A stretch of DNA of 64,000 bases, taken from NCBI GenBank assembly GCA_025928545.1, contig JAICJH010000012.1:1-64000 (forward strand), read 5' to 3'. The stretch is from Bryobacteraceae bacterium. Its GTDB lineage: Bacteria; Acidobacteriota; Terriglobia; Bryobacterales; Bryobacteraceae. Positions 1-64,000 of the stretch are shown piece after piece; position 1 is the first letter of the stretch, and each line of letters starts with the position of its first letter. The notes beneath the pieces were generated by a model. That model saw only the letters and a program-made list of their open reading frames with translations, ran no database searches and was not told where the DNA came from. Position numbers and translations under genes: made by a program.

Positions 1-163
1 GCTATGCACGCGGGCATATGTACTTACTAACCGCGGGCCGACAGCCCGATAGATCCCGCTCGATTCATGGGCGGCAGGACACAGCGCTATAACAAGGCGT
101 CCCCTGCCGCCATCGACGTTTAACGTTGCCGTCGAAGTGTGTTTTTTTATTGGCCATGCACCA

Positions 164-186
164 GCGTGCATCGGCGGCCATTCTCG
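164..186 (+). repeat. Interspersed GCGTGCATCGGCGGCCAT repeat, copy 1
   Basis: The sequence GCGTGCATCGGCGGCCAT followed by TCTC recurs, sometimes inverted, at 27558-27590, 35273-35308, 46811-46849 and 56461-56487. All five copies lie between genes. Function unknown. Confidence 0.6.
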
Positions 187-274
187 AAAAACCAACCCAA
201 AACTGACCCAAAACGAACCTATCGAAACACAGGTGCCCGCCGTCCTATCCACGTAGCGGCTGCGGCGGCGCGTC

Positions 275-280
275 TAGACT
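275..280 (+). promoter_or_regulatory. -10 box of the first TIGR03435 gene
   Basis: TAGACT ends 7 nt before the ATG at 288. That spacing places transcription initiation at or next to the start codon, and there is no Shine-Dalgarno. It fits the leaderless pattern repeated through the window. Confidence 0.45.
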
Positions 281-287
281 TGTAACT

Positions 288-1028
288 ATGAACTATTGCT
301 TCAAGGGAGCGTTATTGCTCGCCGTAATTGCCGGATGTCTGCATGCCCAGGAGTTCGACGCCGCGTCGATCAAACCCAGCAAAGCAGCGGGCGATCGCCG
401 GTCGCTCAACAGCGATCCAGGCCGTATCACCTATACCAACGTCACTCTTCGCGATTGCCTGATGGCGGCTTACGACGCGAAGGATTATCAGATCACCGGT
501 CCCGACTGGATGCGAACCGACCGCTTCGACATCATCGCTACCGCGCCCGGCACTGCCTCCCCGGATGAAATGAAGCCAATGCTTCGCAAGCTGCTGGCCG
601 CGCGATTTCAGATGACCCTGCATCGCGAGAAACGCGATCTTCCCGTCTACGCCATGGTGATCTCGAAAGCCGGCACCAAGCTAAAGGAAACCGAAACTCC
701 CGGCCGCGGCAATATGCGGATAAATGGAGGCGGCGTAGTTTTCACCAGCATCACCATTCCGGAACTGATCGACAATCTTTCTCGTATGAGATTCGCTGAA
801 ATGGATCGTCCCGTTGTCGACAACACCGGCCTGAAAGGCCGCTATGACTTCAGCGTAAACCTCTTCGGCAGTCAGGAAGAAATGATGGCGGCGCTCAATA
901 AGGGCGATTTCGGCTCCTCGATCTTCACGCTGATCCAGGAGCAACTTGGTCTCAAACTGGAACCGCAAAAGCTGCCGCTCGATATGGTGATCGTCGATAA
1001 AGCCGAGCGCGTGCCCACCGAAAACTGA
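288..1028 (+). CDS. TIGR03435 family secreted protein
   Basis: A 246-residue protein with an N-terminal signal peptide (hydrophobic residues 6-19, likely cleavage after CLHAQ). It opens with the family hallmark EFDAASIKPS, followed by ITYTNVTLRDCLMAAYDAK, the DWMRTDRFDI segment, LPVYAMVISKAG and the closing MVIVDKAERVPTEN block. TIGR03435 is an uncharacterised family expanded in Solibacter-type Acidobacteriota, so no biochemical role can be given; an exported location is likely. The next gene is a second member, 49 bp away on the same strand. The ATG is supported by a -10-like box 7 nt upstream. The overlapping minus-strand ORFs lack family features. Confidence 0.85.
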   Translation: MNYCFKGALLLAVIAGCLHAQEFDAASIKPSKAAGDRRSLNSDPGRITYTNVTLRDCLMAAYDAKDYQITGPDWMRTDRFDIIATAPGTASPDEMKPMLRKLLAARFQMTLHREKRDLPVYAMVISKAGTKLKETETPGRGNMRINGGGVVFTSITIPELIDNLSRMRFAEMDRPVVDNTGLKGRYDFSVNLFGSQEEMMAALNKGDFGSSIFTLIQEQLGLKLEPQKLPLDMVIVDKAERVPTEN

Positions 1029-1077
1029 TCGCAGATTTTGGAACTTATAGCAGTCGCGGAAACGAAAGGTAAGTGAA

Positions 1078-1983
1078 ATGAAACTCGGAATACAATTGAC
1101 CGCCTGGATCTGTCTGGGCATGAGCACCGCCGTGGCGCAGACCTTCGAAGTGGCATCCATCAAACCCGCCGCTCCCATGGAAGGCGGCCGCATGATGGTC
1201 GGCATTCAGGGCGGCCCCGGTACTCCCAAACCAGGCCAGATGACGTTCACCAACGTCTCACTGAATAACATCCTTCAGCAGGCCTATGACGTCAAGGATT
1301 ATCAGATCTCCGGCCCCGCCTGGATGCAATCCACCAGATTTGACATAGAAGCCAAAGTTCCCGCCGGAACCACCAAAGAGCAATCGCGGATCATGTTGCA
1401 AAACCTGCTCGCCGACCGCTTCAAATTGACCCTGCACCACTCGACGAAGGAGTCTTCGATCTACGCGCTGCTCGTCGCAAAAGGCGGCCCGAAGCTGACG
1501 GAATCGGTTGACGATCCCAACGCCGCGCCGGCCGATGGCCTTCCCGGCCCCCTTAAAATGGGCAAAGACGGCATGCCGGAAGGTCCTCCCGGATCCATGA
1601 AGGGTCGCGTGATGATGATGATGGCGCCGGGTGGCCGCATGCACCTGATGAGCGGCAGCACAACAGTTTCGAAATTTACCGACACTCTCGCTTCACAACT
1701 GGACCGCCCTGTTGTCGACATGACCGGACTCACCGGCAAGTACGATATCGTTCTCGACTTTGCTCCCGATCCCGCCGTTATGCAGGCACGAATGGGTGCG
1801 ATGGGTGTTGGGCCGCCGCCCGGAGCCATGCATGAGGCTGGCAGTAGCCCCGACGATCCCAACGGCAGCGCCACCATCTTCTCCGCGCTTACCGAACAAC
1901 TGGGCCTGCGACTCGAAGCGCGCAAAGGTCCGGTCGATCTGCTGGTGATCGACAGCGCCCAGAAGACGCCGACCGAAAACTGA
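1078..1983 (+). CDS. TIGR03435 family secreted protein, second tandem copy
   Basis: A 301-residue paralogue of the preceding gene: signal peptide at about residues 1-21, then FEVASIKPA, MTFTNVSLNNILQQAYDVK, the WMQSTRFDIEAK segment, SIYALLVAKGG and a near-identical C-terminus LLVIDSAQKTPTEN. It differs by a Met/Gly/Pro-rich insertion around residues 150-185 that contains a run of four Met, and a second Gly/Pro-rich loop near residues 235-265. An AAAGG Shine-Dalgarno lies about 8 nt before the ATG, so unlike its neighbour it is probably translated from a leadered or bicistronic message. Function unknown; export inferred from the signal peptide. Confidence 0.85.
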   Translation: MKLGIQLTAWICLGMSTAVAQTFEVASIKPAAPMEGGRMMVGIQGGPGTPKPGQMTFTNVSLNNILQQAYDVKDYQISGPAWMQSTRFDIEAKVPAGTTKEQSRIMLQNLLADRFKLTLHHSTKESSIYALLVAKGGPKLTESVDDPNAAPADGLPGPLKMGKDGMPEGPPGSMKGRVMMMMAPGGRMHLMSGSTTVSKFTDTLASQLDRPVVDMTGLTGKYDIVLDFAPDPAVMQARMGAMGVGPPPGAMHEAGSSPDDPNGSATIFSALTEQLGLRLEARKGPVDLLVIDSAQKTPTEN

Positions 1984-2004
1984 GCAAAAGATCCCGAACT
2001 GCGC

Positions 2005-2010
2005 TACGAT
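2005..2010 (+). promoter_or_regulatory. -10 box of the candidate 6S RNA
   Basis: TACGAT ends 7 nt before the G at 2018, the first base of the closing stem of the RNA. No convincing -35 is seen at 17 bp spacing. Confidence 0.45.
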
Positions 2011-2017
2011 CTTACTT

Positions 2018-2214
2018 GGAGCGTTCCTGCGAAGCAGGTGGTGGCCCATCATTTTTGATCCAACACTCAAGAATGAGGGAGTTGGCCTACGGGCGTCTGT
2101 GCGCTGGTCCCTGCCGGTAACCCCGGTGGATGGCCCCTAAGGACGACCGGTTGATTCCCACCCTTTACAAAAGGGGGTCAAAAAACGGGCTGAAACGGCC
2201 GAGTGGTACGCTCC
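2018..2214 (+). ncRNA. ssrS: Candidate 6S RNA
   Basis: A 197-nt non-coding stretch closed by a long-range stem: GGAGCGTTCC at 2018-2027 pairs with GGTACGCTCC at 2205-2214 (7 bp, one mismatch, 2 bp). Size, terminal pairing and an apparent G start 7 nt after a -10 box fit 6S RNA, which binds sigma70-RNA polymerase by mimicking an open promoter. On the 3' side a small hairpin (ACCC/GGGGGT around ACAAAA) is followed by a purine-rich segment and a G/C-rich arm, the order seen in E. coli 6S RNA. No ORF with family features lies here. The strand is set by promoter position and arm order. Another structured RNA is possible because the identification rests on architecture, not a covariance match. Confidence 0.5.
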
Positions 2215-2223
2215 AAACTTTTC

Positions 2224-2673
2224 TTACTCTGCCGGAGGTTTGGGTGTTTCTTCCGGCGGCAGGAATCGGATGCTGCTGGCGGCAATCTTGCCGTTGCGAT
2301 CCATTCCGAGGTCGTAAGCAATGCGCTTGCCCGGCAAAAGCTCCGTGGCATCGCCTTCCTGCAATCGCGAAACGTGGAAGAAGATATCCTTGCCACCGGA
2401 ATCGGGCCGCAGAAAACCGAAACCCTTCTCGCCGAAGTAAGTCATGATAGCGCCGGTTTGCGGGTCCTGAGTGCCCTCGTCCGCGCCGCCGCTTTCGCCG
2501 CCGGCCGCCGAAGCCGAACTGGGACGTCCCGACTTATCGCCGACTCCCTGCTTCAACAGCGCCATATCCTCGTCCGTGAGTTCACCCACGGGCCCGCTGT
2601 CTTCAGTGGGCATTTTCAGATTAGGATTTTTCTTCTGTGCTTCCTCAAAGAGGCGTCGCTGTCTGGCGTTCAA
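2224..2673 (-). CDS. Cold-shock domain protein with N-terminal extension
   Basis: A 149-residue protein. Residues about 72-140 form a cold-shock domain: TGAIMTYFGEKGFGFLRPD carries the RNP1-like GFGF, and DIFFHVSRL is the RNP2-like motif. Such domains bind single-stranded RNA or DNA. The first 70 residues are a charged, low-complexity extension (RQRRLFEEAQKKNPNL, then Gly/Ser-rich), so it is about twice the length of a CspA-type protein. The start is TTG at 2673 with AAAGGA about 11 nt upstream. The gene ends 9 bp from the candidate 6S RNA, converging with it. The extension might mediate a protein contact; that is inference. Confidence 0.8.
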   Translation of the reverse strand: MNARQRRLFEEAQKKNPNLKMPTEDSGPVGELTDEDMALLKQGVGDKSGRPSSASAAGGESGGADEGTQDPQTGAIMTYFGEKGFGFLRPDSGGKDIFFHVSRLQEGDATELLPGKRIAYDLGMDRNGKIAASSIRFLPPEETPKPPAE

Positions 2674-2718
2674 AATCGGGGATTCCTTTAAACTGCTGTC
2701 AACTATCGATACTCGGGC

Positions 2719-3003
2719 TTACGCCTTCGCTTTTGCGGTCCGGGTCTTCTTTGGCTTTTCCGGAATCACAGCGCCGTCGGGACCCACTTCGGGTGCTGCC
2801 TTCGCCTTGCGTGCACGTGCGCGCTTTTCGGCCGGGGGTTGACGGTCGCTCTTCTTCAGGTTAGTGATCACCATCGCCGTGACGAACTTCTTCTCGCCGT
2901 GATCGTCGAACTTGATGACGATGCGTTCCTCGGTGTGTGAGAGCACTGTGCCCAAGCCAAACGTCTGGTGCTCGACCTGAGCGCCCTGGTTATAACTGGC
3001 CAT
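2719..3003 (-). CDS. Small basic protein with a PcrA/UvrD-type Tudor-like domain
   Basis: A 94-residue protein. Residues 5-50 (GAQVEHQTFGLGTVLS, then IVIKFDDHGEKKFV) match the small beta-barrel found at the C-terminus of PcrA/UvrD helicases and related to CarD, which contacts RNA polymerase. The rest is a Lys/Arg/Ala/Pro tail (KRARARKAKA, KPKKTRTAKAKA) typical of nonspecific nucleic-acid binding. The domain here stands alone without a helicase. It lies upstream of the cold-shock gene on the same strand, 45 bp away, so the two may be cotranscribed. A transcription- or repair-associated role is inference. Confidence 0.65.
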   Translation of the reverse strand: MASYNQGAQVEHQTFGLGTVLSHTEERIVIKFDDHGEKKFVTAMVITNLKKSDRQPPAEKRARARKAKAAPEVGPDGAVIPEKPKKTRTAKAKA

Positions 3004-3095
3004 ATTTTTTTGGGATCATTCCTTTGATGAAAAAGCTAATGCGGCGTGTCCAGAGAAACACGTAGCTATGACAACTATAATAGCATGAATTAACC

Positions 3096-3572
3096 ATGGC
3101 AATTCTGGACTCGATCCGCTCCTGGCTCCAGCGGGAATCCGCTCCTTTCCGCGAGGTTCATCATGAACCCACCAGAACCTCCGAGGAATCCGCCCGCGCC
3201 CGCGGCGAAGAGCTCAAAGTCGGCGGTAAAGCCCTGTTGATTAAGGTAGATGCCGAGTTCCGGCTTTTCGTGATCAGCGCTGAGAGGAAGCTCGATTCGG
3301 GCGCCATTCGCAGCCATTTCGGGGCCAAAAAGACCCGCTTCGCTTCACCCGAAGAACTGCTGGACCTGACCGGTCTCGTGCCCGGTTGCGTGCCCCCGTT
3401 CGGTGCGCCGATCCTTCCGTTTCCCCTGTACGCCGACACCTCGGTGTTCGAAAGCCAGCGCATCGCTTTCAACGCCGGATCGCTCACCGACTCCATTATT
3501 CTGGGAATCGACGATTACCGGCGCCTCGCGAATCCGGAGGTTTTCACTTTTTCGGCGGCTTCGCAGGCGTAA
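3096..3572 (+). CDS. YbaK/ProX-type aminoacyl-tRNA editing protein
   Basis: A 158-residue single-domain protein of the YbaK/EbsC/ProXp fold, which hydrolyses mischarged aminoacyl-tRNA in the cytosol. Visible features are the HHEPTRTSEE start, the conserved lysine in the GKALLIKVD strand, the LDSGAIRSHFGAKKTRFASPEEL segment and GLVPGCVPPFG, the family's GxVxPFG loop. The exact tRNA specificity (Cys-tRNAPro or Ala-tRNAPro) cannot be read. A perfect TATAAT at 3076-3081 lies 14 nt before the ATG. The 3' end overlaps the convergent 3D-domain gene by 29 bp. Confidence 0.8.
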   Translation: MAILDSIRSWLQRESAPFREVHHEPTRTSEESARARGEELKVGGKALLIKVDAEFRLFVISAERKLDSGAIRSHFGAKKTRFASPEELLDLTGLVPGCVPPFGAPILPFPLYADTSVFESQRIAFNAGSLTDSIILGIDDYRRLANPEVFTFSAASQA

Positions 3573-3954
3573 CTTCCCGGCGATCTTTTTGGTTGTTTCC
3601 GCGGGAGAGCACCCGGACCAGCACTATCTTTTTGCCGAATTTTTTGGCCTCGGCCGCGCTCGGCATGTAGATGTCGATGTGGCGACCGTCGACTTTGGAA
3701 CCGGTGTCCGTCACGGCGTAAACGCCGGAATAGGCCCCCGCTCCGGTGATCCGTATCAAAGAACCCAGCGGCAGCACCGCCGGATCCGCCGCCACAATTC
3801 CCCGGTGAGGGGCGGTACCTTTGGCCGTGAGACCCTCGGCTGAATCGGCAGTCGCCTCGAAGCGCATCGCCGGACGACGAGCCCCGGTGGATGCCCTTTG
3901 CGCCGGCACGTTTGAAGCAGCCATCAGCAATAGCAACGCACTTGCGAGTCGCAC
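3544..3954 (-). CDS. 3D-domain (double-psi beta-barrel) secreted protein
   Basis: A 136-residue protein with a signal peptide (residues 1-18, SNVPAQ). Residues 33-118 contain the 3D domain signature: GIVAADPAVLPLGSLIRI, then YAVTDTGSKVDGRHIDIYMPS with the three conserved Asp of the name, as in MltA and RlpA-like peptidoglycan enzymes. A periplasmic cell-wall role is likely, possibly lytic transglycosylase-like, but the domain alone does not prove catalysis. The C-terminus is Lys/Pro-rich. The gene converges on the YbaK-type gene and shares 29 bp with it, so both coding ends are constrained. Confidence 0.75.
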   Translation of the reverse strand: MRLASALLLLMAASNVPAQRASTGARRPAMRFEATADSAEGLTAKGTAPHRGIVAADPAVLPLGSLIRITGAGAYSGVYAVTDTGSKVDGRHIDIYMPSAAEAKKFGKKIVLVRVLSRGNNQKDRREVTPAKPPKK

Positions 3955-3990
3955 GCTCTACCAGCCCCGCAACCGTATTGCCAGACAGCC

Positions 3991-4854
3991 TCAGGCCAGG
4001 GCTTTGGAATAAAGCGCCAGCAAACGGCTCCAGGCTTTCTCCGCCAGCGGTTCGTTGTACACCGTGGAATCCGGCGGGCACCAGCCGTGCGCGGAGCCTT
4101 CGTAGACTTCGATTTCCGCCGGCAGGCCCGCCGCCGCGAACGTCTCTTTCAGCGCGACCTTGTCGTTCGGCGCGCGCGTATCGTCATTGGCAGCAATCGC
4201 GATCAGGAACTGCGCCTTGCTCTTCGAGGCCTGAAGATGCGGACTGTTCGGCATCGTCGTTACGAGTCCGCCGCCATGGAAAGAACCCACCGCTCCCACG
4301 CGATCCGGCACGGCCGCAGCGGTGCGAAACGCAATCGGACCGCCCATGCAATAACCCTGCGTACCCATCTTGCGGTTCTTCGCCACAGACGCCTGCTGGT
4401 CGAGCCAGCCGATGAATGCCTTTGCATCGGTCATGTGCGTCGTCTCATTCAGACCCTGAGCGAGCGGCATTACAGACTGGATGGGTGTCGCACCGCCCTG
4501 TTCCGCGGTGGGCGCTTTCTTCGCGCGATAGAACGGGTTTACGACCAGCACTGAATAGCCCGATTCGGCGAGCCGCTTACCCATCTGGCGGAATGCCGGC
4601 CGCAGACCGAAAATATCGGGCCAGATGAGAACGCCTGGGGCGGTACCGGTCGCAGGATGCACGAAGTAGCAATCCGCTGTGCCGTCGGGCGTCTTGACGT
4701 TGACCTCCGATTCGGTGACGGCGGCGGCGTTCGCCACTTGTGGCAGCATCATCGCAATGCCCGCTCCTACTATCTTGCCGAATTGCTTCCTGGTCACCAG
4801 GCCGCGGGCTTCGTAATCTTTCCGGTCGTCTTCAAAATGATCCTGATCGCACAT
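3991..4854 (-). CDS. Dienelactone hydrolase family protein
   Basis: A 287-residue alpha/beta hydrolase. The nucleophile is Cys169 in GYCMGG, which separates dienelactone hydrolases from Ser esterases; Asp224/225 (AANDD) and His256 (GSAHGW) complete the triad. Residues 22-45 (TRKQFGKIVGAGIAMMLPQVANA) look like a Tat-like export signal but with Arg-Lys in place of the twin Arg, so location is uncertain. The substrate cannot be fixed; the family acts on dienelactones and other small esters. A GGGGGAG Shine-Dalgarno lies 9 nt before the ATG. Divergently transcribed from the RibD-type gene. Confidence 0.8.
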   Translation of the reverse strand: MCDQDHFEDDRKDYEARGLVTRKQFGKIVGAGIAMMLPQVANAAAVTESEVNVKTPDGTADCYFVHPATGTAPGVLIWPDIFGLRPAFRQMGKRLAESGYSVLVVNPFYRAKKAPTAEQGGATPIQSVMPLAQGLNETTHMTDAKAFIGWLDQQASVAKNRKMGTQGYCMGGPIAFRTAAAVPDRVGAVGSFHGGGLVTTMPNSPHLQASKSKAQFLIAIAANDDTRAPNDKVALKETFAAAGLPAEIEVYEGSAHGWCPPDSTVYNEPLAEKAWSRLLALYSKALA

Positions 4855-4925
4855 ATTCGTTTACTCCCCCTACCGCGCTATTTTACATGGAACCGGGCAA
4901 GGATTTGGTAACTACAATGAGAATC

Positions 4926-5570
4926 ATGAGCTCAGTGAGAGTTGCGGCATTCTCGATGTCTCTTGATGGTTTCGGCGCGGGGCCACGGCAGGATCTCCAG
5001 AATCCGCTCGGAATCCGTGGCTTCGAATTAATGGGTTGGTTTCTGGAGACCGAGGTCTTCAGGAAAATGCACGGCGGATCTGACGGAAGCAGGGGCGTGG
5101 ATAATGATTTCGCGCTGCGCGCTTTTGAAAATGTCGGTGCGTGGATATTGGGGCGGAACATGTTCGGGCCGGTTCGAGGACCCTGGCCTGACGACTCATG
5201 GAAGGGTTGGTGGGGTGATGAGCCTCCTTATCATGTGCCGGTTTTCGTTCTCACTCATCATGCCCGCGCTCCGCTCGTAATGCAGGGCGGCACGACATTC
5301 TACTTCGTCACGGATGGACCGGAATCCGCTCTGCGGCAGGCGAAGGAAGCGGCAAACGGCAAGGATGTGCGAATCGGCGGAGGCGTTTCCGTCGTTCGCC
5401 AATATCTGAAGGCGGGCGCGATTGACGAGCTGCATCTGGCGATGTCGCCTGTCCTGATGAGTGAGGGCGAGAATCTGTTTTCAGGAATCAATCTTCACGA
5501 GCTCGGTTACGTTCCGACGAAGATGGTGGCCGGTGAAAACGCCACACATGTTGTGATCGCGAAACGGTAA
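4926..5570 (+). CDS. RibD C-terminal/dihydrofolate-reductase-like protein
   Basis: A 214-residue protein of the RibD_C (DHFR-fold) family: RVAAFSMSLDGFGAGPRQD at the N-terminus, GRNMFGPV, PVFVLTHHAR and, in the second half, VRIGGGVSVVRQYLKAGAIDELHLAMSPVL. These stand-alone members are NAD(P)H-dependent reductases of unknown substrate. The start is taken as the ATG at 4926 because TACAAT (4913-4918) lies exactly 7 nt upstream; an in-frame ATG at 4917 overlaps that box and would add three residues. The gene runs into the UPF0182 gene from the opposite strand with 12 bp between stop codons. Confidence 0.75.
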   Translation: MSSVRVAAFSMSLDGFGAGPRQDLQNPLGIRGFELMGWFLETEVFRKMHGGSDGSRGVDNDFALRAFENVGAWILGRNMFGPVRGPWPDDSWKGWWGDEPPYHVPVFVLTHHARAPLVMQGGTTFYFVTDGPESALRQAKEAANGKDVRIGGGVSVVRQYLKAGAIDELHLAMSPVLMSEGENLFSGINLHELGYVPTKMVAGENATHVVIAKR

Positions 5571-5582
5571 TCCACGTCTCCG

Positions 5583-8333
5583 CTATTTCGAAACTTCGCT
5601 CTGGATCGCATCCAGTTCGCGTCCGGCCTCAGCCATTTTCCCCTGGCCTGCCAGTTCGCGATAGCGTTCCATGTGCTTCTTCACGCTGTCGATTCGCGGA
5701 TCGCCGGACTTCATCTCGGCCACAGCTTTGATGGCGCCCGACGCGGCGTTCGCGCCCGCCTGAACTACGGCCTGGGGCGTAATCGCAGGTAATCCGGCTG
5801 ACACACCATTAATCCTCGCCAGCGCTTCCTCATATGAGTCCGCATAGATCAGATGATTACCCATTGCGAGCACCACCTTCTTCAGCTGCGGCATGCGCGC
5901 CTGCGTCGCCTGTAAATAGATTGGCGAAATGTAGAGGAATGTGTCGCCGATCGGCAGTACGAGGGTCTGCCCCTGCAAAACCTGCGAGCCCTGCTGGTTC
6001 CACAGCGTCAGGTCCTTCGAAATGGTTTCGTCCTGATTGATGCGCGCGCTCACCTGCATCGGCCCCAGAATCAGCTCCTGCTTCGAGAGCTGCATGACAA
6101 CGATTTCGCCCAGCTTGTCGCCATCGCAACGCGCCAGCATGACACCAATCAGGTTTTCCTTCGTGGCCGGCGTGTACGTGGTCATCAGCAGAAACTCCGG
6201 CTTCGTCTCGCCGGGCAGCGTTGCATAGGCATAAGACGGATCCACCGGCTTCGGCTCGGCATTCTGGCCGCCGGAGTATTTCGACAACTCCCAGATATCC
6301 TCATTGTTATAAAACGCCTGCGGATTGCGCATGTGATAGACGCGATAAACCTCCGCCTGCACCCGGAACAGTTCTTCCGGATAACGGGCATGTTCGCGCA
6401 GAGCCGGCGGCATTTTGGAAACATCTTCGAAGAGTGCGGGGAAGAGCGAACGATAGGCGCCGATGATCGGGTCGGCCGCGTCGAAGACATAGATATGGGT
6501 TTCGCCGTCGTACGCGTCCACGGTTGCTTTCACTGCATTGCGTACATAATTGATGCCATCGTAGGCGGGAATTTCCTTCGAGAACGGATATGCCTCCGAA
6601 GTGGTGTAGCCATCCGCCATCCAGACCTCGCGGCCTTCGGGCGTGATCACCAGATAGGGGTCGCCATCCCACCGCAGATAGGGCGCAAGCGTTTGCAGGC
6701 GTTCGCGCACGCGGCGGTGAATCATCATGCGGCTCTTATCGGTGAGATAACCGGTAAGCACGATATTGGAATCGCCGTAATGCAACGCGGCCGCGGCCCG
6801 CATCAAAAGCGATGAAACAGGAAAGCCACCCTTGCCTTCGTATTTCGTGAACGCGTTGTCGGAACCCTGCGGGTAGTTGAACTCCTGCTGTGCCGTCTCC
6901 ACGAATACGGGCTCCTGCTGCAATTCGCCGTAATAGAGTTCCGGTCGTGTGAGTTTCAGGCTCGGCGTATTAATGGCCGGCGGCATGTCTTTCACCAGGT
7001 AGACCGGCTGGCCTTCGGGCGTGATCTTCGCCACTTCCGCCAACACCAGGCCGTAGCCGTGAGTGTAAATGAAATGCGGATTGATCCAGCTGGATTGCGT
7101 GCCGGGCAGTTGCGTGATGTCGAGTTCGCGGGGCGACAGCAGTACCTGGCGGGGCTGGCCATCGACTATGTAGCGATCCACATCGGGCGGCTCATGGAAA
7201 ACGTAATAAGGCCGCAGGGCCTGCATCTGCGTGATGGTGTCGTGGAACGGCCGCCAGTCCCAAAGGCGAACGTTATCCAGCAATGTCTTGTTCCTTGCTG
7301 TGTCAATCGCGGCGTTGGGATTGGTGTGCATCTCAACTTCGCGTATCTGGTTGGAAAGTCCATACGCTGCGCGGGTAGCTTCGATATGGGCCGAGATGTA
7401 AGGGCGTTCGAGAGAAATTTCGTTGGGCTTCACATAAAGAGCGCCGGCGATGGAAGGCACAATCCAGAGCAAGCCGATACTGAGTAAAACTACCGCGCCA
7501 GCAGGGATCCATCGCTTTATGGCGATCAGGCCGGCGCCCACAATCAGGGCGACGATCACCAGCCAATTGAGAGGCAGCACGAAATGATCGTCCGTATAAT
7601 CGATCCCAGTCAGGAACTTGTGCTGATTCCAGACCATCGCAAACCGATCCAGGTAATACCGGCACGCGACGGAGAACAGGAAGAACGCGGCAGCGCCGCG
7701 CAGGAAGCGTGACTCCAGACCACCTTCCAGCTTGAGGAAAGACAGATCGATCTGGCCGTGGCCGAGATCGGGAAGGCTAAAGCGCAACTGCCAGCCGCGC
7801 GCGACCAGCAGATACACCAGAATCGCCAGAATGACGACGGCGAAAACATAGCCGCGCAGGTCGGCCCAGAATGGCAAATCGAAAAGATAGAACGCGGCCG
7901 ACTTGCCGAAAATCGGATCGTGATAGAGGTGCGAGTAATCGACGGAACGGCTTCCGGCGAACAGCATCATGGTGGAACTGTCCAGGCTGGCGTCGGCTGT
8001 TAGTGCAGAAATTCCCAGCAAAACGATCGAGGCGACGCGGGAGTAGATGGGGTAATCGCTGGCGCGTCCTCCGGCAAATCGCACGGCGCGGGCGTGTGCG
8101 ATCAGCAGGACGAACCAGGCGATGAGGGTCGCGACGCTGACGGGCATGGCCTGCCATGCATACAAATCGAGCCAGGTATTTACCTGGCCCATTTCCTTCC
8201 ACCACGAGTATTCGAGCAGCCGGGACGATGCCCACCCGAGGCTCGCCAGCAATAACAGGACGAGGCCGCCCAATACCATCAGGCCAATGCGCCGATGGCC
8301 ACCTCGGCCACCGGATATCATTCTCGCTTCCAT
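5583..8333 (-). CDS. UPF0182 family large membrane protein
   Basis: A 916-residue protein matching UPF0182 in length and architecture: about seven hydrophobic segments in the first 310 residues, then a long soluble region with family blocks such as LWDWRPFHDTITQMQALRPYY, GSDNAFTKYEGKGG, VTVDAYDGETHIYVFD and YPEELFRVQ. A coiled, charged C-terminus follows (residues 880-916). Function is unknown. The start lies 16 bp inside the 3' end of pyrC, so it is translationally coupled to the pyrimidine operon here. That neighbour relation is an observation, not evidence of a metabolic role. Confidence 0.85.
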   Translation of the reverse strand: MEARMISGGRGGHRRIGLMVLGGLVLLLLASLGWASSRLLEYSWWKEMGQVNTWLDLYAWQAMPVSVATLIAWFVLLIAHARAVRFAGGRASDYPIYSRVASIVLLGISALTADASLDSSTMMLFAGSRSVDYSHLYHDPIFGKSAAFYLFDLPFWADLRGYVFAVVILAILVYLLVARGWQLRFSLPDLGHGQIDLSFLKLEGGLESRFLRGAAAFFLFSVACRYYLDRFAMVWNQHKFLTGIDYTDDHFVLPLNWLVIVALIVGAGLIAIKRWIPAGAVVLLSIGLLWIVPSIAGALYVKPNEISLERPYISAHIEATRAAYGLSNQIREVEMHTNPNAAIDTARNKTLLDNVRLWDWRPFHDTITQMQALRPYYVFHEPPDVDRYIVDGQPRQVLLSPRELDITQLPGTQSSWINPHFIYTHGYGLVLAEVAKITPEGQPVYLVKDMPPAINTPSLKLTRPELYYGELQQEPVFVETAQQEFNYPQGSDNAFTKYEGKGGFPVSSLLMRAAAALHYGDSNIVLTGYLTDKSRMMIHRRVRERLQTLAPYLRWDGDPYLVITPEGREVWMADGYTTSEAYPFSKEIPAYDGINYVRNAVKATVDAYDGETHIYVFDAADPIIGAYRSLFPALFEDVSKMPPALREHARYPEELFRVQAEVYRVYHMRNPQAFYNNEDIWELSKYSGGQNAEPKPVDPSYAYATLPGETKPEFLLMTTYTPATKENLIGVMLARCDGDKLGEIVVMQLSKQELILGPMQVSARINQDETISKDLTLWNQQGSQVLQGQTLVLPIGDTFLYISPIYLQATQARMPQLKKVVLAMGNHLIYADSYEEALARINGVSAGLPAITPQAVVQAGANAASGAIKAVAEMKSGDPRIDSVKKHMERYRELAGQGKMAEAGRELDAIQSEVSK

Positions 8334-9598
8334 ACGATTTCGCCCCCTGTGACGGTTGCCACCGGACCACCTTTGAATTGTCGTCCGCTGAATGGCGAGT
8401 TACGGCTTTTCGAGAGAGATTGCCGGACGTCGAATGTCCAGGCCGTTGTCAGATCGAAGACGGTCACATCGCCCGGCGCCCCTGGGCTCAGAGTCCCGCG
8501 GTTCATCCGCAGCACGCTGGCAGGGCCTGTCGTGAACAGTTCGACCATGCGTTTCACAGTGATGTGGCCAGGATGTACGAGTTCGGAAAGCGTCAGGCCG
8601 ATGGCTGTTTCAAGGCCCGTGATGCCAAACGGGCAGCGTTCGAATTCCTGCATCTTCTCGTCGCCGGGATGCGGGGCATGATCGGTTGCGATGGCGTCCA
8701 CGGTGCCGTTGCGAATGCCTTCGATGATCGATTCGACATCACCCGAGCGGCGCAGCGGCGGCTTCATTTTGTAATTGCTGTCGTAGGAGCAAAGTTCCTG
8801 GTCGGTGATGGCAAAATGATGCGGAGTGACTTCGCAGGTGACGTTGACGCCGCGATTCCTGGCGAACGCGACCATGGCCATGGAACGCTGGGTGGATAGA
8901 TGTGCAACGTGAAAAGACGCGCCGGTAAGTTCGGCGAGGAGCAGATCGCGCGCCACCATGACATCTTCCGAAGCGGACGGAATTCCGCGCAGCCCGAGCC
9001 GCACCGATTCCGGGCCTTCATTCATATCGCCGCCCGCACTCAGATTGAGATCTTCGCAGTGGTCGATGACCGGAATATTCAGGGCGCGGGCCAGTTCCAT
9101 TGCCCTGCGCATGACGCGGGCGTTCATGACGGGACGGCCGTCGTCGGAGATCGCCACAATTCCGGCCTCATGCATAGAGCCGATGGCGGCGAGTTCTTCG
9201 CCCCTGCTGCCGAGCGTGATGGCGCCGATGGGGAACACGTTGACAGGCGCCACTTCGCGCGCGCGCTGCACGATGTAACTTGTTACGGTGGCGCTGTCGT
9301 TCACCGGATTCGTGTTCGGCATGCAGCAGATGGTGGTGAAACCTCCTGCCGCCGCCGCGCGTGCGCCGGTCTCAATGGTTTCGGCGTGTTCGATACCGGG
9401 CTCGCGCAGGTGCACGTGCATGTCGATGAAGCCAGGAGCCACAATGGAGCCGGTGGCATCGAAGACCGGAACGTTATCGGCGTGCAGTTCATGGCCGACT
9501 GCATAGACCTTGCCGTCGAGAATCAGGACGTCGGCCACAGCATCGAAGTTCAACGCGGGGTCGATTACGCGGCCGCCTTTAATATGCAGTGACTTCAT
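8318..9598 (-). CDS. pyrC: Dihydroorotase
   Basis: A 426-residue class I dihydroorotase, third step of UMP synthesis: cyclisation of carbamoyl-aspartate to dihydroorotate. The metal-binding motif DMHVHLREPG lies at about residues 58-67, with VIDHCED, VAHLST and the catalytic Asp in DAIATDHAPH. Length matches the family. It follows pyrB with a 4-bp stop/start overlap and overlaps the UPF0182 start by 16 bp. The pyrB-pyrC pairing suggests an ATCase-DHOase complex like that of Aquifex, but that is inference. Confidence 0.95.
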   Translation of the reverse strand: MKSLHIKGGRVIDPALNFDAVADVLILDGKVYAVGHELHADNVPVFDATGSIVAPGFIDMHVHLREPGIEHAETIETGARAAAAGGFTTICCMPNTNPVNDSATVTSYIVQRAREVAPVNVFPIGAITLGSRGEELAAIGSMHEAGIVAISDDGRPVMNARVMRRAMELARALNIPVIDHCEDLNLSAGGDMNEGPESVRLGLRGIPSASEDVMVARDLLLAELTGASFHVAHLSTQRSMAMVAFARNRGVNVTCEVTPHHFAITDQELCSYDSNYKMKPPLRRSGDVESIIEGIRNGTVDAIATDHAPHPGDEKMQEFERCPFGITGLETAIGLTLSELVHPGHITVKRMVELFTTGPASVLRMNRGTLSPGAPGDVTVFDLTTAWTFDVRQSLSKSRNSPFSGRQFKGGPVATVTGGEIVWKRE

Positions 9599-10530
9599 GC
9601 CAGTATCCGTTCGAGCACAGCCATCCTCACCGCCACGCCGTTTTCCACCTGATTCAGAATGGCCGAACGCTGGCTGTCAGCCACATCCGAACTCAACTCA
9701 CGGCCGCGATTGATGGGGCCGGGATGCATCACAATCACTTCGGGCCGCGCGAGCGCCAGATGCTCGAGCTGCAGGCCGAAGAAGCGGAAATACTCGCTCG
9801 CGGCCATAGGGGCTTCGTGCTGGCGTTCCAGTTGGACGCGCAGCATCATAATCACGTCGACGTCGCGAATCGCTTCCTTCATGTCGTAGGAAATTCGCAC
9901 GCCGGGCGCGAGTTGCGCCAGTTCAGTGGGCACAAGCGAAGGCGGACCGCAGAGCACGATATCGGCTCCGAACTTGGAGAGCAGATGAATATCCGAACGA
10001 GCCACGCGGCTATGCGCGATATCGCCGATGATGGCTACGCGCAGTTCTTCGAGCGACTTGCGGCGGTCGAGAATCGTGAGTGCGTCGAGAAGGCCCTGTG
10101 TAGGGTGTTCGTGCGTGCCATCGCCGGCGTTCACGATGGGAATCTGCAGGTGCCGCGCGAGAAAGTGGGGAGCGCCGGAAGCCGAATGCCGCATAACGAC
10201 CGCGTTCGGGCGCATGGCGACAAGAGTGTTGAGCGTGTCCACCAGGGACTCGCCTTTCGAGACGCTGGATTGCTGGGCGGCAATCGAAATCGTATCGGCG
10301 CCCAGCCGTTTCTCTGCAATTTCGAAGCTGACGCGCGTGCGGGTGGAGGCTTCGAAGAAAAGGTTGACGATGGTTTTGCCTTTGAGGCAATCGAGGCGGC
10401 GGTAGGTTTCGTTGGGGAGAGGTTGAAAAAAGCGTGCGCGGTCGAGAAGGGTCTGGATTTCGCCGCGGTCGAGACTCTCGATATCCAGCAGGCCTGCTGC
10501 GAGAGGAGATGAGGAGGATTTAGCCGGCAT
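9595..10530 (-). CDS. pyrB: Aspartate carbamoyltransferase catalytic subunit
   Basis: A 311-residue protein with the carbamoyl-phosphate motif FFEASTRTR near residue 57, the SxxKGES segment (SVSKGESLVDT), MRHSASGAPH, GDGTHEHPTQGLLDA and the aspartate-loop region VIMMLRVQLERQ. It condenses carbamoyl phosphate with aspartate, the committed step of pyrimidine synthesis, in the cytosol. No pyrI regulatory subunit is in the window. It begins 3 bp after pyrR stops and overlaps pyrC by 4 bp, so the three form one operon. Confidence 0.95.
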   Translation of the reverse strand: MPAKSSSSPLAAGLLDIESLDRGEIQTLLDRARFFQPLPNETYRRLDCLKGKTIVNLFFEASTRTRVSFEIAEKRLGADTISIAAQQSSVSKGESLVDTLNTLVAMRPNAVVMRHSASGAPHFLARHLQIPIVNAGDGTHEHPTQGLLDALTILDRRKSLEELRVAIIGDIAHSRVARSDIHLLSKFGADIVLCGPPSLVPTELAQLAPGVRISYDMKEAIRDVDVIMMLRVQLERQHEAPMAASEYFRFFGLQLEHLALARPEVIVMHPGPINRGRELSSDVADSQRSAILNQVENGVAVRMAVLERILA

Positions 10531-10533
10531 CTG

Positions 10534-11115
10534 TCAGGCGTTCGTTGCTTCTTCCGAATCAGGTAGCGACGCCGCTTCACACATCAGAACTTTTTCCACG
10601 CCGTCAATTTCCTGAAACTTCACTTCTATGATCTCAAGGTCCGTGGTCTGCACGGTGCGGCCGACGTATTGAGCTTCGATGGGCAGTTCGCGATGGCCGC
10701 GATCGATGAGCACGAGCAGTTGCACGATAGCGGGGCGGCCCTGATCGAAAAGCGCATCGAGCGCGGCGCGAATGGTGCGACCGGTGTAAAGCACGTCGTC
10801 CATCAGGATGATCTGGAGGCCTTCGACGGAGAAATTGATTTCGGTGCCGTTGTGCTGCGGTTTGACGCCGACGGTGCTGAGGTCGTCCCGATAGAGATTG
10901 ATGTCGAGGATCCCGACAGGAATATTGCGTTTTTCGAGCGCGGAAATTTTCGAGGCGAGGCGCTGGGCGAGCGGCACGCCACGACGGCGAATGCCGATAA
11001 AGGCCAGTTTATCGAGGTTTTTGGTCTTTTCGAGAACTTCGTGGGCGAGACGAACCATGGTGCGGTCGATCTCGGATGCGCTCATGAGCTGAGATTTAAC
11101 TTTTGTGAGGGCCAT
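10534..11115 (-). CDS. pyrR: PyrR bifunctional regulator/uracil phosphoribosyltransferase
   Basis: A 193-residue type I phosphoribosyltransferase. The PRPP loop is IILMDDVLYTGRTIRAALDAL; IGIRRRGVPLAQRLA and VQLLVLIDRGHRELPIEAQYVGR are also typical of PyrR, which in Bacillus regulates pyr transcription by binding an attenuator and has UPRTase activity. The start is placed at the ATG at 11115 because TACAAT lies 7 nt upstream; a frame extension of 17 residues to 11166 looks non-coding, and a further internal ATG lies at 11085. With this start there is no leader in which an attenuator could form. Confidence 0.9.
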   Translation of the reverse strand: MALTKVKSQLMSASEIDRTMVRLAHEVLEKTKNLDKLAFIGIRRRGVPLAQRLASKISALEKRNIPVGILDINLYRDDLSTVGVKPQHNGTEINFSVEGLQIILMDDVLYTGRTIRAALDALFDQGRPAIVQLLVLIDRGHRELPIEAQYVGRTVQTTDLEIIEVKFQEIDGVEKVLMCEAASLPDSEEATNA

Positions 11116-11122
11116 CGAAGGG

Positions 11123-11128
11123 ATTGTA
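11123..11128 (-). promoter_or_regulatory. -10 box of the pyr operon
   Basis: TACAAT on the minus strand, 7 nt before the pyrR ATG at 11115. No good -35 hexamer is seen at standard spacing. Transcription would start at the initiation codon. Confidence 0.45.
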
Positions 11129-11202
11129 GCGCACGGGTTTTGCCTGGATGCGGTTGGCAAATGCACGATGTTTAACGTATGAGAGTTGGCCAGAAGCCTG
11201 GT

Positions 11203-11792
11203 TCAAGCCGATGACGCGGTATTGGGCAGGAATGCGGTCAGCGCATCGGCGACCCATTGCGGTTCGTCGGGGCCACGCCAGACAACGATTCCGTCCTGAA
11301 CGTGCAAAACCCTTCGCGGTCCGGAACCTGAATTGTCGTAGACTACGGCCTCGTGCGCCAATTGCAGCGCGACAGGCAGGTTCGAGAGACTGCGCTCATA
11401 TCGCCTGCGGACGTCATCCTCCGGAACATCGTGTCCGCCGGTTGCCACACGTTCGCGCACGCGCTCGATATTCCAGTCGGAATTTTCAACACAGACATAA
11501 ACGAGACGGACAAAAAAGCCGCGCTCTCGCGCACGGCGCATCGTTTCAGAATGCTGACGCTCGAAAGCGTCGTTTCAACAGCAAAGCTCTGCCCGTCGCG
11601 AAGGTATAGGCGCGTCCGTTGGACTACCTCGCGGGCAGCATCGATAGAGGCTGCGCGAAGATCCGTCGGATTTAAGCGCTTTGCAACCGCGTCGGGATCG
11701 AGAAGATGCGCCCGGCCTTCGAACTCCAGTTTTCGGGTGAAGGTGCTTTTTCCCGAACCGTTCGGTCCGCCAATTACTGTGAGGACAGGCAC
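11203..11792 (-). pseudogene. Zeta-toxin-like P-loop kinase, frameshifted
   Basis: Two overlapping minus-strand frames together make one zeta-family protein. The first, from 11792, carries the Walker A GGPNGSGKST, LLDPDAVAKRL, AAREVVQRT and FAVETTLSSVSILKR. Homology then continues in the other frame from 11541: MRRARERGFFVRLVYVCVE, then RVRERVATGGHDVPEDDVRRRYERSL and YDNSGSGPRRVL. The switch falls at an Arg codon next to the ATG at 11541 and fits loss of one base. Zeta toxins phosphorylate UDP-N-acetylglucosamine or similar substrates and block wall synthesis. A frozen frameshift, a sequencing error or programmed shifting are all possible; the first 84 codons alone would lack the substrate and C-terminal parts. 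Confidence 0.75.
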
Positions 11793-11795
11793 GCG

Positions 11796-12032
11796 TTATG
11801 CGGCGCTTCGGCCGAGTTCACGCAACACTTCATAGTGATGGTCGCGCGAGCCGCCCGGAATGAAACGAATCTCAAAAATCCTGCCGTCAGGCCGCTCCAT
11901 AACGTCCCGGCCGCTGGCCGAGTCGCGATAGAAGAGCGGAACACCCGCCGCCAGCGTTTCTTTCCGTGCCTGCGCCACGGCAGCTTTAACTGTCAGATCG
12001 AACGTCTCGTCAAACATGTCAGCGTTTGCCAT
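11796..12032 (-). CDS. Small protein paired with the zeta-like toxin (probable antitoxin)
   Basis: A 78-residue acidic-then-basic protein ending 3 bp before the toxin start. It begins MANADMFDETFDLTVKAAVAQARKETLAAG and contains PLFYRDSASGRDVMERPDGRIFEIRFIPG, a small alpha/beta-like region. Position and size fit the antitoxin that precedes chromosomal zeta toxins; sequence alone does not prove it. AGAGG lies 5 nt before the ATG, and TATGAT at about 20 nt upstream could be the -10 of the pair. Because the toxin is disrupted, the antitoxin may now be unconstrained. Confidence 0.55.
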   Translation of the reverse strand: MANADMFDETFDLTVKAAVAQARKETLAAGVPLFYRDSASGRDVMERPDGRIFEIRFIPGGSRDHHYEVLRELGRSAA

Positions 12033-12062
12033 AAGCGCCTCTGCTCTCCAATCATAGCGCGA

Positions 12063-13904
12063 TCAGACGTCTTTTACATTCGCGCGCGTTCCGAAGGGCA
12101 GGCGCAAATCCAGCACACGTTCGCGGTGCCTCTCTTCATTCAGATTGCGCACGCGGGCGTGGAGGAGATCGTACAGCGAAACCATGCCGGCCAGTTTCCC
12201 ACTCTCCCGGTCAACGACGGGCATGCGGGTCAGTCCTGTTTCCGCCATCCTGAAAACCACAACACGCAGCGGCTCATCCGGATGGGATACGACAGGTTGG
12301 CGCAGGACATCGGCGAGGGTCCCGGAAGCGGGCGATTCGATCAGCGCGCGCAATTGTTTGCGGGTCACGACACCCTTGACGTGCCTGTCCGCGTTCACTA
12401 CGGGATAAAGATGTTGCCCTCGCTGTGCAGGTTCACGGACCAGGGTATGGCGCAGATCTTCGAGCGTTGCTTCCGCGGGAAGGGCTACCACTTTCGTGCG
12501 CATCACTTCGCGGACGAAGAGAATCTCCAGCGGATCGGTCGCGTACTCGCGCGTGATGTGGAATCCGCGACGCGCTACCTTTTCGGTCAGGATGGAGCGC
12601 TTCAGCAGCAGCACGGTGGTGGTGTGCGCGAGCATCGCCGCTACGAGCAGAGGCAGCAGCATGTTCACGTCATGGGTGAGTTCGAAGGCGAACAGAATCG
12701 CAGTGAACGGCGCGCGCATGGTGCCTCCCAGGATCGCGGCCATGCTGACCAGGGGCCAGAATCCCGCGCCTTCGTTGGGGAGAAACATGGCGTCGATGCC
12801 TCCCAACGCCGCGCCCATCATGAGCAGCGGAGCCAGCACGCCACCGGAAGTTCCGGAGCCGAGCGAGATTACCCAGATGGCGGATTTCACCAGCAGCACC
12901 CCGGCGATGAAAGCGCGCGGCGCCTCACCCTGGAGCAAAGTCTGAATCGTGTCGTAGCCCACGCCGAGCGCCTGCGGGAAGAGCAGGCCGCCCAGTCCAA
13001 TGGCCACGCCGCCGATGGCGGGCCACCACATCCAGTGAATGGGAAGCTTCATGAAAGAGTCTTCGGCGGCATAGACGCCCAGCGTCAGCAGAGAAGAGAG
13101 GCCGCCTGCGAGCAGGCCGGCGATCACGCAGCCAAGCAGGCCCTGCGGACCGATGAAGATGGCATGATGCGGCACAGGGAACAACGGGCCCAGTCCCAGA
13201 ATGTAGCGCCGCGCGGCACCGGCAGTGGCGCTGGCGAGAGCCACGGGGATGGCACTGCGCGGCTTCCATTCGAACAACAGAAGTTCCACGGCGAGCAGCA
13301 CTGCCGCCACAGGCGTCGCAAACGTTGCCGACATACCGGCGGCCGCGCCCGCTACCAGCAGTGTTTTGCGTTCGGCTGCCGTCAGGTGGAAGAGTTGCGA
13401 GACGATGGAGCCGATCGCGCCGCCGGTCATGATGATGGGACCTTCCGCGCCGAACGGACCGCCGGAACCGATGGAAATCGCCGCCGAAAGCGGTTTCAGG
13501 ATCGCGAGCCGCGGCTGCACTTTGCTGCCGTTGATCAGGATCGATTCCAGGGCTTCGGGGATTCCGTGGCCCCGAATGCGTTCGGAACCGTAGCGAGCCA
13601 TCACGCCGATGATCAAACCGCCGGCGACCGGTATGAGAACTGCGAACCAGCCCAGATGATTGCCGGCCGGCGAGACCAGCGCGGTGCTGGCGCGGCCGAA
13701 GTAGAACACATTCGTGAAAAACGCGATCAGCCAGAGAAGTGCCCAGGCGACCACCGTGCTCACTAATCCGATCCCGATCGCGATCAGCGAAATGGGAATC
13801 ACGCGGGCAGTTGTTGTGAAGTCGCCCAATGTTTCAGTTGCGCTGTTGTGGCGGCTGCCGTTGTGGGCGCTGTCGATGTTGGTGCGGTTCTTGTGCATGC
13901 TCAT
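12063..13904 (-). CDS. ClC-family chloride channel/transporter with CBS domains
   Basis: A 613-residue protein with about ten membrane helices in residues 35-450 and two CBS domains at about 465-600 (VVALPAEATLEDLRHTL, VSHPDEPLRVVVFRMAETG, RMPVVDRESGKLAGMVSLYDLL). The ion-pathway motifs are GHGIPE (GSGIPE in E. coli ClcA), GAEGPI carrying the gating Glu, and GSGTSGGVLAPLLM. It should move chloride or another anion, with CBS domains sensing nucleotides. It starts inside the MarR-type gene (4-bp ATGA overlap) and is probably controlled by it. Confidence 0.9.
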   Translation of the reverse strand: MSMHKNRTNIDSAHNGSRHNSATETLGDFTTTARVIPISLIAIGIGLVSTVVAWALLWLIAFFTNVFYFGRASTALVSPAGNHLGWFAVLIPVAGGLIIGVMARYGSERIRGHGIPEALESILINGSKVQPRLAILKPLSAAISIGSGGPFGAEGPIIMTGGAIGSIVSQLFHLTAAERKTLLVAGAAAGMSATFATPVAAVLLAVELLLFEWKPRSAIPVALASATAGAARRYILGLGPLFPVPHHAIFIGPQGLLGCVIAGLLAGGLSSLLTLGVYAAEDSFMKLPIHWMWWPAIGGVAIGLGGLLFPQALGVGYDTIQTLLQGEAPRAFIAGVLLVKSAIWVISLGSGTSGGVLAPLLMMGAALGGIDAMFLPNEGAGFWPLVSMAAILGGTMRAPFTAILFAFELTHDVNMLLPLLVAAMLAHTTTVLLLKRSILTEKVARRGFHITREYATDPLEILFVREVMRTKVVALPAEATLEDLRHTLVREPAQRGQHLYPVVNADRHVKGVVTRKQLRALIESPASGTLADVLRQPVVSHPDEPLRVVVFRMAETGLTRMPVVDRESGKLAGMVSLYDLLHARVRNLNEERHRERVLDLRLPFGTRANVKDV

Positions 13905-14341
13905 GATGCTTTGGCTCTCCGGGCTTCCCGCAGAACGGATTGCAGTGCGCGGGCGAGTTCGGGTCCCGACCGCTCCAGTTCGGCGCGGTGCGCCAAGGCT
14001 AGTTTGCGCAGGGTCGCGCGGCCGGCGGGTGTCAGGCGAATCCAGACCTCGCGCTTGTCTTCGACAGCCGCATGTCTGGCGATGGCGCCGGATTTTTCCA
14101 GCCGATTAATCAGTTCCACCGCGCTGTGATGCTGGATAAAAAGGCGTCCGGCCAGTTCCCGGATTGTGGGGTTGACGCCCGGGGGCAAGCCTCTCACGGC
14201 CAGCAACAGCTGATGCTGCCCTGCTTCGATGCCATATTCTTTGGCGGTGGTTTCGCTGAAGTGGAGAAAACTCCGGATTTGGCGGCGAAACTCCGCCAGT
14301 TCAAGATATTCGTCGGGAGAAAGGTCGGTTGCCGTAGCCAT
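13901..14341 (-). CDS. MarR family transcriptional regulator
   Basis: A 146-residue winged-helix protein. Residues 45-105 hold the helix-turn-helix and wing: NPTIRELAGRLFIQHHSAVELINRLEKSGAIARHAAVEDKREVWIRLTPAG is the MarR block, including the conserved DxRxxxxxLT wing as DKREVWIRLT. MarR proteins bind palindromes near their own promoter and release them on ligand binding. A perfect 7+7 bp inverted repeat sits directly upstream of the start. It overlaps the ClC gene by 4 bp, so the transporter is the obvious co-regulated target. Confidence 0.85.
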   Translation of the reverse strand: MATATDLSPDEYLELAEFRRQIRSFLHFSETTAKEYGIEAGQHQLLLAVRGLPPGVNPTIRELAGRLFIQHHSAVELINRLEKSGAIARHAAVEDKREVWIRLTPAGRATLRKLALAHRAELERSGPELARALQSVLREARRAKAS

Positions 14342-14347
14342 CTATTA

Positions 14348-14364
14348 ATATCGTATCACGATAT
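14348..14364. promoter_or_regulatory. Probable MarR operator overlapping the -10 box
   Basis: ATATCGT-ATC-ACGATAT is a perfect 7-bp inverted repeat with a 3-bp centre, the 17-bp size usual for MarR sites. It covers the minus-strand TACGAT (14350-14355), which lies 8 nt before the MarR ATG. A bound dimer would block RNA polymerase, giving autorepression of the regulator and the ClC gene. Confidence 0.6.
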
Positions 14365-14405
14365 AATTTGCGAGCCCCGCGGGTTTGATTGAACTGTTCA
14401 GGATT

Positions 14406-15194
14406 TCATTCAGGCAAGCGTGCGACTACGGCACCGAGGGAGAGCGTTTGCCTTCTTAGTTCCGTGCCGGTCCAGGCGCTGTAGCGATGCCGCGCCTGCG
14501 CGACTTCGGCGGGGGCGCAGAATCCAGCCGCGGCAATCTGGTCTCCCACCGCGTCAATCACTTCCGTCCAGATGCCGGAACGCTCGGTAAAATCCGCATC
14601 CCCGCGCTCGGTAATCTCATTCTGAGAATGGAATTCGACCCCCGTCAGTTCGGTATTCCGGCACATCGCTGGCAGGTGGGCGGCGAGAGCGTTATCCCAT
14701 CCGTTGGCGCAGCGCCATGCGAGGAAGGCTCGATAGAAAAGCTGGAATTCCGGTGGAGGTTCGGGCAGCCACTCATTAGTTTCGTGGCTGTAGTCCAGCA
14801 CGACGAGAAGCCCCGCCGGCTTCGCCGCCAGCTTCATCGACAGCAGGGCGCGTTCCGGCTCTGAAATCCATTGCAGGGTTCTTGCCGCCGTCACGATATC
14901 GAATTGTGCGCGGAACGGCAGACTCGTGGCATCCCCGCGTTCGAAAGTCAGATTGGCCAGCCCGCGGTGCTCTTGTCTCGCGAATCCGAGGTGCCCCTCG
15001 TCGCGGTCGAGCCCAACGACGTAGCCATCCGGTCCAACGGCGCGGGCGATTCCCGCGGTAATCGCGCCAATGCCACAACCCACGTCCAGCACCGAAAGGC
15101 CCGGCCGAAGGAGAGTGGAGAGAATCCTGTGATTTTTCTGAAGAGTCCGGCGGCCCAGAATTTTCGGATCGGCCCGATGCGATTGCGCGCTCAC
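14406..15194 (-). CDS. Class I SAM-dependent methyltransferase
   Basis: A 262-residue methyltransferase. The SAM-binding motif I is VLDVGCGIGAITAGIA at about residues 35-50, followed by GYVVGLDRDEGHLGFAR (acidic residue contacting the ribose), FERGDATSLPF and DIVTAARTLQWISEPERAL. This is the Methyltransf_11/25 type; the substrate cannot be inferred. The start is GTG at 15194. It begins 12 bp after the DinB gene stops, so the two are probably cotranscribed; the MarR gene downstream has its own promoter. Confidence 0.8.
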   Translation of the reverse strand: MSAQSHRADPKILGRRTLQKNHRILSTLLRPGLSVLDVGCGIGAITAGIARAVGPDGYVVGLDRDEGHLGFARQEHRGLANLTFERGDATSLPFRAQFDIVTAARTLQWISEPERALLSMKLAAKPAGLLVVLDYSHETNEWLPEPPPEFQLFYRAFLAWRCANGWDNALAAHLPAMCRNTELTGVEFHSQNEITERGDADFTERSGIWTEVIDAVGDQIAAAGFCAPAEVAQARHRYSAWTGTELRRQTLSLGAVVARLPE

Positions 15195-15206
15195 TCTTGC
15201 GGGGCG

Positions 15207-15755
15207 TTACTGGCTGGCCGGGGGCACGATTCCGTTCATGCGGGCGTATTCCACCATCTGACCGTAATGGTCGAACGTGTGGGCAGACAGCTCACCTGCG
15301 GAATCCACGCGGGTTCGTTTGCCTTTGGCATCGAACGGGTCCACCGTCTGCTGCATCAGGTTGGCGTTGGTCAGCGTGGCCACCGCTTTATGCGCATGCG
15401 CAAACGCGCTTTTGACATATTCCACTATCCGATCCTTGCCCGTGATATTCTCCGGTCCATTCTCGTGAGGCGTGGGTGCTGGTGCTTTCTCGCCCAGCAA
15501 CGCCGCAGACACTTCATTCAGGACGAAGGCAACGTGCATTGCCTGTTGCGCGAAGGTCCGGACTCCGTCGAATTTCCCGGCGGTGGGTGCGAAGTTGAAC
15601 TTATCGGCCGGCATGGCTTCCACCAGCGAGACAAATTCTTTTTCAGTGCCGGTCAGTGTCTTGTCGAAGACCTGACTGGCGGTGGGAGCGGCGTCGGCGG
15701 CTAAAAGGGCCGATGCGCAAAGCGATGCGGCGCAAAAAATGCGAAGAACGAGCAT
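15207..15755 (-). CDS. DinB family protein, secreted
   Basis: A 182-residue protein with a signal peptide (residues 1-22, CASALLAADAAPT). The DinB four-helix metal-binding fold is suggested by EKEFVSLVEAMPADKFNFAPTAG, FAQQAMHVAFVLNEVS and ELSAHTFDHYGQMVEYARMNGIVPP; the His in QAMH and in HTFDHYGQ are the expected metal ligands. DinB/YfiT-type proteins are often thiol- or metal-dependent enzymes of unknown substrate. A minus-strand TACACT (15763-15768) lies exactly 7 nt before the ATG with no Shine-Dalgarno. Confidence 0.8.
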   Translation of the reverse strand: MLVLRIFCAASLCASALLAADAAPTASQVFDKTLTGTEKEFVSLVEAMPADKFNFAPTAGKFDGVRTFAQQAMHVAFVLNEVSAALLGEKAPAPTPHENGPENITGKDRIVEYVKSAFAHAHKAVATLTNANLMQQTVDPFDAKGKRTRVDSAGELSAHTFDHYGQMVEYARMNGIVPPASQ

Positions 15756-15762
15756 AGGATTC

Positions 15763-15768
15763 AGTGTA
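15763..15768 (-). promoter_or_regulatory. -10 box of the DinB gene
   Basis: TACACT on the minus strand, 7 nt before the ATG at 15755; part of the leaderless pattern. Confidence 0.45.
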
Positions 15769-15806
15769 GACCAAAAAACCGATGCCGGATAAACCGCGAC
15801 CTTCAG

Positions 15807-16043
15807 CTATTTGTGAAGTTGGTGGTGGTGGGCAGGCTCCTTCACCGACGAATTCGCGTTGGCCCGTTGGAGCGAGGCCTGCAGGTTATCTAATTGCCGG
15901 CTAAACGTTGCCGGACAGACGACCAGGCCAGTGTACAACTCCGGTGAATTCGTACCGGCCGAGTTTGTTTTCGCCGATTCCACAGAGCGCTTCATGTCCT
16001 GCCTGATCTCACGAAGCCGGATTGCCATGGCCGAGTAGTTCAT
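15807..16043 (-). CDS. Hypothetical small protein
   Basis: A 78-residue reading frame from the ATG at 16043; a TTG two codons upstream is the alternative. No family is recognised. The N-terminal half looks helical and charged (AIRLREIRQDMKRSVESAK), a single Cys lies mid-protein, and the C-terminus is His-rich (AHHHQLHK). It fills the gap between the DinB and acyl-CoA dehydrogenase genes. There is no clear Shine-Dalgarno, so it may not be a real gene. Confidence 0.3.
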   Translation of the reverse strand: MNYSAMAIRLREIRQDMKRSVESAKTNSAGTNSPELYTGLVVCPATFSRQLDNLQASLQRANANSSVKEPAHHHQLHK

Positions 16044-16134
16044 GTTCAACGTATCGGTCGGATGCAGGAAGACTTGAGCCGGCCGCCATGTTTTCTTTGT
16101 TTACTCCGGCTATGGCGGCTAAACTAAGTCTGCT

Positions 16135-17313
16135 ATGGACTTTCCCGGCGTCGACTATCTATCGATCGATTCGCAGTTCTCCGCTCAGGAGCTTTTGGTC
16201 CGTCAAACAGCGCGGCGATTTGTCGATGAGCGCGTTCTCCCGACAATTCGCGATTGCTATCGCGATGCACGGTTTCCGTCGGAACTGATTCCGGAAATGG
16301 CGGAACTCGGTTTCCTTGGCGCTAATCTGGGCGCGGAATCCGAGCAGTACGGGTGTGCCGCCATGAATAACGTGGAGTACGGCCTGGTGATGCAGGAACT
16401 GGAGCGCGGCGATTCCGGGCTGCGCAGTTTCGCATCGGTGCAGGGGGCGCTTGTGATGTATCCGATCCTGCATTTCGGCTCCGAGGAACAGAAGAAGAAA
16501 TGGCTGCCGTTGCTGCAGGCAGGCAAGGCGGTGGGCTGCTTCGGCCTGACGGAGCCGGATTTCGGTTCCAATCCGGCGGGCATGCGGACCCGCGCGGTGC
16601 GTGATGGCGAGGGCTGGATTCTCAACGGCGAGAAGACCTGGATCACAAATGGATCGGCCGCCGACGTTGCGATTGTGTGGGCGCGGACCGGGGACGGCAT
16701 TCAGGGTTTTCTGATCGAACGCGGTGCGCCGGGGTTCGCGGCGAGCGACATACACGACAAATGGTCGATGCGGGCTTCGGTCACGTCCAGCCTGTCGATG
16801 GTGGATTGCCGTTTGCCGGCGTCGGCAGCACTACCCGGCGCGAAGGGCCTGAAGTCGGCGCTCGCGTGTTTAACTCAGGCGCGGTTCGGGATTGGCTGGG
16901 GAGTGATTGGCGCCGCGATGGACTGCTACGAAACCGCGCGGTCTTACACCGTGACCCGAACGCAGTTCGACGGGAAGCCACTGGCGGGCCATCAGCTGGT
17001 TCAGGAAAAGCTGGCCTGGATGATCACGGAAATTACCAAAGCTCAGTTGCTGGCTTTGCATTGCGGCCGGTTGAAGGATCAGGGCAGGCTGGAAGCCGCG
17101 CACGTTTCCATGTTGAAGCGGAACAACGTGTCGGCGGCCATCGAATGCGCGCGTCTCAGCCGGGATCTTCTCGGCGCCAACGGGATTACCGGCGAGTATC
17201 CGGTGATGCGCCATCTGTGCAATCTGGAGACGGTGAAGACGTACGAAGGCACCGATCACATCCATGCGTTGGTCATCGGCGAGCGCGTGACGGGAATCCC
17301 GGCATACCGGTAG
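16135..17313 (+). CDS. Acyl-CoA dehydrogenase, glutaryl-CoA dehydrogenase type
   Basis: A 392-residue flavoenzyme. The closest family pattern is glutaryl-CoA dehydrogenase: ERGDSGLRSFASVQGALVM, GCFGLTEPDFGSNPAGM, WITNGSAADVAIVWAR, ARFGIGWGVIGAA, and TYEGTDHIHALVIG with the catalytic-base Glu near residue 372. That enzyme oxidises and decarboxylates glutaryl-CoA to crotonyl-CoA in lysine and aromatic degradation, passing electrons to ETF. A glutarate-pathway neighbour is not seen, so an alternative acyl-CoA substrate is possible. TAAACT lies 9 nt before the ATG. Confidence 0.85.
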   Translation: MDFPGVDYLSIDSQFSAQELLVRQTARRFVDERVLPTIRDCYRDARFPSELIPEMAELGFLGANLGAESEQYGCAAMNNVEYGLVMQELERGDSGLRSFASVQGALVMYPILHFGSEEQKKKWLPLLQAGKAVGCFGLTEPDFGSNPAGMRTRAVRDGEGWILNGEKTWITNGSAADVAIVWARTGDGIQGFLIERGAPGFAASDIHDKWSMRASVTSSLSMVDCRLPASAALPGAKGLKSALACLTQARFGIGWGVIGAAMDCYETARSYTVTRTQFDGKPLAGHQLVQEKLAWMITEITKAQLLALHCGRLKDQGRLEAAHVSMLKRNNVSAAIECARLSRDLLGANGITGEYPVMRHLCNLETVKTYEGTDHIHALVIGERVTGIPAYR

Positions 17314-17349
17314 TTGGAGCGGGTATCCTGATATACGGCATCTGCATCA

Positions 17350-19896
17350 ATGAATGAATCAACCGCAACCTCGCTTTCTTCCCAATTACCCCGGGAAGCG
17401 CCCCAGGCAGTGAAACCACGGGTCCCCGCAATTCTTTTCGGACTCACGATCGTTCTGAGCGCCTTCCTGCTTTTTCAGGTTCAGCCAATGATCGCCAAGC
17501 TGATTCTGCCGTGGTTCGGCGGGTCCGCGGCGGTGTGGACCAGTTGCATGCTGTTCTTCCAGATCGCACTGCTCGGCGGCTACGGTTGGGCGCACTGGCT
17601 GAGCGAACAGCCGCTGAAGCGCCAGATCCTGCTGCACGTGGGTCTGCTGGTGCTGAGCCTGGCCGTATTGCCGATCATTCCTTCGGTGCGGTGGAAACCG
17701 GCGGGCGGCGACGATCCGCTGCTGGGAATTCTCGGCCTGCTGGCGGCCACGGTGGGGCTGCCTTATTTCCTGCTTTCCGCCACGAGTCCGCTGTTGCAAT
17801 CCTGGTACTCGCGCGCCAACGGCGGCGCAATGCCTTATCGCTTCTTTGCGCTTTCGAACGCCGGTTCCATGGCCGGGCTGCTGACTTATCCGGTGCTGGT
17901 GGAACCGAATCTGACGAACCGCAATCAGGCATGGATGTGGTCCGGTGGATTTATTGCCTTCGTCATCTTCTTTGTGGTGGTGGCGCTTCGCTCGCGCACC
18001 GCGAACGATGAAGTGGCGGCACCGACCGAAAGCGCCGATGCCACTCCGGGGCCCTCATGGTCTGACAAGCTTCTGTGGATTGGCCTCGCGGCGTGCGCCT
18101 CGGCGTTACTGCTGGCGGTCACGAATCACCTGACCCAAAACGTGGCGGCGATTCCTTTCTTATGGGTGCTGCCGCTCAGCCTTTATTTATTGAGTTTTAT
18201 CCTGTGTTTCGACAGCGATCGCTGGTATCGCCGCTGGCTGTTCACGCGACTGGCGGCGGTGGAACTGCTGGCTCTGGCCTATACAATGTCCGACAGCGGC
18301 AACTTCACGAATCTGAAGGTTGCGGTTGCAATTTATTCCGCCGCTCTGTTTGTGCTCTTCATGGTTTGCCACGGTGAGCTTGCCAAACGGCGGCCCGCTT
18401 CACGGCATCTGACGTCGTTTTATCTGATGGTGTCGGTAGGCGGCGCGGTTGGTGGATTGCTGGTTGGCTTTGTGTTCCCTTACATCCTGCCCGCGCTGAT
18501 CGATTTGCCGATCGTACTGTCCCTGACTGCGTTCCTCTTCGTTTGGCTGCTGTGGCGCGACTTCAACGCCAAGGCTGCGCCGGAAACGAAGGACGATGAT
18601 TTCCTGACCGGTCCTCATGACAAGCAGGTGATGGGAGCGTTGGTTACGGGCGTCGTTGGATATGTCGCTTTCCGGGTACTCACGTCGAAGTACAACGACG
18701 CACCGGCGTTCCTGACGGCCCCCTGGGACGTTCCGGTGCTGCTGGGTCTCGCCATTGTCTTTGTTCTCTGTCTCCTGTGGCGCAGCCGGGGCGATGTCAA
18801 CGCGGAAAGTGAACACCGCGACCGGGTTGTGGTCTTCGTGCAGATCACAATTGCCATCCTGTTCGCATTGTGGCGCGTGGCGATGTCCATGTACTTCGGT
18901 GCAGCCCACCTGGGCGACGCTTCCTATGACTGGCCCGTGCTGCTGACGTTGGCCAGCGCAACTCCTGGATATCTGGGCTGGCGCAGCCGCGACACGTTCA
19001 ACAACAATATGGTGGTCTGCTCCATCGCCGTAGCGCTGGCGTTCGGCATGACCGGTTACATGGCGCACGATGTCTGGAATTACGTCGGCGGCGCCCGGCT
19101 GCTGATGCGGAATTTCTACGGCGCCCTTGTGGTTTACGATCATCCGGCGGATAACGATATGGGTCCGTATCGCGAGTTGCGGCACGGCACGATCGAGCAC
19201 GGCGAGCAGTTCCTCTGGCCGCAGTATCTGCGTTATCCGACTACCTATTACGCGGAACGTTCCGGCCTCGGCCTGGCCTTGCGCAGTCTGCGAATCGAAG
19301 GGCCGATCAATGTGGGCTCTATCGGCCTGGGAGCGGGCACCACTGCTGTCTACGCGCGTCCGGGCGATCATTATTATTTCTATGACATCAATCCCAATGT
19401 GCCGGTGATTGCGCAGACGCAGTTTTCGTTTCTGACGCATTGCTATGGCAAGCACGACATTATTCTGGGCGACGCGCGGCTTTCGCTGGAAAACGAATTG
19501 AAGCAAGGCATCAACCGGAAGTTCGACCTGCTTTCCGTGGACGCTTTCTCTGGCGATGCGATTCCGGTGCATTTGTTGACCACCGAGGCGTACAAGATTT
19601 ACTGGCAGCATCTCCTGCCGAACGGCGTGCTGGCGGTCCATGTCTCGAACCGCTATCTGGCGCTGGCGCCGGAGGTGGCACTGGCAGCGGCGGCGGATGG
19701 CAAGATGGCGATGGAAATCAATTATGAAGGCAACGACGATAAGGAAGAGACGGCATCCGAGTGGGTCCTGGTGACTTCGCGGAAGGGCTTTTTCGAACGG
19801 GACGAGATCAAGCCGTTCGTAGCGAAGATCACTCCAATCGCCGGTCTTCGGCTTTGGACCGACGATTACAGTAATCTTTACAAAATCCTGCGTTAG
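17350..19896 (+). CDS. Fused MFS transporter / spermidine-synthase-like protein
   Basis: An 848-residue fusion. Residues about 25-570 contain 13-14 hydrophobic segments of the MFS-like half. Residues about 600-845 form a spermidine-synthase-like Rossmann domain: INVGSIGLGAGTTAVYA is the nucleotide-binding loop, YYFYDINPNV the acidic motif, DLLSVDAFSGDAIPVHLLT the active-site region and LLPNGVLAVHVSNRYL the C-terminal strand. Such fusions are frequent in Acidobacteriota and proteobacteria; whether they make or move polyamines is not established. The start is the ATG at 17350; it lies 36 bp after the acyl-CoA dehydrogenase stop. Confidence 0.85.
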   Translation: MNESTATSLSSQLPREAPQAVKPRVPAILFGLTIVLSAFLLFQVQPMIAKLILPWFGGSAAVWTSCMLFFQIALLGGYGWAHWLSEQPLKRQILLHVGLLVLSLAVLPIIPSVRWKPAGGDDPLLGILGLLAATVGLPYFLLSATSPLLQSWYSRANGGAMPYRFFALSNAGSMAGLLTYPVLVEPNLTNRNQAWMWSGGFIAFVIFFVVVALRSRTANDEVAAPTESADATPGPSWSDKLLWIGLAACASALLLAVTNHLTQNVAAIPFLWVLPLSLYLLSFILCFDSDRWYRRWLFTRLAAVELLALAYTMSDSGNFTNLKVAVAIYSAALFVLFMVCHGELAKRRPASRHLTSFYLMVSVGGAVGGLLVGFVFPYILPALIDLPIVLSLTAFLFVWLLWRDFNAKAAPETKDDDFLTGPHDKQVMGALVTGVVGYVAFRVLTSKYNDAPAFLTAPWDVPVLLGLAIVFVLCLLWRSRGDVNAESEHRDRVVVFVQITIAILFALWRVAMSMYFGAAHLGDASYDWPVLLTLASATPGYLGWRSRDTFNNNMVVCSIAVALAFGMTGYMAHDVWNYVGGARLLMRNFYGALVVYDHPADNDMGPYRELRHGTIEHGEQFLWPQYLRYPTTYYAERSGLGLALRSLRIEGPINVGSIGLGAGTTAVYARPGDHYYFYDINPNVPVIAQTQFSFLTHCYGKHDIILGDARLSLENELKQGINRKFDLLSVDAFSGDAIPVHLLTTEAYKIYWQHLLPNGVLAVHVSNRYLALAPEVALAAAADGKMAMEINYEGNDDKEETASEWVLVTSRKGFFERDEIKPFVAKITPIAGLRLWTDDYSNLYKILR

Positions 19897-19948
19897 GGGC
19901 TCAACCAGCGCACCACGGACGCCTGGAATGCGGTATGCTCAACAAGAT

Positions 19949-21283
19949 ATGAGCGCACCTGCTTCAGCCGTGGCCACAGATCGCCACGCCCAATACAACA
20001 AGTCCCGCCTTTTCCTCGTCAGTGTCATCGCCCTCGTAGCGGCTGGAATGGCGTACTCGCTCCGCTCGAACGTGGCGAGCGATCTCCAGAGAATCTTTCT
20101 GGATCCGGTCGACAAGGTTCACTCCGGAGAAATGGTTGCCAACATCCTGGCGGTTCCGTTTGTAGGCTTTGTATTGACCATCGCGATAGGCAGCCCGATG
20201 CTGGATTTCATCGGCATGGCCCTGCTTCTGCCGCTCTCCGGCGTGTGTTTTCTGGTGGGCAGTTCGCTTTTGATTTTTGCGGGAAGCATCTCTTCGGGCC
20301 CGGGTGTTTACAACGTATTGTGGTCGGGAGCCCTGATCAGCGGTATCGGATGGGGATTGGTGGAGACTGTCATCAATCCCCTGACCGCGACTCTTTATCC
20401 CGATGAAAAGACCGCAAGGCTTAATCACCTGCATGCCTGGTGGCCGGGTGGATTGATCATCGGCGGACTTCTCGGGGTCGGCCTGTCCAGCCTCGGACTG
20501 AGCTGGCAGTTGAAGCTCGCCTGCGTGATGATTCCCGCGACCGCCGCCATCATCCTTTGCATTGGCCTGAAGTTTCCTCCCACGGAACGAGTCGCGGCAG
20601 GCGTCTCGACCGGCGACATGTTCAAAGAACTGGCGAAGCCGATGTTCCTTGTACTTTTCGTCTCTATGTTCGGCACAGCGGCTTCCGAACTGGCGCCGGG
20701 ATCCTGGGTTGATTTCGCGCTTTCCCGCACCGTTCACATGCCCGGAATTCTGCTGCTGGTGTACGTGAGCGGCATTATGTTTGTGGCTCGGCACTTCGCC
20801 GGTCCGCTGGTTCACAAGCTGTCGCCGATCGGTCTGCTCTGGATCTCCTGCCTTCTGGCGTCCCTCGGCTTGGTGGCTCTGAGTGTCGCCGATTCGCCGG
20901 TGATGGGCGTTCTTGCCGCCACAGTCTGGGGGTGCGGTGTGTGCTTCATGTGGCCCACGATGCTGGCAACCGCATCGGAACGCTTCCCCCACGGCGGAGC
21001 CCTGTTGATGGGACTGATGGGAACCGCGGGAACGGCGTCGATCTATTTTGTGCTGCCGCAGATGGGCAAGATTTTCGACAACGAAGCCGCCCGGCTCGCT
21101 GGCAGCGGCGATGCGTACGCCAGGATGGCTCCGGGTCCGGAACTCGACCACATCAAAGGCCTCGCGGCGCAGCTCTCGTTCAAGGAAGTCGCGATTGTAC
21201 CGGCGGCTCTGCTCATCGTTTTTGGAGCGATATGGCTTTATGATCGATCCAAAGGCGGCTTCAAAGCCACGAAGATCTCATAG
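19949..21283 (+). CDS. MFS transporter
   Basis: A 444-residue membrane protein with about 12 hydrophobic helices. MFS features include the loop after helix 2-3 and the second-half PLVHKLSPIGLLWISCLLAS. The line GIGWGLVETVINPLTATLYPDEKTARLNHLHAWWPGG resembles the FucP/GlpT-like sugar permease group. The substrate is unknown. The start is taken as the ATG at 19949, with TATGCT ending 9 nt upstream; an ATG at 19928 would add seven residues. The 3' end overlaps the convergent BNR-repeat gene by 6 bp. Confidence 0.8.
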   Translation: MSAPASAVATDRHAQYNKSRLFLVSVIALVAAGMAYSLRSNVASDLQRIFLDPVDKVHSGEMVANILAVPFVGFVLTIAIGSPMLDFIGMALLLPLSGVCFLVGSSLLIFAGSISSGPGVYNVLWSGALISGIGWGLVETVINPLTATLYPDEKTARLNHLHAWWPGGLIIGGLLGVGLSSLGLSWQLKLACVMIPATAAIILCIGLKFPPTERVAAGVSTGDMFKELAKPMFLVLFVSMFGTAASELAPGSWVDFALSRTVHMPGILLLVYVSGIMFVARHFAGPLVHKLSPIGLLWISCLLASLGLVALSVADSPVMGVLAATVWGCGVCFMWPTMLATASERFPHGGALLMGLMGTAGTASIYFVLPQMGKIFDNEAARLAGSGDAYARMAPGPELDHIKGLAAQLSFKEVAIVPAALLIVFGAIWLYDRSKGGFKATKIS

Positions 21284-22378
21284 CTTCGTTTCACCGTGCA
21301 CCGCGGTGGAAACCGAGTACACCGGCGGCAGCTGCTCGGCGAGCGCCTGCCACGAATTCCCGCCATTTCTGGTATAAAACACAGACCCGCCCGTCGTCCC
21401 GAAATAGACGCCGGCCGGGTCTTTGTCGTCAGACGACATTGCTTCCCGGTGCACCAGCGAATAGGCGTTCGTCTGCGGCAGGCCTTTGCTCAGGAACTGC
21501 CACGTCTTTCCGGCGTCGCGGCTGCGTGCCACGCGCAGCTTCGCATCGGCAACGAAACGCTGCTCGGGTGAGTTTACCGGAATCGTGAAAAGAGTCTGCT
21601 CCTCGGCCGCGGGCACGGCCAGAGCGAAGCCAAACCTCGACGGCAAACCCTTCGTGATGTCCTGCCAGTTATCGGCCGTGAACTTCGCGCGATAAACACC
21701 GCAGTGATTCTGCTGGTAGAGATCGCTCCGCTTCGCCGGATGCGCCAGCAGTTTATGAACGCACTGGCCAACCTCGGGGAATTTTTCCGGCTGGAAATCG
21801 CACAATACCTTGCCGTTGAACGGCTCCCACGTCTTGCCGGAATCGCTGCTGCGGAACGCACCGGCGGCGGAAATTCCCACCACGATGCGGCCCTTGCCCA
21901 GCGGCTGAATCGAATGCACCATCATGCCGCCCGCGCCCGCGGTCCATTTAGGGCGCGTCGGATGTTTGGTCAGCCCCTCCACCATTTCCCAATTTGCGCC
22001 GTTGTCGTTGCTGCGAAATAACGCGCCCGGATCGGCGCCCAGATAAACCACGCCCGGTTCATCGGGAGCGCCGGCCGCGATATGCCAGATGCGCGCAATC
22101 GTCGTACCCGGCAGACCGGGTTCCATGGAGAGGCCGTTTTCCGAAACCTGCCACGTCCTGCCGCCATCCGTGCTGGCATTGAGGTGGTAGCCGAACCACG
22201 AATTGCCGACCGCTGCGTAAAGACGTTTGGGATCGCGCCGATCCTGTGCGACATGGTGAACTTCCTGGCCGCCAAAGAACGGCCCTTCAGACTCCCATTT
22301 CCTGCGGTCGCGCGTGCGGAATACGAAGGCGCCTTTGCGGGTGCCGATCCAGATTTCAAGCGGGCTGATCCGTGCCAT
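21278..22378 (-). CDS. BNR/sialidase-like beta-propeller protein
   Basis: A 366-residue protein made of repeated propeller blades. Asp-box-like motifs recur (STDGGRTWQVS, SNDNGANWEMV, SSDSGKTWEPF, SRDAGKTWQFL, TRNGGNSWQAL), as in sialidases, sortilin/VPS10 and photosystem-assembly factor-like proteins. There is no signal peptide, so it is probably cytosolic. Sialidase catalytic residues are not evident, so enzymatic activity should not be assumed. Minus-strand TAAAAT (22385-22390) lies 6 nt before the ATG and overlaps the stop codon of the homoserine dehydrogenase gene. Confidence 0.75.
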   Translation of the reverse strand: MARISPLEIWIGTRKGAFVFRTRDRRKWESEGPFFGGQEVHHVAQDRRDPKRLYAAVGNSWFGYHLNASTDGGRTWQVSENGLSMEPGLPGTTIARIWHIAAGAPDEPGVVYLGADPGALFRSNDNGANWEMVEGLTKHPTRPKWTAGAGGMMVHSIQPLGKGRIVVGISAAGAFRSSDSGKTWEPFNGKVLCDFQPEKFPEVGQCVHKLLAHPAKRSDLYQQNHCGVYRAKFTADNWQDITKGLPSRFGFALAVPAAEEQTLFTIPVNSPEQRFVADAKLRVARSRDAGKTWQFLSKGLPQTNAYSLVHREAMSSDDKDPAGVYFGTTGGSVFYTRNGGNSWQALAEQLPPVYSVSTAVHGETKL

Positions 22379-22387
22379 GCCGCAATT

Positions 22388-23692
22388 TTACAGCGGCGGT
22401 TCCATCGGCAGCGCCAGGGGTGGTTCGCGCAGAAAATCCAGTTTGCTCATTTGTCCGACGGCGTCCTGAATATCCTGCTCGGAGGTCGCTTCCACAGTAA
22501 TAACGAAGGGCAGATCGTGCTTGGAATCACTGGGCAATTGCAGCACGGCTTCGAGGCCGATCTTCTTCGACGCCAGGATTCCAGCCAGTTCGGCGATGAT
22601 GCCGGGCCGGTCATCCACGCGGAAACGCAGGTAGTAAGGACGGCGCTGGAGCGCGATCGACACCGGCTTGTACTCGCCCAGCCGCTCATGCGCGAACGGC
22701 GAAACACGTTCCGGACTGCCGCTGTTGATCTCGCGCGCCACCCGCATCATATCGCTCACCACCGCAACGCCGGTCGGGTTCGACCCCGCCCCGCGTCCGT
22801 AATAAAACGTGTCGGAGCCGTATTGCCCCTTGACCCAGACCGCATTGTAGGCGCCCTTCACCCCGGCCAGAATCGTGTCTTCATGAATCAGCGCGGGCCG
22901 CACGGAAAGCACCAGGCCGCGCTCGGTTAACTCGCCCGAACACACCAGACGAATCGTGTGGCCGAGCTGGTGCGCGTAATCGAAATCCTGCGCGGTGATG
23001 CGGCGAATGCCTTCGACGAAGATATCGCTCGGCGTGATGCGTTCGCCAAACGCCAGCGCGGAAAGAATCGCCAGCTTCGAGCGGGCGTCGAAACCATCCA
23101 CATCGGCGGAAGGATTAGCCTCCGCGTACCCGAGCGCCTGGGCTTCGGCGAGAATCTTGTCGTACGATTCGCCACGGCGCTCCATCTCGGTGAGGATGTA
23201 GTTGCTGGTGCCGTTCAGAATACCCGCTATAGCGACAATGCGGTCGCCGGAGATGCCTTCGCGAAGCACGGTGTGGATCGGAATACCGCCCGCCACACTG
23301 GCTTCCATCGCGAGATTGACGCCCGCGCGAATCGCCTGATCCCAGATCTCGGCCCCGGCCAGCGCCATGAGTTCCTTGTTGGCCGTGATGACGGACTTGC
23401 CGTTCGCAATGGCGGTTTCGATGATCTGGCGCGCCAGCGTGGTGCCGCCGATGAGTTCCGCGACAATCTGCACATCGGGATTCGAAACCACTTCGCGCCA
23501 GTCGGTGGTGCGGGTCACGTTTTCCAGGCCGGCAGGAAGCGTTTTTTCGAGCGCGTCCAGACTACAGACGGCCTTGACGCGCAGGTTGAAGCCGAGCTTC
23601 TGCGAGATCTGCGCGGCATTGCCCGCCAGAATGGAAACAGTCCCGGAGCCGACATTGCCCAGCCCGATGACACCGATGTTAACGTCCTTCAT
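22388..23692 (-). CDS. hom: Homoserine dehydrogenase with ACT domain
   Basis: A 434-residue enzyme reducing aspartate semialdehyde to homoserine, the branch point to threonine and methionine. The NAD(P)-binding GVIGLGNVGSGTVSIL is at the N-terminus; the catalytic domain holds NKELMA, EASVAGGIPIH and GILNGTSNYILTEM, and FYYGRGAGSNPTGVAVVSD follows. An ACT domain near residues 350-430 (YYLRFRVDDRPGIIAELAGILA) suggests feedback control by threonine. The start is set at 23692, where homology begins and TATCAT lies 7 nt upstream; an 89-codon extension to 23959 is antisense to the next gene and is rejected. Confidence 0.95.
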   Translation of the reverse strand: MKDVNIGVIGLGNVGSGTVSILAGNAAQISQKLGFNLRVKAVCSLDALEKTLPAGLENVTRTTDWREVVSNPDVQIVAELIGGTTLARQIIETAIANGKSVITANKELMALAGAEIWDQAIRAGVNLAMEASVAGGIPIHTVLREGISGDRIVAIAGILNGTSNYILTEMERRGESYDKILAEAQALGYAEANPSADVDGFDARSKLAILSALAFGERITPSDIFVEGIRRITAQDFDYAHQLGHTIRLVCSGELTERGLVLSVRPALIHEDTILAGVKGAYNAVWVKGQYGSDTFYYGRGAGSNPTGVAVVSDMMRVAREINSGSPERVSPFAHERLGEYKPVSIALQRRPYYLRFRVDDRPGIIAELAGILASKKIGLEAVLQLPSDSKHDLPFVITVEATSEQDIQDAVGQMSKLDFLREPPLALPMEPPL

Positions 23693-23698
23693 TTGCAC

Positions 23699-23705
23699 TA
23701 TGATA
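23699..23705. promoter_or_regulatory. Overlapping divergent -10 boxes
   Basis: Plus-strand TATGAT (23699-23704) lies 6 nt before the ATG at 23711; minus-strand TATCAT (23700-23705) lies 7 nt before the hom ATG at 23692. The two boxes share five of six positions. Only 18 bp separate the two start codons, so both genes would be leaderless and their promoters could not be occupied together. Confidence 0.55.
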
Positions 23706-23710
23706 GCGAT

Positions 23711-24073
23711 ATGAGTGCGGTAGAGCGCCGGAACACGCGTCTGGCCGATAGCCGGCGCGCGATTCTGAAGTCGGCCCTGACCCTGGCTCCCGCGGCTTTG
23801 TGCGTGCCGGCGGCGCGTGCCCAGATCGATGGTGTTCCGCCGATACCCTGGCCGGTGCGCGAGATTCTGAAGGCCGATCTTGCGCACAACCGCAATGACG
23901 CCCAGACTCTGACGGCGCTTGCAGAATCCATTGAGCGGGATTTCGATGCCGGCGATCACAAGGGAATGCCGGCTGGCCTGCGCAGGAAGCTGGATGATGC
24001 CGACAAGCTTGCGAAGCGAATCCGGGGGCGACTGCGCCGCGTCGTGCCCCGCAATGTGATCCGGATTGAATAA
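23711..24073 (+). CDS. Tat-signal small protein, tandem paralogue A
   Basis: A 120-residue protein. Residues 13-37 form a twin-arginine-like signal (SRRAILKSALTLAPAALCVPAARA). The mature part is predicted mostly helical and contains ILKADLAHNRNDAQTLTALAESIERDF and LRRKLDDADKLAKRIRGRLRR. The next gene repeats this pattern (ILKSDYDQN, LTALSKSIELDF, KKLDDVEKITKRIRARMKK), so the two are tandem paralogues. No named family is recognised; a periplasmic helical protein is all that can be said. Reading frames extending further left are antisense to hom and are rejected. Confidence 0.7.
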   Translation: MSAVERRNTRLADSRRAILKSALTLAPAALCVPAARAQIDGVPPIPWPVREILKADLAHNRNDAQTLTALAESIERDFDAGDHKGMPAGLRRKLDDADKLAKRIRGRLRRVVPRNVIRIE

Positions 24074-24118
24074 TCGCGCAATGGGGCGAAACGGATTTCC
24101 CTCTTTTTCGAACCGGGT

Positions 24119-24124
24119 TATCCT
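24119..24124 (+). promoter_or_regulatory. -10 box of tandem paralogue B
   Basis: TATCCT ends 6 nt before the ATG at 24131, without a Shine-Dalgarno; part of the leaderless pattern. Confidence 0.4.
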
Positions 24125-24130
24125 GAAGCT

Positions 24131-24475
24131 ATGAGCATCCCGCAGTCACCACGCAACCCGCGCCGCGCATTTCTTCGGCTTGCGCCCGCTGCATTGACAG
24201 CGGGTTTCCTGCGGGCGCAGATCACCCCGCAGATCACGCAGGGCGACGATACCGCAGACCGCCGACTGCCGAGCGGCAAACTCCAGACGGACGTGATCCT
24301 GAAATCGGACTACGATCAGAACGTGAAGGACGCCCGCGAACTGACCGCGCTTTCAAAATCGATTGAGCTCGATTTCGATAAAAACGATCAGAACGTCCTG
24401 TCGCTCGGGCTGCTGAAGAAACTGGACGACGTGGAGAAGATCACGAAGCGGATCCGCGCGCGAATGAAAAAATAA
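24131..24475 (+). CDS. Tat-signal small protein, tandem paralogue B
   Basis: A 114-residue paralogue of the preceding gene. The signal RRAFLRLAPAALTAGFLRAQ is a close match to the Tat consensus (RRxFL). The mature helical region shares ILKSDYxxNxxDAxxLTALxxSIExDFD and a basic C-terminal helix (KKLDDVEKITKRIRARMKK). It has its own -10 box 6 nt upstream. Export in folded form is implied by the signal; function unknown. Confidence 0.7.
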   Translation: MSIPQSPRNPRRAFLRLAPAALTAGFLRAQITPQITQGDDTADRRLPSGKLQTDVILKSDYDQNVKDARELTALSKSIELDFDKNDQNVLSLGLLKKLDDVEKITKRIRARMKK

Positions 24476-24525
24476 TTTCTGCGGTCGAACTGCGAATTGT
24501 GGTGATATGCTCTCGTTTGCTTCTT

Positions 24526-25899
24526 ATGAAGACCTTCACCGCACTCCTGTTACTGCTGACCGCAATCGGCCTCCAGGCCCAGCCTCCCAACAACGCCCAG
24601 CCTGCGAAAACCGAAAAACTGGAATACGTTGTATACTTCAGCCGCCACGGCGTCCGCACCCCGCTCACCACCAATCCAAATCTCAATAATCTTTCGGTGG
24701 ATCCGTGGCCCGACTGGAAAATCCCCATCGGCGACATGACCGCTCATGGCCGCACCCTCATGCAACTCATCGGCGCGTACGACCGTGAATATTTCACCCA
24801 CGCCGGCCTCCTCTCCTCCGACCCCTGCGCCGACGCCAAACGCTTCTACTTCTGGGCCGACAACATCCAGCGCGATATCGAAAGCGCCCGCGCCATCGAC
24901 GAGAAAATGTTTCCCGGCTGCACGGTCCCGGTCGGCTTTGTCGACCCCAAACTGAAAGATCCGATCTTCGCCGCCACCACCGCTCCCCGCGCGCCCGGTA
25001 TCGAAGCTTTCGATCGCAAATTCGGCACCGCCGCGCTGGCCGGGCGAATTGGCGACGATCCCCATGCTCTCCTCGCCGGCCACAGCGCTGAGGTTGATTT
25101 CCTCCAGCGCATCCTCCTCGCCTGCGATCCAGCCGGACCCTGTCCGAAAAATGGCCGCACTCCAAAACGAATGTTGCTGGACGCAGTTCCACAACCCGCG
25201 CCACCCGCCGCACCGCGCGATCACCTGGCCGAACTCACCGCGCTGAGCGGACAATTCGGCTCGGTGGCAGAAGCGTTATATCTGGAGTACGTGGATGGCA
25301 TGCCGATGAAAGACGTCGGCTGGGGACGCATCGATCGGGCCGGCATCGAGCGCCTGATGGCCGTGCGCGCCGCCAATATCGATATCACCCAGCGAACTCC
25401 CTATCAGGCCCAGACGCACGCGTCGAATCTTCTCAGTCACATTGTTCGTTCGCTCGAACAATCCACCGGAAAGAAGACGCTGCGGGGCGCGCTCGGCCAC
25501 GCTGGCGATAAAGGCCTCTTCATTCTGGGTCACGATGGCGACATTGTGCCGCTGGGCGCAGTGCTCGGCGCGTCGTGGCTGACCGAAGGCTACGGCGCGA
25601 ACGATACCCCGCCCGGCACCGCGATGGTTTTCGAAATGTGGCGCGATACGCTGACCAACAAGCGAAGCATTCGCACCTGGCTGATGACTGAGACGGCCGA
25701 GAAGATGCGCGATGCAGTGCCGCTCTCGCTCCAGTCGCCGCCCACGCGAATCGCAATCTTCGTGCCCGGTTGCAGCACGCCGGCCGAGGGTTACCCGTGC
25801 GATTGGGAGGCGTTTCAAAAAGTGGCCGAAGCCGCACTCGACCCAAGGTTCGTCGCCAAGGGGTTTGTCGCCAAGGGGTTCGTCGCCAAAGAAAAGTAG
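24526..25899 (+). CDS. Histidine acid phosphatase (phytase/glucose-1-phosphatase type)
   Basis: A 457-residue secreted enzyme. After a signal peptide (residues 1-18, LQAQ) comes the catalytic RHGVRTP at residues 40-46, whose His forms the phosphohistidine, and LGHDGDIVPLG provides the HD proton donor. It hydrolyses phosphate monoesters in the periplasm; similarity to AppA/Agp does not fix phytate or glucose-1-phosphate as substrate. The start is the ATG preceding the signal peptide; an extended -10 (TGATATGCT, 24503-24511) lies 14 nt upstream. The C-terminus ends in a triplicated FVAKG unit. Confidence 0.85.
   Translation: MKTFTALLLLLTAIGLQAQPPNNAQPAKTEKLEYVVYFSRHGVRTPLTTNPNLNNLSVDPWPDWKIPIGDMTAHGRTLMQLIGAYDREYFTHAGLLSSDPCADAKRFYFWADNIQRDIESARAIDEKMFPGCTVPVGFVDPKLKDPIFAATTAPRAPGIEAFDRKFGTAALAGRIGDDPHALLAGHSAEVDFLQRILLACDPAGPCPKNGRTPKRMLLDAVPQPAPPAAPRDHLAELTALSGQFGSVAEALYLEYVDGMPMKDVGWGRIDRAGIERLMAVRAANIDITQRTPYQAQTHASNLLSHIVRSLEQSTGKKTLRGALGHAGDKGLFILGHDGDIVPLGAVLGASWLTEGYGANDTPPGTAMVFEMWRDTLTNKRSIRTWLMTETAEKMRDAVPLSLQSPPTRIAIFVPGCSTPAEGYPCDWEAFQKVAEAALDPRFVAKGFVAKGFVAKEK
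25849..25893 (+). repeat. Three 15-bp tandem repeats at the phosphatase C-terminus
   Basis: TTCGTCGCCAAGGGG, TTTGTCGCCAAGGGG and TTCGTCGCCAAAGAA follow head to tail, encoding FVAKG-FVAKG-FVAKE. Such in-frame repeats can change number by slippage, altering only the last residues. Confidence 0.85.
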
Positions 25900-25904
25900 A
25901 GATC

Positions 25905-27542
25905 ATGTCCACCGCCCGCGCAGCACTCATCGGATTCTGCTTACTCGCCGTATCCGCGGCAGCGCAGAACGCCGAACTGGCGATTACCAATGCGCGAATC
26001 TACACCGTCAATCCGCGTCAGCCGCGCGCTTTCGCAATGGCTGTACGCGCGGGGAAAATCGTGGCCATCGGCGACGATGTTTCCCGGCTGGTCGGCCCGT
26101 CAACAAAAGTAATCGATGCCCATGGCCTCGCCGTTCTGCCAGGGCTGATCGATTCCCACGGACATGTGCGCGCGCTGGGCACGGCTCTGGAAACGCTGGA
26201 TCTGCGCGGCATCAAATCCGAGCGCGAGATTGCGGCGAAAGTTCGCGACGCCGCCGCGCAGGCAAAACCCGGCGAGTGGATTCTCGGAAGAGCCTGGGAT
26301 CAAAACCTTTGGGCAGTGAAAGAGTTTCCAACGGCAAAATCGATCAGCGACGCCGCCCCGAATAATCCTGTCGCGCTGACACGCGTCGACGGGCACGCCA
26401 TCTGGGCAAACCGCAAGGCGCTCGAACTGGCCGACGTGAATGGTGCGACGAAGGATCCGCAGGGCGGGCGCGTCATGCGGGATGCGTCGGGCGTCCCGGC
26501 CGGCGTGCTGCTCGACAATGCTCAGGTGCTGGTGTCGCAGAAGATTCCCGAGCCTTCGCCCGAGCAAATCGAGCGGCGAATTCTACGCGCCTTAACCGAA
26601 TGCGCCAGGCTCGGCATGACCACCGTGCATGACGCGGGCGTTCCGCAAAGCGATATCGATGCCTATCATTCGCTCGTCGCGAAAGGCTTGCTGCCCGTGC
26701 GCGTCTACGCCATGATCGCAGGGAAAAGCGCGGCCCTCGATCCCTGGCTTGCGCGCGGGCCGGAGCTTGGCGACTATCTCACCGTGCGCAGCATCAAGCT
26801 CGTCGCGGACGGCGCGCTCGGCTCCCGCGGCGCGGCGATGTTGCAGCCTTATGCGGACGATCCCGCCAATCGTGGGCTGCTGATTCTGGATCGGGCCGCA
26901 ATTCGAGCCGTGGCTGCAAAGGCCGTCGCAAAGGGTTTTCAGGTGAATACGCACGCCATCGGCGACGCCGCCAACCGGGCCGCGCTCGACGCCTATGCCG
27001 ATGTCCTCAAAGGCCCTAACGATAAACGTTTTCGCGTGGAGCACGCGCAGATTGTCGCGCCCGAAGATTTCGCCAAATTCCGCAAATATTCCGTGCTTGC
27101 CTCGATGCAGCCGACCCACGCCACCAGCGATATGCCCTGGGCTGCCGACCGCGTCGGGCCCGCGCGAATCCAGGGCGCTTATGCCTGGCAAACGCTGATG
27201 AAACTCGGCGTGCACCTGCCGAGCGGCTCCGACTTCCCGGTCGAAAATCCGAACCCGATCTGGGGCTTCTATTCCGCAGTGACCCGCGAGGACCACGACG
27301 CAATGCCGGCCGGCGGTTGGTTTCCAACGCAAAAGATGACCCGCGAAGAAGCCCTGCGAAGCTGGACCATCGAAGGCGCCTACGCCGCATTCCAGGAAAA
27401 GAGCAAAGGTTCGCTCGAAACCGGTAAGCTGGCGGATTTCATCATGCTTTCAGACGATGTGATGACCATCCCGGAAGCAAGCATCTGGAAGACACATGTG
27501 AAGCTGACAGTGCTGAGCGGCAAGATCGTCTATCAGGAATAG
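25905..27542 (+). CDS. Secreted amidohydrolase, YtcJ-like
   Basis: A 545-residue metal-dependent amidohydrolase with a signal peptide (residues 1-22, LLAVSAAAQ). Metal-site motifs are LPGLIDSHGHVRALG near residue 80, HAIGDAANRAALDAY, RVEHAQIVAPEDF, and SGSDFPVENPNPIWG near the C-terminus. The YtcJ family includes N-substituted formamide deformylases and many uncharacterised hydrolases. It starts 5 bp after the phosphatase stop, suggesting an operon. The ATG at 25905 is chosen because the signal peptide begins there; the frame upstream lies inside the phosphatase gene. Confidence 0.85.
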   Translation: MSTARAALIGFCLLAVSAAAQNAELAITNARIYTVNPRQPRAFAMAVRAGKIVAIGDDVSRLVGPSTKVIDAHGLAVLPGLIDSHGHVRALGTALETLDLRGIKSEREIAAKVRDAAAQAKPGEWILGRAWDQNLWAVKEFPTAKSISDAAPNNPVALTRVDGHAIWANRKALELADVNGATKDPQGGRVMRDASGVPAGVLLDNAQVLVSQKIPEPSPEQIERRILRALTECARLGMTTVHDAGVPQSDIDAYHSLVAKGLLPVRVYAMIAGKSAALDPWLARGPELGDYLTVRSIKLVADGALGSRGAAMLQPYADDPANRGLLILDRAAIRAVAAKAVAKGFQVNTHAIGDAANRAALDAYADVLKGPNDKRFRVEHAQIVAPEDFAKFRKYSVLASMQPTHATSDMPWAADRVGPARIQGAYAWQTLMKLGVHLPSGSDFPVENPNPIWGFYSAVTREDHDAMPAGGWFPTQKMTREEALRSWTIEGAYAAFQEKSKGSLETGKLADFIMLSDDVMTIPEASIWKTHVKLTVLSGKIVYQE

Positions 27543-27557
27543 ACAAAAACAGGCCCT

Positions 27558-27590
27558 ATCGGCGTGAATCGGCGTGAATCGGCGGCTATG
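27558..27590 (+). repeat. Interspersed repeat, copy 2 (tandem units)
   Basis: ATCGGCGTGA is repeated twice in tandem and followed by ATCGGCGGCTATG. Same family as 164-186, with A in place of C in the GCGTGCATC core. Confidence 0.6.
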
Positions 27591-27595
27591 TGGTT

Positions 27596-27755
27596 TTACC
27601 GAGCCAGATTCAGCGCCACCGCGGCGCGGATGAGATCCTTCAGCGCCTTCTCATTGATCTTTTCGTTTTCCGCAATGTCGATGGCGCGCCTGACATTCTT
27701 TGATCTTCTCGTCGATATTCGCGGAAGCCGATTCTGTTAAAGGGGACGGTCGCAT
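27596..27755 (-). pseudogene. DUF1801 protein gene with internal deletion
   Basis: The ATG at 27755 overlaps the stop of the DoxX gene (TAATG) and opens a frame with SASANIDEKIKE, like a DUF1801 N-terminus. Homology to the centre of the family is missing. In another frame the C-terminus follows directly: VRRAIDIAENEKINEKALKD, then LIRAAVALNLAR and a stop at 27596-27598. DUF1801 proteins normally have some 110-130 residues, so about 70 codons are lost and the frame is broken at the junction. ArsR-SRPBCC-DoxX-DUF1801 is a recurrent neighbourhood, so this is the decayed last gene of the operon. Confidence 0.6.
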
Positions 27756-28159
27756 TATCTTGCCACTCCTGAATTTGCTGCGCTGCTCAGCAGGCGGCGT
27801 CGAAAAAAATATGACAGAATCCAGAGCACCGCCGTGGCCGCCGCCCAACTCCACACCTCCGGACCATCCCCCAGCGCGAAGTGCGCAATCAGCGCCGAAC
27901 CCAGCGTAATCCCGAACCCGGCATAAGCCCACTCCCGGAGCCACTCAGGCACGGGCGCAAGCAACAGCACAATCCCGATAATCTTCGCCCACGACAGTTC
28001 CACGCGGAAGTAAGCGGGGTAGCCGAGATGCGTGAACATCCCGGCTACCTGCGGCAGGCGCAGTTGCGCGTAGGCCGTGAAGCCCATCTGAAGACAGAAG
28101 AGCGCGGTGATAATCCAATAGGGGGTCGTCGTTTTTCCGGCGGTATTTCTGGTGGCCAT
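27755..28159 (-). CDS. DoxX-like small membrane protein
   Basis: A 134-residue protein with four hydrophobic helices: WIITALFCLQMGFTAYA, IIGIVLLLAP after the ELSWAKIIG motif, an alanine/glycine helix around SALIAHFALGDG, and AAATAVLWILSYFF. The pattern MFTHLGYPAYFRVELSWAKIIG is typical of DoxX-like proteins accompanying ArsR/SRPBCC genes. Function unknown; inner membrane. It starts 6 bp after the SRPBCC gene. Confidence 0.75.
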   Translation of the reverse strand: MATRNTAGKTTTPYWIITALFCLQMGFTAYAQLRLPQVAGMFTHLGYPAYFRVELSWAKIIGIVLLLAPVPEWLREWAYAGFGITLGSALIAHFALGDGPEVWSWAAATAVLWILSYFFRRRLLSSAANSGVAR

Positions 28160-28165
28160 GGCGCA

Positions 28166-28741
28166 TTAACTCTTTGGCAAATCGGCGGCCCAGCTGGGGA
28201 GCTCAACGCCGAACTGCTTCGCGTATTCCGCGAGCAATCGCTGCCAGCCGTTGAACTTCATCACCTCCGGGCCGACCGTGCGGCCGACCGGAGTTCCATC
28301 GAGCAGGTGACCCAGCGTATCGAAACAAACGTGCCATCCGGCGGCGCCCATGGCGACGTAGCGGCGATCGATGCTGGTCCAAAGCGTCAGCCGTGTCCCG
28401 CCATTCAGGTCCTCGAGTTCCCACCGCATTGGATTGCCCGCGCCGCCCCAGGTGTATTCGAGGACCCTCGGAGCGTCGGCCCGCTTCACGATCGTTTCGG
28501 TCACGTGAGGCTGCGGCGCTCCCACCGTGGTGAGCTTCACGGTGTTGCCCGCCGTCGCCAGAGTCCCGTCGGCATCGAAGGGAGCCCATTCGCGCAACTG
28601 GGCCGGATCGGTGAGCGCCTGCCAGACTTTCTCCGGCGAATGGCGCAGCTCTCTGACAAGGACAAGGGTCCAGTTCTCTCCGTCCTTGATGACCCGCGCC
28701 CCGTTGGCCGGACCCGGTGTGTATAGATCCCGATTGTTCAT
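28166..28741 (-). CDS. SRPBCC/AHSA1 domain protein
   Basis: A 191-residue START-like (Activator of Hsp90 homologue 1-like) protein. LVLVRELRHSPEKVWQALTDPAQLREWAPFDADG is the standard opening strand-helix, and VTETIVKRADAPRVLEYTWGG with MRWELEDLNGGTRLTLWTSID completes the fold, which encloses a hydrophobic ligand cavity. The ligand is unknown. It overlaps the ArsR stop by 4 bp (ATGA), so the two are translationally coupled. Confidence 0.8.
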   Translation of the reverse strand: MNNRDLYTPGPANGARVIKDGENWTLVLVRELRHSPEKVWQALTDPAQLREWAPFDADGTLATAGNTVKLTTVGAPQPHVTETIVKRADAPRVLEYTWGGAGNPMRWELEDLNGGTRLTLWTSIDRRYVAMGAAGWHVCFDTLGHLLDGTPVGRTVGPEVMKFNGWQRLLAEYAKQFGVELPSWAADLPKS

Positions 28742-29082
28742 CGTTTTCTCCCTGACTTGGTTTTTGTTGGCGTTTTTGGATACGTGCGGTCGAGGTGGCG
28801 TTCGAGAGCGTCCACATGCGCGGACCAGAATTGCCGGAATGGAGCCAGCCAGGCATCCAGTTCCTGGAGCGGTTCAGGCCGCAGTCGGTAGAGGCGGCGC
28901 TGAGCGTCCACCGTCGCTTCGACGAAACCGGCATCGCGCAGGACGCGCAGATGCTTCGACACGGTCGGCTGCGCCATGCGAAGCTGCCGCTCGATTTCAC
29001 CGACCGACTGTTGCGACGAGACGAGAAGGCTTAGGATCGCGCGGCGGTTCGGCTCCGCAATGATTTCGAACACAGAATCCAC
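28738..29082 (-). CDS. ArsR family transcriptional regulator
   Basis: A 114-residue winged-helix repressor: FEIIAEPNRRAILSLLVSSQ, VGEIERQLRMAQPTVSKHLRVLRDAGFVEATVDAQRRLYRL. The metal-binding ELCVCDL motif of classical ArsR is absent, so it belongs to the SRPBCC-linked group with an unknown signal. The start is GTG at 29082, where homology begins; upstream frame extension to 29199 runs through the operator and is rejected. Promoter and palindromic operator lie directly upstream. Confidence 0.85.
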   Translation of the reverse strand: MDSVFEIIAEPNRRAILSLLVSSQQSVGEIERQLRMAQPTVSKHLRVLRDAGFVEATVDAQRRLYRLRPEPLQELDAWLAPFRQFWSAHVDALERHLDRTYPKTPTKTKSGRKR

Positions 29083-29088
29083 TTCTTT

Positions 29089-29127
29089 GGTATACCTTGT
29101 GGAGTATATGCTTGTCAAGGTATATAC
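29089..29127 (-). promoter_or_regulatory. Promoter and operator of the ArsR operon
   Basis: Minus-strand TTGACA (29113-29118), 18-bp spacer, TATACC (29089-29094), then 6 nt to the GTG start: a near-consensus leaderless promoter. An inverted repeat, GTATACCTTG (29090-29099) against CAAGGTATATAC (29116-29127), covers both boxes and is the likely ArsR-binding site, giving autoregulation. Confidence 0.7.
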
Positions 29128-29703
29128 GCGACAAAGGGGGTTGGATGTCCGGCCCGTGTCGTGCCCGGCCTTCGCATCGCTGACGCTCACTCGGCGCATG
29201 CCACGCGCCGGTAGCGGCGTAGTGCTGGGCTGGAAGTAAAAGCGCAGAATTCAAAAGCGCCTGCGGCAGCATGGAACCCGCGCGCCGAAGCTCAAAGTGG
29301 CTCATACACAATCGCGACGTTATTCGAAGCTGGCCGCGCCGCGCTGAAGCCGTCGCTAAAACCAGCAGCTTCCGATAACGCGGGATTCATGTAATCGCAT
29401 GACAGATAACACCCGCGCGGCATCGTTACTCGCAGCCGTCACAGCCAGGCCGGCCTTATCCCCACTCCCCTACGTTCGCAGCGTGCGGCCCGGTCGGGGC
29501 ACCCGCCCTTTTATGCGGCGCCCAAACCGCGCTGCAAGCTGCCCGCTGGTTCAAAACCCTCTTCCGTTTCGCCCATAACCGAGTAAGCAACAAACCCACT
29601 TCCACGACGGGTTTTGCAGTTTCAAAAACTATTGGTTTTGAAACGCCCTCTCCTCTGATTACGCAGCAGCGCTTGTGAATAAATGCGCCTGTCCCGCTTA
29701 TTC
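29128..29703. other. Gene-free stretch upstream of the ArsR operon
   Basis: About 575 bp with no convincing gene on either strand; frames are short and lack family motifs. The left part is G+C-rich. The right part contains a perfect hairpin at 29619-29644. Possibly decayed coding DNA at the edge of the accessory region. Confidence 0.5.
29619..29644. terminator. Perfect 9-bp hairpin downstream of a small gene
   Basis: GTTTCAAAA (619-627 of this kilobase) pairs with TTTTGAAAC (636-644) around an 8-nt loop. It lies 60 bp beyond the stop of the minus-strand gene at 29704. It is A+T-rich and lacks a clear T-tract, so terminator function is a guess; a protein-binding palindrome is the alternative. 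Confidence 0.3.
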
Positions 29704-29925
29704 CTATTCAAAACCGGGGGGTTTGAGTGAAGGATGTTCCGCATAAAGCGGATTCAGTATCTCGAAAAGAATCTCACCCATCACTCTCCCTGCTGCTCTT
29801 CGATAGCTCTCGAATTCGGCTGAAGAGCAACTGTCCCTTATCAGAGCTACGGAAGAATCAATCTGACCGCTGATGTTCAGCATCAGCTCACTCACCTTCT
29901 CCGCTACAACCGTGTCTATTATCAT
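29704..29925 (-). CDS. Hypothetical small acidic protein
   Basis: A 73-residue protein: MIIDTVVAEKVSELMLNISG, then SCSSAEFESYRRAAGRVMGE and ILFEILNPLYAEHPSLKPPG. It looks helical, with no signal peptide or membrane segment. The ending resembles small conserved proteins with an LxPLYxEHPxLKP motif, but no function is known. AGGAAG lies 6 nt before the ATG, which supports a real gene. It is the last gene of the minus-strand small-gene array. Confidence 0.55.
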   Translation of the reverse strand: MIIDTVVAEKVSELMLNISGQIDSSVALIRDSCSSAEFESYRRAAGRVMGEILFEILNPLYAEHPSLKPPGFE

Positions 29926-30163
29926 CCAGTCTTCCTATTGACATCCTGCATCGGCCATACACTGATTCACGCACCGAAAAAACGTCGTGCCGAAATCGGT
30001 CGTCGTAATGCCGTATTTGAGCACTTGTCAATACAGGTCTGCTTGGCTTTTCGGCACCGTCTATCGCCAATTTTATAGCGGCTGTCGCGATGCGGCGCTG
30101 AAGCTGGGCCGTCAGGTACTGCAGAATTATGTGCCAGCGTCATTTTCGCCATGAGAGGCTGCA

Positions 30164-30382
30164 TTAACGCAAGATACCGTAAGCAATATAAAGAGTGACG
30201 AATGTTCCGAGTGCGCCTATGAGACGCATTTCCACACGCCGCCACTTACTTTTGATGCGGGCCTCACTGAAGAGACTGGATTTCAGAGAGTACTTCGACC
30301 TAAACCAGCGTTCTGGCGAGATCATCATGAACGCACTCTGGAACAGGACGACGACCAAAGCGGTCCCTGCCACCAAAGGCAC
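30164..30382 (-). CDS. Small membrane protein, paralogue of the gene at 31345
   Basis: A 72-residue protein with two hydrophobic segments (LVAGTALVVVLFQSAFMMI and IGALGTFVTLYIAYGI) around a charged middle, SPERWFRSKYSLKSSLFSEA. The motif FQSxFMMISPxRWxRSKYxLKS recurs in the 82-residue product of 31345-31593. The start is GTG at 30382. No family is recognised; a role as immunity protein or membrane anchor would be speculation. Confidence 0.55.
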   Translation of the reverse strand: MPLVAGTALVVVLFQSAFMMISPERWFRSKYSLKSSLFSEARIKSKWRRVEMRLIGALGTFVTLYIAYGILR

Positions 30383-30774
30383 AAAAATCAGTTGCCAAGC
30401 CGTATTCAGCGTCGAACCATCCCCTCAGACGGAGGCTGTTCGGCTCCACAATAATTTCGAAGGCAGAGTTGCAGTGATCTCGCGCACCTTGGTCTCTGAT
30501 CTGGCGAAAGATTTAAAACGTGCAACCCGCGAAATCTCCTGATCCTATTCTCGCCAATGAGTGCAACGAAAGGTTGGCTTAGTAACGACCTTTCTGCTCC
30601 CTGGAACCGAGGTTGATATCGCTCTGCCAAATTGCCCCGTTACGATAATTGAAGACGGCGACCGAGACGCGGCATTCTTTCCTGTGCCAGGCCTGAGATC
30701 CCCGTTCCATCTCTGGAAAATGCCCGATCAATCCGTGCACCACCCTGCATGGTGAAGTACCGACCCTCGGCGGT
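30383..30774. other. Degenerate region between small genes
   Basis: No intact gene. It contains an ArsR N-terminal remnant (30438-30470). Further right, the minus-strand frame of 30579-30824 reads SVAVFNYRNGAIWQSDINL, which weakly recalls CVSIAIINLQTGAVYDSPF of the gene at 33131; a decayed relative is possible. Confidence 0.35.
30438..30470 (-). pseudogene. ArsR N-terminal remnant
   Basis: The minus strand encodes NSAFEIIVEPNS, matching DSVFEIIAEPNR at the start of the ArsR protein at 28738-29082, and the DNA is similar over about 33 bp. The rest of the gene is absent. It points to an old duplication or recombination between this stretch and the neighbouring operon. Confidence 0.4.
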
Positions 30775-30975
30775 TCATCCGTTCCGAGTACTACGGTATC
30801 TGCGGGCGAACAGGAAGACCCCATTTAATATAAGCGCAGACATCAACGCAACGAACAACGCGAATCCGAGGCCGAAGTCCAGCCCGAGACCCATCCAGAT
30901 TGACGCCAAAAGTATCGTGAGATTTCCAGTTAATAGCAGGATGTGGTCTTTTTGATTGCGTTGCTTTTCGTTCAC
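30775..30975 (-). CDS. Hypothetical small membrane protein
   Basis: A 66-residue protein with a short charged N-terminus (NEKQRNQKDH) and two hydrophobic helices (ILLLTGNLTILLASIWMGL and FALFVALMSALILNGVFLF), ending in a basic tail RRYRSTRNG. The start is GTG at 30975. No family recognised. Part of the same-strand array of small membrane proteins. Confidence 0.45.
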   Translation of the reverse strand: MNEKQRNQKDHILLLTGNLTILLASIWMGLGLDFGLGFALFVALMSALILNGVFLFARRYRSTRNG

Positions 30976-31064
30976 GGTTTTTCTCGATTCCTGGCGCAGT
31001 TATTCAATCCCATTTTTCGGCATGTAACGCGACAATGATTGCTCGGCGGCGTCGCCACACCACC

Positions 31065-31238
31065 TCAGTCCTTCCTTTTCCGAATCATGAATAAAGGGCC
31101 GATAATCAATGCCAGCCCAATTAGCGTGCATGCCGTTTGCCGCTCCGGATGACCGTCTGAGATTGGCGGTAGCATCCCGCCAAAAAACCAAATAGCCACG
31201 CCCAACAAGACAACAATTATTACTGCAGAATTCCTCAT
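31065..31238 (-). CDS. Hypothetical small membrane protein
   Basis: A 57-residue protein: helix VIIVVLLGVAIWFFGGML, a loop PPISDGHPERQ, a second helix TLIGLALIIGPLF and a basic end MIRKRKD. The ATG at 31238 is chosen as the last one before the hydrophobic segment. No family recognised and no strong Shine-Dalgarno. Confidence 0.45.
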   Translation of the reverse strand: MRNSAVIIVVLLGVAIWFFGGMLPPISDGHPERQTACTLIGLALIIGPLFMIRKRKD

Positions 31239-31344
31239 TCGAGCGTCACCGTTAGTTCCACCAATCCTGGCCATTTGGGATCGCCGGGTATGATTCGAGC
31301 GGCTCCTGCAGCAGATGGTCCTGCGCCACCCCAAAGAGGACTTC

Positions 31345-31593
31345 TCACATCATGACAAACCAGAACTCGTAAAGCACCAAAATCCCTGTCATCGTCATCA
31401 AAAATCCAATTACCCTGAACCAGATGCCACCCCACCGCCCAGCGATATTATCCTCGGTGATCTCGCCCGACTTCAGGGCATATTTTGATCTAACCCACCT
31501 CTGCGGAGAAATCATCATAAAGACGGACTGAAATAAAATTACCGATACAAAGCAGGTAACAACCACAGCCGCCAACATGTTTCTGGGATTCAT
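31345..31593 (-). CDS. Small membrane protein, paralogue of the gene at 30164
   Basis: An 82-residue protein with two hydrophobic segments (MLAAVVVTCFVSVILFQSVF and VIGFLMTMTGILVLYEFWF) around SPQRWVRSKYALKSGEITED. It shares FQSxFMMISPxRWxRSKYxLKS with the 30164-30382 product. AGGAG lies 7 nt before the ATG, a good indication of expression. Function unknown. Confidence 0.6.
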   Translation of the reverse strand: MNPRNMLAAVVVTCFVSVILFQSVFMMISPQRWVRSKYALKSGEITEDNIAGRWGGIWFRVIGFLMTMTGILVLYEFWFVMM

Positions 31594-31768
31594 CGTCTCA
31601 CTCCTGTCTAGCTAGAGAGGTATGGACATGCGGTGTGGGCGATGTCTAACGCGGGCAGCGTACCGCAAGGGACGCGGGAATTGGAACTCCGGTGGCTTCC
31701 TTGTCATTACGCGAGTTTCCGGCAGGCAGAGCTCGATCATCATGTGCGTGTGCATTGTAACGGCTTTT

Positions 31769-31957
31769 TCAGCTTTCGGAACGGTAAACGATGGATACCA
31801 AAGTGACCAAAACGGCCACGCCGATCAGATATAGAATCAATCAGTCGCCGGTTCCAGGTGTCCATCTGAACAGAACGAAACCGAGCGCCCCGCAGATCAC
31901 CTTGCCTGCGAGTATCAGTCCGCTCTTGAGATTAAATCGCACTCCGTCCAGTTTCAT
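31769..31957 (-). pseudogene. Small two-helix membrane protein gene split by in-frame TGA
   Basis: From the ATG at 31957 the frame reads LKSGLILAGKVICGALGFVL and FRWTPGTGD, then TGA (31841-31843), and continues in the same frame with LILYLIGVAVLVTLVSIVYR to a TGA at 31769. Both parts are hydrophobic helices of one 62-residue protein. A single G-to-A change in a Trp codon would explain the stop. It could also simply be a 38-residue protein. Confidence 0.35.
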
Positions 31958-32047
31958 CTCCACATGGGCGCACCATTTGCCGGCCCGTTGGGATTCGCGG
32001 CACCAGCACAACCAGTATGGACGACCAGGTCGATACCTGTCATACCG

Positions 32048-32548
32048 CTATGGCTCGATCACAATCGCGGTTGCAGCGAGCATATCGAGCTCCGCGCCAA
32101 GCGCACCGAGATGCCCGAAGCCCATGTGATAAGTCTTGCCGTCGCGACCCGAATAGGAGGCGTTTTCTCGGCTGGATTTCAAGCGACTAGTAAGAGTCAC
32201 CATCATTTTGCAGGACGGGCATTTGGATTTGAACGCTTTAGGAAGTTGCCCTAAAGACCCGGGATCCCAGTCGCTTATATTTGCCTCGGCGAGCGCAGCG
32301 CCAGCGGTTCGAGTGCTGATCACGGGCGGCCATGGGTCGCCCCCTATCAGCACCTTTCCATCGCACTGCCCGAATAACCCGACGACTTCGGTGCCCAATA
32401 AGTATTCCCCGCGTATCCGGACGATCTTGCCGTTGAGATCGTCGATGTGATGCAGCGCGCCACAGACGTCAAGAACACCGGCATCGGAATCAGCGGAAAC
32501 CGTCCAAACCAGCAGGAATAGCCAAAGCAGATTGATACCGGTTTTCAA
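32048..32548 (-). CDS. Hypothetical secreted protein with CxxC motif
   Basis: A 166-residue protein. The TTG at 32548 is proposed as start: GAGG lies 7 nt upstream and a signal peptide follows at once (LKTGINLLWLFLLVWTVSA). An ATG at 32614 in the same frame would overlap the previous gene. The mature part has DVCGALHHIDDLNGKIVRIRG, FGQCDGKVLIGGD and KSKCPSCKMMVTLTSRLK, with four Cys including CPSC. The KIVRIRG segment suggests an OB-like beta-strand. No family is recognised. Confidence 0.55.
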   Translation of the reverse strand: MKTGINLLWLFLLVWTVSADSDAGVLDVCGALHHIDDLNGKIVRIRGEYLLGTEVVGLFGQCDGKVLIGGDPWPPVISTRTAGAALAEANISDWDPGSLGQLPKAFKSKCPSCKMMVTLTSRLKSSRENASYSGRDGKTYHMGFGHLGALGAELDMLAATAIVIEP

Positions 32549-32576
32549 TGAATAGCCTCGCTCACTGTTGCATGCT

Positions 32577-32939
32577 TCACATGCTCGCTCCGGTGATCTG
32601 CCCAACTGAATCAATAGCGCTCTGTATTCTTAGCCTATACTCGGCGGACTGAGCACTGGAGATCAAGACGCGCAGGAGACTCAGGGTGGCTACTGGATGA
32701 CGATCGTTTAGGTCTTCGATAGCCGCAGGGTGAGCTAGCGAGTGGCTGAGTGCCGCCAGGATCTTCTGCAATAACAACTCGTCCCCGAGCTTGGACGGAT
32801 CGAGAGTAGCAGAGATATCGGCGGCCACGCGATCCCCCATGGTCGAAAATACCCTGCAGTCAGTTCCAGTCAGGAGAAACCCCGGCCGCTGCAAATACTG
32901 TTGAACGTACGCGGATTGGCTGAGATGTCGGTCATTCAT
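32577..32939 (-). CDS. Hypothetical protein starting in the direct repeat
   Basis: A 120-residue, mostly helical protein without signal or membrane segment (ELLLQKILAALSHSLAHPAA and VATLSLLRVLISSAQSAEYR). Its first codons (ATGAATGAC) lie within the direct repeat shared with 34044-34087, directly after the Rhs-like tail. No Shine-Dalgarno. An immunity-type protein of a polymorphic-toxin module would fit the position, but no family match supports it. Confidence 0.45.
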   Translation of the reverse strand: MNDRHLSQSAYVQQYLQRPGFLLTGTDCRVFSTMGDRVAADISATLDPSKLGDELLLQKILAALSHSLAHPAAIEDLNDRHPVATLSLLRVLISSAQSAEYRLRIQSAIDSVGQITGASM

Positions 32940-32976
32940 GGCTTGCTAAACCCGCCGGTTGGCAATGTTATCCGCG
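32931..32976 (-). repeat. Direct repeat, copy 1
   Basis: TTCATGGCTTGCTAAACCC and flanking bases match 34044-34087, with 23 consecutive identical bases and then scattered differences. On the minus strand it spans the end of the Rhs-like tail (GTT TAG) and the first codons of the next gene (ATGAATGAC). Confidence 0.75.
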
Positions 32977-33062
32977 GCATACCCGTAATACTCCGTCCCG
33001 GAACCCGGTCCCGCATAATACGAAAACATCCGGTTCGACATCTCATAAGCCACCGTGCCGCC
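32946..33062 (-). pseudogene. Rhs/YD-repeat-like C-terminal remnant
   Basis: A minus-strand frame ends with VAYEMSNRMFSYYAGPGSG and TEYYGYAADNIANRRV, then TAG. The pattern (Y-x-x-x-NRM, GTEYYGYAxDN-RRV) resembles YD repeats at the end of an Rhs core. Its left part overlaps the 3' end of the gene at 33131, and no large Rhs gene lies in the window. It reads as an orphan fragment of a polymorphic toxin gene. The match is short, hence moderate confidence. Confidence 0.4.
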
Positions 33063-33130
33063 CTCGCCCGTGGGGCGGTACAAACACTGCGCCTTAAGGA
33101 AGGAAACAGGTGAAAGCCGTAGCTCTCTCA

Positions 33131-33613
33131 TCATTCGATTATGGACCCCGCGGGCACATACCGAATACGCAGGAAACGTTCGCCCGTCCATTCGAAATAA
33201 TAGGTTCCACAATTGCGATCCTCCGGGCAACCTCTGGCTATCATCAGCCGGCTCTCCGGACGATATTCGAGTTCTTCCTCGCCATTCTCATACTGTCGGC
33301 GAGTACCATAGGCCAGAACCCTAAAGGGGCTGTCGTACACTGCCCCCGTTTGCAGATTAATAATCGCAATTGAAACGCACGACGAGCCGCAACCCCACTC
33401 GGCCAGCCTATAGTGACCAGCGAAGTTTACCCCTAGCTTGGCCTCTTCGGTGATCTGAGTCCTGAAGGTTCGTTGGTATGGTGTTTTAATAATCGGGGTC
33501 GCAGGTGACCCTTTCATCCCGTCATGCACCCGATATGTTTCGAACTGCGGAATCCCACTGGCAGCAAGACCGGTGAGAGCCATCAGACCCAGGAAACAGG
33601 ATTGCAGAGTCAT
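33131..33613 (-). CDS. Conserved hypothetical secreted protein (WGCGxSC type)
   Basis: A 160-residue protein with a signal peptide (LQSCFLGLMALTGLAASG). The mature region holds GVNFAGHYRLAEWGCGSSCV, IAIINLQTGAVYDSPF, YRPESRLMIARGCPEDRNCG and YYFEWTGERFLRIRYV. Four Cys, two in CGSSC, could form disulfides. Proteins with FAGHYxxxxWGCGxxC are widespread and uncharacterised. The ATG at 33613 is chosen since the signal starts there; the frame continues 70 codons upstream without features. Confidence 0.65.
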   Translation of the reverse strand: MTLQSCFLGLMALTGLAASGIPQFETYRVHDGMKGSPATPIIKTPYQRTFRTQITEEAKLGVNFAGHYRLAEWGCGSSCVSIAIINLQTGAVYDSPFRVLAYGTRRQYENGEEELEYRPESRLMIARGCPEDRNCGTYYFEWTGERFLRIRYVPAGSIIE

Positions 33614-33823
33614 CCAAACACCATCGGATGCGGGTTCGCGGCGGGAATCACGACCTGAGGAGTTGGCCTCCTGACGGGAAACCATTGAGATTCCACGAAG
33701 CGGAAAGCGATCCCCATCCCGCGCAGCTTGTTGTATGAAGGCATCCTGCGAGACGCACAAGGCCGCACGACCGAATCGAGCGAGCGTATTAATGCGGCCT
33801 GTCGCCTTTCTCCGAAGGAGCAA

Positions 33824-34048
33824 TTAATTCGCCTTGAAAAGGTAGACATACCAATTCGTCTCCAATTGCTTGAAGACTATAGCATCTGGCAATTGATCCG
33901 CCGCCAACATGCATGTATCGAGATCAGTGTGGCACAGCGGCAAAGTACGCGATGAGTATTCAATACCTTTGTCATCGGCGTCGCGTCCATCTTTCAATCC
34001 GGGCTCAAGCCGAAACTGGACGGTTTCTGAATCACGCAGGAGAGTCAT
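33824..34048 (-). CDS. Hypothetical small protein starting in the second direct repeat
   Basis: A 74-residue frame: LLRDSETVQFRLEPGLKDGR, GIEYSSRTLPLCHTDLDTCM and LPDAIVFKQLETNWYVYLFK. Hydrophobicity and codon pattern look protein-like, with a CHTDLDTC pair. A stop codon lies just before the ATG at 34048, which itself sits in repeat copy 2. The alternative ATG at 34052 in another frame stops after six codons. No family recognised. Confidence 0.4.
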   Translation of the reverse strand: MTLLRDSETVQFRLEPGLKDGRDADDKGIEYSSRTLPLCHTDLDTCMLAADQLPDAIVFKQLETNWYVYLFKAN

Positions 34049-34087
34049 TCATGGCTTGCTAAACCCACAGGTTCGCAATGTATCAGC
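34044..34087 (-). repeat. Direct repeat, copy 2
   Basis: Second copy of the sequence at 32931-32976, in the same orientation about 1.1 kb away. The pair bounds a segment with the Rhs-like remnant and two small genes. Confidence 0.75.
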
Positions 34088-34091
34088 CTCC

Positions 34092-34352
34092 TCATCGTTT
34101 CTCCCGCTTTCCGTAGACAAAATGTTCAATCACGGTATAGAAAACAACGCCACAGATTGTTCCAGGAAGAAGCAGCAGGGCAATTAGAATCCAATGTTGT
34201 CGCGGGACTTCGAACAGATCGAGAGTCAGCGACGGAATTCCCCAGAAGATAGCCACGTTTACGAGTCGCTCGCTGAATGACATTTCCGAAAATGACAGTT
34301 TCGTTATCTTCACGCGATTGACCCATTCCGGAAAGAGACCCGTATCCAGCAC
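34092..34352 (-). CDS. Hypothetical small membrane protein
   Basis: An 86-residue protein with two hydrophobic segments (LVNVAIFWGIPSLTLDLF and HWILIALLLLPGTICGVVFY) and a basic end YGKREKR. The start is GTG at 34352; the later ATG before SFSERLVNVAIF is an alternative. It is the first gene of the minus-strand array. No family recognised. Confidence 0.45.
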   Translation of the reverse strand: MLDTGLFPEWVNRVKITKLSFSEMSFSERLVNVAIFWGIPSLTLDLFEVPRQHWILIALLLLPGTICGVVFYTVIEHFVYGKREKR

Positions 34353-34538
34353 CTGTCGCCGCAGTCATTTTTGCCGCGAAACCCGTTCACAAAAAAGTGT
34401 CGCCTCTATTTGCCTTCTAATCATCATCTTACAAAAAATCGGCCTTTTTGCCACCACCCTCATCTGCTAGAAACGAAGCATAGGAAGCAAGAGTTCGAGA
34501 AATAACGCAAGCGACAAAGACAACAAGGACGAACCAAA

Positions 34539-35249
34539 ATGCCGATATCCGAAAAACAACTAGCCGCCAACCGAGTCAACGCCCAAAAAGGCACAGGCCC
34601 CACCACCCCCGACGGCAAAAGCAAATCCTGCCAGAACGCCCGTCGTCACGGCGTCACCGCCCAGGTCACCGTCATGACCGAAGAAGGCCGCGTCCAGCAT
34701 GACGCCTTCTGCTCCAAAATGATGGCCGACCTCCAACCAGTCGGCTCCATCGAAGAATTCCTCGCCAGTTCTGTAGCAGAAGACGCCTGGCGGCTCAATT
34801 ACGCGCGCGCGCAATCCAACAACATCATTTCCCTCGGTCATTTCGATGGCACTGGCGATAACTACGACGCCCACCACCCCGAAATCAACGACGCCATCAC
34901 CGAGGCCCAGACCGTCCGCGACAACGCGAAAACCCTGGAACTCCTCTCGCTCTACGAGCAGCGCATCCACCGCTCATTCCAGAAGCATTTCGACCAGCTC
35001 CAAAAGCTCCAGGCCGAGCGCAAAGCCGAGCGCGCCAAAAAACTCGAAGAAGCCCGCCTCCTCAGTATTCTCGCCAAAGAAAGGAACTTACCGTACGATC
35101 CGGCCAAAGATGGATTCGTTTTTTCGAATGAGGAAATCGACTCTTACATCGACTTCTACCACCGCCTGAAACGCTACGGAGTCGGCCCCTCGCCGCTCGA
35201 ATTGCACAAAAAAACGTCGTCCAACCCGGCGTTGCAGAAAGCCGCCTGA
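34539..35249 (+). CDS. Conserved protein with ANRxNAQKxTGPxTPxGK N-terminus
   Basis: A 236-residue protein. The N-terminus LAANRVNAQKGTGPTTPDGK, then QNARRHGVTA, is a conserved signature of uncharacterised proteins frequent in Acidobacteriota and Planctomycetota. A coiled-coil-rich basic region follows (RSFQKHFDQLQKLQAERKAE, RAKKLEEARLL), then a C-terminal segment with YIDFYHRLKRYG. No catalytic motif is visible; a DNA-linked role is sometimes supposed from the basic N-terminus but not shown. AAGGA precedes the ATG. It marks the edge of the small-gene region. Confidence 0.75.
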   Translation: MPISEKQLAANRVNAQKGTGPTTPDGKSKSCQNARRHGVTAQVTVMTEEGRVQHDAFCSKMMADLQPVGSIEEFLASSVAEDAWRLNYARAQSNNIISLGHFDGTGDNYDAHHPEINDAITEAQTVRDNAKTLELLSLYEQRIHRSFQKHFDQLQKLQAERKAERAKKLEEARLLSILAKERNLPYDPAKDGFVFSNEEIDSYIDFYHRLKRYGVGPSPLELHKKTSSNPALQKAA

Positions 35250-35272
35250 CCAACATGCACACAACTCTCTTA

Positions 35273-35308
35273 ATCCGCGTGAATCGGCCTGAATCTGCGC
35301 CCATTCTC
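35273..35308 (+). repeat. Interspersed repeat, copy 3
   Basis: ATCCGCGTGAATCGGCCTGA followed by ATCTGCGCCCATTCTC: three degenerate units of the ATCGGCGTG family, ending in CCATTCTC as copy 1 does. Confidence 0.5.
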
Positions 35309-35312
35309 CTGC

Positions 35313-35318
35313 CATAAT
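35313..35318 (+). promoter_or_regulatory. -10 box of the acyl-CoA dehydrogenase gene
   Basis: CATAAT ends 7 nt before the GTG start at 35326, with no Shine-Dalgarno; leaderless pattern. Confidence 0.4.
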
Positions 35319-35325
35319 CAAAATC

Positions 35326-36468
35326 GTGGACTTCGAATACACTCCCGAACAGATCCAGCTCCGCCGCGAAGTACGTGAATTCGCGGCTGCCGAGATCGCT
35401 CCGCACGTCATGGAATGGGACGAAGCCCAAACCTTCCCTCTCGACGTCGTCAAGAAGCTCGGCAAGCTCGGTTACATGGGCGCCATCTTCCCCGAAGAGT
35501 ACGGAGGCGCGGGCCTGGGCTATGTCGAATACGCCATCATTATTGAAGAACTGTCGCGCGTCGATGGCTCAGTCGGCATCATCGTCGCGGCCCACACCTC
35601 GCTCTGTTCCAACCACATCAATAAGGCCGGCAATGAAGAGCAGAAGCGGAAGTATCTGCCCAAACTGGCCTCCGGTGAATGGATCGGCTGCTGGTCCCTC
35701 ACTGAAGCCGAAGCCGGCTCCGATGCCGCCGGCACCCGCACCACTGCGGTTCGCGATGGCGATCATTGGGTCGTCAACGGCCTGAAATCGTTCACTACGA
35801 ACATTCACTACGCCGACGTTTGCGTGGGCATGGCGGTCACCAACCGCAGCGCCGCCCAGCACGGCATCTCTGCCTTCATTCTGGAAAAAGGCATGCCCGG
35901 CTTTCGCCCCGGCAAGAAAGAGAACAAGCTGGGCCTGCGCGCCAGCGCTACCGGCGATGTTGTTTTCACCGACTGCCGCGTTCCCCAGTCGCAGCTCGTC
36001 GGCAAGCAGGATGAAGGTTTTGTGGATAGCCTGCGCATCCTCGATGGCGGGCGCATCTCCATCGCCGCGCTGTCGATCGGCATGGCCCAGGGCGCCTACG
36101 ATGCCGCCTTGAAATATTCCAAAGTGCGCAAGCAGTTCGGTCGCCCGATTTCGGAATTCCAGGCCATTCAGCACAAGCTGGTGGATATGGCGACGAAGCT
36201 CGATGCCTCGCGCCTCCTCACCTACCGCGCGGCGACTCTGCTCGATAAGGGCAAACGCGTCACGCGCGAATCCGCCATGGCGAAACTGTTTGCCTCGGAA
36301 AGCGCGGTCTGGATCGCGAACGAAGCCGTGCAGATTCACGGCGGCTACGGCTTCATCAAGGATTATCCGGTCGAGAAATTCTATCGCGACGTCAAGCTCT
36401 GCACCATCGGCGAAGGCACCAGCGAAATCCAGCGCCTGGTCATTGCGCGCCAGTTGTTGAAAGACTGA
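35326..36468 (+). CDS. Acyl-CoA dehydrogenase (short/branched-chain type)
   Basis: A 380-residue flavoenzyme: [82 protein letters not shown] and the closing [43 protein letters not shown]. This is the butyryl/isovaleryl-type family with the catalytic Glu in the GEGTSE region. The downstream MeaB-epimerase fusion overlaps by 1 bp (TGATG), linking it to branched-chain amino-acid or propionyl-CoA breakdown. Start is GTG. Confidence 0.9.
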
Positions 36469-37577
36469 TGACTATGACCGCGCGCGAATTGGCACAGGCT
36501 GCCACGGCAGTGGAGAACGGCGGTGCGCTTCCCGCCGGTCTGCCCGAAGGCCACGGGCTCATCATTGGTATCACGGGCGCGCCGGGGGCAGGGAAGAGTT
36601 CGCTTGCCGATGCGCTCGTGCGGGAGATCCGGCGGCGCGGCAAAACAGTCGCGGTGGTCGCGGTCGACCCTTCCAGCCGCACCACCGGCGGCGCGATTCT
36701 GGGTGATCGAATCCGCATGCAGAGCCATCATGGCGATCCCGGAGTCTTCATCCGCTCTATGGCGACGCGCGGTGCGTCCGGCGGACTGGCGCAAACCAGC
36801 GTTCGGATGGCGCGGCTCTTTCGCGGCGCCGGTTTCGATTTCATCATCGTCGAAACCGTGGGCGCTGGACAGGATGAAATCGAGATTGCAGCCTCGGCCG
36901 ATGTCACGCTGGTCGTGCTGGTTCCCGGCATGGGCGACGAGGTTCAGGCCATCAAAGCAGGCATGATGGAGATCGCCGATATTTTCGTCATCAACAAAGC
37001 GGACCGCCCCGGCGTGGATCAAACCGCAACCGAACTCGATACCGAGCGGCCGATTTTTCGCACCGTGGCAATTGACGGCGCAGGCGTCCCGGAGTTAATG
37101 GATGCAATCGCCGGCTTCGAACCGAAGCGGCCACTGACGCCGGATCCGCAATGGAGTGTGGATCACATCGGCGTCGCGGTCCGCTCGCTGGAAGAAGCGC
37201 TCCCGTTTTACACGGAACAGCTGGGAATGAAGCTCCTCGGGCGCGAAACCGTCCTTCGGGAAAAAGTGAACGTGGCCATGCTGGACGCCGGGCCATCGAG
37301 AATCGAACTCCTCGAACCAACCGCGCCCGATTCCCCGATAGCCAAACGCGGACCCGGCCTCCATCACGTAGCCATGCGGGTGAACGACTTCGACGAAGTC
37401 ATCGCCCGCCTGAAAAAATCCGGCGCGAAAGTGCTGAACGAGCCGCGAAGAGGCGCTGGCGGACACCTCTATGTATTCATCCACCCTGGCAGCGCAGGTG
37501 GCGTACTATGGGAGATTATTCAGCACCCACACGAACTCAATCACCAACCCAATAAGGAGCAGAATTGCCAAAAATAG
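36468..37577 (+). CDS. MeaB-type GTPase fused to methylmalonyl-CoA epimerase
   Basis: A 369-residue two-domain protein. Residues 31-215 are a MeaB/ArgK G domain: Walker A GAPGAGKSS (38-45), VDPSSRTTGGAILGDRIRM, FIRSMATRGASGG, VETVGAGQ and NKAD (176-179). Residues 230-352 are a glyoxalase-fold methylmalonyl-CoA epimerase, with likely metal ligands His233, Glu280 or Gln nearby, His300 and Glu349. MeaB protects methylmalonyl-CoA mutase and gates its B12 cofactor; the epimerase makes the mutase's R-substrate. The helical arms flanking the G domain in free-standing MeaB are short or missing. It is coupled to the acyl-CoA dehydrogenase; no mutase gene is in the window. Confidence 0.9.
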   Translation: MTMTARELAQAATAVENGGALPAGLPEGHGLIIGITGAPGAGKSSLADALVREIRRRGKTVAVVAVDPSSRTTGGAILGDRIRMQSHHGDPGVFIRSMATRGASGGLAQTSVRMARLFRGAGFDFIIVETVGAGQDEIEIAASADVTLVVLVPGMGDEVQAIKAGMMEIADIFVINKADRPGVDQTATELDTERPIFRTVAIDGAGVPELMDAIAGFEPKRPLTPDPQWSVDHIGVAVRSLEEALPFYTEQLGMKLLGRETVLREKVNVAMLDAGPSRIELLEPTAPDSPIAKRGPGLHHVAMRVNDFDEVIARLKKSGAKVLNEPRRGAGGHLYVFIHPGSAGGVLWEIIQHPHELNHQPNKEQNCQK

Positions 37578-38422
37578 GCGTAATCGGCGGCAGCGGTCTC
37601 TACTCGATGCCGGGCTTTACCGAACAAAAAGAAGTCACGATGGACACCCCTTTCGGTAAGCCATCGGACAACTATATCGTCGGCCAGCTCGAAGGCAAGG
37701 AAGTAGCCTTTCTGGCGCGCCACGGCCGGGGTCACCGCATCTCCCCCTCGGAACTGAACTTCCGCGCCAACATCTATGGGATGAAAGCTCTGGGCGTCGA
37801 ACGGATCGTTTCGCTCAGCGCGGTGGGCTCGCTTAAAGAGGAACACCGCCCCCTCGATTTCGTCATCCCCGATCAGTTCGTGGACCGCACGCGCGGCCGA
37901 ATTTCCACCTTCTTCGGAGAAGGCTTGGTCGCGCACGTCAGTTTCGCAGATCCCGTCTGTCCGCAACTCGCGGTCACCGTCGATACGGCCTGCAAAACCG
38001 CCGGCGTCAATGTGAAAAAAGGTGGCAACTACATCTGCATGGAAGGCCCGATGTTCTCCACCAAAGCCGAATCGAATCTCTATCGCTCCTGGGGGATGGA
38101 CGTCATTGGAATGACCAATCTTCAGGAAGCCAAGCTCGCCCGCGAAGCCGAAATCTGTTACGTAACGGTTGCGATGGTGACCGATTACGATTGCTGGCAC
38201 TCGGAACACGACGCCGTGGAAGTCACCGACATCATTCGCGTGCTCACCGAAAACGCAGCCAATGCCTGCCGCGCGGTGGCGGAGGCTGTGCGCGCGATGC
38301 CTTCCGAACGCGCCTGCAAGTGCGGTTCGTCATTGCAGCACGCGCTGATCACCGACAAGAAACTGGTGCCCCCGGACATCATCAGGAAGCTGGAGCCGAT
38401 TGTCGGCAAGTACTTCCAGTAA
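37565..38422 (+). CDS. mtnP: S-methyl-5'-thioadenosine phosphorylase
   Basis: A 285-residue purine phosphorylase of the MTAP/PNP family: IGVIGGSGLYSMPG, FLARHGRGHRISPSELNFRANIYGMKALGVERI, CMEGPMFSTKAES, DVIGMTNLQEAKLAREAEICYVTVAMVTDYDCWH with the base-binding Asp. It splits methylthioadenosine into adenine and methylthioribose-1-phosphate in methionine salvage. The start is TTG at 37565 with AAGGAG upstream; it overlaps the previous gene by 13 bp. Confidence 0.9.
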   Translation: MPKIGVIGGSGLYSMPGFTEQKEVTMDTPFGKPSDNYIVGQLEGKEVAFLARHGRGHRISPSELNFRANIYGMKALGVERIVSLSAVGSLKEEHRPLDFVIPDQFVDRTRGRISTFFGEGLVAHVSFADPVCPQLAVTVDTACKTAGVNVKKGGNYICMEGPMFSTKAESNLYRSWGMDVIGMTNLQEAKLAREAEICYVTVAMVTDYDCWHSEHDAVEVTDIIRVLTENAANACRAVAEAVRAMPSERACKCGSSLQHALITDKKLVPPDIIRKLEPIVGKYFQ

Positions 38423-39542
38423 GCTGTTGGCCGCCATCCGGCGAGGTGAAACGCCGCCGGTGCGCGAGGTCTTCGAAGCGGGTGAAACCTGCCCCGGAGA
38501 ATTCTTCCGCGATGTGATCGAGCCGCTGGGCGATTCGTTCGATCCCGCCCAGGCCGCCGCGTACGAGCAGTTGATGCAGGCGTGGATTCCGCCGCATGTA
38601 ACGGCCGCTCCGGTGATTCCGGCTCGCGTCGAAACGGTCTACGTGCTGTCGCGGGTGACTTTGGGCGCCGATATCAAGATCGTCAGCCCGATGCTGGCGG
38701 CCATGAAGGAACGGTTCCCCGCGGCGCGAGTCGTCTTCGTGGCGAATCGGAAATCGGCCGAACTTTTCGAGGCCGACCCGCGTATCGCGCATTTGAATGC
38801 GGAGTATCCGCGTTCGGGACCGGTCAGCCGGCGGGTGGCTTTCGCGGAGGAGTTGCGTTCGATGCTCTCGGACGAAAACGCCATCGTGCTCGATCCGGAT
38901 TCGCGGATGACGCAGCTGGGCCTGATCCCGGTTTGCCCGCCGGAGCGCTGCTTTCACTTTCCAAGCCGCACCGTCGGCGGTGAAGGTGGCGACAACCTGA
39001 CGGACCTGGTCCGCGGCTGGCTCCGGTCGACGTTCGGTGTCGATGCGTCGGCTTATATCGCTCCGCGCATGGAGCCGCTGCCTGGAAGCGGAACGCGGGC
39101 GGCGGTGAGTTTTGGAGTGGGCGAGAACGAAGCCAAACGCGTCGGTGGCGATTTTGAAGCGCGCGTGATTGAGACGCTGGGCCTGTTTTTCGATACCGTC
39201 TGGGTGGATCGCGGTGTCGGTGGCGAGGAAGCCCGGCGCGTGACTGCCGCGGTGGAGGAGTCTTTGCTGGCGGATCGTGTGCGGTTTTGGGAAGGAGGTT
39301 TTGCCGGCTTTGCGTCGATTATTTCGCAAAGCGATCAGTACGTGGGCTACGATTCTGCCGGTCAGCATGCCGCCGCGGCGGCCGGAGTTCCGGTGATTTC
39401 GATTTTCGCGGGGGCGCCTTGGGAGCGTTTCCGGCAGCGCTGGAAAGCCGCCGGACCGGGCCAAATCAGCTGCATCGTTGCCGACGGAATGTCATCTGAA
39501 GAGGTATTGGACGAGTTTGTAACGTGTATGCCGGTAGGCTAA
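38400..39542 (+). CDS. GT9-like (heptosyltransferase-type) glycosyltransferase
   Basis: A 380-residue protein with a two-lobed GT-B-like layout: VYVLSRVTLGADIKIVSPMLAAMKERFPAARVVFVANRKSAELF in the first half and FAGFASIISQSDQYVGYDSAGQHAAAAAGVPVISIFAGAPWERFRQRW in the second. The latter matches the donor-site region of glycosyltransferase family 9 (LPS heptosyltransferases). The acceptor is unknown and some family members are inactive. The start is TTG at 38400 with GGAG 4 nt upstream, overlapping mtnP by 23 bp; TTG at 38427 is an alternative. Confidence 0.6.
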   Translation: MSASTSSKLLAAIRRGETPPVREVFEAGETCPGEFFRDVIEPLGDSFDPAQAAAYEQLMQAWIPPHVTAAPVIPARVETVYVLSRVTLGADIKIVSPMLAAMKERFPAARVVFVANRKSAELFEADPRIAHLNAEYPRSGPVSRRVAFAEELRSMLSDENAIVLDPDSRMTQLGLIPVCPPERCFHFPSRTVGGEGGDNLTDLVRGWLRSTFGVDASAYIAPRMEPLPGSGTRAAVSFGVGENEAKRVGGDFEARVIETLGLFFDTVWVDRGVGGEEARRVTAAVEESLLADRVRFWEGGFAGFASIISQSDQYVGYDSAGQHAAAAAGVPVISIFAGAPWERFRQRWKAAGPGQISCIVADGMSSEEVLDEFVTCMPVG

Positions 39543-39555
39543 CATTGGAGGATAA

Positions 39556-39957
39556 ATGCATCTGGATATTCAGCAGCGCGACCGGGAAGGTGTCATTGTC
39601 CTCGATCTGAAAGGCCGGCTCGTCGCGGGTGACGAAGTCGCGGCATTTCGGACGATGGTGGAACAGCTTGCTCAGACGGACGCGCCGCGGATCATCCTCA
39701 ACCTGCATGCGGTCGATTACATCGACAGTCTCGGGTTGGGCACTATGGTCATGTGCTACACCCGCCTCCAGAAAGTGGGCGGAGTGGCCAAGCTGTCGCG
39801 GCTGAACCGTCGCAATCTGGAATTGTTGCTGCTGACGAAAATCGATACGATTTTCGAAGTCTTCGACGATGAAACCGAAGCCGTCAACAGCTTTTTCCCG
39901 GAACGCGAAATTCGCCGGTTCGATATCCTGGATTTCGTCCAGAACCTGAAAAAGTAG
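39556..39957 (+). CDS. STAS-domain anti-sigma factor antagonist
   Basis: A 133-residue SpoIIAA/RsbV-like protein: VIVLDLKGRLVAGDEVAAFRTMVEQL, RIILNLHAVDYIDSLGLGTMV with the phosphorylatable Ser in DSLGLG, and AKLSRLNRRNLELLLLTKIDTIFEVFDDETEAV. Such proteins release sigma factors from anti-sigma kinases when dephosphorylated. No kinase partner is nearby. GGAGG lies about 6 nt before the ATG. It converges with ftsZ; only 2 bp separate the stop codons. Confidence 0.85.
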   Translation: MHLDIQQRDREGVIVLDLKGRLVAGDEVAAFRTMVEQLAQTDAPRIILNLHAVDYIDSLGLGTMVMCYTRLQKVGGVAKLSRLNRRNLELLLLTKIDTIFEVFDDETEAVNSFFPEREIRRFDILDFVQNLKK

Positions 39958-39959
39958 CT

Positions 39960-41156
39960 CTAGCCGAGCAGCTTTCCCTGGCGCAGATAGGCGGGCACGT
40001 CGAGCTCGTCGTCGAAGGTGTGGCTGGCTCCGGCCGATGCCATCGCGGGTTCCGGTTCCGGCTCCGGTTCGGCCCGGACAATCAGAGGTTCCTGAACGGG
40101 GGCGGGCAGCGGGGCGCCGGGTTCGCGCGGCTTAAAGAAGTCTTCGGCCGGCAAGGCTTCGATGACCGGCTCGCGTTCCACGGGTGGCGCCGGAGGAAAG
40201 CCGGTGGCAATTACGGTGACGCGAACTTCGTCACCCATGCCCGCTTTTTCGATGACGCCGAAGCTGACGTGGGTTTCGCCGGTGCCGCAGGCTTCGCGGA
40301 CGAGCGAGCAGGCTTCGCTCATTTCGTGAAGGCCGATCTCGCGCGAAGCGGAGATGTTCATCAGCACCTGTTTGGCGCCACGGATTTTGGTGTCTTCGAG
40401 CAGGGGCGAATTGATGGCGCCGCGGGCTGCTTCAATGGCCGCGTCGTCGCCGGTCGCCGAGGCGTTGCCGATCAGTGCGTGACCCATGCCGAGGATGGCG
40501 GCGCGGATGTCGGAGAAGTCGAGGTTGATGAGCCCGGGGGTGAGGATGATCTCGCTGATACCCTCGACGGCCTGGCGAAGAATCTCGTCGGCCAGTTTGA
40601 AGGCCTGTTTCATGCCGGTGCCGCGGGGGGCGATTTTCAGCAGCCGCTCGTTGGGGATCGTAGTGAGGATGTCGACGGAATCCGCCAGATCGGTGACGCT
40701 GCGGTCGGCCTGAGCCATCCGTTTGGCGCCTTCGAAGGAAAATGGCTTCGTTACGATGGCGATGGTGAGGGCGTCGAGGGACTTCGCGAGCGACGCCACC
40801 ACGGGAGCCGCTCCCGCTCCGGTCCCGCCGCCCAGGCCGGCGGTCACGAACACAAGGTCGGCGCCTTCGAGAATTCCGAGAATCCGCTCGGTATCTTCGA
40901 GCGCCGCGCGGCGGCCGATTTCCGGGTCGGAGCCAGCCCCCAGCCCGCCGGTGATTTTGGCGCCGATCTGGATCTTATTCGGAACCAGCGAAGCTTCGAG
41001 GGCCTGGGAATCGGTGTTCATCACGTAGAACTCGACTCCATCGAGCCCTGTTTCGAACATGCGTCCGACGGCGTTCGAACCGCCGCCGCCAACGCCAATG
41101 ACCTTGATGCGCGCGCCGCGCCTGGTCTCTTCCTGCATTTCGAATTTGAAGTCCAT
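39960..41156 (-). CDS. ftsZ: Cell division GTPase FtsZ
   Basis: A 398-residue tubulin homologue forming the division ring. The GTP loop reads GGGTGAG at residues 109-115 (GGGTGTG in most bacteria), the T7 loop NLDFSD is at 211-216, and GVGGGGSNAVGRM is near the N-terminus. After a Pro/Glu-rich linker the conserved C-terminal peptide DELDVPAYLR, which binds FtsA, ends in QGKLLG. It is the last gene of the dcw cluster, 26 bp after ftsA. No terminator follows because the STAS gene ends 2 bp away. Confidence 0.97.
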   Translation of the reverse strand: MDFKFEMQEETRRGARIKVIGVGGGGSNAVGRMFETGLDGVEFYVMNTDSQALEASLVPNKIQIGAKITGGLGAGSDPEIGRRAALEDTERILGILEGADLVFVTAGLGGGTGAGAAPVVASLAKSLDALTIAIVTKPFSFEGAKRMAQADRSVTDLADSVDILTTIPNERLLKIAPRGTGMKQAFKLADEILRQAVEGISEIILTPGLINLDFSDIRAAILGMGHALIGNASATGDDAAIEAARGAINSPLLEDTKIRGAKQVLMNISASREIGLHEMSEACSLVREACGTGETHVSFGVIEKAGMGDEVRVTVIATGFPPAPPVEREPVIEALPAEDFFKPREPGAPLPAPVQEPLIVRAEPEPEPEPAMASAGASHTFDDELDVPAYLRQGKLLG

Positions 41157-41182
41157 GAGTGACAGTCCCCTTTATGTCTTTG

Positions 41183-42388
41183 TTACCTGAGAATTCTTCC
41201 AAGCAATCCGGTGGCGCGGCGGTCGAGATCGACCTGGGTGCGAAGCCGCGCGGCATACATTGAAAGGCCGGCGGCGGTGGTCCAGGCCGGGTCTTTCAGT
41301 TCGACGGGCAAATCCCGATAGCCCTGGGTGAGCCCGATCCGGGCGGGGCGATCCAGTTCCCGTTCGGCGATATCGCAAATGCCGGGGAGTAGCGCCCCCG
41401 CGCCGGTAATCACAATGCCGTTGGCCATCGCGGGATAAAGGCTGGCAGCGGTGAGTTCTTCCTTGACCATGAGGAAAAGTTCCTGGGCGCGGGATTCCAG
41501 AATTCGGTTGACGAGGAGGCGCGGCACTTCGCGGGAATCGCGGCCTTCGCCGTCGCGGAAGGGCAATTCCACGACGCTGTTTTCGGCCGTTCCGGCCGCC
41601 ACCGCGCTGCCGAACTCCTCTTTCACGAGGGCTCCGTCTTCGAGGGGGACATGCAGGGCGAAGGCGATATCGCGCGAGAAATGGTCGCCGCAGATCTTGA
41701 TAGTGGTGGCTAACTGAACCGATTCGCCGAAGTAGCAGACCAGCTCGGTGGAGTGGGCTCCGATATCCACCAGCGCGATGCCGCCGACCCGATCTTCGGG
41801 CAGGACGCTGGCGTAGCAGGATGCAATGGGTTCGTATACGGTCTCATCCAAAGCCATGTGGGCCAGATTGACCGCGCCCGTCAGGGTGGAATGCTCGTGG
41901 GTGGAGACCGTGACCAGGTGGGCATTGGCAATGAGGCGGGTGGCCATCATGCTGCGGGGGTCCTGGCAATCCTCCTGGTCGTCGACCACGAAGGCCTGGG
42001 GGAGCACGTGCAGCATCATGCGGTCTTCCTGCAAATGAACTCGCAGGGCCCGTTCCATGGCACGGTTGACATCGCGCTGTTCGATCTCGCGGGGGCGGGC
42101 GAGATCGACCTGGCCCTTGTTGCTGGCGCCGCGGACCGAAAATCCACCGATGCCGGCGACGGCGGTTTCCACGTGGACGCCGGCCATCTGTTCGGCCTGT
42201 TCGACGGCGGCCAGGATGCTCTTCGAGACGGCCTGTTGGTCCACGATGCGGCTCTTGGACCAGCCCGCGGCCGGGGAGCAACCGCAACCGAGAAAACGAA
42301 GCCGTTCGTCTTCGACGAGGCCGATGATCACGCGAGTGTAGCTGCTGCCGGCGTCGATACCTGTCGCGAGAATGGGTTTGTTTGTCAT
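41183..42388 (-). CDS. ftsA: Cell division protein FtsA
   Basis: A 401-residue actin-like protein that anchors FtsZ at the membrane. Typical ASKHA-fold features are ATGIDAGSSYTRVIIG at the N-terminus, IALVDIGAHSTELVCYFGESV, and GIVITGAGALLPGICDIAERELDRPARIGL. The C-terminus LDRRATGLLGRILR is the expected short amphipathic membrane-targeting helix. It starts 16 bp after ftsQ. Confidence 0.93.
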   Translation of the reverse strand: MTNKPILATGIDAGSSYTRVIIGLVEDERLRFLGCGCSPAAGWSKSRIVDQQAVSKSILAAVEQAEQMAGVHVETAVAGIGGFSVRGASNKGQVDLARPREIEQRDVNRAMERALRVHLQEDRMMLHVLPQAFVVDDQEDCQDPRSMMATRLIANAHLVTVSTHEHSTLTGAVNLAHMALDETVYEPIASCYASVLPEDRVGGIALVDIGAHSTELVCYFGESVQLATTIKICGDHFSRDIAFALHVPLEDGALVKEEFGSAVAAGTAENSVVELPFRDGEGRDSREVPRLLVNRILESRAQELFLMVKEELTAASLYPAMANGIVITGAGALLPGICDIAERELDRPARIGLTQGYRDLPVELKDPAWTTAAGLSMYAARLRTQVDLDRRATGLLGRILR

Positions 42389-42404
42389 GGCTTGGCTTTC
42401 TTTT

Positions 42405-43196
42405 CTAACGGACCAGAATCCGGTCGTCCAACCTGAGATCGAAAACGGCGGCCTGGGTATCCTGGCGCATTTCCCGGTAGTGGCTCTTGAAGTTCAGGTA
42501 GCGGGAGCGAAAGTGCTGGTTTCCGAGCCAGAGTTCGACGGCATGCCCTTCGATGGCGGTGACGACCCGCATGTCTTCAATGGTGGAAGCGTTGATTTCG
42601 GAGATTTCCTTCGCCTGGGGACCGAGATCGGCCAGTAGGTGCTGCATGGCTTCGACGCGCTTGCGGCGCTCAGCTTCACCCTGATCTTCGCTGATGCCGC
42701 TCAGAACCGGCAGCGGGAAGCGAGTGCGCGGGGGAAGCGTCAACAGTACCCCTTCCTCATCGATCAAAGCCAGCCAGTGGCGAGCGGAGCCGCCGATGGG
42801 CAGGCTGGCAAAGGCGACAGGAATGCGCTCCTCAACGGTGATGGAGATGCGGTCCGGCCAAATCCGCATGACCGAAGCATCGCGGACCCAATCGACTGCG
42901 AGAAGGTGACGGCGGCGCTCATCGAGCGGAATTTCGAAGACGCTTTTGCCGATATCCTTCGCGAAAACCGTCTGGATACGGTTCATGTTGGAGTGGACAG
43001 CGCCGTGGACTTCGATTGCTCCGCAAGTTGCGGCACGGGGCGCGCAGCGCAGAGCGAAGCGGGAGTCGCTCAGCATGAACGAGTGGACCTGCCTGCCGCC
43101 GAAGGCCAGGCTCGCGCAGATGCCGGTCCACAGGACGACACGACCGGCGATGCGCCAGTTGATTTTCGGTTTTTTGGGTTCAGGCGGCTTCGGCAT
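42405..43196 (-). CDS. ftsQ: Cell division protein FtsQ
   Basis: A 263-residue bitopic membrane protein: a Pro/Lys-rich cytoplasmic start, one membrane helix ([15 protein letters not shown], residues 20-36) and a periplasmic POTRA region ([69 protein letters not shown]). It links early to late divisome proteins. Its start overlaps the murC 3' end by 17 bp. Confidence 0.9.
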
Positions 43197-44568
43197 TGGA
43201 TTTCAGGCTTTCCAGAATTTTTTCACCAAGCTGGGAGACGCTTCCGGCACCCAGGGTCACGATGAGATCTCCAGCCGCCACATCGGCGGCAATTGTTTTT
43301 ACACCGGCATCGTTGGTGGCGGCGTATTCCACGTCGCGCTGGCCAAACTCGCGCATCCGCGCACCCAGAGCTTCAGCGGTCACGCCTTCGAGGGGCTTCT
43401 CGGAAGCCGCGTAAATATCCAGCAGGACCACGCGGTCGGCCGAATGGAAGGCCCGGGCGAAGTCATCCATCAGGTGCATGGTGCGGGTGTAGCGGTGCGG
43501 CTGAAAGAGCACATGGACGCGCCCGGTTGTGCAGGAGCGGGCGGCGGCGAGGGTGGCCAGGATTTCGGTTGGATGATGACCATAGTCATCGACCACCCGA
43601 ACGCCGTTGATTTCTCCCTTGACTTCGAAGCGGCGGCCCACACCGGTAAACTTCGCAAGGCCTTCGCGGGCAACATCGGTGTCGACACCGAGTTCGAGGG
43701 CGACGGCAACGGCGGCGGTGGCGTTCAGGACGTTGTGAGCGCCGGGGCTGTTGACGCGGAACAAACCTAAATCCGAGTTGCGGGTTCGCAGGCGGAAGAT
43801 ACTGTGCATGCCTTCGCACTCGGTTTCGCCGGGCTGGAAGTCGGCCTGGGAACTTCGACCGTAGGTCACTTTGCGCCGTTTGATTTCGGGCAGGATCGCC
43901 TGTACGTTTTCGTCGTCGAGACAGACGATTGCGGCCCCGTAGAACGGCACTTTGTTGACGAACTCGGTGAAGGCGTTGCGGATGGTCTGGATGTCGGCGT
44001 AGTGATCCAGATGCTCGCGGTCGATGTTGGTGACGACGGCCAGGATGGGGGATAGCTTCAGGAAGGACCCGTCGCTTTCGTCCGATTCGACAACCAGGAA
44101 GTCGCTCAGACCGACACGGGCATTGGAGCCGCCCATGGCGGCCGCTTTACCGCCGACGACAACGGTCGGGTCCATACCGGCGTGGCTGAGGATTGCGGCG
44201 ACCATTGACGTGGTGGTGGTCTTGCCATGGCTGCCACCAATTGCGATGCCGTATTTCAGGCGCATCAGTTCCGCCAGAAGCTCGCCGCGCGGGATGACAG
44301 GAATGCCGAGCCGACGCGCTTCCTGAACTTCGGGATTGGCCTCATTGACGGCCGAACTTACGACAAGCGCTTTGGCGCCACTGAGGTTTTTCGCGTCATG
44401 CCCTTCGTAGACGGTCGCGCCGAGGGTTGCGAGCCGGTCCGTGGTGGGGGAGAGTTTCAGATCCGAGCCCGAGATGGTGTAGCCGAGGTTCAGCAGCACC
44501 TCGGCGATTCCGCTCATGCCGATACCGCCGATTCCCGCGAAGTGCAAATGTTGTCGTGAAAAAAACAT
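43180..44568 (-). CDS. murC: UDP-N-acetylmuramate--L-alanine ligase
   Basis: A 462-residue Mur ligase adding L-Ala to UDP-MurNAc in peptidoglycan precursor synthesis. Motifs: [17 protein letters not shown] (UDP-binding), [17 protein letters not shown] (ATP P-loop), [28 protein letters not shown] and [11 protein letters not shown]. Length matches the family. murB, which often follows murC, is missing; ftsQ follows directly. Confidence 0.96.
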
Positions 44569-44577
44569 TTTAAGTAA

Positions 44578-45657
44578 CTATTGTTTCGGTCCGTTGGTCC
44601 CGCTGTCAATCAGAATTTGCGCCGCGCGTTTCGCGGAGTCCGGTCTTGCCAGAGTTTTCGCCGCTTCGCCCATGGCTTGCAGTCTGGCGGGTTCCGCCTG
44701 GAGCGTCGAGACGACTTCGAAAAACTTTGTTCCCGTCCATTCTTTGTCGCTGGAGCGGATGGCTGCTCCCGCACGTTCCAGAACTTCGGCGTTCTTGGTT
44801 TGGTGATCGTCGGCCGCGAAAGGGAAGGGAATCAGGATGGAGGGCTTCGCCGCGGCAGCGAGTTCGGAAACCGCTCCGGCGCCGGAACGGCAAACGACCA
44901 GATCGGCCTGAGCAAAGGCCGCGGGCATGTCGGCGATAAAGGGAACGATTTCGCCGCGGAGACCAGTCGCGGCAAACTCCTTCGCGAGTTCGGCCTGCAT
45001 GGCTGTGCCGGTCTGGTGGATAAAACGAAAACTACGGCCCGACTGGCTGAACAGGGGCCAACTGGCGCGGGCTGCTTCGTTGAGAGTGCGCGAGCCCTGG
45101 CTGCCGCCGGTGATCAGGACCGTGAATTCGGCAGCGGGCTGTTTGCGGGGTACGGCGAAGAATTCCTGGCGTACGGGAAGGCCCGTCAACTCGGTGCGGC
45201 CTTCAGGGAAGAAGCGGCGCGTTTCTTCAAAGTTGATCAGGGCGCGGCGAACCCAGGGCGAGATCCATTTATTGGTGGCGCCGGGGATCGCGTTGGGCTC
45301 CATCACGACTACCGGTACGCCGCGAGCCAGCGCTGCGAGGACCGGTGGGCCGGCGACATAACCGCCCATGCTGAAGACGGCGGCGGGCGGGGACGAGCCG
45401 AAATCTTTCCACTGCTCGGCGGTTTCGACGAACAGACGCCAGAGACTGACAAGCTTTGTCAGGATGCCCAGATTTTTAAGGCCACCGACCTGAATGCGCT
45501 TCAGAGGAAAGCCGGCGGCCGGGACGAGGCGGGATTCCACGCCGCGCTCCGTGCCGATGAACTGGGCTTCGTGGCCGGCGCGCACGAGTTCACGCGCGAC
45601 TGCAATCGCGGGAATGACGTGGCCACCTGTTCCACCGCCTGCCATAACAAAGATCAC
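44578..45657 (-). CDS. murG: UDP-GlcNAc:lipid I GlcNAc transferase MurG
   Basis: A 359-residue GT28 enzyme converting lipid I to lipid II at the inner membrane face. The N-terminal glycine loop is MAGGGTGGHVIPAIAVA; the donor site has TGGSQGSRTLNEA and VVCRSGAGAVSELAAAAKPSILIPFPFAADDHQTKNAEVLERAGAA. It overlaps ftsW by 4 bp and is followed by murC after 9 bp. Confidence 0.96.
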   Translation of the reverse strand: MIFVMAGGGTGGHVIPAIAVARELVRAGHEAQFIGTERGVESRLVPAAGFPLKRIQVGGLKNLGILTKLVSLWRLFVETAEQWKDFGSSPPAAVFSMGGYVAGPPVLAALARGVPVVVMEPNAIPGATNKWISPWVRRALINFEETRRFFPEGRTELTGLPVRQEFFAVPRKQPAAEFTVLITGGSQGSRTLNEAARASWPLFSQSGRSFRFIHQTGTAMQAELAKEFAATGLRGEIVPFIADMPAAFAQADLVVCRSGAGAVSELAAAAKPSILIPFPFAADDHQTKNAEVLERAGAAIRSSDKEWTGTKFFEVVSTLQAEPARLQAMGEAAKTLARPDSAKRAAQILIDSGTNGPKQ

Positions 45658-46790
45658 CCGGCGTGCTCCGAGACGTTCATCAGAACGCCCATCAGCGTGA
45701 GCGTTACCAGCAGCGAACTGCCGCCGTAGCTGATCATGGGCAACGGAAATCCCTTAGTCGGGAAGATGCCAAGGACGACGCTGATATTGAAAAATGCCTG
45801 GATGACCAGCATGGTTGTGATCCCGAGAGCGAGATAGCGGCCAAATTCATCGTGAATCCTGACGGTGGCGCGAACGCCCCGCCACAGGATTATGACGAAG
45901 CCGAGCACGACCGCTGTGGTCCCGAAAAGGCCCCACTCTTCTCCGATAACCGCATAGATGGTGTCGGTGTGGGCTTCGGGGAGATAGAAGAGTTTTTGAC
46001 GCCCCTGCATGAGGCCGACACCGATGGGTCCGCCGGAGCCTACGGCAATTTTGGCCTGGTCGGCCTGGTAGTTGGTGTCCTGCGTGGTGGCCGATTTTTT
46101 CATCTGCTCGCGAATCCAGCCATGTTTATCGACTTTGTCGACCAGTTTGAACTGGGGATCGACAAAGCGGACGACGCGTCCCAAACGGTAGGGACGCTGC
46201 CAGACTGCGCCGATGCAGACGAGGAGACCGACGATGGCGGCAAAGCCGATGTAGCGCTTTTCGAGGCCGGCGACGAAGAAGACCACCGTGGCGGTGAGGA
46301 CGAGGACGATGGCTGTGCCGAGATCGGCGATGATCACCGCAAACGTAAGGAGGCCGACGGCGAGGATTGCGGGCAGAAGGGTGTAGCGGCTGTTCAGGGC
46401 GCGGGCTCGCAGGGCGATGAAGTAGGCGAGAAAGACGATGAGGGCGGGTTTTGCGAACTCGGAGGGCTGCAATTCGCCGATCGGGAGGCGCAGCCAGCGA
46501 TGCTGGTTGCCGACGAAGTAGACCACGACAAGAAGCATCATGATGATGGCCATCGCGCTAAAGGCAACTTCGGGTGTTTGAAGTTTGCGGTAGTGCAGGT
46601 TCTTGAAAAAGATCATCAGGGGGATAGCGATGACTACCCACACCAGTTGGCGGACTGCGAAGTAATAGCTGGAACCCATGCGGCTTTCGGCCACGACGCT
46701 GGAGGCGCTGTAGACCATGAGGGACCCGAACAGCACCATGAAGATGACGGTGATGAGGAGGATTCGGTCTGTTTTAAGTCGTTGCGCCAT
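45654..46790 (-). CDS. ftsW: Peptidoglycan polymerase FtsW (SEDS family)
   Basis: A 378-residue protein with ten membrane helices. SEDS hallmarks: VVYFVGNQHRWLRLPIGELQPSEFAKPALIVFLAYF, the loop YQADQAKIAVGSGGPIGVGLMQGRQKLFYLPEAHTDTIYAVIGEEWG with the catalytic-region Asp/Glu, and FPTKGFPLPMISYGGSSLLVTLTLMGVLMNV. It polymerises septal glycan with the class B PBP encoded upstream. The ATG at 46790 is chosen; the extension to 46838 reads through an interspersed repeat. Confidence 0.95.
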   Translation of the reverse strand: MAQRLKTDRILLITVIFMVLFGSLMVYSASSVVAESRMGSSYYFAVRQLVWVVIAIPLMIFFKNLHYRKLQTPEVAFSAMAIIMMLLVVVYFVGNQHRWLRLPIGELQPSEFAKPALIVFLAYFIALRARALNSRYTLLPAILAVGLLTFAVIIADLGTAIVLVLTATVVFFVAGLEKRYIGFAAIVGLLVCIGAVWQRPYRLGRVVRFVDPQFKLVDKVDKHGWIREQMKKSATTQDTNYQADQAKIAVGSGGPIGVGLMQGRQKLFYLPEAHTDTIYAVIGEEWGLFGTTAVVLGFVIILWRGVRATVRIHDEFGRYLALGITTMLVIQAFFNISVVLGIFPTKGFPLPMISYGGSSLLVTLTLMGVLMNVSEHAG

Positions 46791-46810
46791 GGCGTTGTCC
46801 TTAGTTTGTA

Positions 46811-46849
46811 AAATGGCCGCCGATGCACGCCGATGCACGCCGATAAGAC
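46811..46849 (-). repeat. Interspersed repeat, copy 4, inside the dcw cluster
   Basis: GGCCGCCGATGCACGCCGAT followed by GCACGCCGATAAGAC in the murD-ftsW gap: the inverse orientation of copy 1, with an additional tandem unit. It is the only sizeable non-coding insertion in the core of the cluster. Confidence 0.65.
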
Positions 46850-46861
46850 GGTTTAACCGGT

Positions 46862-48106
46862 TTATGCATGGTTCAGGTCCTTCACCAGTTTTTTGAAGTG
46901 GTGGCCTCTTTGTTCGTAGTTTTGGAATTGGTCGAAGCTCGAGCAGGCCGGGGCTAAGAGAACTGTGTCTCCGGGTTTTGCGTGGGCCGCGGCTTCGGCT
47001 ACGGCCCGGTCGAGAGTGACGCAGGGGATCAGGGGGACTGCTCCTTCGAGATGGCCGGCGATTTTATCCGACGCCGCTCCGATCAGAAGGGCGGCATTGG
47101 CTTTGTTTCGCAGTTTTTCGCGCATGACCGTGTAGTCGCTGCCCTTGTCCTTGCCGCCTAAGATCACCCAGAGGCCGTTTTCAAAGGAGTCAATCGCTTT
47201 TATCGCCGCATCGACGCTGGTTGCTTTGGAGTCGTTGTAGTAGCGGACGCCGTTAATCTCAGCTGTGAATTCCAGGCGGTGCTCGACGGCTTTGAAGGTC
47301 TTGACGGCGGCGGCAATCTGATCGAGCGGCACTCCGGCGAGAAGGGCAACGTGCGCGGCGGCCATCACGTTTTCCACGTTGTGAGGTCCCGGTATCGGAA
47401 TCTCTGTCACCAGGCCATCCTGGCCGCTAAACCATGTAACCTGCGCTTTCGTGCTTTGGGCGAACGAGCGGCACACCGGATCGTTCGCGTTGAGGACCGC
47501 GTGGCTGCCGGACAGCTGCATTCGAAAAAGATTGCCCTTGGCGGCGATGTAATTCTCCATGGTGCGGTGACGGTCCAGATGATTCTGGGTGACGTTGAGG
47601 CAAACCGCGATATGGGCGCGAAAGGTTCGGGCGGTTTCGAGCTGGAAGCTGGAAAGCTCCAGGACATTCCATTGGTCGTCGCGGGAAGCTTCGGTCATGG
47701 CAATCACCGGTGTGCCGATGTTGCCGCCGATCTGGGCGGGCACTTTCGCCGATTGCAGGATGTGGCCGACCAAAGAGGTCGTGGTGGTTTTTCCGTTGGA
47801 GCCGGTGATCGCAATGGTTTTGCCGCGCAGAAACGGAGCGGCCAATTCGATTTCTCCGATGATGTTGACGCCGCGGGCGCGGGCCTGCTCAAGGGGTTCC
47901 AGGTCGGCCGGTACGCCAGGGGAGAGCACGATCAGATCCCAGGGTTCGGCGAAAAGTTCGTCCGACTGAAGGCGAAACCCGGGGAGGTCCAGCGGCTTTA
48001 CGTCCGTGGTGGTGACGACGGCGGCGTGCGCGCGCAGAAATGCGGCGGAGGCCTGGCCCGACTTCTCCATCCCCACTACCAGCGTTTTGGCTCCTTCGAG
48101 TTTCAT
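46862..48106 (-). CDS. murD: UDP-N-acetylmuramoylalanine--D-glutamate ligase
   Basis: A 414-residue Mur ligase adding D-Glu. Motifs: TLVVGMEKSGQASAAFLRAH at the N-terminus, AITGSNGKTTTTSLVGHIL (P-loop), ELSSFQLETARTFRAHIAVCLNVTQNHLDRH, YNDSKATSVDAAIKAI and VILGGKDKGSDYTVMREKL. The ATG at 48106 overlaps the mraY stop by 4 bp (ATGA); a 106-codon extension to 48424 lies antisense-frame within mraY and is rejected. Confidence 0.95.
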   Translation of the reverse strand: MKLEGAKTLVVGMEKSGQASAAFLRAHAAVVTTTDVKPLDLPGFRLQSDELFAEPWDLIVLSPGVPADLEPLEQARARGVNIIGEIELAAPFLRGKTIAITGSNGKTTTTSLVGHILQSAKVPAQIGGNIGTPVIAMTEASRDDQWNVLELSSFQLETARTFRAHIAVCLNVTQNHLDRHRTMENYIAAKGNLFRMQLSGSHAVLNANDPVCRSFAQSTKAQVTWFSGQDGLVTEIPIPGPHNVENVMAAAHVALLAGVPLDQIAAAVKTFKAVEHRLEFTAEINGVRYYNDSKATSVDAAIKAIDSFENGLWVILGGKDKGSDYTVMREKLRNKANAALLIGAASDKIAGHLEGAVPLIPCVTLDRAVAEAAAHAKPGDTVLLAPACSSFDQFQNYEQRGHHFKKLVKDLNHA

Positions 48107-49236
48107 CTTAGTTTCAGCGTTGTGAGAGCAAAGAGGGCCAATACCAGACCGGCGATCCAGAAGCGGGCAATGATTTTCGATTCCTGCCAGCCGAGGGCTT
48201 CGAAGTGGTGATGGATGGGCGCCATCTTGAAGATTCGTTTGCCGCGAAGCTTGAAGCTGCCAACCTGAAGGATCACGCTGATGAGCTCGATGACGAAGAC
48301 TCCGGCGATCGCGAGGAGCAGGATTTCCTGTTTGATCAGAATCGCGACCACACCCATGGCGCCGCCCATGGAGAGGGAACCGACATCGCCCATGAAGACG
48401 TCCGCCGTATGGGCGTTCCACCAAAGGAAGCCCAGGCTGGCGCCGGTCAACGAGCCGCAGAAGATGGTCAGTTCCGCAGTGTGCGCATTGCGGACCAGAT
48501 CGAGATACTTGGAGAGTTCGCGGTGGCCGCCGACAAAGGCCAGGACAGTGAGGGCACTGCCCGCGATCACCATGAGGCCGGAGGCCAGGCCGTCGAGCCC
48601 ATCGGTGATGTTGACGGCGTTGCTGGAACCGACTACGACGAAGACGACAAAAAGATAGAACGGGAAAAAAGCGAGGGCGTATGTGTAGGGGTTGCCCATC
48701 AGCGAATGAATCAGCAAGTCCGGCCGGAATTGCTTGACGAACGGCATGTTCAGATTGGTGTTGTAGAGGTTCTTGTAGCGCATGAAGGCCAGCACGCCCG
48801 TGACCAGCCCGGCCACGGCCAACTGCATGGCGAACTTCTGTTTAGCAGTGAGTCCCAGGTTGCGCTTGTTGGTGACTTTTGCGTAGTCATCGACAAAACC
48901 GATGACTCCGTATGCCACGAAGCCAAACAGGGCAATCCAGACATATACGTCGGACAGGTCGGCCCACAGCAGGGTGGGGCCGACGGTGCTGATCATGATC
49001 AGCAAGCCGCCCATGGTGGGTGTGCCGGCTTTCTTATGATGCGACTGCGGGCCGTCTTCGCGGATACTCTGGCCGAAATGGAGGTCGCGCAGTTTGCGGA
49101 TTACGTAGGGACCGAGCAAAATGCACAGGAAGAGCGAGGTCAGGCTCGCGAACATGGTCCGCGACGTGACATAGCCGAAGACACGGAAGGGCGACACTAC
49201 CGTGTGGAGTTTTTCGTACAGCAGCCAATAAAGCAT
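48103..49236 (-). CDS. mraY: Phospho-MurNAc-pentapeptide transferase
   Basis: A 377-residue protein with ten membrane helices making lipid I. Conserved sequences are HHKKAGTPTMGGLLIMIS, GFVDDYAKVTNKRNLGLTAKQK with the DDxxK active site, SSNAVNITDGLDGLASGLMVIA and IHHHFEALGWQESKII with the HHH motif. It starts 18 bp after murF. Confidence 0.96.
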   Translation of the reverse strand: MLYWLLYEKLHTVVSPFRVFGYVTSRTMFASLTSLFLCILLGPYVIRKLRDLHFGQSIREDGPQSHHKKAGTPTMGGLLIMISTVGPTLLWADLSDVYVWIALFGFVAYGVIGFVDDYAKVTNKRNLGLTAKQKFAMQLAVAGLVTGVLAFMRYKNLYNTNLNMPFVKQFRPDLLIHSLMGNPYTYALAFFPFYLFVVFVVVGSSNAVNITDGLDGLASGLMVIAGSALTVLAFVGGHRELSKYLDLVRNAHTAELTIFCGSLTGASLGFLWWNAHTADVFMGDVGSLSMGGAMGVVAILIKQEILLLAIAGVFVIELISVILQVGSFKLRGKRIFKMAPIHHHFEALGWQESKIIARFWIAGLVLALFALTTLKLR

Positions 49237-49254
49237 CGGCGGTCCCTTGTGACC

Positions 49255-50619
49255 TTATGCGTTCGCGGTTTCGGCCGCGAACGCCCCTTCGAGAGCTCTT
49301 TCGACATGGACGCCGCGCGAGCCCTTAAAGAGCACGGCATCACCAGGTTTCAGGTACGTTTGCAGAAACTTTCCGGCTTCTTCCGGAGTATCAAAAAATA
49401 ACGCGGCGCCGCCCGACAATCCCGCTGCGATGGCTTCGTCGACCATCCAGCGGCCGGCGCCGCGTATGCCGATGACGGCATGAATACCCTGTTCCGCGAC
49501 GAAACGTCCGACTTTGCGGTGCAGGGTCCCGGCCTCGCGGCCAAGTTCCAGCATTTCTCCGAGAACGGCAATGCGCCGTGTCGCCGGAGTATCCCGAAGC
49601 AGTTCCAACATGGAGAGCATGGCTTCGGGATTTGCGTTGTAACAATCGTTAATAACCGTGATGCCGTTGCGCACGCTGCGTTCGCCGCGCATGTTGCCGG
49701 GGGCCAGAGAACGCACGGCATCGAGGAGTTTTTCGGGAGCGATGCCCATTACGCGGGCAACTGCGATGCCGGCGAGGATGTTGCTGACGGCGTGACGGCC
49801 GGCGAGTTGCGTCTCAAAGGCGGTTCCCAGAGCACGAAACCGGGAGCCTTCTGAAGTCATGGAGACATCTTCGGCGTGAACGTCGGCATCTTCGGCGAAC
49901 CCGAAGGTTACGGTTTTGCCGGGGTGAAGTTTTGAGAAAGCGCGGACGCGGAGATCATCGGCGTTGAGAACCGCGGTGCCTTCGCCGGGGAGCGCCTGGA
50001 TTAATTCACTTTTGGCGCGAGCGATGCCTTCGATGCCGTCGGCGAAGTTTTCCGCGTGGGCCCAGCCGACGTTGGTGACTACGCCGATTTGCGGTTGAGC
50101 TATCGCGGCCAGGCCGCGGATTTCGCCTTCGTGATTCATGCCCATTTCGAGGACGGCGATCTGGCTGTCATCCGGGATCCGCAGGATGGAGAGCGGCAGG
50201 CCGAGGTGGTTATTCAGGTTGCCGAGATTCCGGGCGGTTCGGAAAGTGGTGGAGAGCAGGGAAGCGATTGTGTCTTTGGTTGTGGTTTTGCCGGCACTGC
50301 CGGTTACGCCAACGACTGTTTGGCCCCACAGGGAGCGCGCTTTGCCGGCCAGTTGCTGAAGGGCCGCGGTTGAATCGGGGACCGTGAGTTGCAGGCCGGG
50401 CGTGTCGACCGTATGTTCGACGATGGCAAGGCTGGCGCCGCGTGCGAAGACGCCGGCAATGAAGTCATGGCCGTCATGCGAGGGTCCGCGCAGAGCGAAA
50501 AAGCAGTCACCGGGGGATATGGTGCGCGAGTCGATGCTCCAGCCCGTCGCGATGGCCATCGCAGCAGGCTGAGGCGGTGCGCCGATTATATTGGCGATCA
50601 TCTGCTGGGAGAAAGTCAT
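49255..50619 (-). CDS. murF: UDP-MurNAc-tripeptide--D-Ala-D-Ala ligase
   Basis: A 454-residue Mur ligase completing the pentapeptide. WSIDSRTISPGDCFFALRGPSHDGHDFI is the UDP-binding start, VGVTGSAGKTTTKDTIASLL the P-loop; LEMGMNHEGEIRGLAAIAQPQIGVVTNVGWAH and INDCYNANPEAMLSML follow. It overlaps murE by 4 bp. No ddl gene, the usual source of D-Ala-D-Ala, lies in the cluster. Confidence 0.95.
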   Translation of the reverse strand: MTFSQQMIANIIGAPPQPAAMAIATGWSIDSRTISPGDCFFALRGPSHDGHDFIAGVFARGASLAIVEHTVDTPGLQLTVPDSTAALQQLAGKARSLWGQTVVGVTGSAGKTTTKDTIASLLSTTFRTARNLGNLNNHLGLPLSILRIPDDSQIAVLEMGMNHEGEIRGLAAIAQPQIGVVTNVGWAHAENFADGIEGIARAKSELIQALPGEGTAVLNADDLRVRAFSKLHPGKTVTFGFAEDADVHAEDVSMTSEGSRFRALGTAFETQLAGRHAVSNILAGIAVARVMGIAPEKLLDAVRSLAPGNMRGERSVRNGITVINDCYNANPEAMLSMLELLRDTPATRRIAVLGEMLELGREAGTLHRKVGRFVAEQGIHAVIGIRGAGRWMVDEAIAAGLSGGAALFFDTPEEAGKFLQTYLKPGDAVLFKGSRGVHVERALEGAFAAETANA

Positions 50620-52109
50620 GCGGGCTGTCTCCGGAAGCCGAATGAGCGGAGTGTTTCGCGGGCGGTTTCGCGATCGTCGAAGTGAATGGTCCTGTCGGCG
50701 AAGATCTGGTAAGTTTCGTGGCCTTTGCCTGCGAGCAGAACCAGATCGCCGGCTCCCGCTTCTTCGAGAGCTTTGTGAATTGCCTGGGCGCGGTCCGGTT
50801 CGACGATCATCTTCGCTTCGGAGCGGCGTATCCCGACCATCACGTCATTCATGATCTGGAGGGGATCTTCCGAGCGCGGATTATCACTGGTGAGGACGAC
50901 AACATCGCTGAGTTCGCTCGCCGCCTGGCCCATGAGGGGACGCTTGGTGCGATCGCGGTCGCCGCCGCAGCCAAACAGAGTGATGACGCGGCGTGGTTCG
51001 AGCGCGCGCGCGGCGGAAATGGCATTGCGCAGGGCGTCGTCGGTGTGAGAGTAATCGACGACAACCTGGAAGGGCTGGCCTTCATCGATCCGCTCGAAGC
51101 GGCCGGGTACACCCTGGCAGGCTTCGATACCGGCGGCGATGGTTTCAACCGGCAACTGGCAAGTCATGGCAGCGCCACAAGCCGCGAGAATGTTATAGAC
51201 ATTGAAACGCCCCGCCAGGGGGGATGAGATTTCAAATTTTGTTTTTTCGAAAGTGACTTCGAAATTCAGGCCGCTGTTGGCGGAGCGGATATTGCGTGCG
51301 CGCAGAGTTGCTTCTTTGCCGAGGCCATACCAAAGTACGTCGGTGGCGTTACGGGGATTCGTCAGTTTCGAGCCCATTTCATCATCCCGATTGACGACTG
51401 CGAAGCGGGGCGGGGGAGCGCCGGCGCCATCGAAGAGCAACTTCTTAGCGGCGAAGTAGTTCTCCATGGTGCCGTGGTAATCGAGATGATCGCGGGTAAA
51501 GTTGGTGAAGACCGCAGTCTGGAAGTGTAATCCGAAGACGCGGCCGAGAGCGAGCGCGTGGGAGGAGACTTCCATGGTGACGTGAGTTCCGCCCAGCGAG
51601 TCGAGTTCCGAAAAAAGGCGGGCGAGGTCGAGCGATTCCGGAGTGGTGTTGGGGGCGGAGAGAGTTTTCGAACCCATCCGGTATTCGATGGTGCCGATCA
51701 TGGACGTGATCAACCCGGCGCGACGCAGGATGGAATCGAGCAGAAACGCCGTCGTTGTCTTGCCGTTGGTACCAGTGATGCCGATCAGATGGAGTTTTTC
51801 ATCCTGCCTGCCGTAGAAGTTGCGGGCAGCAAGCGCGAGAGTATGGCGGCCATGGGCGACCTGGAGCCAGGGCGCGGACCAGCCGTCCGGGGCGGGGGAT
51901 TCGCTGACGGTAGCGATGGCGCCTTTCGCGGCGGCCTGCGCGGCGAAGGCGCGGCCATCGACTTTGGCGCCGGGAAAGGCGAAGAAGACGAAGCCAGGCT
52001 TAACGCGACGGGAGTCGTATTCGAGGCCGTAAACGGGGGCGAGGGCAAGTTCGGGCGGCAGTGTCGAGTGTAATTGTGCGTCCGCCAGTACCTCGCTCAG
52101 GTTGATCAT
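50616..52109 (-). CDS. murE: UDP-MurNAc-L-Ala-D-Glu--diamino acid ligase
   Basis: A 497-residue Mur ligase adding the third, diamino acid. GLEYDSRRVKPGFVFFAFPG binds UDP, HLIGITGTNGKTTTAFLLDSIL is the P-loop, and VEVSSHAL-type MEVSSHALALGRV with FTNFTRDHLDYHGTMENYFAAK are typical. The selectivity loop TSDNPRSEDPLQIMNDV has the DNPR sequence diagnostic of meso-diaminopimelate rather than lysine. The ATG at 52109 overlaps the ftsI stop by 1 bp; the longer frame to 53066 is out-of-frame ftsI. Confidence 0.95.
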   Translation of the reverse strand: MINLSEVLADAQLHSTLPPELALAPVYGLEYDSRRVKPGFVFFAFPGAKVDGRAFAAQAAAKGAIATVSESPAPDGWSAPWLQVAHGRHTLALAARNFYGRQDEKLHLIGITGTNGKTTTAFLLDSILRRAGLITSMIGTIEYRMGSKTLSAPNTTPESLDLARLFSELDSLGGTHVTMEVSSHALALGRVFGLHFQTAVFTNFTRDHLDYHGTMENYFAAKKLLFDGAGAPPPRFAVVNRDDEMGSKLTNPRNATDVLWYGLGKEATLRARNIRSANSGLNFEVTFEKTKFEISSPLAGRFNVYNILAACGAAMTCQLPVETIAAGIEACQGVPGRFERIDEGQPFQVVVDYSHTDDALRNAISAARALEPRRVITLFGCGGDRDRTKRPLMGQAASELSDVVVLTSDNPRSEDPLQIMNDVMVGIRRSEAKMIVEPDRAQAIHKALEEAGAGDLVLLAGKGHETYQIFADRTIHFDDRETARETLRSFGFRRQPA

Positions 52110-54277
52110 CAGCGTGTAAAAATTATCCGGATTTTCTCGCCTGGGTAAATGGGGGTGCCCGGCAGGGGAACCTGCGCGCGGGCAACGCCGCTGCCTTCCA
52201 CCATGACTTCCACGCCATTCATGGAAGCCGCTTCGATGACATCGCGCATCGACTTGCCACGGAAATCGGGCACCATGGGTTGCGAATTGACGGGCCGCTG
52301 CGAGGGTATGGGCGCAGGGCTCGGCATGGGCATGGGCGGAGGGGATGCCTGCGCGAGTGACGGCGCGGGCGGCGCCGGAGGAATATCGGCGGTGGCGGCG
52401 TTCTCGGGCACGATCTGCATCTGTTCGGCCAGCAACTGCTTTACGCTGGGATCTTCTTCCATGATGCTCGTTTCCCCGAGACCTGCAATCGCCACGTCGT
52501 TGAACTTGTCTTTGCCGAGCTTTTCTTTCGTTTTCCGCGCCTGGATGGCAAGCTCGGTTTCCGGAATATCGCGGGGAACGTCGAGCATGCGCAGCGCTTC
52601 GGTCATGATTGCGGTAAAGACCGGAGCGGCAGCATCGGCGCCCTGTCCGTTTTCGCCACTCGTGTTGTGAACGGTGACGAGAACAACGAGAGCGGGATTG
52701 GTAACAGGCGCGAAGCCAACGAAGGACGCGTTGTAGTTGTGCGTGTAGTGATGGGTTGCGGTGTCGAAAATCTGGGCGGTTCCGGTTTTGCCGGCCGACG
52801 TGTAGCCGTTCAGGCGGGCATGGACCCGGCCGGTGCCGCGAAGCACAACGCCCTCCATCATCTGGCGCATCAGGATAGCGGTTTCGGGCTTGATGATCCG
52901 GACCGGCGCTTCCGCAGGTTCGGGTTTGTCGCCGGTCTTCAGAACCAGGCGCGGTTTGACGAGCAGACCGCCATTGGCGATGACGCAGGCAGCGCGGGCG
53001 ATCTGAACGGAAGTTACGCTGACTTCCTGGCCCATGGCGATGGACGCGAGGGACGTGGTTCCCCAACGTGTGACGGGGCGCAGGATACCAGGGGATTCGG
53101 CGGGCAGCGGCAGGCCGCTTCTTTGTCCAAAGCCAAAGCGGTGCGCATAGTCGTACATGTTGTCGCGCCCGACTTTCATGCCGATCAGGATCGCGCCGAT
53201 GTTGGACGACTTCGCGAGAACGTCCGCCATGCTGATGGTGCCGTAGCCGTGATGGGATTCGTGGACCACGCGGCCAGGCAGCACGAGAGTGCCGTTGCCG
53301 GTCGGGATCATCGTGTCCGGGGTGAGATTGGTTGTTTCGAGCGCGGCGGTGAGAGTGATGACTTTGAACATCGAGCCCGGTTCGAAGGGGACGGAGGCAG
53401 CCAGATCCCAGCGCGATATGGGATCATCTTTGCCGGTAGGGCGCGTGTTGGGGTCGTAGGTCGGGTAATTCGCCATGGCGAGAATTTCGCCGGTGTAGGG
53501 GTTCATCACGATGGCGGAACCGCTGCGCGCGTGTTTGGCGATGACGCCGGCTTTCAGTTCGCGCTCGGCGACGAACTGCATGCGGGAATCGATGGAGAGA
53601 GTGAGTTGGGTGCCGGGATGCTCGACAGTATCCACACGCGATTCGATGCCTTTGTGGTGCACGTCCATCAGGACGCTCTCGGAGCCGTCCTGACCACGAA
53701 GAATCTTGTCGCGGCCGCGCTCGATACCCATGACACCCTGCACGACCGGTCCTTCTTTGGGAATCACACCGAGGCCGCCGAGGACATGGGCGGCGGTTTC
53801 TCCACCGGGGTAGTGGCGTTCGCTTTCGGCGTGGAAGGTGGCGTAGGCCAGGTGCAGGGACTTCAGGCGTTCGGTTTCGAACGGATCCATGTCGTGTTTG
53901 ATCCAGAGGAAGCCTCTGTGGTTACTCCGGGCGCCGGCCAGACGGTTGTAGAGAGTACGCTGATCGAGCTTCAGATAAGAGGCCAGGATTTCCGAAGCCA
54001 TCTGGGGATTGCTGATCTGAAGGGGGTTGACCGAGACGGAGGAAACGGGCACGCTGATGGCCAGCGGCTGGCCATTGCGGTCGATGATGGAGCCACGCGG
54101 GGCGGGAATCGCAACTTCCGCTTCCTGCTGCTTACGCGCCTTCTCCACGTATTTGGCATGCTGCACAACCTGCAGCACAATCAGTCTGGCGAAGATTGCC
54201 AGCGCCCACAAAAACAAAATCACCGCCGTCGAAGCGAGGCGGTGATTCACTGCGGCCGTACGACCCCTGACCTCCAC
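52109..54277 (-). CDS. ftsI: Division transpeptidase FtsI (class B PBP) with PASTA domain
   Basis: A 722-residue protein: one membrane helix (residues 17-37), the PBP dimerisation region from RGSIIDRNGQPLA (61-73), and the transpeptidase with Ser302 in GSMFK, SSN at 357-359 and KTGT at 497-500. A Pro-rich linker (633-668) leads to one C-terminal PASTA domain (668-722, VPDFRGKSMRDVIEAASMNGV). It cross-links septal peptidoglycan together with FtsW. PASTA on a PBP is commonest in Gram-positives but also occurs in Acidobacteriota-type FtsI. Confidence 0.94.
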   Translation of the reverse strand: MEVRGRTAAVNHRLASTAVILFLWALAIFARLIVLQVVQHAKYVEKARKQQEAEVAIPAPRGSIIDRNGQPLAISVPVSSVSVNPLQISNPQMASEILASYLKLDQRTLYNRLAGARSNHRGFLWIKHDMDPFETERLKSLHLAYATFHAESERHYPGGETAAHVLGGLGVIPKEGPVVQGVMGIERGRDKILRGQDGSESVLMDVHHKGIESRVDTVEHPGTQLTLSIDSRMQFVAERELKAGVIAKHARSGSAIVMNPYTGEILAMANYPTYDPNTRPTGKDDPISRWDLAASVPFEPGSMFKVITLTAALETTNLTPDTMIPTGNGTLVLPGRVVHESHHGYGTISMADVLAKSSNIGAILIGMKVGRDNMYDYAHRFGFGQRSGLPLPAESPGILRPVTRWGTTSLASIAMGQEVSVTSVQIARAACVIANGGLLVKPRLVLKTGDKPEPAEAPVRIIKPETAILMRQMMEGVVLRGTGRVHARLNGYTSAGKTGTAQIFDTATHHYTHNYNASFVGFAPVTNPALVVLVTVHNTSGENGQGADAAAPVFTAIMTEALRMLDVPRDIPETELAIQARKTKEKLGKDKFNDVAIAGLGETSIMEEDPSVKQLLAEQMQIVPENAATADIPPAPPAPSLAQASPPPMPMPSPAPIPSQRPVNSQPMVPDFRGKSMRDVIEAASMNGVEVMVEGSGVARAQVPLPGTPIYPGEKIRIIFTR

Positions 54278-54291
54278 GGGATTTTCTCCTG

Positions 54292-54792
54292 TTACCTGCC
54301 GCCGGGCACGGTGGGGGTTTCGAGGCTGGCCAGATTACCCCGGGGGGTCTGCCCATCGAGGTGGATCACCTGGCTGGACAAGGGGCTGGTGAGGTTATGG
54401 GCTTTGGCGATATCGTTGAGGCGAGTGGGGCTCAGCAGGCCGGCTTCGCGGACTTCGAGAGCGCGGCGCTGATCGAGCAGAGTCTGGCGTTCGGCTTTGG
54501 CGGCTTCGAGCTGGTAACCGGCGCGGACCAGGGCGACATGCGGAGCGACGATGCTGACACCCAGCATCAGCAGCAGCGCGCCCACGCCGACTGTGGACAG
54601 GAGTTCGTTGCCGGCATTGGGGTCGGCCTGGCGAAGAAGCCGGGAATTATCCATTTTCTTGGAGTAAAAGAACACGCCGTCGCCCGGCAGACTGCGCAGG
54701 GCATAGGGATCGCACTCCATGACGCCGCTGGCTGAGCCGCGGACCGCCGCCATTGTATTGCTTTTCTTCCAGATTGTTGCCAGTGTGGCCAT
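54292..54792 (-). CDS. ftsL: FtsL-like division protein
   Basis: A 166-residue protein in the ftsL position between rsmH and ftsI. It has a single membrane helix (LLSTVGVGALLLMLGVSIVAP, residues 65-85) followed by a coiled coil (GYQLEAAKAERQTLLDQRRALEVREAGLLS) and LNDIAKAHNLTSP, the pattern of FtsL/DivIC. The cytoplasmic N-terminus is longer than in E. coli FtsL, about 60 residues. Sequence identity in this family is low, so the call rests on topology and position. Confidence 0.7.
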   Translation of the reverse strand: MATLATIWKKSNTMAAVRGSASGVMECDPYALRSLPGDGVFFYSKKMDNSRLLRQADPNAGNELLSTVGVGALLLMLGVSIVAPHVALVRAGYQLEAAKAERQTLLDQRRALEVREAGLLSPTRLNDIAKAHNLTSPLSSQVIHLDGQTPRGNLASLETPTVPGGR

Positions 54793-54891
54793 GGTCTCTT
54801 TTACTCCTCGCCCCGCCCTTGTTGTTCACCGAATTTGAGCTCGGCTGCTCGTGTCAGATGTTTGTCACCGCTCCCCAGCGGTGGCTGTTAA

Positions 54892-55743
54892 TCAGCCTTT
54901 TATTTCCACTGCGCGAAGTTTGGCGCTTCGCGACGGCGGATTTTCCCTTAATTCCCGCTCACCGGGTACTACAGGCTTTTTGGTCAGTAATACCGCTTTG
55001 CCCGTGCGCGCCAGCTCGCGAAAACTGTTCTTTACTTTGCGATCTTCCAAAGAGTGAAATGAAATTATGACGATGTGTCCGCCGGGGCGAACCATGCGCG
55101 GCGCGCTTGCCAGCAGCGCGTCCAGCTCTTCCATCTCCTGGTTGACCACCATCCTCAGTGCCATGAAAGTGCGAGTCGCAGGATGAATGGGTCCCGTCCT
55201 TGGTACAGCCCGTTCCACGATATCCGCCAGATGCCGTGTGCTCCGAACGGGCCGACCTCGGATCAGTGCTCCAGTAATCTTCCGCGCTCTCCTTTCTTCG
55301 CCGAGCTGGTAGAGCCAGTCGGCTAGTTGTTTTTCCGCACTGTGATTCACCAGATCGGCCGCCGTCATGCCCCTCGTTTGATCGAGACGCATATCCAGCG
55401 GTCCATCCGACATAAAAGAAAACCCGCGTTCGGGATCCGTTAAGTGAAATCTGCTCACTCCGAGATCCGCAAGCATGCCGTCCAGATTGGAGTGTTTCAA
55501 CTCCGAGAACGCCGCATGCTGAAATTCGATTCGATCCCAATACTGCGCGGTATTCGCGCGAGCCATATCCAGCGACTGCGGATCGCGATCGTTCGCAATC
55601 ACCGTGCCCGCTTCCGACAGCCTGGAGGCGATAGCCCCCGTGTGACCGCCCATACCGGAGGTGCAATCGAGATACGTTCCATCCGGCCTGATATTGAGCA
55701 GCTCGAGCGATTCCTCCAGCAAGACCGGATAATGTTGCGTCAT
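54892..55743 (-). CDS. rsmH: 16S rRNA m4C1402 methyltransferase
   Basis: A 283-residue methyltransferase (MraW/RsmH): HYPVLLEESLELLNIRPDGTYLDCTSGMGGHTGAIASRL contains the SAM loop, IANDRDPQSLDMAR the acidic residue, and GMLADLGVSRFHLTDPERGFSFMSDGPLDMRLDQTRG the family block. It methylates N4 of C1402 in 16S rRNA. AAGGA lies just before the ATG; mraZ ends 15 bp upstream. A 98-bp gap separates it from ftsL. Confidence 0.95.
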   Translation of the reverse strand: MTQHYPVLLEESLELLNIRPDGTYLDCTSGMGGHTGAIASRLSEAGTVIANDRDPQSLDMARANTAQYWDRIEFQHAAFSELKHSNLDGMLADLGVSRFHLTDPERGFSFMSDGPLDMRLDQTRGMTAADLVNHSAEKQLADWLYQLGEERRARKITGALIRGRPVRSTRHLADIVERAVPRTGPIHPATRTFMALRMVVNQEMEELDALLASAPRMVRPGGHIVIISFHSLEDRKVKNSFRELARTGKAVLLTKKPVVPGERELRENPPSRSAKLRAVEIKG

Positions 55744-55758
55744 ATTCCTTCACGGAGC

Positions 55759-56253
55759 TCATTTGGGAAGCCCAGCCTTCCGCATACTCTCGTTCAGGGC
55801 GGCTGGACTGGCGTTCGCCAGCAGCTCTTCGGTGGCATCGAAGGCGGCCTTCGGCACCAGTTGAATTCGGCTGCGCCGGTAAGGCTCGGCATGCAGTTCC
55901 TGCCCATCCAGATTCAGGGCGCGGCGCAGGTCGGCGTGAATGTTGACGCGTCCCTGGCTGTCTACCTTCGACATGGCACCGAGGCGTACGGCATTCTTCG
56001 AGGCGAGGAAGATCTCGGGATTGGATTCGTGCTCCTCGAAGAAGTCCTCCATCAGGCGCCATTTTGCGATGGGGAAGATTTCTGCTACACTCCGGTCGAG
56101 CGAAGTCACGAAAACGTCCTGCTCGGGCAAGGCCTCGAAATAATGAAGATACTCCGCCGACAACTTGATACGACCTTTGTCGTCGATCCTTACATTGGCT
56201 GTGGAGCGGGGAAACTCGACTGCTAACACCGAATTTTGGGAAATTGGATCCAC
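55759..56253 (-). CDS. mraZ: MraZ transcriptional regulator
   Basis: A 164-residue protein with two AbrB-like swapped-hairpin repeats: VRIDDKGRIKLSAEYLHYF (first, DxKGR) and SKVDSQGRVNIHADLRRAL (second, DxQGR). MraZ binds repeats before the dcw cluster and controls it. The start is GTG at 56253 or GTG at 56229; the family normally begins only a few residues before the first repeat, so the shorter form is equally plausible. First gene of the cluster. Confidence 0.9.
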   Translation of the reverse strand: MDPISQNSVLAVEFPRSTANVRIDDKGRIKLSAEYLHYFEALPEQDVFVTSLDRSVAEIFPIAKWRLMEDFFEEHESNPEIFLASKNAVRLGAMSKVDSQGRVNIHADLRRALNLDGQELHAEPYRRSRIQLVPKAAFDATEELLANASPAALNESMRKAGLPK

Positions 56254-56301
56254 TTGCGCTCAAGTTTCGTTCCACAACGCTGACACAACAGATTGTGCCA
56301 C

Positions 56302-56314
56302 TTCCGTAACGGAA
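56302..56314. promoter_or_regulatory. Palindrome upstream of mraZ
   Basis: TTCCGTTACGGAA (minus strand) is a perfect 6+1+6 palindrome about 50 bp before the mraZ start. Possible operator of the dcw cluster; the binding protein is unknown. Confidence 0.35.
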
Positions 56315-56398
56315 ATACAAGCGGAATTTTGCTGTGATCTATCTTACTTATGAGTGAGTTAGGTGGGGCGCTAGATAGCCTGTGTTTTGGTAATACTA

Positions 56399-56411
56399 CC
56401 ACTATTAGTGG
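56399..56411. promoter_or_regulatory. Second palindrome upstream of mraZ
   Basis: CCACTATTAGTGG is a perfect 6+1+6 palindrome in the otherwise gene-free 56254-56499 stretch. Regulatory role is a guess. Confidence 0.3.
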
Positions 56412-56460
56412 GGAAGTAGGCGAAAGTGTGGCGAAAGCTTAAATCGTCGAAAAAACTCTC

Positions 56461-56487
56461 ATGGCCGCCGATGCACGCCGATAAGAA
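56461..56487 (-). repeat. Interspersed repeat, copy 5
   Basis: ATGGCCGCCGATGCACGCCG then ATAAGAA: same orientation as copy 4, lying just after the stop of the outer-membrane barrel gene. Confidence 0.65.
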
Positions 56488-56499
56488 GTCAGAAATTAC

Positions 56500-57066
56500 T
56501 TAAAAGTGCAGACCGAGGAGGAATTCGGCCTGGTTTAGCTGGGAGAGGCTTACTATGGCGTCGTTGAACTGGCGGGTGTAGCGCAATTCGCCGCTCAGGC
56601 GGAGAACTTTGAGTTTTAGGTCTATGCCTCCATCGATCAGCATGCCGGCGGGGGAGTTGCTGGCGAAGCTGCCGGTTCCGGAGGTGACGGCATTCTTAAT
56701 TTGATAAAGATGCGCGAAGGAGGCTCCGACACCTACGAAGGGGACGATGGGTCCTTTGGTGAGGCGGTACTGGGCGATCAGGGGGAAGCGCCACTCGGTG
56801 GCGGAGGTATTATTCACCAGGTTGGACGCTTTGAAGCTGGCGGGGCGGACGAGGGCGTCCAGTTCCAGGCGAAGGCGCAGGGGGAGGTTGACCTGGAGGC
56901 CCGCGCCGACGGTGAATTTCGGGCTTTTCGCCAAATAGGAAATACCGCTGAGTGTGGTGGTCTTCTCCACATCGGCGAACGGGGCGCCGGCATAGGCTGC
57001 CACGGAAAGACCCTGCGCACAAGCCGCCGCAGCGGTCAAAAGACCAACAAGAACAATCTTTCGCAT
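56500..57066 (-). CDS. Outer-membrane beta-barrel protein
   Basis: A 188-residue protein with a signal peptide (residues 1-18, TAAAACAQG) and alternating amphipathic strands: FTVGAGLQVNLPLRLRLELDALVR, EWRFPLIAQYRLTKGPIVPFVGVGASFAHL, LSGELRYTRQF and a final strand AEFLLGLHF ending in Phe, the outer-membrane assembly signal. The fold resembles OmpA/OmpW-type eight-stranded barrels; cargo unknown. Minus-strand TATCTT (57075-57080) lies 8 nt before the ATG. Confidence 0.75.
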   Translation of the reverse strand: MRKIVLVGLLTAAAACAQGLSVAAYAGAPFADVEKTTTLSGISYLAKSPKFTVGAGLQVNLPLRLRLELDALVRPASFKASNLVNNTSATEWRFPLIAQYRLTKGPIVPFVGVGASFAHLYQIKNAVTSGTGSFASNSPAGMLIDGGIDLKLKVLRLSGELRYTRQFNDAIVSLSQLNQAEFLLGLHF

Positions 57067-57094
57067 CTTTTTACAAGATAGCCTACGCGGTGCG

Positions 57095-58999
57095 CTACTC
57101 GACGGTTACGCTTTTTGCGAGATTGCGGGGCTGGTCCACATCGCAGCCGAGGCGCACGGCGATGTGATAGGCCAACAGCTGCAGGGGCACGATTTCGAGG
57201 ATCGGCGCGAGGAGGTCGGGGACGGCCGGGATTTCGATGATGTCGTCGGCAATCTTGCGCGCTTCGGTGTCGCCTTCGGTGACAATCGCGAGGAGGCGGC
57301 CTTCGCGCGCCTTTACTTCCTGCATGTTGGAGAGAGTTTTCTCGTAGAGCAGGCAGCTGGCGGGATCGGACCGGTCGTGAGTCGCAAGAACGACTACCGG
57401 CAGATTTTCATCGATCAGGGCGTTGGGGCCGTGCTTCATCTCGCCGGCAGGGTAGCCTTCAGCGTGAATGTAGGAGATTTCCTTGAGCTTGAGGGCGCCT
57501 TCGAGGGCGATGGGGAAATGCGCGCCGCGGCCGAGGTAGAGAAAGTCGCGGGCGCGGAAAAGCTTGCGGCCGAGATCTTCGTAGAGCTTGTCATTGCCGA
57601 GGATGGTTTCGATCTTGCCGGGGATGAGCAAAAGCTCCTGGACGAAGTTGCGAGCGGCTTCCTCGCCCAAATGATGGCCGGAGTGAGGAGTGCGGGGATG
57701 GCCGTTGGTGCCGTGAGCGGGATCGCTGCGAACCTGAGCCAGATAGAGGGCGAGGATTGCGAGCGCGGTGAGCTGGCAGGTAAATGCCTTGGTTGAGGCG
57801 ACGCCGATCTCAGGGCCGGCGTGGGTGTAGATGGCGCCGGAGGCTTCGCGCGTGATCATGGAACCGACCACATTGCAGATGGCGAGAGTTTTCGAGCCTT
57901 TCTGTTTGGCTTCGCGCTGAGCGGCCAGCGTATCGGCGGTTTCGCCGGATTGCGAGATGACGATGGTTAGTGAGTCGGGCGTGACGATGGGATTGCGATA
58001 GCGGAATTCGCTGCCGTAATCGACTTCGACGGGAATGCGGGCGAGCTGCTCGATCATGAATTTTCCCGCCAGGGCCGAGTGCCAGGAGGTGCCGCAGGCG
58101 ATGATGCGAACCTGGCGGAAGGCCTGGAATTCGGCGGGAGTGATATCCATTTCTTCGAGGAAGATGCGGCCGGTTTCCTGGCTGACGCGGCCGATGGTGG
58201 TGTCGCGAATGGCGCGCGGCTGCTCGAAGATTTCCTTGAGCATGAAGTGCTTGTAGCCGCCCTTTTCGGCCATGATGGGATCCCAAAGGACGTGCTGCAC
58301 GTTGCGGTTTACGGGCACGCCTGAGAAATCGGTCAGCTTGACGCCATCGGGAGTGAGGATAGCCATATCGCCATCGGCGAGAAAGAACATGTCGCGGGTG
58401 TGGCCGAGAATGGCGGGGACATCGGAGGCGACGAAGTATTCGTTCATGCCGAGGCCTATCACGACGGGAGGGCCTTCGCGGGCGGCGACAATCTTGTGGG
58501 GATCGCGGCGGGAAAGCACGGAGAGGGCAAAGACGCCGCGCAGCTGCTTCACGGCCTGGCGGACGGCGGTTTCGAGGTTCCCATCGAAATACTTTTCGAC
58601 GAGGTGGGCGATGACTTCGGTATCGGTCTGGGTCTTGAAGGTATGGCCTTCGGCCTGGAGCTGTTCTTTGAGGGGCAGGTAGTTTTCGACGATGCCGTTG
58701 TGGACGACTACGATATCGCCAGTGCAATCGCGGTGCGGGTGTGCATTTTCTTCCGTGGGACGGCCGTGCGTGGCCCAGCGGGTGTGGCCGATGCCGTAAC
58801 AGCCATCGACGGGGTCGATCTGGAGTACGTCTTCGAGATTGCGGAGTTTACCGGAGGCGCGGCGGACGCCGAGGGATTCGTTGTCCTGATAAACGGCTAT
58901 GCCTGCGGAATCATAGCCGCGGTACTCGAGGCGCTTGAGGCCGTCGAGAATGATGGGAACAGCTCGCTGGGTACCGACATAACCGACAATTCCACACAT
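57095..58999 (-). CDS. glmS: Glutamine--fructose-6-phosphate aminotransferase
   Basis: A 634-residue enzyme making glucosamine-6-phosphate for peptidoglycan and LPS. Cys2 of the glutaminase domain follows the start (CGIVGYVG), with [12 protein letters not shown]-like [25 protein letters not shown] and a sugar isomerase half with [24 protein letters not shown] and the C-terminal LAKSVTVE. It is some 25 residues longer than usual because of a His/Pro-rich insert near residue 430. TACAAT (59006-59011) lies 6 nt before the ATG, leaving no leader for a glmS ribozyme. Confidence 0.96.
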
Positions 59000-59005
59000 A
59001 GGTTT

Positions 59006-59011
59006 ATTGTA
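59006..59011 (-). promoter_or_regulatory. -10 box of glmS
   Basis: TACAAT on the minus strand, 6 nt before the glmS ATG; leaderless pattern. Confidence 0.45.
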
Positions 59012-59064
59012 CGAAGTAAGTTCGGTGCTGGATGAGCATGTGAGATTCCAAACGGAATCCCGGG

Positions 59065-59292
59065 TCAGGAGCTTAGCTTTTCTATTCTGTAGTCTTCGAT
59101 GACGGGGTTGCTGAGGACATCGCGGGCGATGGCGTCGAGGTCTTCGGAGGGATCGAGGGTGATTTCGAAGAATTTGCCCTGGCGGACGTCTTCGATGCCT
59201 TTGTGTCCGAGGCCCTTCAGGGCGGCGCGAATGGTCTGACCCTGGGGGTCGAGGACGGATTGTTTGAAGGTAACGTAGACGCGAGCTTTCAC
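59065..59292 (-). CDS. purS: Phosphoribosylformylglycinamidine synthase subunit PurS
   Basis: A 75-residue protein: [43 protein letters not shown] is the PurS pattern. PurS bridges PurL and PurQ in the purine pathway. Neither partner gene is in the window. The start is GTG at 59292; TAACAT (59299-59304) lies 6 nt upstream, so it has its own leaderless promoter. Confidence 0.9.
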
Positions 59293-59341
59293 TGAACTAT
59301 GTTAGCCTGCTTCTTCCTGTGTCAGCCTGCTTCTCCCTGTG

Positions 59342-59587
59342 TTAACCAACTTCTTCGAACAGGCCGATCTGGAGGTCGGGCAGGGCCGGTTTGGTTCGCT
59401 TCCTGTCTGTGGGCGGAGCGAAGGTGCGCATCAGGGCGAGCATTTTCTGATGGGTTTCGCAGATTTCGACGAGGGACAAACAGCGCGGGCAGCCGCCCCG
59501 GACGGCGCCACGGCCGCCTTCGAAGGGGTCGAACATCGGGTGTCTGGAGCATTTGCCGCGCCAGCGCACGGTGCCGATTTTCAACAT
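59342..59587 (-). CDS. Small Cys/His-rich protein, possible zinc-binding
   Basis: An 81-residue protein with three evenly built ligand pairs: C13-x2-H16, C33-x2-C36 (CPRC) and C43-x2-H46, in TVRWRGKCSRHPMFDP, then GGCPRCLSLVEICETHQKML and a C-terminal LPDLQIGLFEEVG. This suggests one or two zinc sites. No named family is recognised. It follows the RND adaptor gene with a 1-bp gap and is probably in that operon; an overlapping frame on the other strand looks random. Confidence 0.55.
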   Translation of the reverse strand: MLKIGTVRWRGKCSRHPMFDPFEGGRGAVRGGCPRCLSLVEICETHQKMLALMRTFAPPTDRKRTKPALPDLQIGLFEEVG

Positions 59588-59588
59588 A

Positions 59589-60953
59589 TTATTGTCCGGC
59601 GCGACCGGCGGGGGGAGCGGTGTAGGGCTTTACGATCGCGCCCTCTCTGACATCATCGCCCGGGCTCGCTACAACCATTTCGCCGCCTTTCAGGCCTTCG
59701 GCGATTTCGATTTCCGCGCCGTAATCTCTGCCCGGCTGGACCGGGGTCAGATGAATTATCTTCAGACCGCCGCCCTGGGGGGCGTCGCGCAGGATCGCTA
59801 CTTTGATGCCGGAGGCGTTGGTAATCAGCGCATCGCCGCGGACAAGAAGCGGTGGAGCGTCGCGATGGTTGCGGAAGTGAATGCTGGCATACATGCCGGG
59901 GAAGAGCTTGCCGTCGTTATTGGGTATCTGCAATTCAGTCAGCATGGTGCGGGCCGTAGGATCGAGAGTATTGGAGGTACGGGTGACTTTGGCCGGCAAG
60001 ACTTTGCCGGGGAGGTTGGCAAAGGTGATGGTCGCCGGCATGCCGACGCGGATTGTGGCTGCGATAGACTGCGGCACGCTCACGAAGATGCGGAGAGTGC
60101 TCAGCTGAGCGACCCGGAACATTTCATTGCCGTAACCGGGACCGCTGCCGACCACGCCGGATTGGGTGGAGGGGGATACGCCCTGACCGCCGCCACCGGA
60201 TGAGATCAGATAGCCGACATCGACGTTGCGCACGGTCACGACGCCCGCGAAGGGGGCTTTGACGCTTTTGAACTGCTGGAGGGCGGTCACGCGATCCAGA
60301 TTGGCCTGGGCCTGATTCACATTTTCCTGGCCGCTGCTGACGTTGGCCTGCTGGGCCATTACGAGGGCTTCCGTGGTTTTAGCCGCGGAAACCTGGTTTT
60401 CGTAATCCTGCTGGGCAACCGCTCCGCTCTTTACGAGGTTGGTGTAGCGGGCGAGGGTGGCTTTGGCGAGATCGCGTTGGGCCTCGCTCTGAATTACGGA
60501 AGCCTGCGACACGCCGAGTAATTGCTTCGCCTGGGCCACGGCGGCGCGAGCCTGGGCAACCTGCTGATCGAGATCGGGAGCGTCGATTTCGGCTAGCAAC
60601 TGGCCTTCTTTGACGCGATCGCCGATATCGACGTAACGCTTCCTGAGGTAGCCTGTGGCGCGGGCATAGATAGAGGCTTCCGAGAGAGCGGTCAGGCTGC
60701 CGGGCAGGACAATATCCACGTCGGCGGGGGCCCGGCGAACCTCGGCGGAGGTGACGGTCGGAACCTGGGACTTGACTTCGTTCGCCGCGGCGACGGCGGC
60801 ATTCTCTCTGTCTTTGCGGGGCAGGTAACCAGCCAGCCATGACGCGACAACGAGGATGCCGAGGATCACAACGATGAGTGTGACCTTGCCGCGGGAGATG
60901 TGGTGCTCGTGTGGCGGGTTACCTGTCGTCGTTTCCGGCTTAGTTTCTGTCAT
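59589..60953 (-). CDS. RND efflux periplasmic adaptor (HlyD/MFP family)
   Basis: A 454-residue protein with an N-terminal membrane anchor (residues 25-45), then the barrel-sandwich/lipoyl region (GSLTALSEASIYARATGYLRKRYVDIGDRVKEGQLLAEIDAPDLDQQVAQARAAVAQAK), a coiled-coil hairpin and VKAPFAGVVTVRNVDVGYLIS. It bridges an RND pump to an outer-membrane channel. It overlaps the pump gene by 4 bp. No TolC-type gene is visible in the window. Confidence 0.88.
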   Translation of the reverse strand: MTETKPETTTGNPPHEHHISRGKVTLIVVILGILVVASWLAGYLPRKDRENAAVAAANEVKSQVPTVTSAEVRRAPADVDIVLPGSLTALSEASIYARATGYLRKRYVDIGDRVKEGQLLAEIDAPDLDQQVAQARAAVAQAKQLLGVSQASVIQSEAQRDLAKATLARYTNLVKSGAVAQQDYENQVSAAKTTEALVMAQQANVSSGQENVNQAQANLDRVTALQQFKSVKAPFAGVVTVRNVDVGYLISSGGGGQGVSPSTQSGVVGSGPGYGNEMFRVAQLSTLRIFVSVPQSIAATIRVGMPATITFANLPGKVLPAKVTRTSNTLDPTARTMLTELQIPNNDGKLFPGMYASIHFRNHRDAPPLLVRGDALITNASGIKVAILRDAPQGGGLKIIHLTPVQPGRDYGAEIEIAEGLKGGEMVVASPGDDVREGAIVKPYTAPPAGRAGQ

Positions 60954-63900
60954 TCGGCAACCTGCGTTCCATTCTGCCCGAGGGCGAGTATTTCATGCGA
61001 CTCGTCTTCGATGAGGCGGTCGTGATTCACCGGAGGCTTCCGGCGCAGAAAGGTGTAAACCATTGGAACAAAAAACAGCGTGCTGAGTGTTGCGAACAGC
61101 AGGCCGCCGATGACGGCGCGGCCGAGAGGCGCGTTTTGCTCGCCGCCTTCACCCATGCCGAGCGCCATGGGCAACATGCCGACAATCATGGCGAGGGCGG
61201 TCATAAGTACGGGGCGAATGCGGGTTACTCCGGCGGAAAGGGCGGCTTCGATATGGTCCTTGCCTTCGAAACGTTCATCGTTGGCGAACGTGACTACCAG
61301 AATGCTGTTGGCGGTGGCGACGCCGACGGCCATGATCGCACCCATGAGGGATGGCACGTTGATTGTGGTTTGGGTGATGTAGAGCATCCAGAGAATCCCG
61401 GCGAAGGCGCCGGGCAGCGCGGTGAGAATGATGAAGGGGTCAAGCCACGACTGGAAGTTGACGACCATCAGGAGATAGACGAGCAGCACGGCGAAAACAA
61501 GACCGAGGCTGAGGCGCCTGAACGACGATTCCATGGTTTCAATTTGTCCGCGCAGAGAGATGGCCAGGCCTTTCGGGACGTCTTTGGCGCTGGCGTCGAG
61601 AACCTTCTGGATGTCGGTAGCGACGCCGCCGAGATCGCGCCGATCCGTATTGGCGTAGACGTCGAAGACCGGCTGCACGTTGTAGTGATTCAGCATGCCG
61701 GCGGTCACATTGCGGCGGGTGCCGGCCAGGAGGTTGTCGAGCAACTGAGGCTGCTGAGAACTGGAAAGGGCGCTGATGGGGGTCTGGCGGATGGCGTCGA
61801 CGGAATCCATTCTCGACTGAGGGGTCTGGACGGCCACCTGGTAACTGACGCCGTTGGCGGGATTCAGCCATTGGGTGGGGGCGATCTGGCCGCTGCCGCT
61901 GAGGGAAATCATCATGCTGTTGGCGACGTCGCGCTGGGTCATGCCGGCCTGGCCCGCTTTTTCGCGATCGACGATCAACTCGATGGCGGGCGAGCTCATT
62001 TCCTGGCGGATATGGACATCGACAGCGCCGGGGATGACTTCGAGGCGCTTCTTGAGGAGTTTGGTGAGGTTGTAAGCGGCTGCCTGGTCGCGGCCTGTGA
62101 CTTGAACGTCGATCGGGGCGGGAATACCGAAGTTCAGAATCTGGTTGGTAATGTTGGCGGCCTGGAAGAAGAAGACCTCATCGGGAAATCTGGAATTCAG
62201 CATCCTGCGGAGCTTGCGCTGCACATCCGGCACGGCGAGGTGAGCATCGGGATTGAGGGAGAGCAGAATCTCGCCGTCACTGCCGCCGATGGTGGCGGAA
62301 TCGCCGAAGGCAAGATTGAAGCCGCCCTGAGGCAGGCCGATATCGTCGATGACTTCGGAAAGCGCGCCGACGGGCAGGGTGGCGCGAATGGCGTCTTCCA
62401 CACGACCGAAGACGCGCTCGGTTTCCTCAATGCGCAGGCCTTCGGGGGCGCGGACGTGAAGGCGCATCTGGCCGGAGTCGATGGTCGGAAAGAAGTCGGT
62501 CCCCACGACGGCAATGAGCAGGACGGAAGCTCCGACGAACACGCCGTAGACGATCGAAACGCGGCTGCGGTGATGCAGGCACCAGCCGAGGGCTTTGGCG
62601 TATTTCGCGCGCATCTGTTCAAAGCGGATGTTGAACATGTGGTGCACTTTCCAGATGAGACCTTTGGCGTGGGCCAGGCCTGCTTCGCCGCGGGCATAGA
62701 TTTCGACTTCCGGCCGGAGCATGAAGTGCATCATGGTCGGAACGAGGGTGCGGGAGAGGAAATACGACATCATCATGGCGAACACGACGGCATAGGCCAG
62801 AGGTGTGAACAGGAATTTCGCCGGGCCGGTGAGCAGCAGCACAGGCACGAAGACGATGCAGATGGCCAGAGTGGAAACGAATGCGGGGACGGCGATCTGC
62901 TGGGAGCCATCGAGAATAGCCCGGGTGAGCGGCTTCGCGAGGCCCATGTTGCGGTGAACGTTTTCGATTCCGACGGTGGCATCATCGACAAGGATGCCGA
63001 CGGCGAGGGCCATACCGCCGAGGGTCATCGCATTGATGGTGTGGCCCATGGCCCAGAGCGCGATGCACGAGGTGAGAATCGCCAAAGGAATGGAGGTGCA
63101 AACGATGAGGGTGCTGCGCCAACTGCCGAGGAACAGCAGAATCATCAGGGCGGTGAGGCCGGCGGCGATCAGAGCTTCGCGGGCGACGCCGACAATGGCG
63201 CCTTCGACGAAGAGACTTTGATCGAACATCGGCTTGACGTCGAGGGTGGAGGGCAGCCCGGCCAGAATGGAGGGCAAGAGCTTCTTCATCTCGCGGACGA
63301 TATCGAGGGTGGAGGCCTGACCGTTTTTCAGGATGGTGATCAGGGACGATCGGCGGCCATTTTCGCGAACAATATTTGTCTGGACGCCGTAGCCATCGCG
63401 AACCTGAGCGACGTCGTGGATGTACTTGACGGAACCGTTGACGACTTTGAGGGGAAGATCGTTCAGACCCTGGATGGTGGTGGGGCTGCTGTTGAGGCGG
63501 ACGAAATAATCGCGGTCGCCCATTTTTGCGGCGCCGGCGGGGAGAATCAGATTCTGCGCGCCGATGGCGTTGGATACATCGGTGGCGGAGACGTTGTTGG
63601 CGTACAGAGCCTTGGGGTCGAGATCCACCATGATCTGGGCGAATTTGCCGCCGTAGGGGAGGGGGACCGACGCGCCCTGGATGCTGGCCAACTGGGTTCG
63701 GATGAAATTTTGTCCGAAGTTAAAGATTTCCTGCTCGCTGAGAGTCTTGCTGGAGAGGCCGAGCTGGAGGATGGGAACGCTGGAAGCGTCGTATTTCAGG
63801 ATGGCGGGCGGGAAAATGCCCGGCGGCATGGCGCGGAGGATGGGCTGGCTGATGGCCCCGATCTGGGCGATCGCGAGGTCGATTTTTACGTTCGGCTGGA

Positions 63901-64000
63901 AGAAGACGCGGACCACGGCGACGCCGGTGTAAGACGACGATTCGATGTGTTCAATGTCGTTAACCGTGGTGGAGAGCGCGCGCTCGAAGGAGACGACGAT
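60950..64000 (-). CDS. RND efflux transporter (AcrB/HAE1-like), partial at window edge
   Basis: At least 1,016 residues; the N-terminus lies beyond 64000, roughly 40-60 residues missing. In-frame sequence continues from the edge (NDIEHIESSSYTGVAVVRVF). RND signatures: two sets of six helices, NAIGAQN, ALTVVISVGMALAVGILVDDATVGIENVHRNM with the membrane Asp pair, and a C-terminal half repeating GAIMAVGVATANSILVVTFANDERFEGKDHIEAAL. It exports drugs or other toxic compounds using the proton gradient; substrates unknown. A GTG at 63916 is internal and not the start. Confidence 0.9.
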   Translation of the reverse strand: MVVSFERALSTTVNDIEHIESSSYTGVAVVRVFFQPNVKIDLAIAQIGAISQPILRAMPPGIFPPAILKYDASSVPILQLGLSSKTLSEQEIFNFGQNFIRTQLASIQGASVPLPYGGKFAQIMVDLDPKALYANNVSATDVSNAIGAQNLILPAGAAKMGDRDYFVRLNSSPTTIQGLNDLPLKVVNGSVKYIHDVAQVRDGYGVQTNIVRENGRRSSLITILKNGQASTLDIVREMKKLLPSILAGLPSTLDVKPMFDQSLFVEGAIVGVAREALIAAGLTALMILLFLGSWRSTLIVCTSIPLAILTSCIALWAMGHTINAMTLGGMALAVGILVDDATVGIENVHRNMGLAKPLTRAILDGSQQIAVPAFVSTLAICIVFVPVLLLTGPAKFLFTPLAYAVVFAMMMSYFLSRTLVPTMMHFMLRPEVEIYARGEAGLAHAKGLIWKVHHMFNIRFEQMRAKYAKALGWCLHHRSRVSIVYGVFVGASVLLIAVVGTDFFPTIDSGQMRLHVRAPEGLRIEETERVFGRVEDAIRATLPVGALSEVIDDIGLPQGGFNLAFGDSATIGGSDGEILLSLNPDAHLAVPDVQRKLRRMLNSRFPDEVFFFQAANITNQILNFGIPAPIDVQVTGRDQAAAYNLTKLLKKRLEVIPGAVDVHIRQEMSSPAIELIVDREKAGQAGMTQRDVANSMMISLSGSGQIAPTQWLNPANGVSYQVAVQTPQSRMDSVDAIRQTPISALSSSQQPQLLDNLLAGTRRNVTAGMLNHYNVQPVFDVYANTDRRDLGGVATDIQKVLDASAKDVPKGLAISLRGQIETMESSFRRLSLGLVFAVLLVYLLMVVNFQSWLDPFIILTALPGAFAGILWMLYITQTTINVPSLMGAIMAVGVATANSILVVTFANDERFEGKDHIEAALSAGVTRIRPVLMTALAMIVGMLPMALGMGEGGEQNAPLGRAVIGGLLFATLSTLFFVPMVYTFLRRKPPVNHDRLIEDESHEILALGQNGTQVAE

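Follow-up and report, generated by a model that had tools for sequence, protein, structure and literature searches.

What kind of locus is an array of tiny genes of no recognised family, all lying on one strand of a contig from a Bryobacteraceae bacterium? The window analysed here is a stretch of 64,000 nucleotides (GenBank assembly GCA_025928545.1, contig JAICJH010000012.1, positions 1 to 64,000). The interval in question, 29200-34370, holds within about 5 kb ten tiny minus-strand frames, most looking like membrane or exported proteins, designated A to C and E to K; D designates a gene remnant among them.

Gene content and composition of the array

A preliminary description of this DNA had reported about ten small minus-strand genes in the interval, encoding two-helix membrane or secreted proteins of no known family. 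The ten frames are indeed in place, and seven of them (A, C, F, G, H, I and J) exhibit a strongly hydrophobic segment. A, G, H, I and J have the look of small membrane proteins, and C and F, judged by eye, that of exported ones; B, E and K have neither character. As regards known families, no array frame reached the curated cut-offs of Pfam or NCBIfam (all ten but H were searched), and PHROGs returned zero matches at E 0.1 for all ten proteins. The lower G+C content that had been suspected is confirmed: it is 0.529 at 29400-34500 against 0.602 in the rest of the window (28700-35300 excluded), and third-position G+C is 0.50-0.63 in the ten frames against a mean of 0.73 (sd 0.03) in 33 long genes of the window.

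There are 31 minus-strand open frames of at least 60 aa, where first-order Markov copies have 18.4 (sd 3.2), and 0 of 200 copies reach that count; at 80 aa or more there are 15 against 8.7 (reached by 4 of 200). This excess vanishes at 100 aa or more (4 against 3.9, reached by 114 of 200), and the counts at 120 and 150 aa are within chance (55 and 19 of 200). Length alone therefore cannot separate genes from chance frames, and homology can. Homologues elsewhere in the genomes searched were found for seven of the ten frames (A, C, E, F, G, J and K), representing six families, since G and J belong to one; for these seven the claim of real genes stands. No homologue outside the window was found in those genomes for B, H, I, the first half of a TGA-split frame or four further frames, so that B, H, I and the TGA-split frame may be debris. 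Our home-made gene caller overlooked many small low-G+C genes, and matches were re-found on stop-to-stop frames. A promoter scan of the array gave no excess (2 seen, 4.1 expected), and a terminator scan was likewise at chance level.

Families represented in the array

Frame A (34092..34352, minus strand, as are all frames below) encodes a small two-helix membrane protein, the start of which is uncertain, homology beginning at about 34301. Its homologues occur in five genomes, with 44% identity across 69 residues to the one at locus L104. G (31345..31593) is an 82-aa two-helix membrane protein with two paralogues, one on contig C120 of the same genome (G000:C120; 58% identity) and the other being J (30164..30382; 72 aa, two helices, 46% identity). 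Glycine-rich, zipper-like C-termini precede A and G members. The A member at L111 lies 1.5 kb past an Rhs core, next to a glycine-rich frame, and the G-family member at L113 abuts a 1902-aa Rhs frame. Proteins A and G/J are candidate blockers of membrane-inserting toxins. B (33824..34048), a 74-codon frame for which no homologue was found, starts inside the second copy of a 38-nt repeat and is probably a 5'-truncated remnant. The hydrophobic frames H (31065..31238; 57 aa) and I (30775..30975; 66 aa) yielded no homologue and no convincing homologue, respectively, I having a single chance-level match (E 0.053).

C (33131..33613) is an exported-looking 160-aa protein with the signature NFAGHY...WGCG..C, found at 13 places outside the window; it is 45% identical across 151 residues to the homologue at L056, another member (L072) comes after an Rhs core, and a scan of viral contigs found no relatives. 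The 120-aa protein E (32577..32939) has two homologues, one (L064; 38% identity across 102 residues) coming after an Rhs gene and YD debris and the other (L121) standing alone. K (29704..29925; 73 aa) has 9 places in the stretches read, the window itself not counted. One member (L117) abuts a 1593-aa Rhs gene, another (L065) comes after a short piece of Rhs that shares 88% identity with the Rhs core at L067, and several are placed inside housekeeping operons, e.g. among his genes. F (32048..32548), an exported-looking protein of about 166 aa in a family characterised by VC..L...G..VRIR...GFGHL, has 34 places in the stretches read.

Gene remnants, repeats and the synteny break

Remnants of an Rhs-like tail, of an ArsR gene and of a gene split by TGA had also been described, and each is present. 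The first is D (32946..33083, minus strand), a 45-codon stub of an Rhs/YD-repeat protein, which contains TEYYGYAADN and ends in TAG just 5' of E. This stub (33083-32949) weakly matches two YD-repeat proteins, in G006:C39 and G000:C89 (E 8.4e-4 and 0.0096, identity 51% and 41%; 51% across 35 residues by tblastn). A profile search of the window found no Rhs core, and beyond D no further YD match and no toxin gene, whole or partial, was seen in the window; the array's minus strand has no HExxH motif. The host genome has two Rhs core matches, on contigs C89 and C49. The second remnant, from the repeat comparison (family D3), is a 34-nt copy (85%) of the 5' end of the ArsR gene at 30434..30467 on the minus strand, and the third, read from the sequence, is a two-helix minus-strand frame at 31769..32011 (first half 31841-32011, second half 31769-31840). 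The first copy of the 38-nt repeat (32931..32968) extends from the end of D into the start codon of E, and the second (34044..34081, 92%) lies just before B; in 20 genomes, at up to 2 mismatches, the only other match to a 23-nt part of the repeat was this second copy.

The preliminary description had offered, as an alternative, a graveyard of another modular system. Low G+C and numerous small genes on one strand, accompanied by a repeat, might point to what is left of an integron cassette array or of a prophage. We consider such an origin very improbable: attC-like core pairs are absent (0 observed, 0.76 expected), Rfam has no match in 28000-36000, PHROGs has none for the ten proteins, and the repeat has just two copies.

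The array body has no match at the DNA level in any of the 18 same-genus genomes searched. In each of the four genus relatives where both flanks of the array, an ArsR operon and an acyl-CoA dehydrogenase gene, were found (G006, G011, G012 and G013), the two are on separate contigs, and the array therefore stands at a synteny break. This lack of synteny between neighbouring blocks, in a metagenome-type assembly of 171 contigs with 5.6% estimated contamination, is what would be expected if the contig falsely joined unrelated pieces here. An artefact of this sort is hard to credit given the coherence of the array, with its paralogues G and J, its repeat copies and its single strand, and given the further G paralogue on contig C120.

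Rhs genes upstream of the homologues

At 15 of 66 homologue places, against 0 of 36 control places, an Rhs core or YD-repeat gene lies on the same strand no more than 3 kb upstream; the base rate is 286 Rhs cores in 121 genomes, or about 0.06-0.11% of genes (genome size assumed or rounded). The 66 places are the matches that 87 fetched stretches and L254 gave at E 1e-4, with weaker unfetched rows excluded and copies at most 700 bp apart merged. They are not independent, as they include tandem copies and as L055 was fetched through its match to D; without the two F places of L055 the count is 13 of 64. By family, the upstream Rhs gene is found at 1 of 5 places for A, 1 of 13 for C, 1 of 2 for E, 10 of 34 for F, 1 of 3 for G/J and 1 of 9 for K, so that in every one of the six families one member or more lies no farther than 3 kb downstream from a same-strand Rhs/YD-repeat gene. 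Hydrophobic N-termini occur in 22 of 41 rows downstream of Rhs C-termini (duplicates included) against 31 of 110 other genes, a comparison too weak to be relied on. Arrays of similar build exist in other Acidobacteriota: L201, L202 and L254 exhibit ordered tandem modules of an Rhs tail and a small gene, and L070 a mixed, broken array with both C and F homologues.

The same survey found no Rhs gene within 3 kb upstream at 12 of 13 C, 8 of 9 K and 24 of 34 F places. Since members of C, K and most of F also stand away from Rhs genes, we can only infer an immunity role for these proteins. Their distribution, the synteny break and the lack of any excess of frames of 100 aa or more would all suit an interval made of ordinary small hypothetical Acidobacteriota genes and non-coding debris at a rearrangement breakpoint, the link to Rhs being a by-product of shared variable regions. 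Such a coincidence is unlikely in view of the contrast with the control places at a base rate near 0.1%, of six unrelated families all reaching Rhs genes, several by direct abutment, and of an Rhs stub within the array itself.

Family F and Rhs C-termini with an HExxH motif

Members of F directly abut an upstream Rhs gene at L018 and L055; window F is just 29% identical to the Rhs-linked F of L018 and lacks the last cysteine of the family. The HExxH zinc-peptidase motif is present in 7 of 9 readable Rhs C-termini near F, against 4 of 31 other Rhs C-termini (Fisher p 5e-4), L066, where insertion genes intervene, and L070, which is debris, being left out as unreadable; with L066 taken as readable, the count is 7 of 10 (p 1.3e-3). 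Loci L230 and L168 (1.5-kb flanks) enter this count only, the F match at L168 being weak (E 3.9e-4). Something intervenes in three of the seven HExxH cases: another exported frame lies between Rhs and F, itself a fragment, at the second place of L235; F comes after a second frame, HEGIH, at L230; and a 228-codon frame separates the HExxH C-terminus from F at L254. These C-termini resemble, in carrying HExxH, the Rhs-linked zincin toxins Tox-MPTase1-5 (Zhang 2012, PMC3482391), for which that survey names no immunity partner. Scanned against Pfam, eight HExxH or Rhs tails gave no match at E 0.01. F is a candidate inhibitor of Rhs HExxH zinc-peptidase toxins.

AlphaFold2 models of window F with three relatives and of the L254 F with four others have mean pLDDT values of 53.1 and 53.6. 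A Foldseek search of the PDB with the former found no match at E 0.001, its best E value being 0.44. An OB-like strand order is imaginable, and we make no claim for it.

Comparison with known systems and proposed origin of the array

Orphan cdiA-CT/cdiI and rhs-CT/rhsI modules are displaced pairs that follow one another on the downstream side of a toxin locus, vestiges of toxin genes standing among the small immunity genes (Poole 2011, PMC3150448). The array likewise has a vestigial toxin-gene piece among small genes, namely the one weak stub D; it differs in that it has kept neither the main toxin gene nor the toxin tips, that the immunity-type families are unclassified, and that it does not lie downstream of a full-length toxin gene, the window having no Rhs core. 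Heterogeneous polyimmunity loci consist of tandem unrelated small immunity genes without toxins, and known immunity proteins include two-helix membrane families such as Imm17 and Imm-CdiI (Zhang 2012, PMC3482391). The array agrees with these loci in its six families with Rhs-adjacent homologues, in tandem and all on the minus strand, and departs from them in matching no known Imm family and in being partly broken. Vibrio cholerae has T6SS orphan immunity arrays, in which immunity genes stay behind the current effector as one displacement follows another (Kirchberger 2017, PMC5361080). A similar displacement is proposed here, although the secretion setting is another one and no current effector adjoins the array.

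We therefore favour, at a probability of roughly 0.7, the reading of the interval as a decayed array of orphan-immunity genes (a heterogeneous "polyimmunity" array) belonging to a polymorphic toxin system of the Rhs/YD-repeat type, the toxin halves of which have been lost. The likeness to the immunity or orphan tail of such a locus, already suggested in the preliminary description, is supported by the counts of upstream Rhs genes, by stub D and by the similarly built arrays elsewhere in Acidobacteriota. The observations behind it are the families, the Rhs adjacency of their homologues, the stub, the foreign-looking composition and the absence from the genus relatives searched. The locus is of a known kind; its families are unclassified.

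Under the displacement scheme, by which the array may have formed, an Rhs protein has an interchangeable C-terminal toxin, neutralised by the product of the gene just downstream. An incoming toxin and immunity module displaces the old pair and shifts it downstream. In the window, the toxin halves would have gone save for the 45-codon YD-repeat stub, leaving mostly small immunity-type genes for exported or membrane proteins. If expressed, these putative immunity proteins would shield the cell against toxins from neighbouring cells in which the old modules persist.

Implications

Evenly poised, in our judgement, is the broader proposal that Acidobacteriota keep extended heterogeneous polyimmunity arrays of unclassified exported and two-helix immunity families, with the window as a decaying example, and that F, working outside the cytoplasm, is the first family to give immunity to HExxH zinc-peptidase toxins delivered by Rhs proteins. 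If true, several families unnamed in Pfam, NCBIfam and PHROGs would gain a testable function, and an inhibitor partner would be indicated for Rhs metallopeptidase toxins, Tox-MPTase1-5 being given no immunity in Zhang 2012. Extended polyimmunity loci, which the same survey places in Proteobacteria, Bacteroidetes, Firmicutes and Actinobacteria only, would then reach a phylum in which that survey has no extended ones.

Gene content of the array

The low-G+C array of small minus-strand genes (about 29200-34370) lies in a genome of 6.7 Mb in 171 contigs. It is bordered on the left by ArsR/SRPBCC/DoxX genes, extending to 29199, and on the right by a gene at 34539. Ten minus-strand frames (A to K, except D) stand where the preliminary description placed about ten tiny genes, and its impression of a lower G+C content proved correct (52.9% against 60.2% in the rest of the window). 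Third-position G+C is 0.50-0.63 in the array frames, compared with 0.73 in long genes. Minus-strand frames of at least 60 aa number 31 versus 18.4 in first-order Markov copies (reached in 0 of 200). Frames of at least 100 aa show no excess over such copies (4 versus 3.9); it is therefore homology that decides which frames count as genes.

Relatives of frames A, C, E, F, G, J and K occur in other Acidobacteriota genomes or at other sites of their own genome. Best matches span most of the protein in each case, with identities of 63% (G), 51% (K), 45% (C), 44% (A), 38% (E) and 29% (F). G and J, both small membrane-type frames, are paralogous, with a third copy standing alone on contig C120. Family F, apparently of exported type, was found in assemblies named Bryobacteraceae and in other Acidobacteriota, on which basis the genome is assigned to this phylum. 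The homologue searches of genomes returned no convincing relative of B, H or I, and none of the split frame or four further frames. As had been anticipated, no known family was matched: none of nine reached the cut-off in Pfam or NCBIfam, and none of ten matched PHROGs.

The suspected Rhs-like remnant, stub D (33083-32949), is a small fragment of a YD-repeat protein, retaining the YD signature at a weak E-value. Its best matches lie within frames of 1651 aa (relative genome G006) and 1955 aa (this genome, contig C89); tblastn gives 51% over 35 residues. The Rhs core profile has no match anywhere in the window. A 38-nt repeat spans the end of D and the start of E, with a second copy before B; a search of 20 genomes with a 23-nt part, allowing up to 2 mismatches, found no further copies. 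It looks like one junction used twice, by which B would have fallen out of register.

Homologues beside Rhs genes

The neighbourhoods of homologues were read in 88 stretches, scoring an Rhs core or YD-repeat on the same strand within 3 kb upstream of the family member. This arrangement occurs at 15 of 66 places (A 1/5, C 1/13, E 1/2, F 10/34, G/J 1/3, K 1/9), versus none of 36 control places (homologues of five flanking genes, 18 stretches L183-L200). The 66 places do not represent independent cases; L055 entered the set through its match to D, and omitting its two F places gives 13/64. With 286 Rhs cores in 121 relatives, about 0.06-0.11% of genes would be expected so placed, genome size being assumed or taken from rounded values. 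Together with stub D, these counts favour the earlier suggestion of an immunity/orphan-module tail of a polymorphic toxin locus.

Individual loci take several forms. In L018 (G012), F stands between two Rhs cores, the first with a HELGH and the second with a HELLH tail, and an exported protein comes last; in L055 (G006), two F copies come after a YD-repeat protein whose tail has HELGH. L254, from an Acidobacteriales assembly, has three frames with HExxH (zinc-peptidase motif) tails, of which two include a visible Rhs core; other genes come after each, and two F copies close the series. Rhs cores with their tails alternate in L072 with exported proteins, one a C member, preceded by a tail with a below-threshold cell-wall-hydrolase match (E = 0.0042). 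In L113 a G member directly adjoins an Rhs frame that ends in a glycine-rich tail, and in L117 K abuts an Rhs gene of 1593 aa. A follows an Rhs core, a membrane protein and a glycine-zipper-like frame in L111; a similar glycine-rich frame precedes A in L107, which has no Rhs match. E follows an Rhs gene, a lipoprotein-like gene and YD debris (L064). The nearest counterpart to the disorder of the window is L070, where one member each of C and F is mixed with Rhs debris and further small genes.

Elsewhere, L201 and L202 (in G059 and G026) carry orphan Rhs tails in tandem, four to five in number, and every tail is accompanied by small genes for membrane or soluble proteins. Similar genes of 65-67 aa lie immediately upstream of two intact Rhs genes of this genus (L054 3471-3674; L055 13264-13461).

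Family F and HExxH tails

Of the nine F places at which the Rhs tail could be read, seven have HExxH in the tail or an adjoining orphan frame (L018, L055, L235 twice, L230, L254, L168). The motif is interrupted by a frame break in L233 (HELGMR) and absent from L067. Other complete Rhs tails carry it in 4 of 31 cases, the set being 32 different tails, five of them motif-bearing, minus L168 (Fisher p = 5e-4; 1.3e-3 with L066 as a readable motif-free case). Tox-MPTase1-5, Rhs-linked metallopeptidase toxins, stand without an immunity entry in Zhang 2012 (PMC3482391), where Imm-SuFu is listed as immunity for the anthrax-lethal-factor-like family. From its sequence context, F is a candidate partner of Rhs zinc peptidases, a lead for which we claim no priority, since literature searches on such toxins and their immunity also listed other papers, one with a title on T6SS-associated proteins in Serratia.

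A second type of exported protein, by eye carboxypeptidase-regulatory-domain-like, also follows HExxH Rhs tails (L018 6244-5513, L072 255-965, L233 452-1054, L235 3999-3319), and is possibly a second immunity family.

Genomic setting

None of 18 same-genus genomes matches the array body at the DNA level, their matches being confined to the leftmost repeat of about 250 bp. In all four relatives holding both flanking blocks, these are on separate contigs. The array thus lies where synteny is broken, which could also reflect a misjoined assembly.

The leftmost repeat (29142-29399, upstream of ArsR) is a dispersed element of about 130-250 bp whose copies are 80% alike. Two more occur in this genome (contigs C49, C113) and three in G012, one adjoining the Rhs/F locus L018; G001 has one shorter match. 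To the right of the array, the gene at 34539-35249 (MPISEKQ...RHG) resembles by eye one beside a G006 acyl-CoA dehydrogenase (L188 3277-3918), and 36474-37577 is a single frame, by eye an apparent fusion of a MeaB-type GTPase with a methylmalonyl-CoA epimerase-like half.

Interpretation

No toxin gene lies beside the array, and literature on Rhs or polyimmunity in Acidobacteria, at the level of listings, yielded no description of such arrays. The architecture matches that of polyimmunity loci, whereas their recognised Imm families are not matched. The best reading, to which we assign a probability of roughly 70%, is that these are orphan immunity genes of an Rhs system in a decayed array. Old toxin-immunity modules would have been displaced downstream and their toxin lost, by analogy with orphan CDI/Rhs modules (PMC3150448) and with displacement arrays (PMC5361080).
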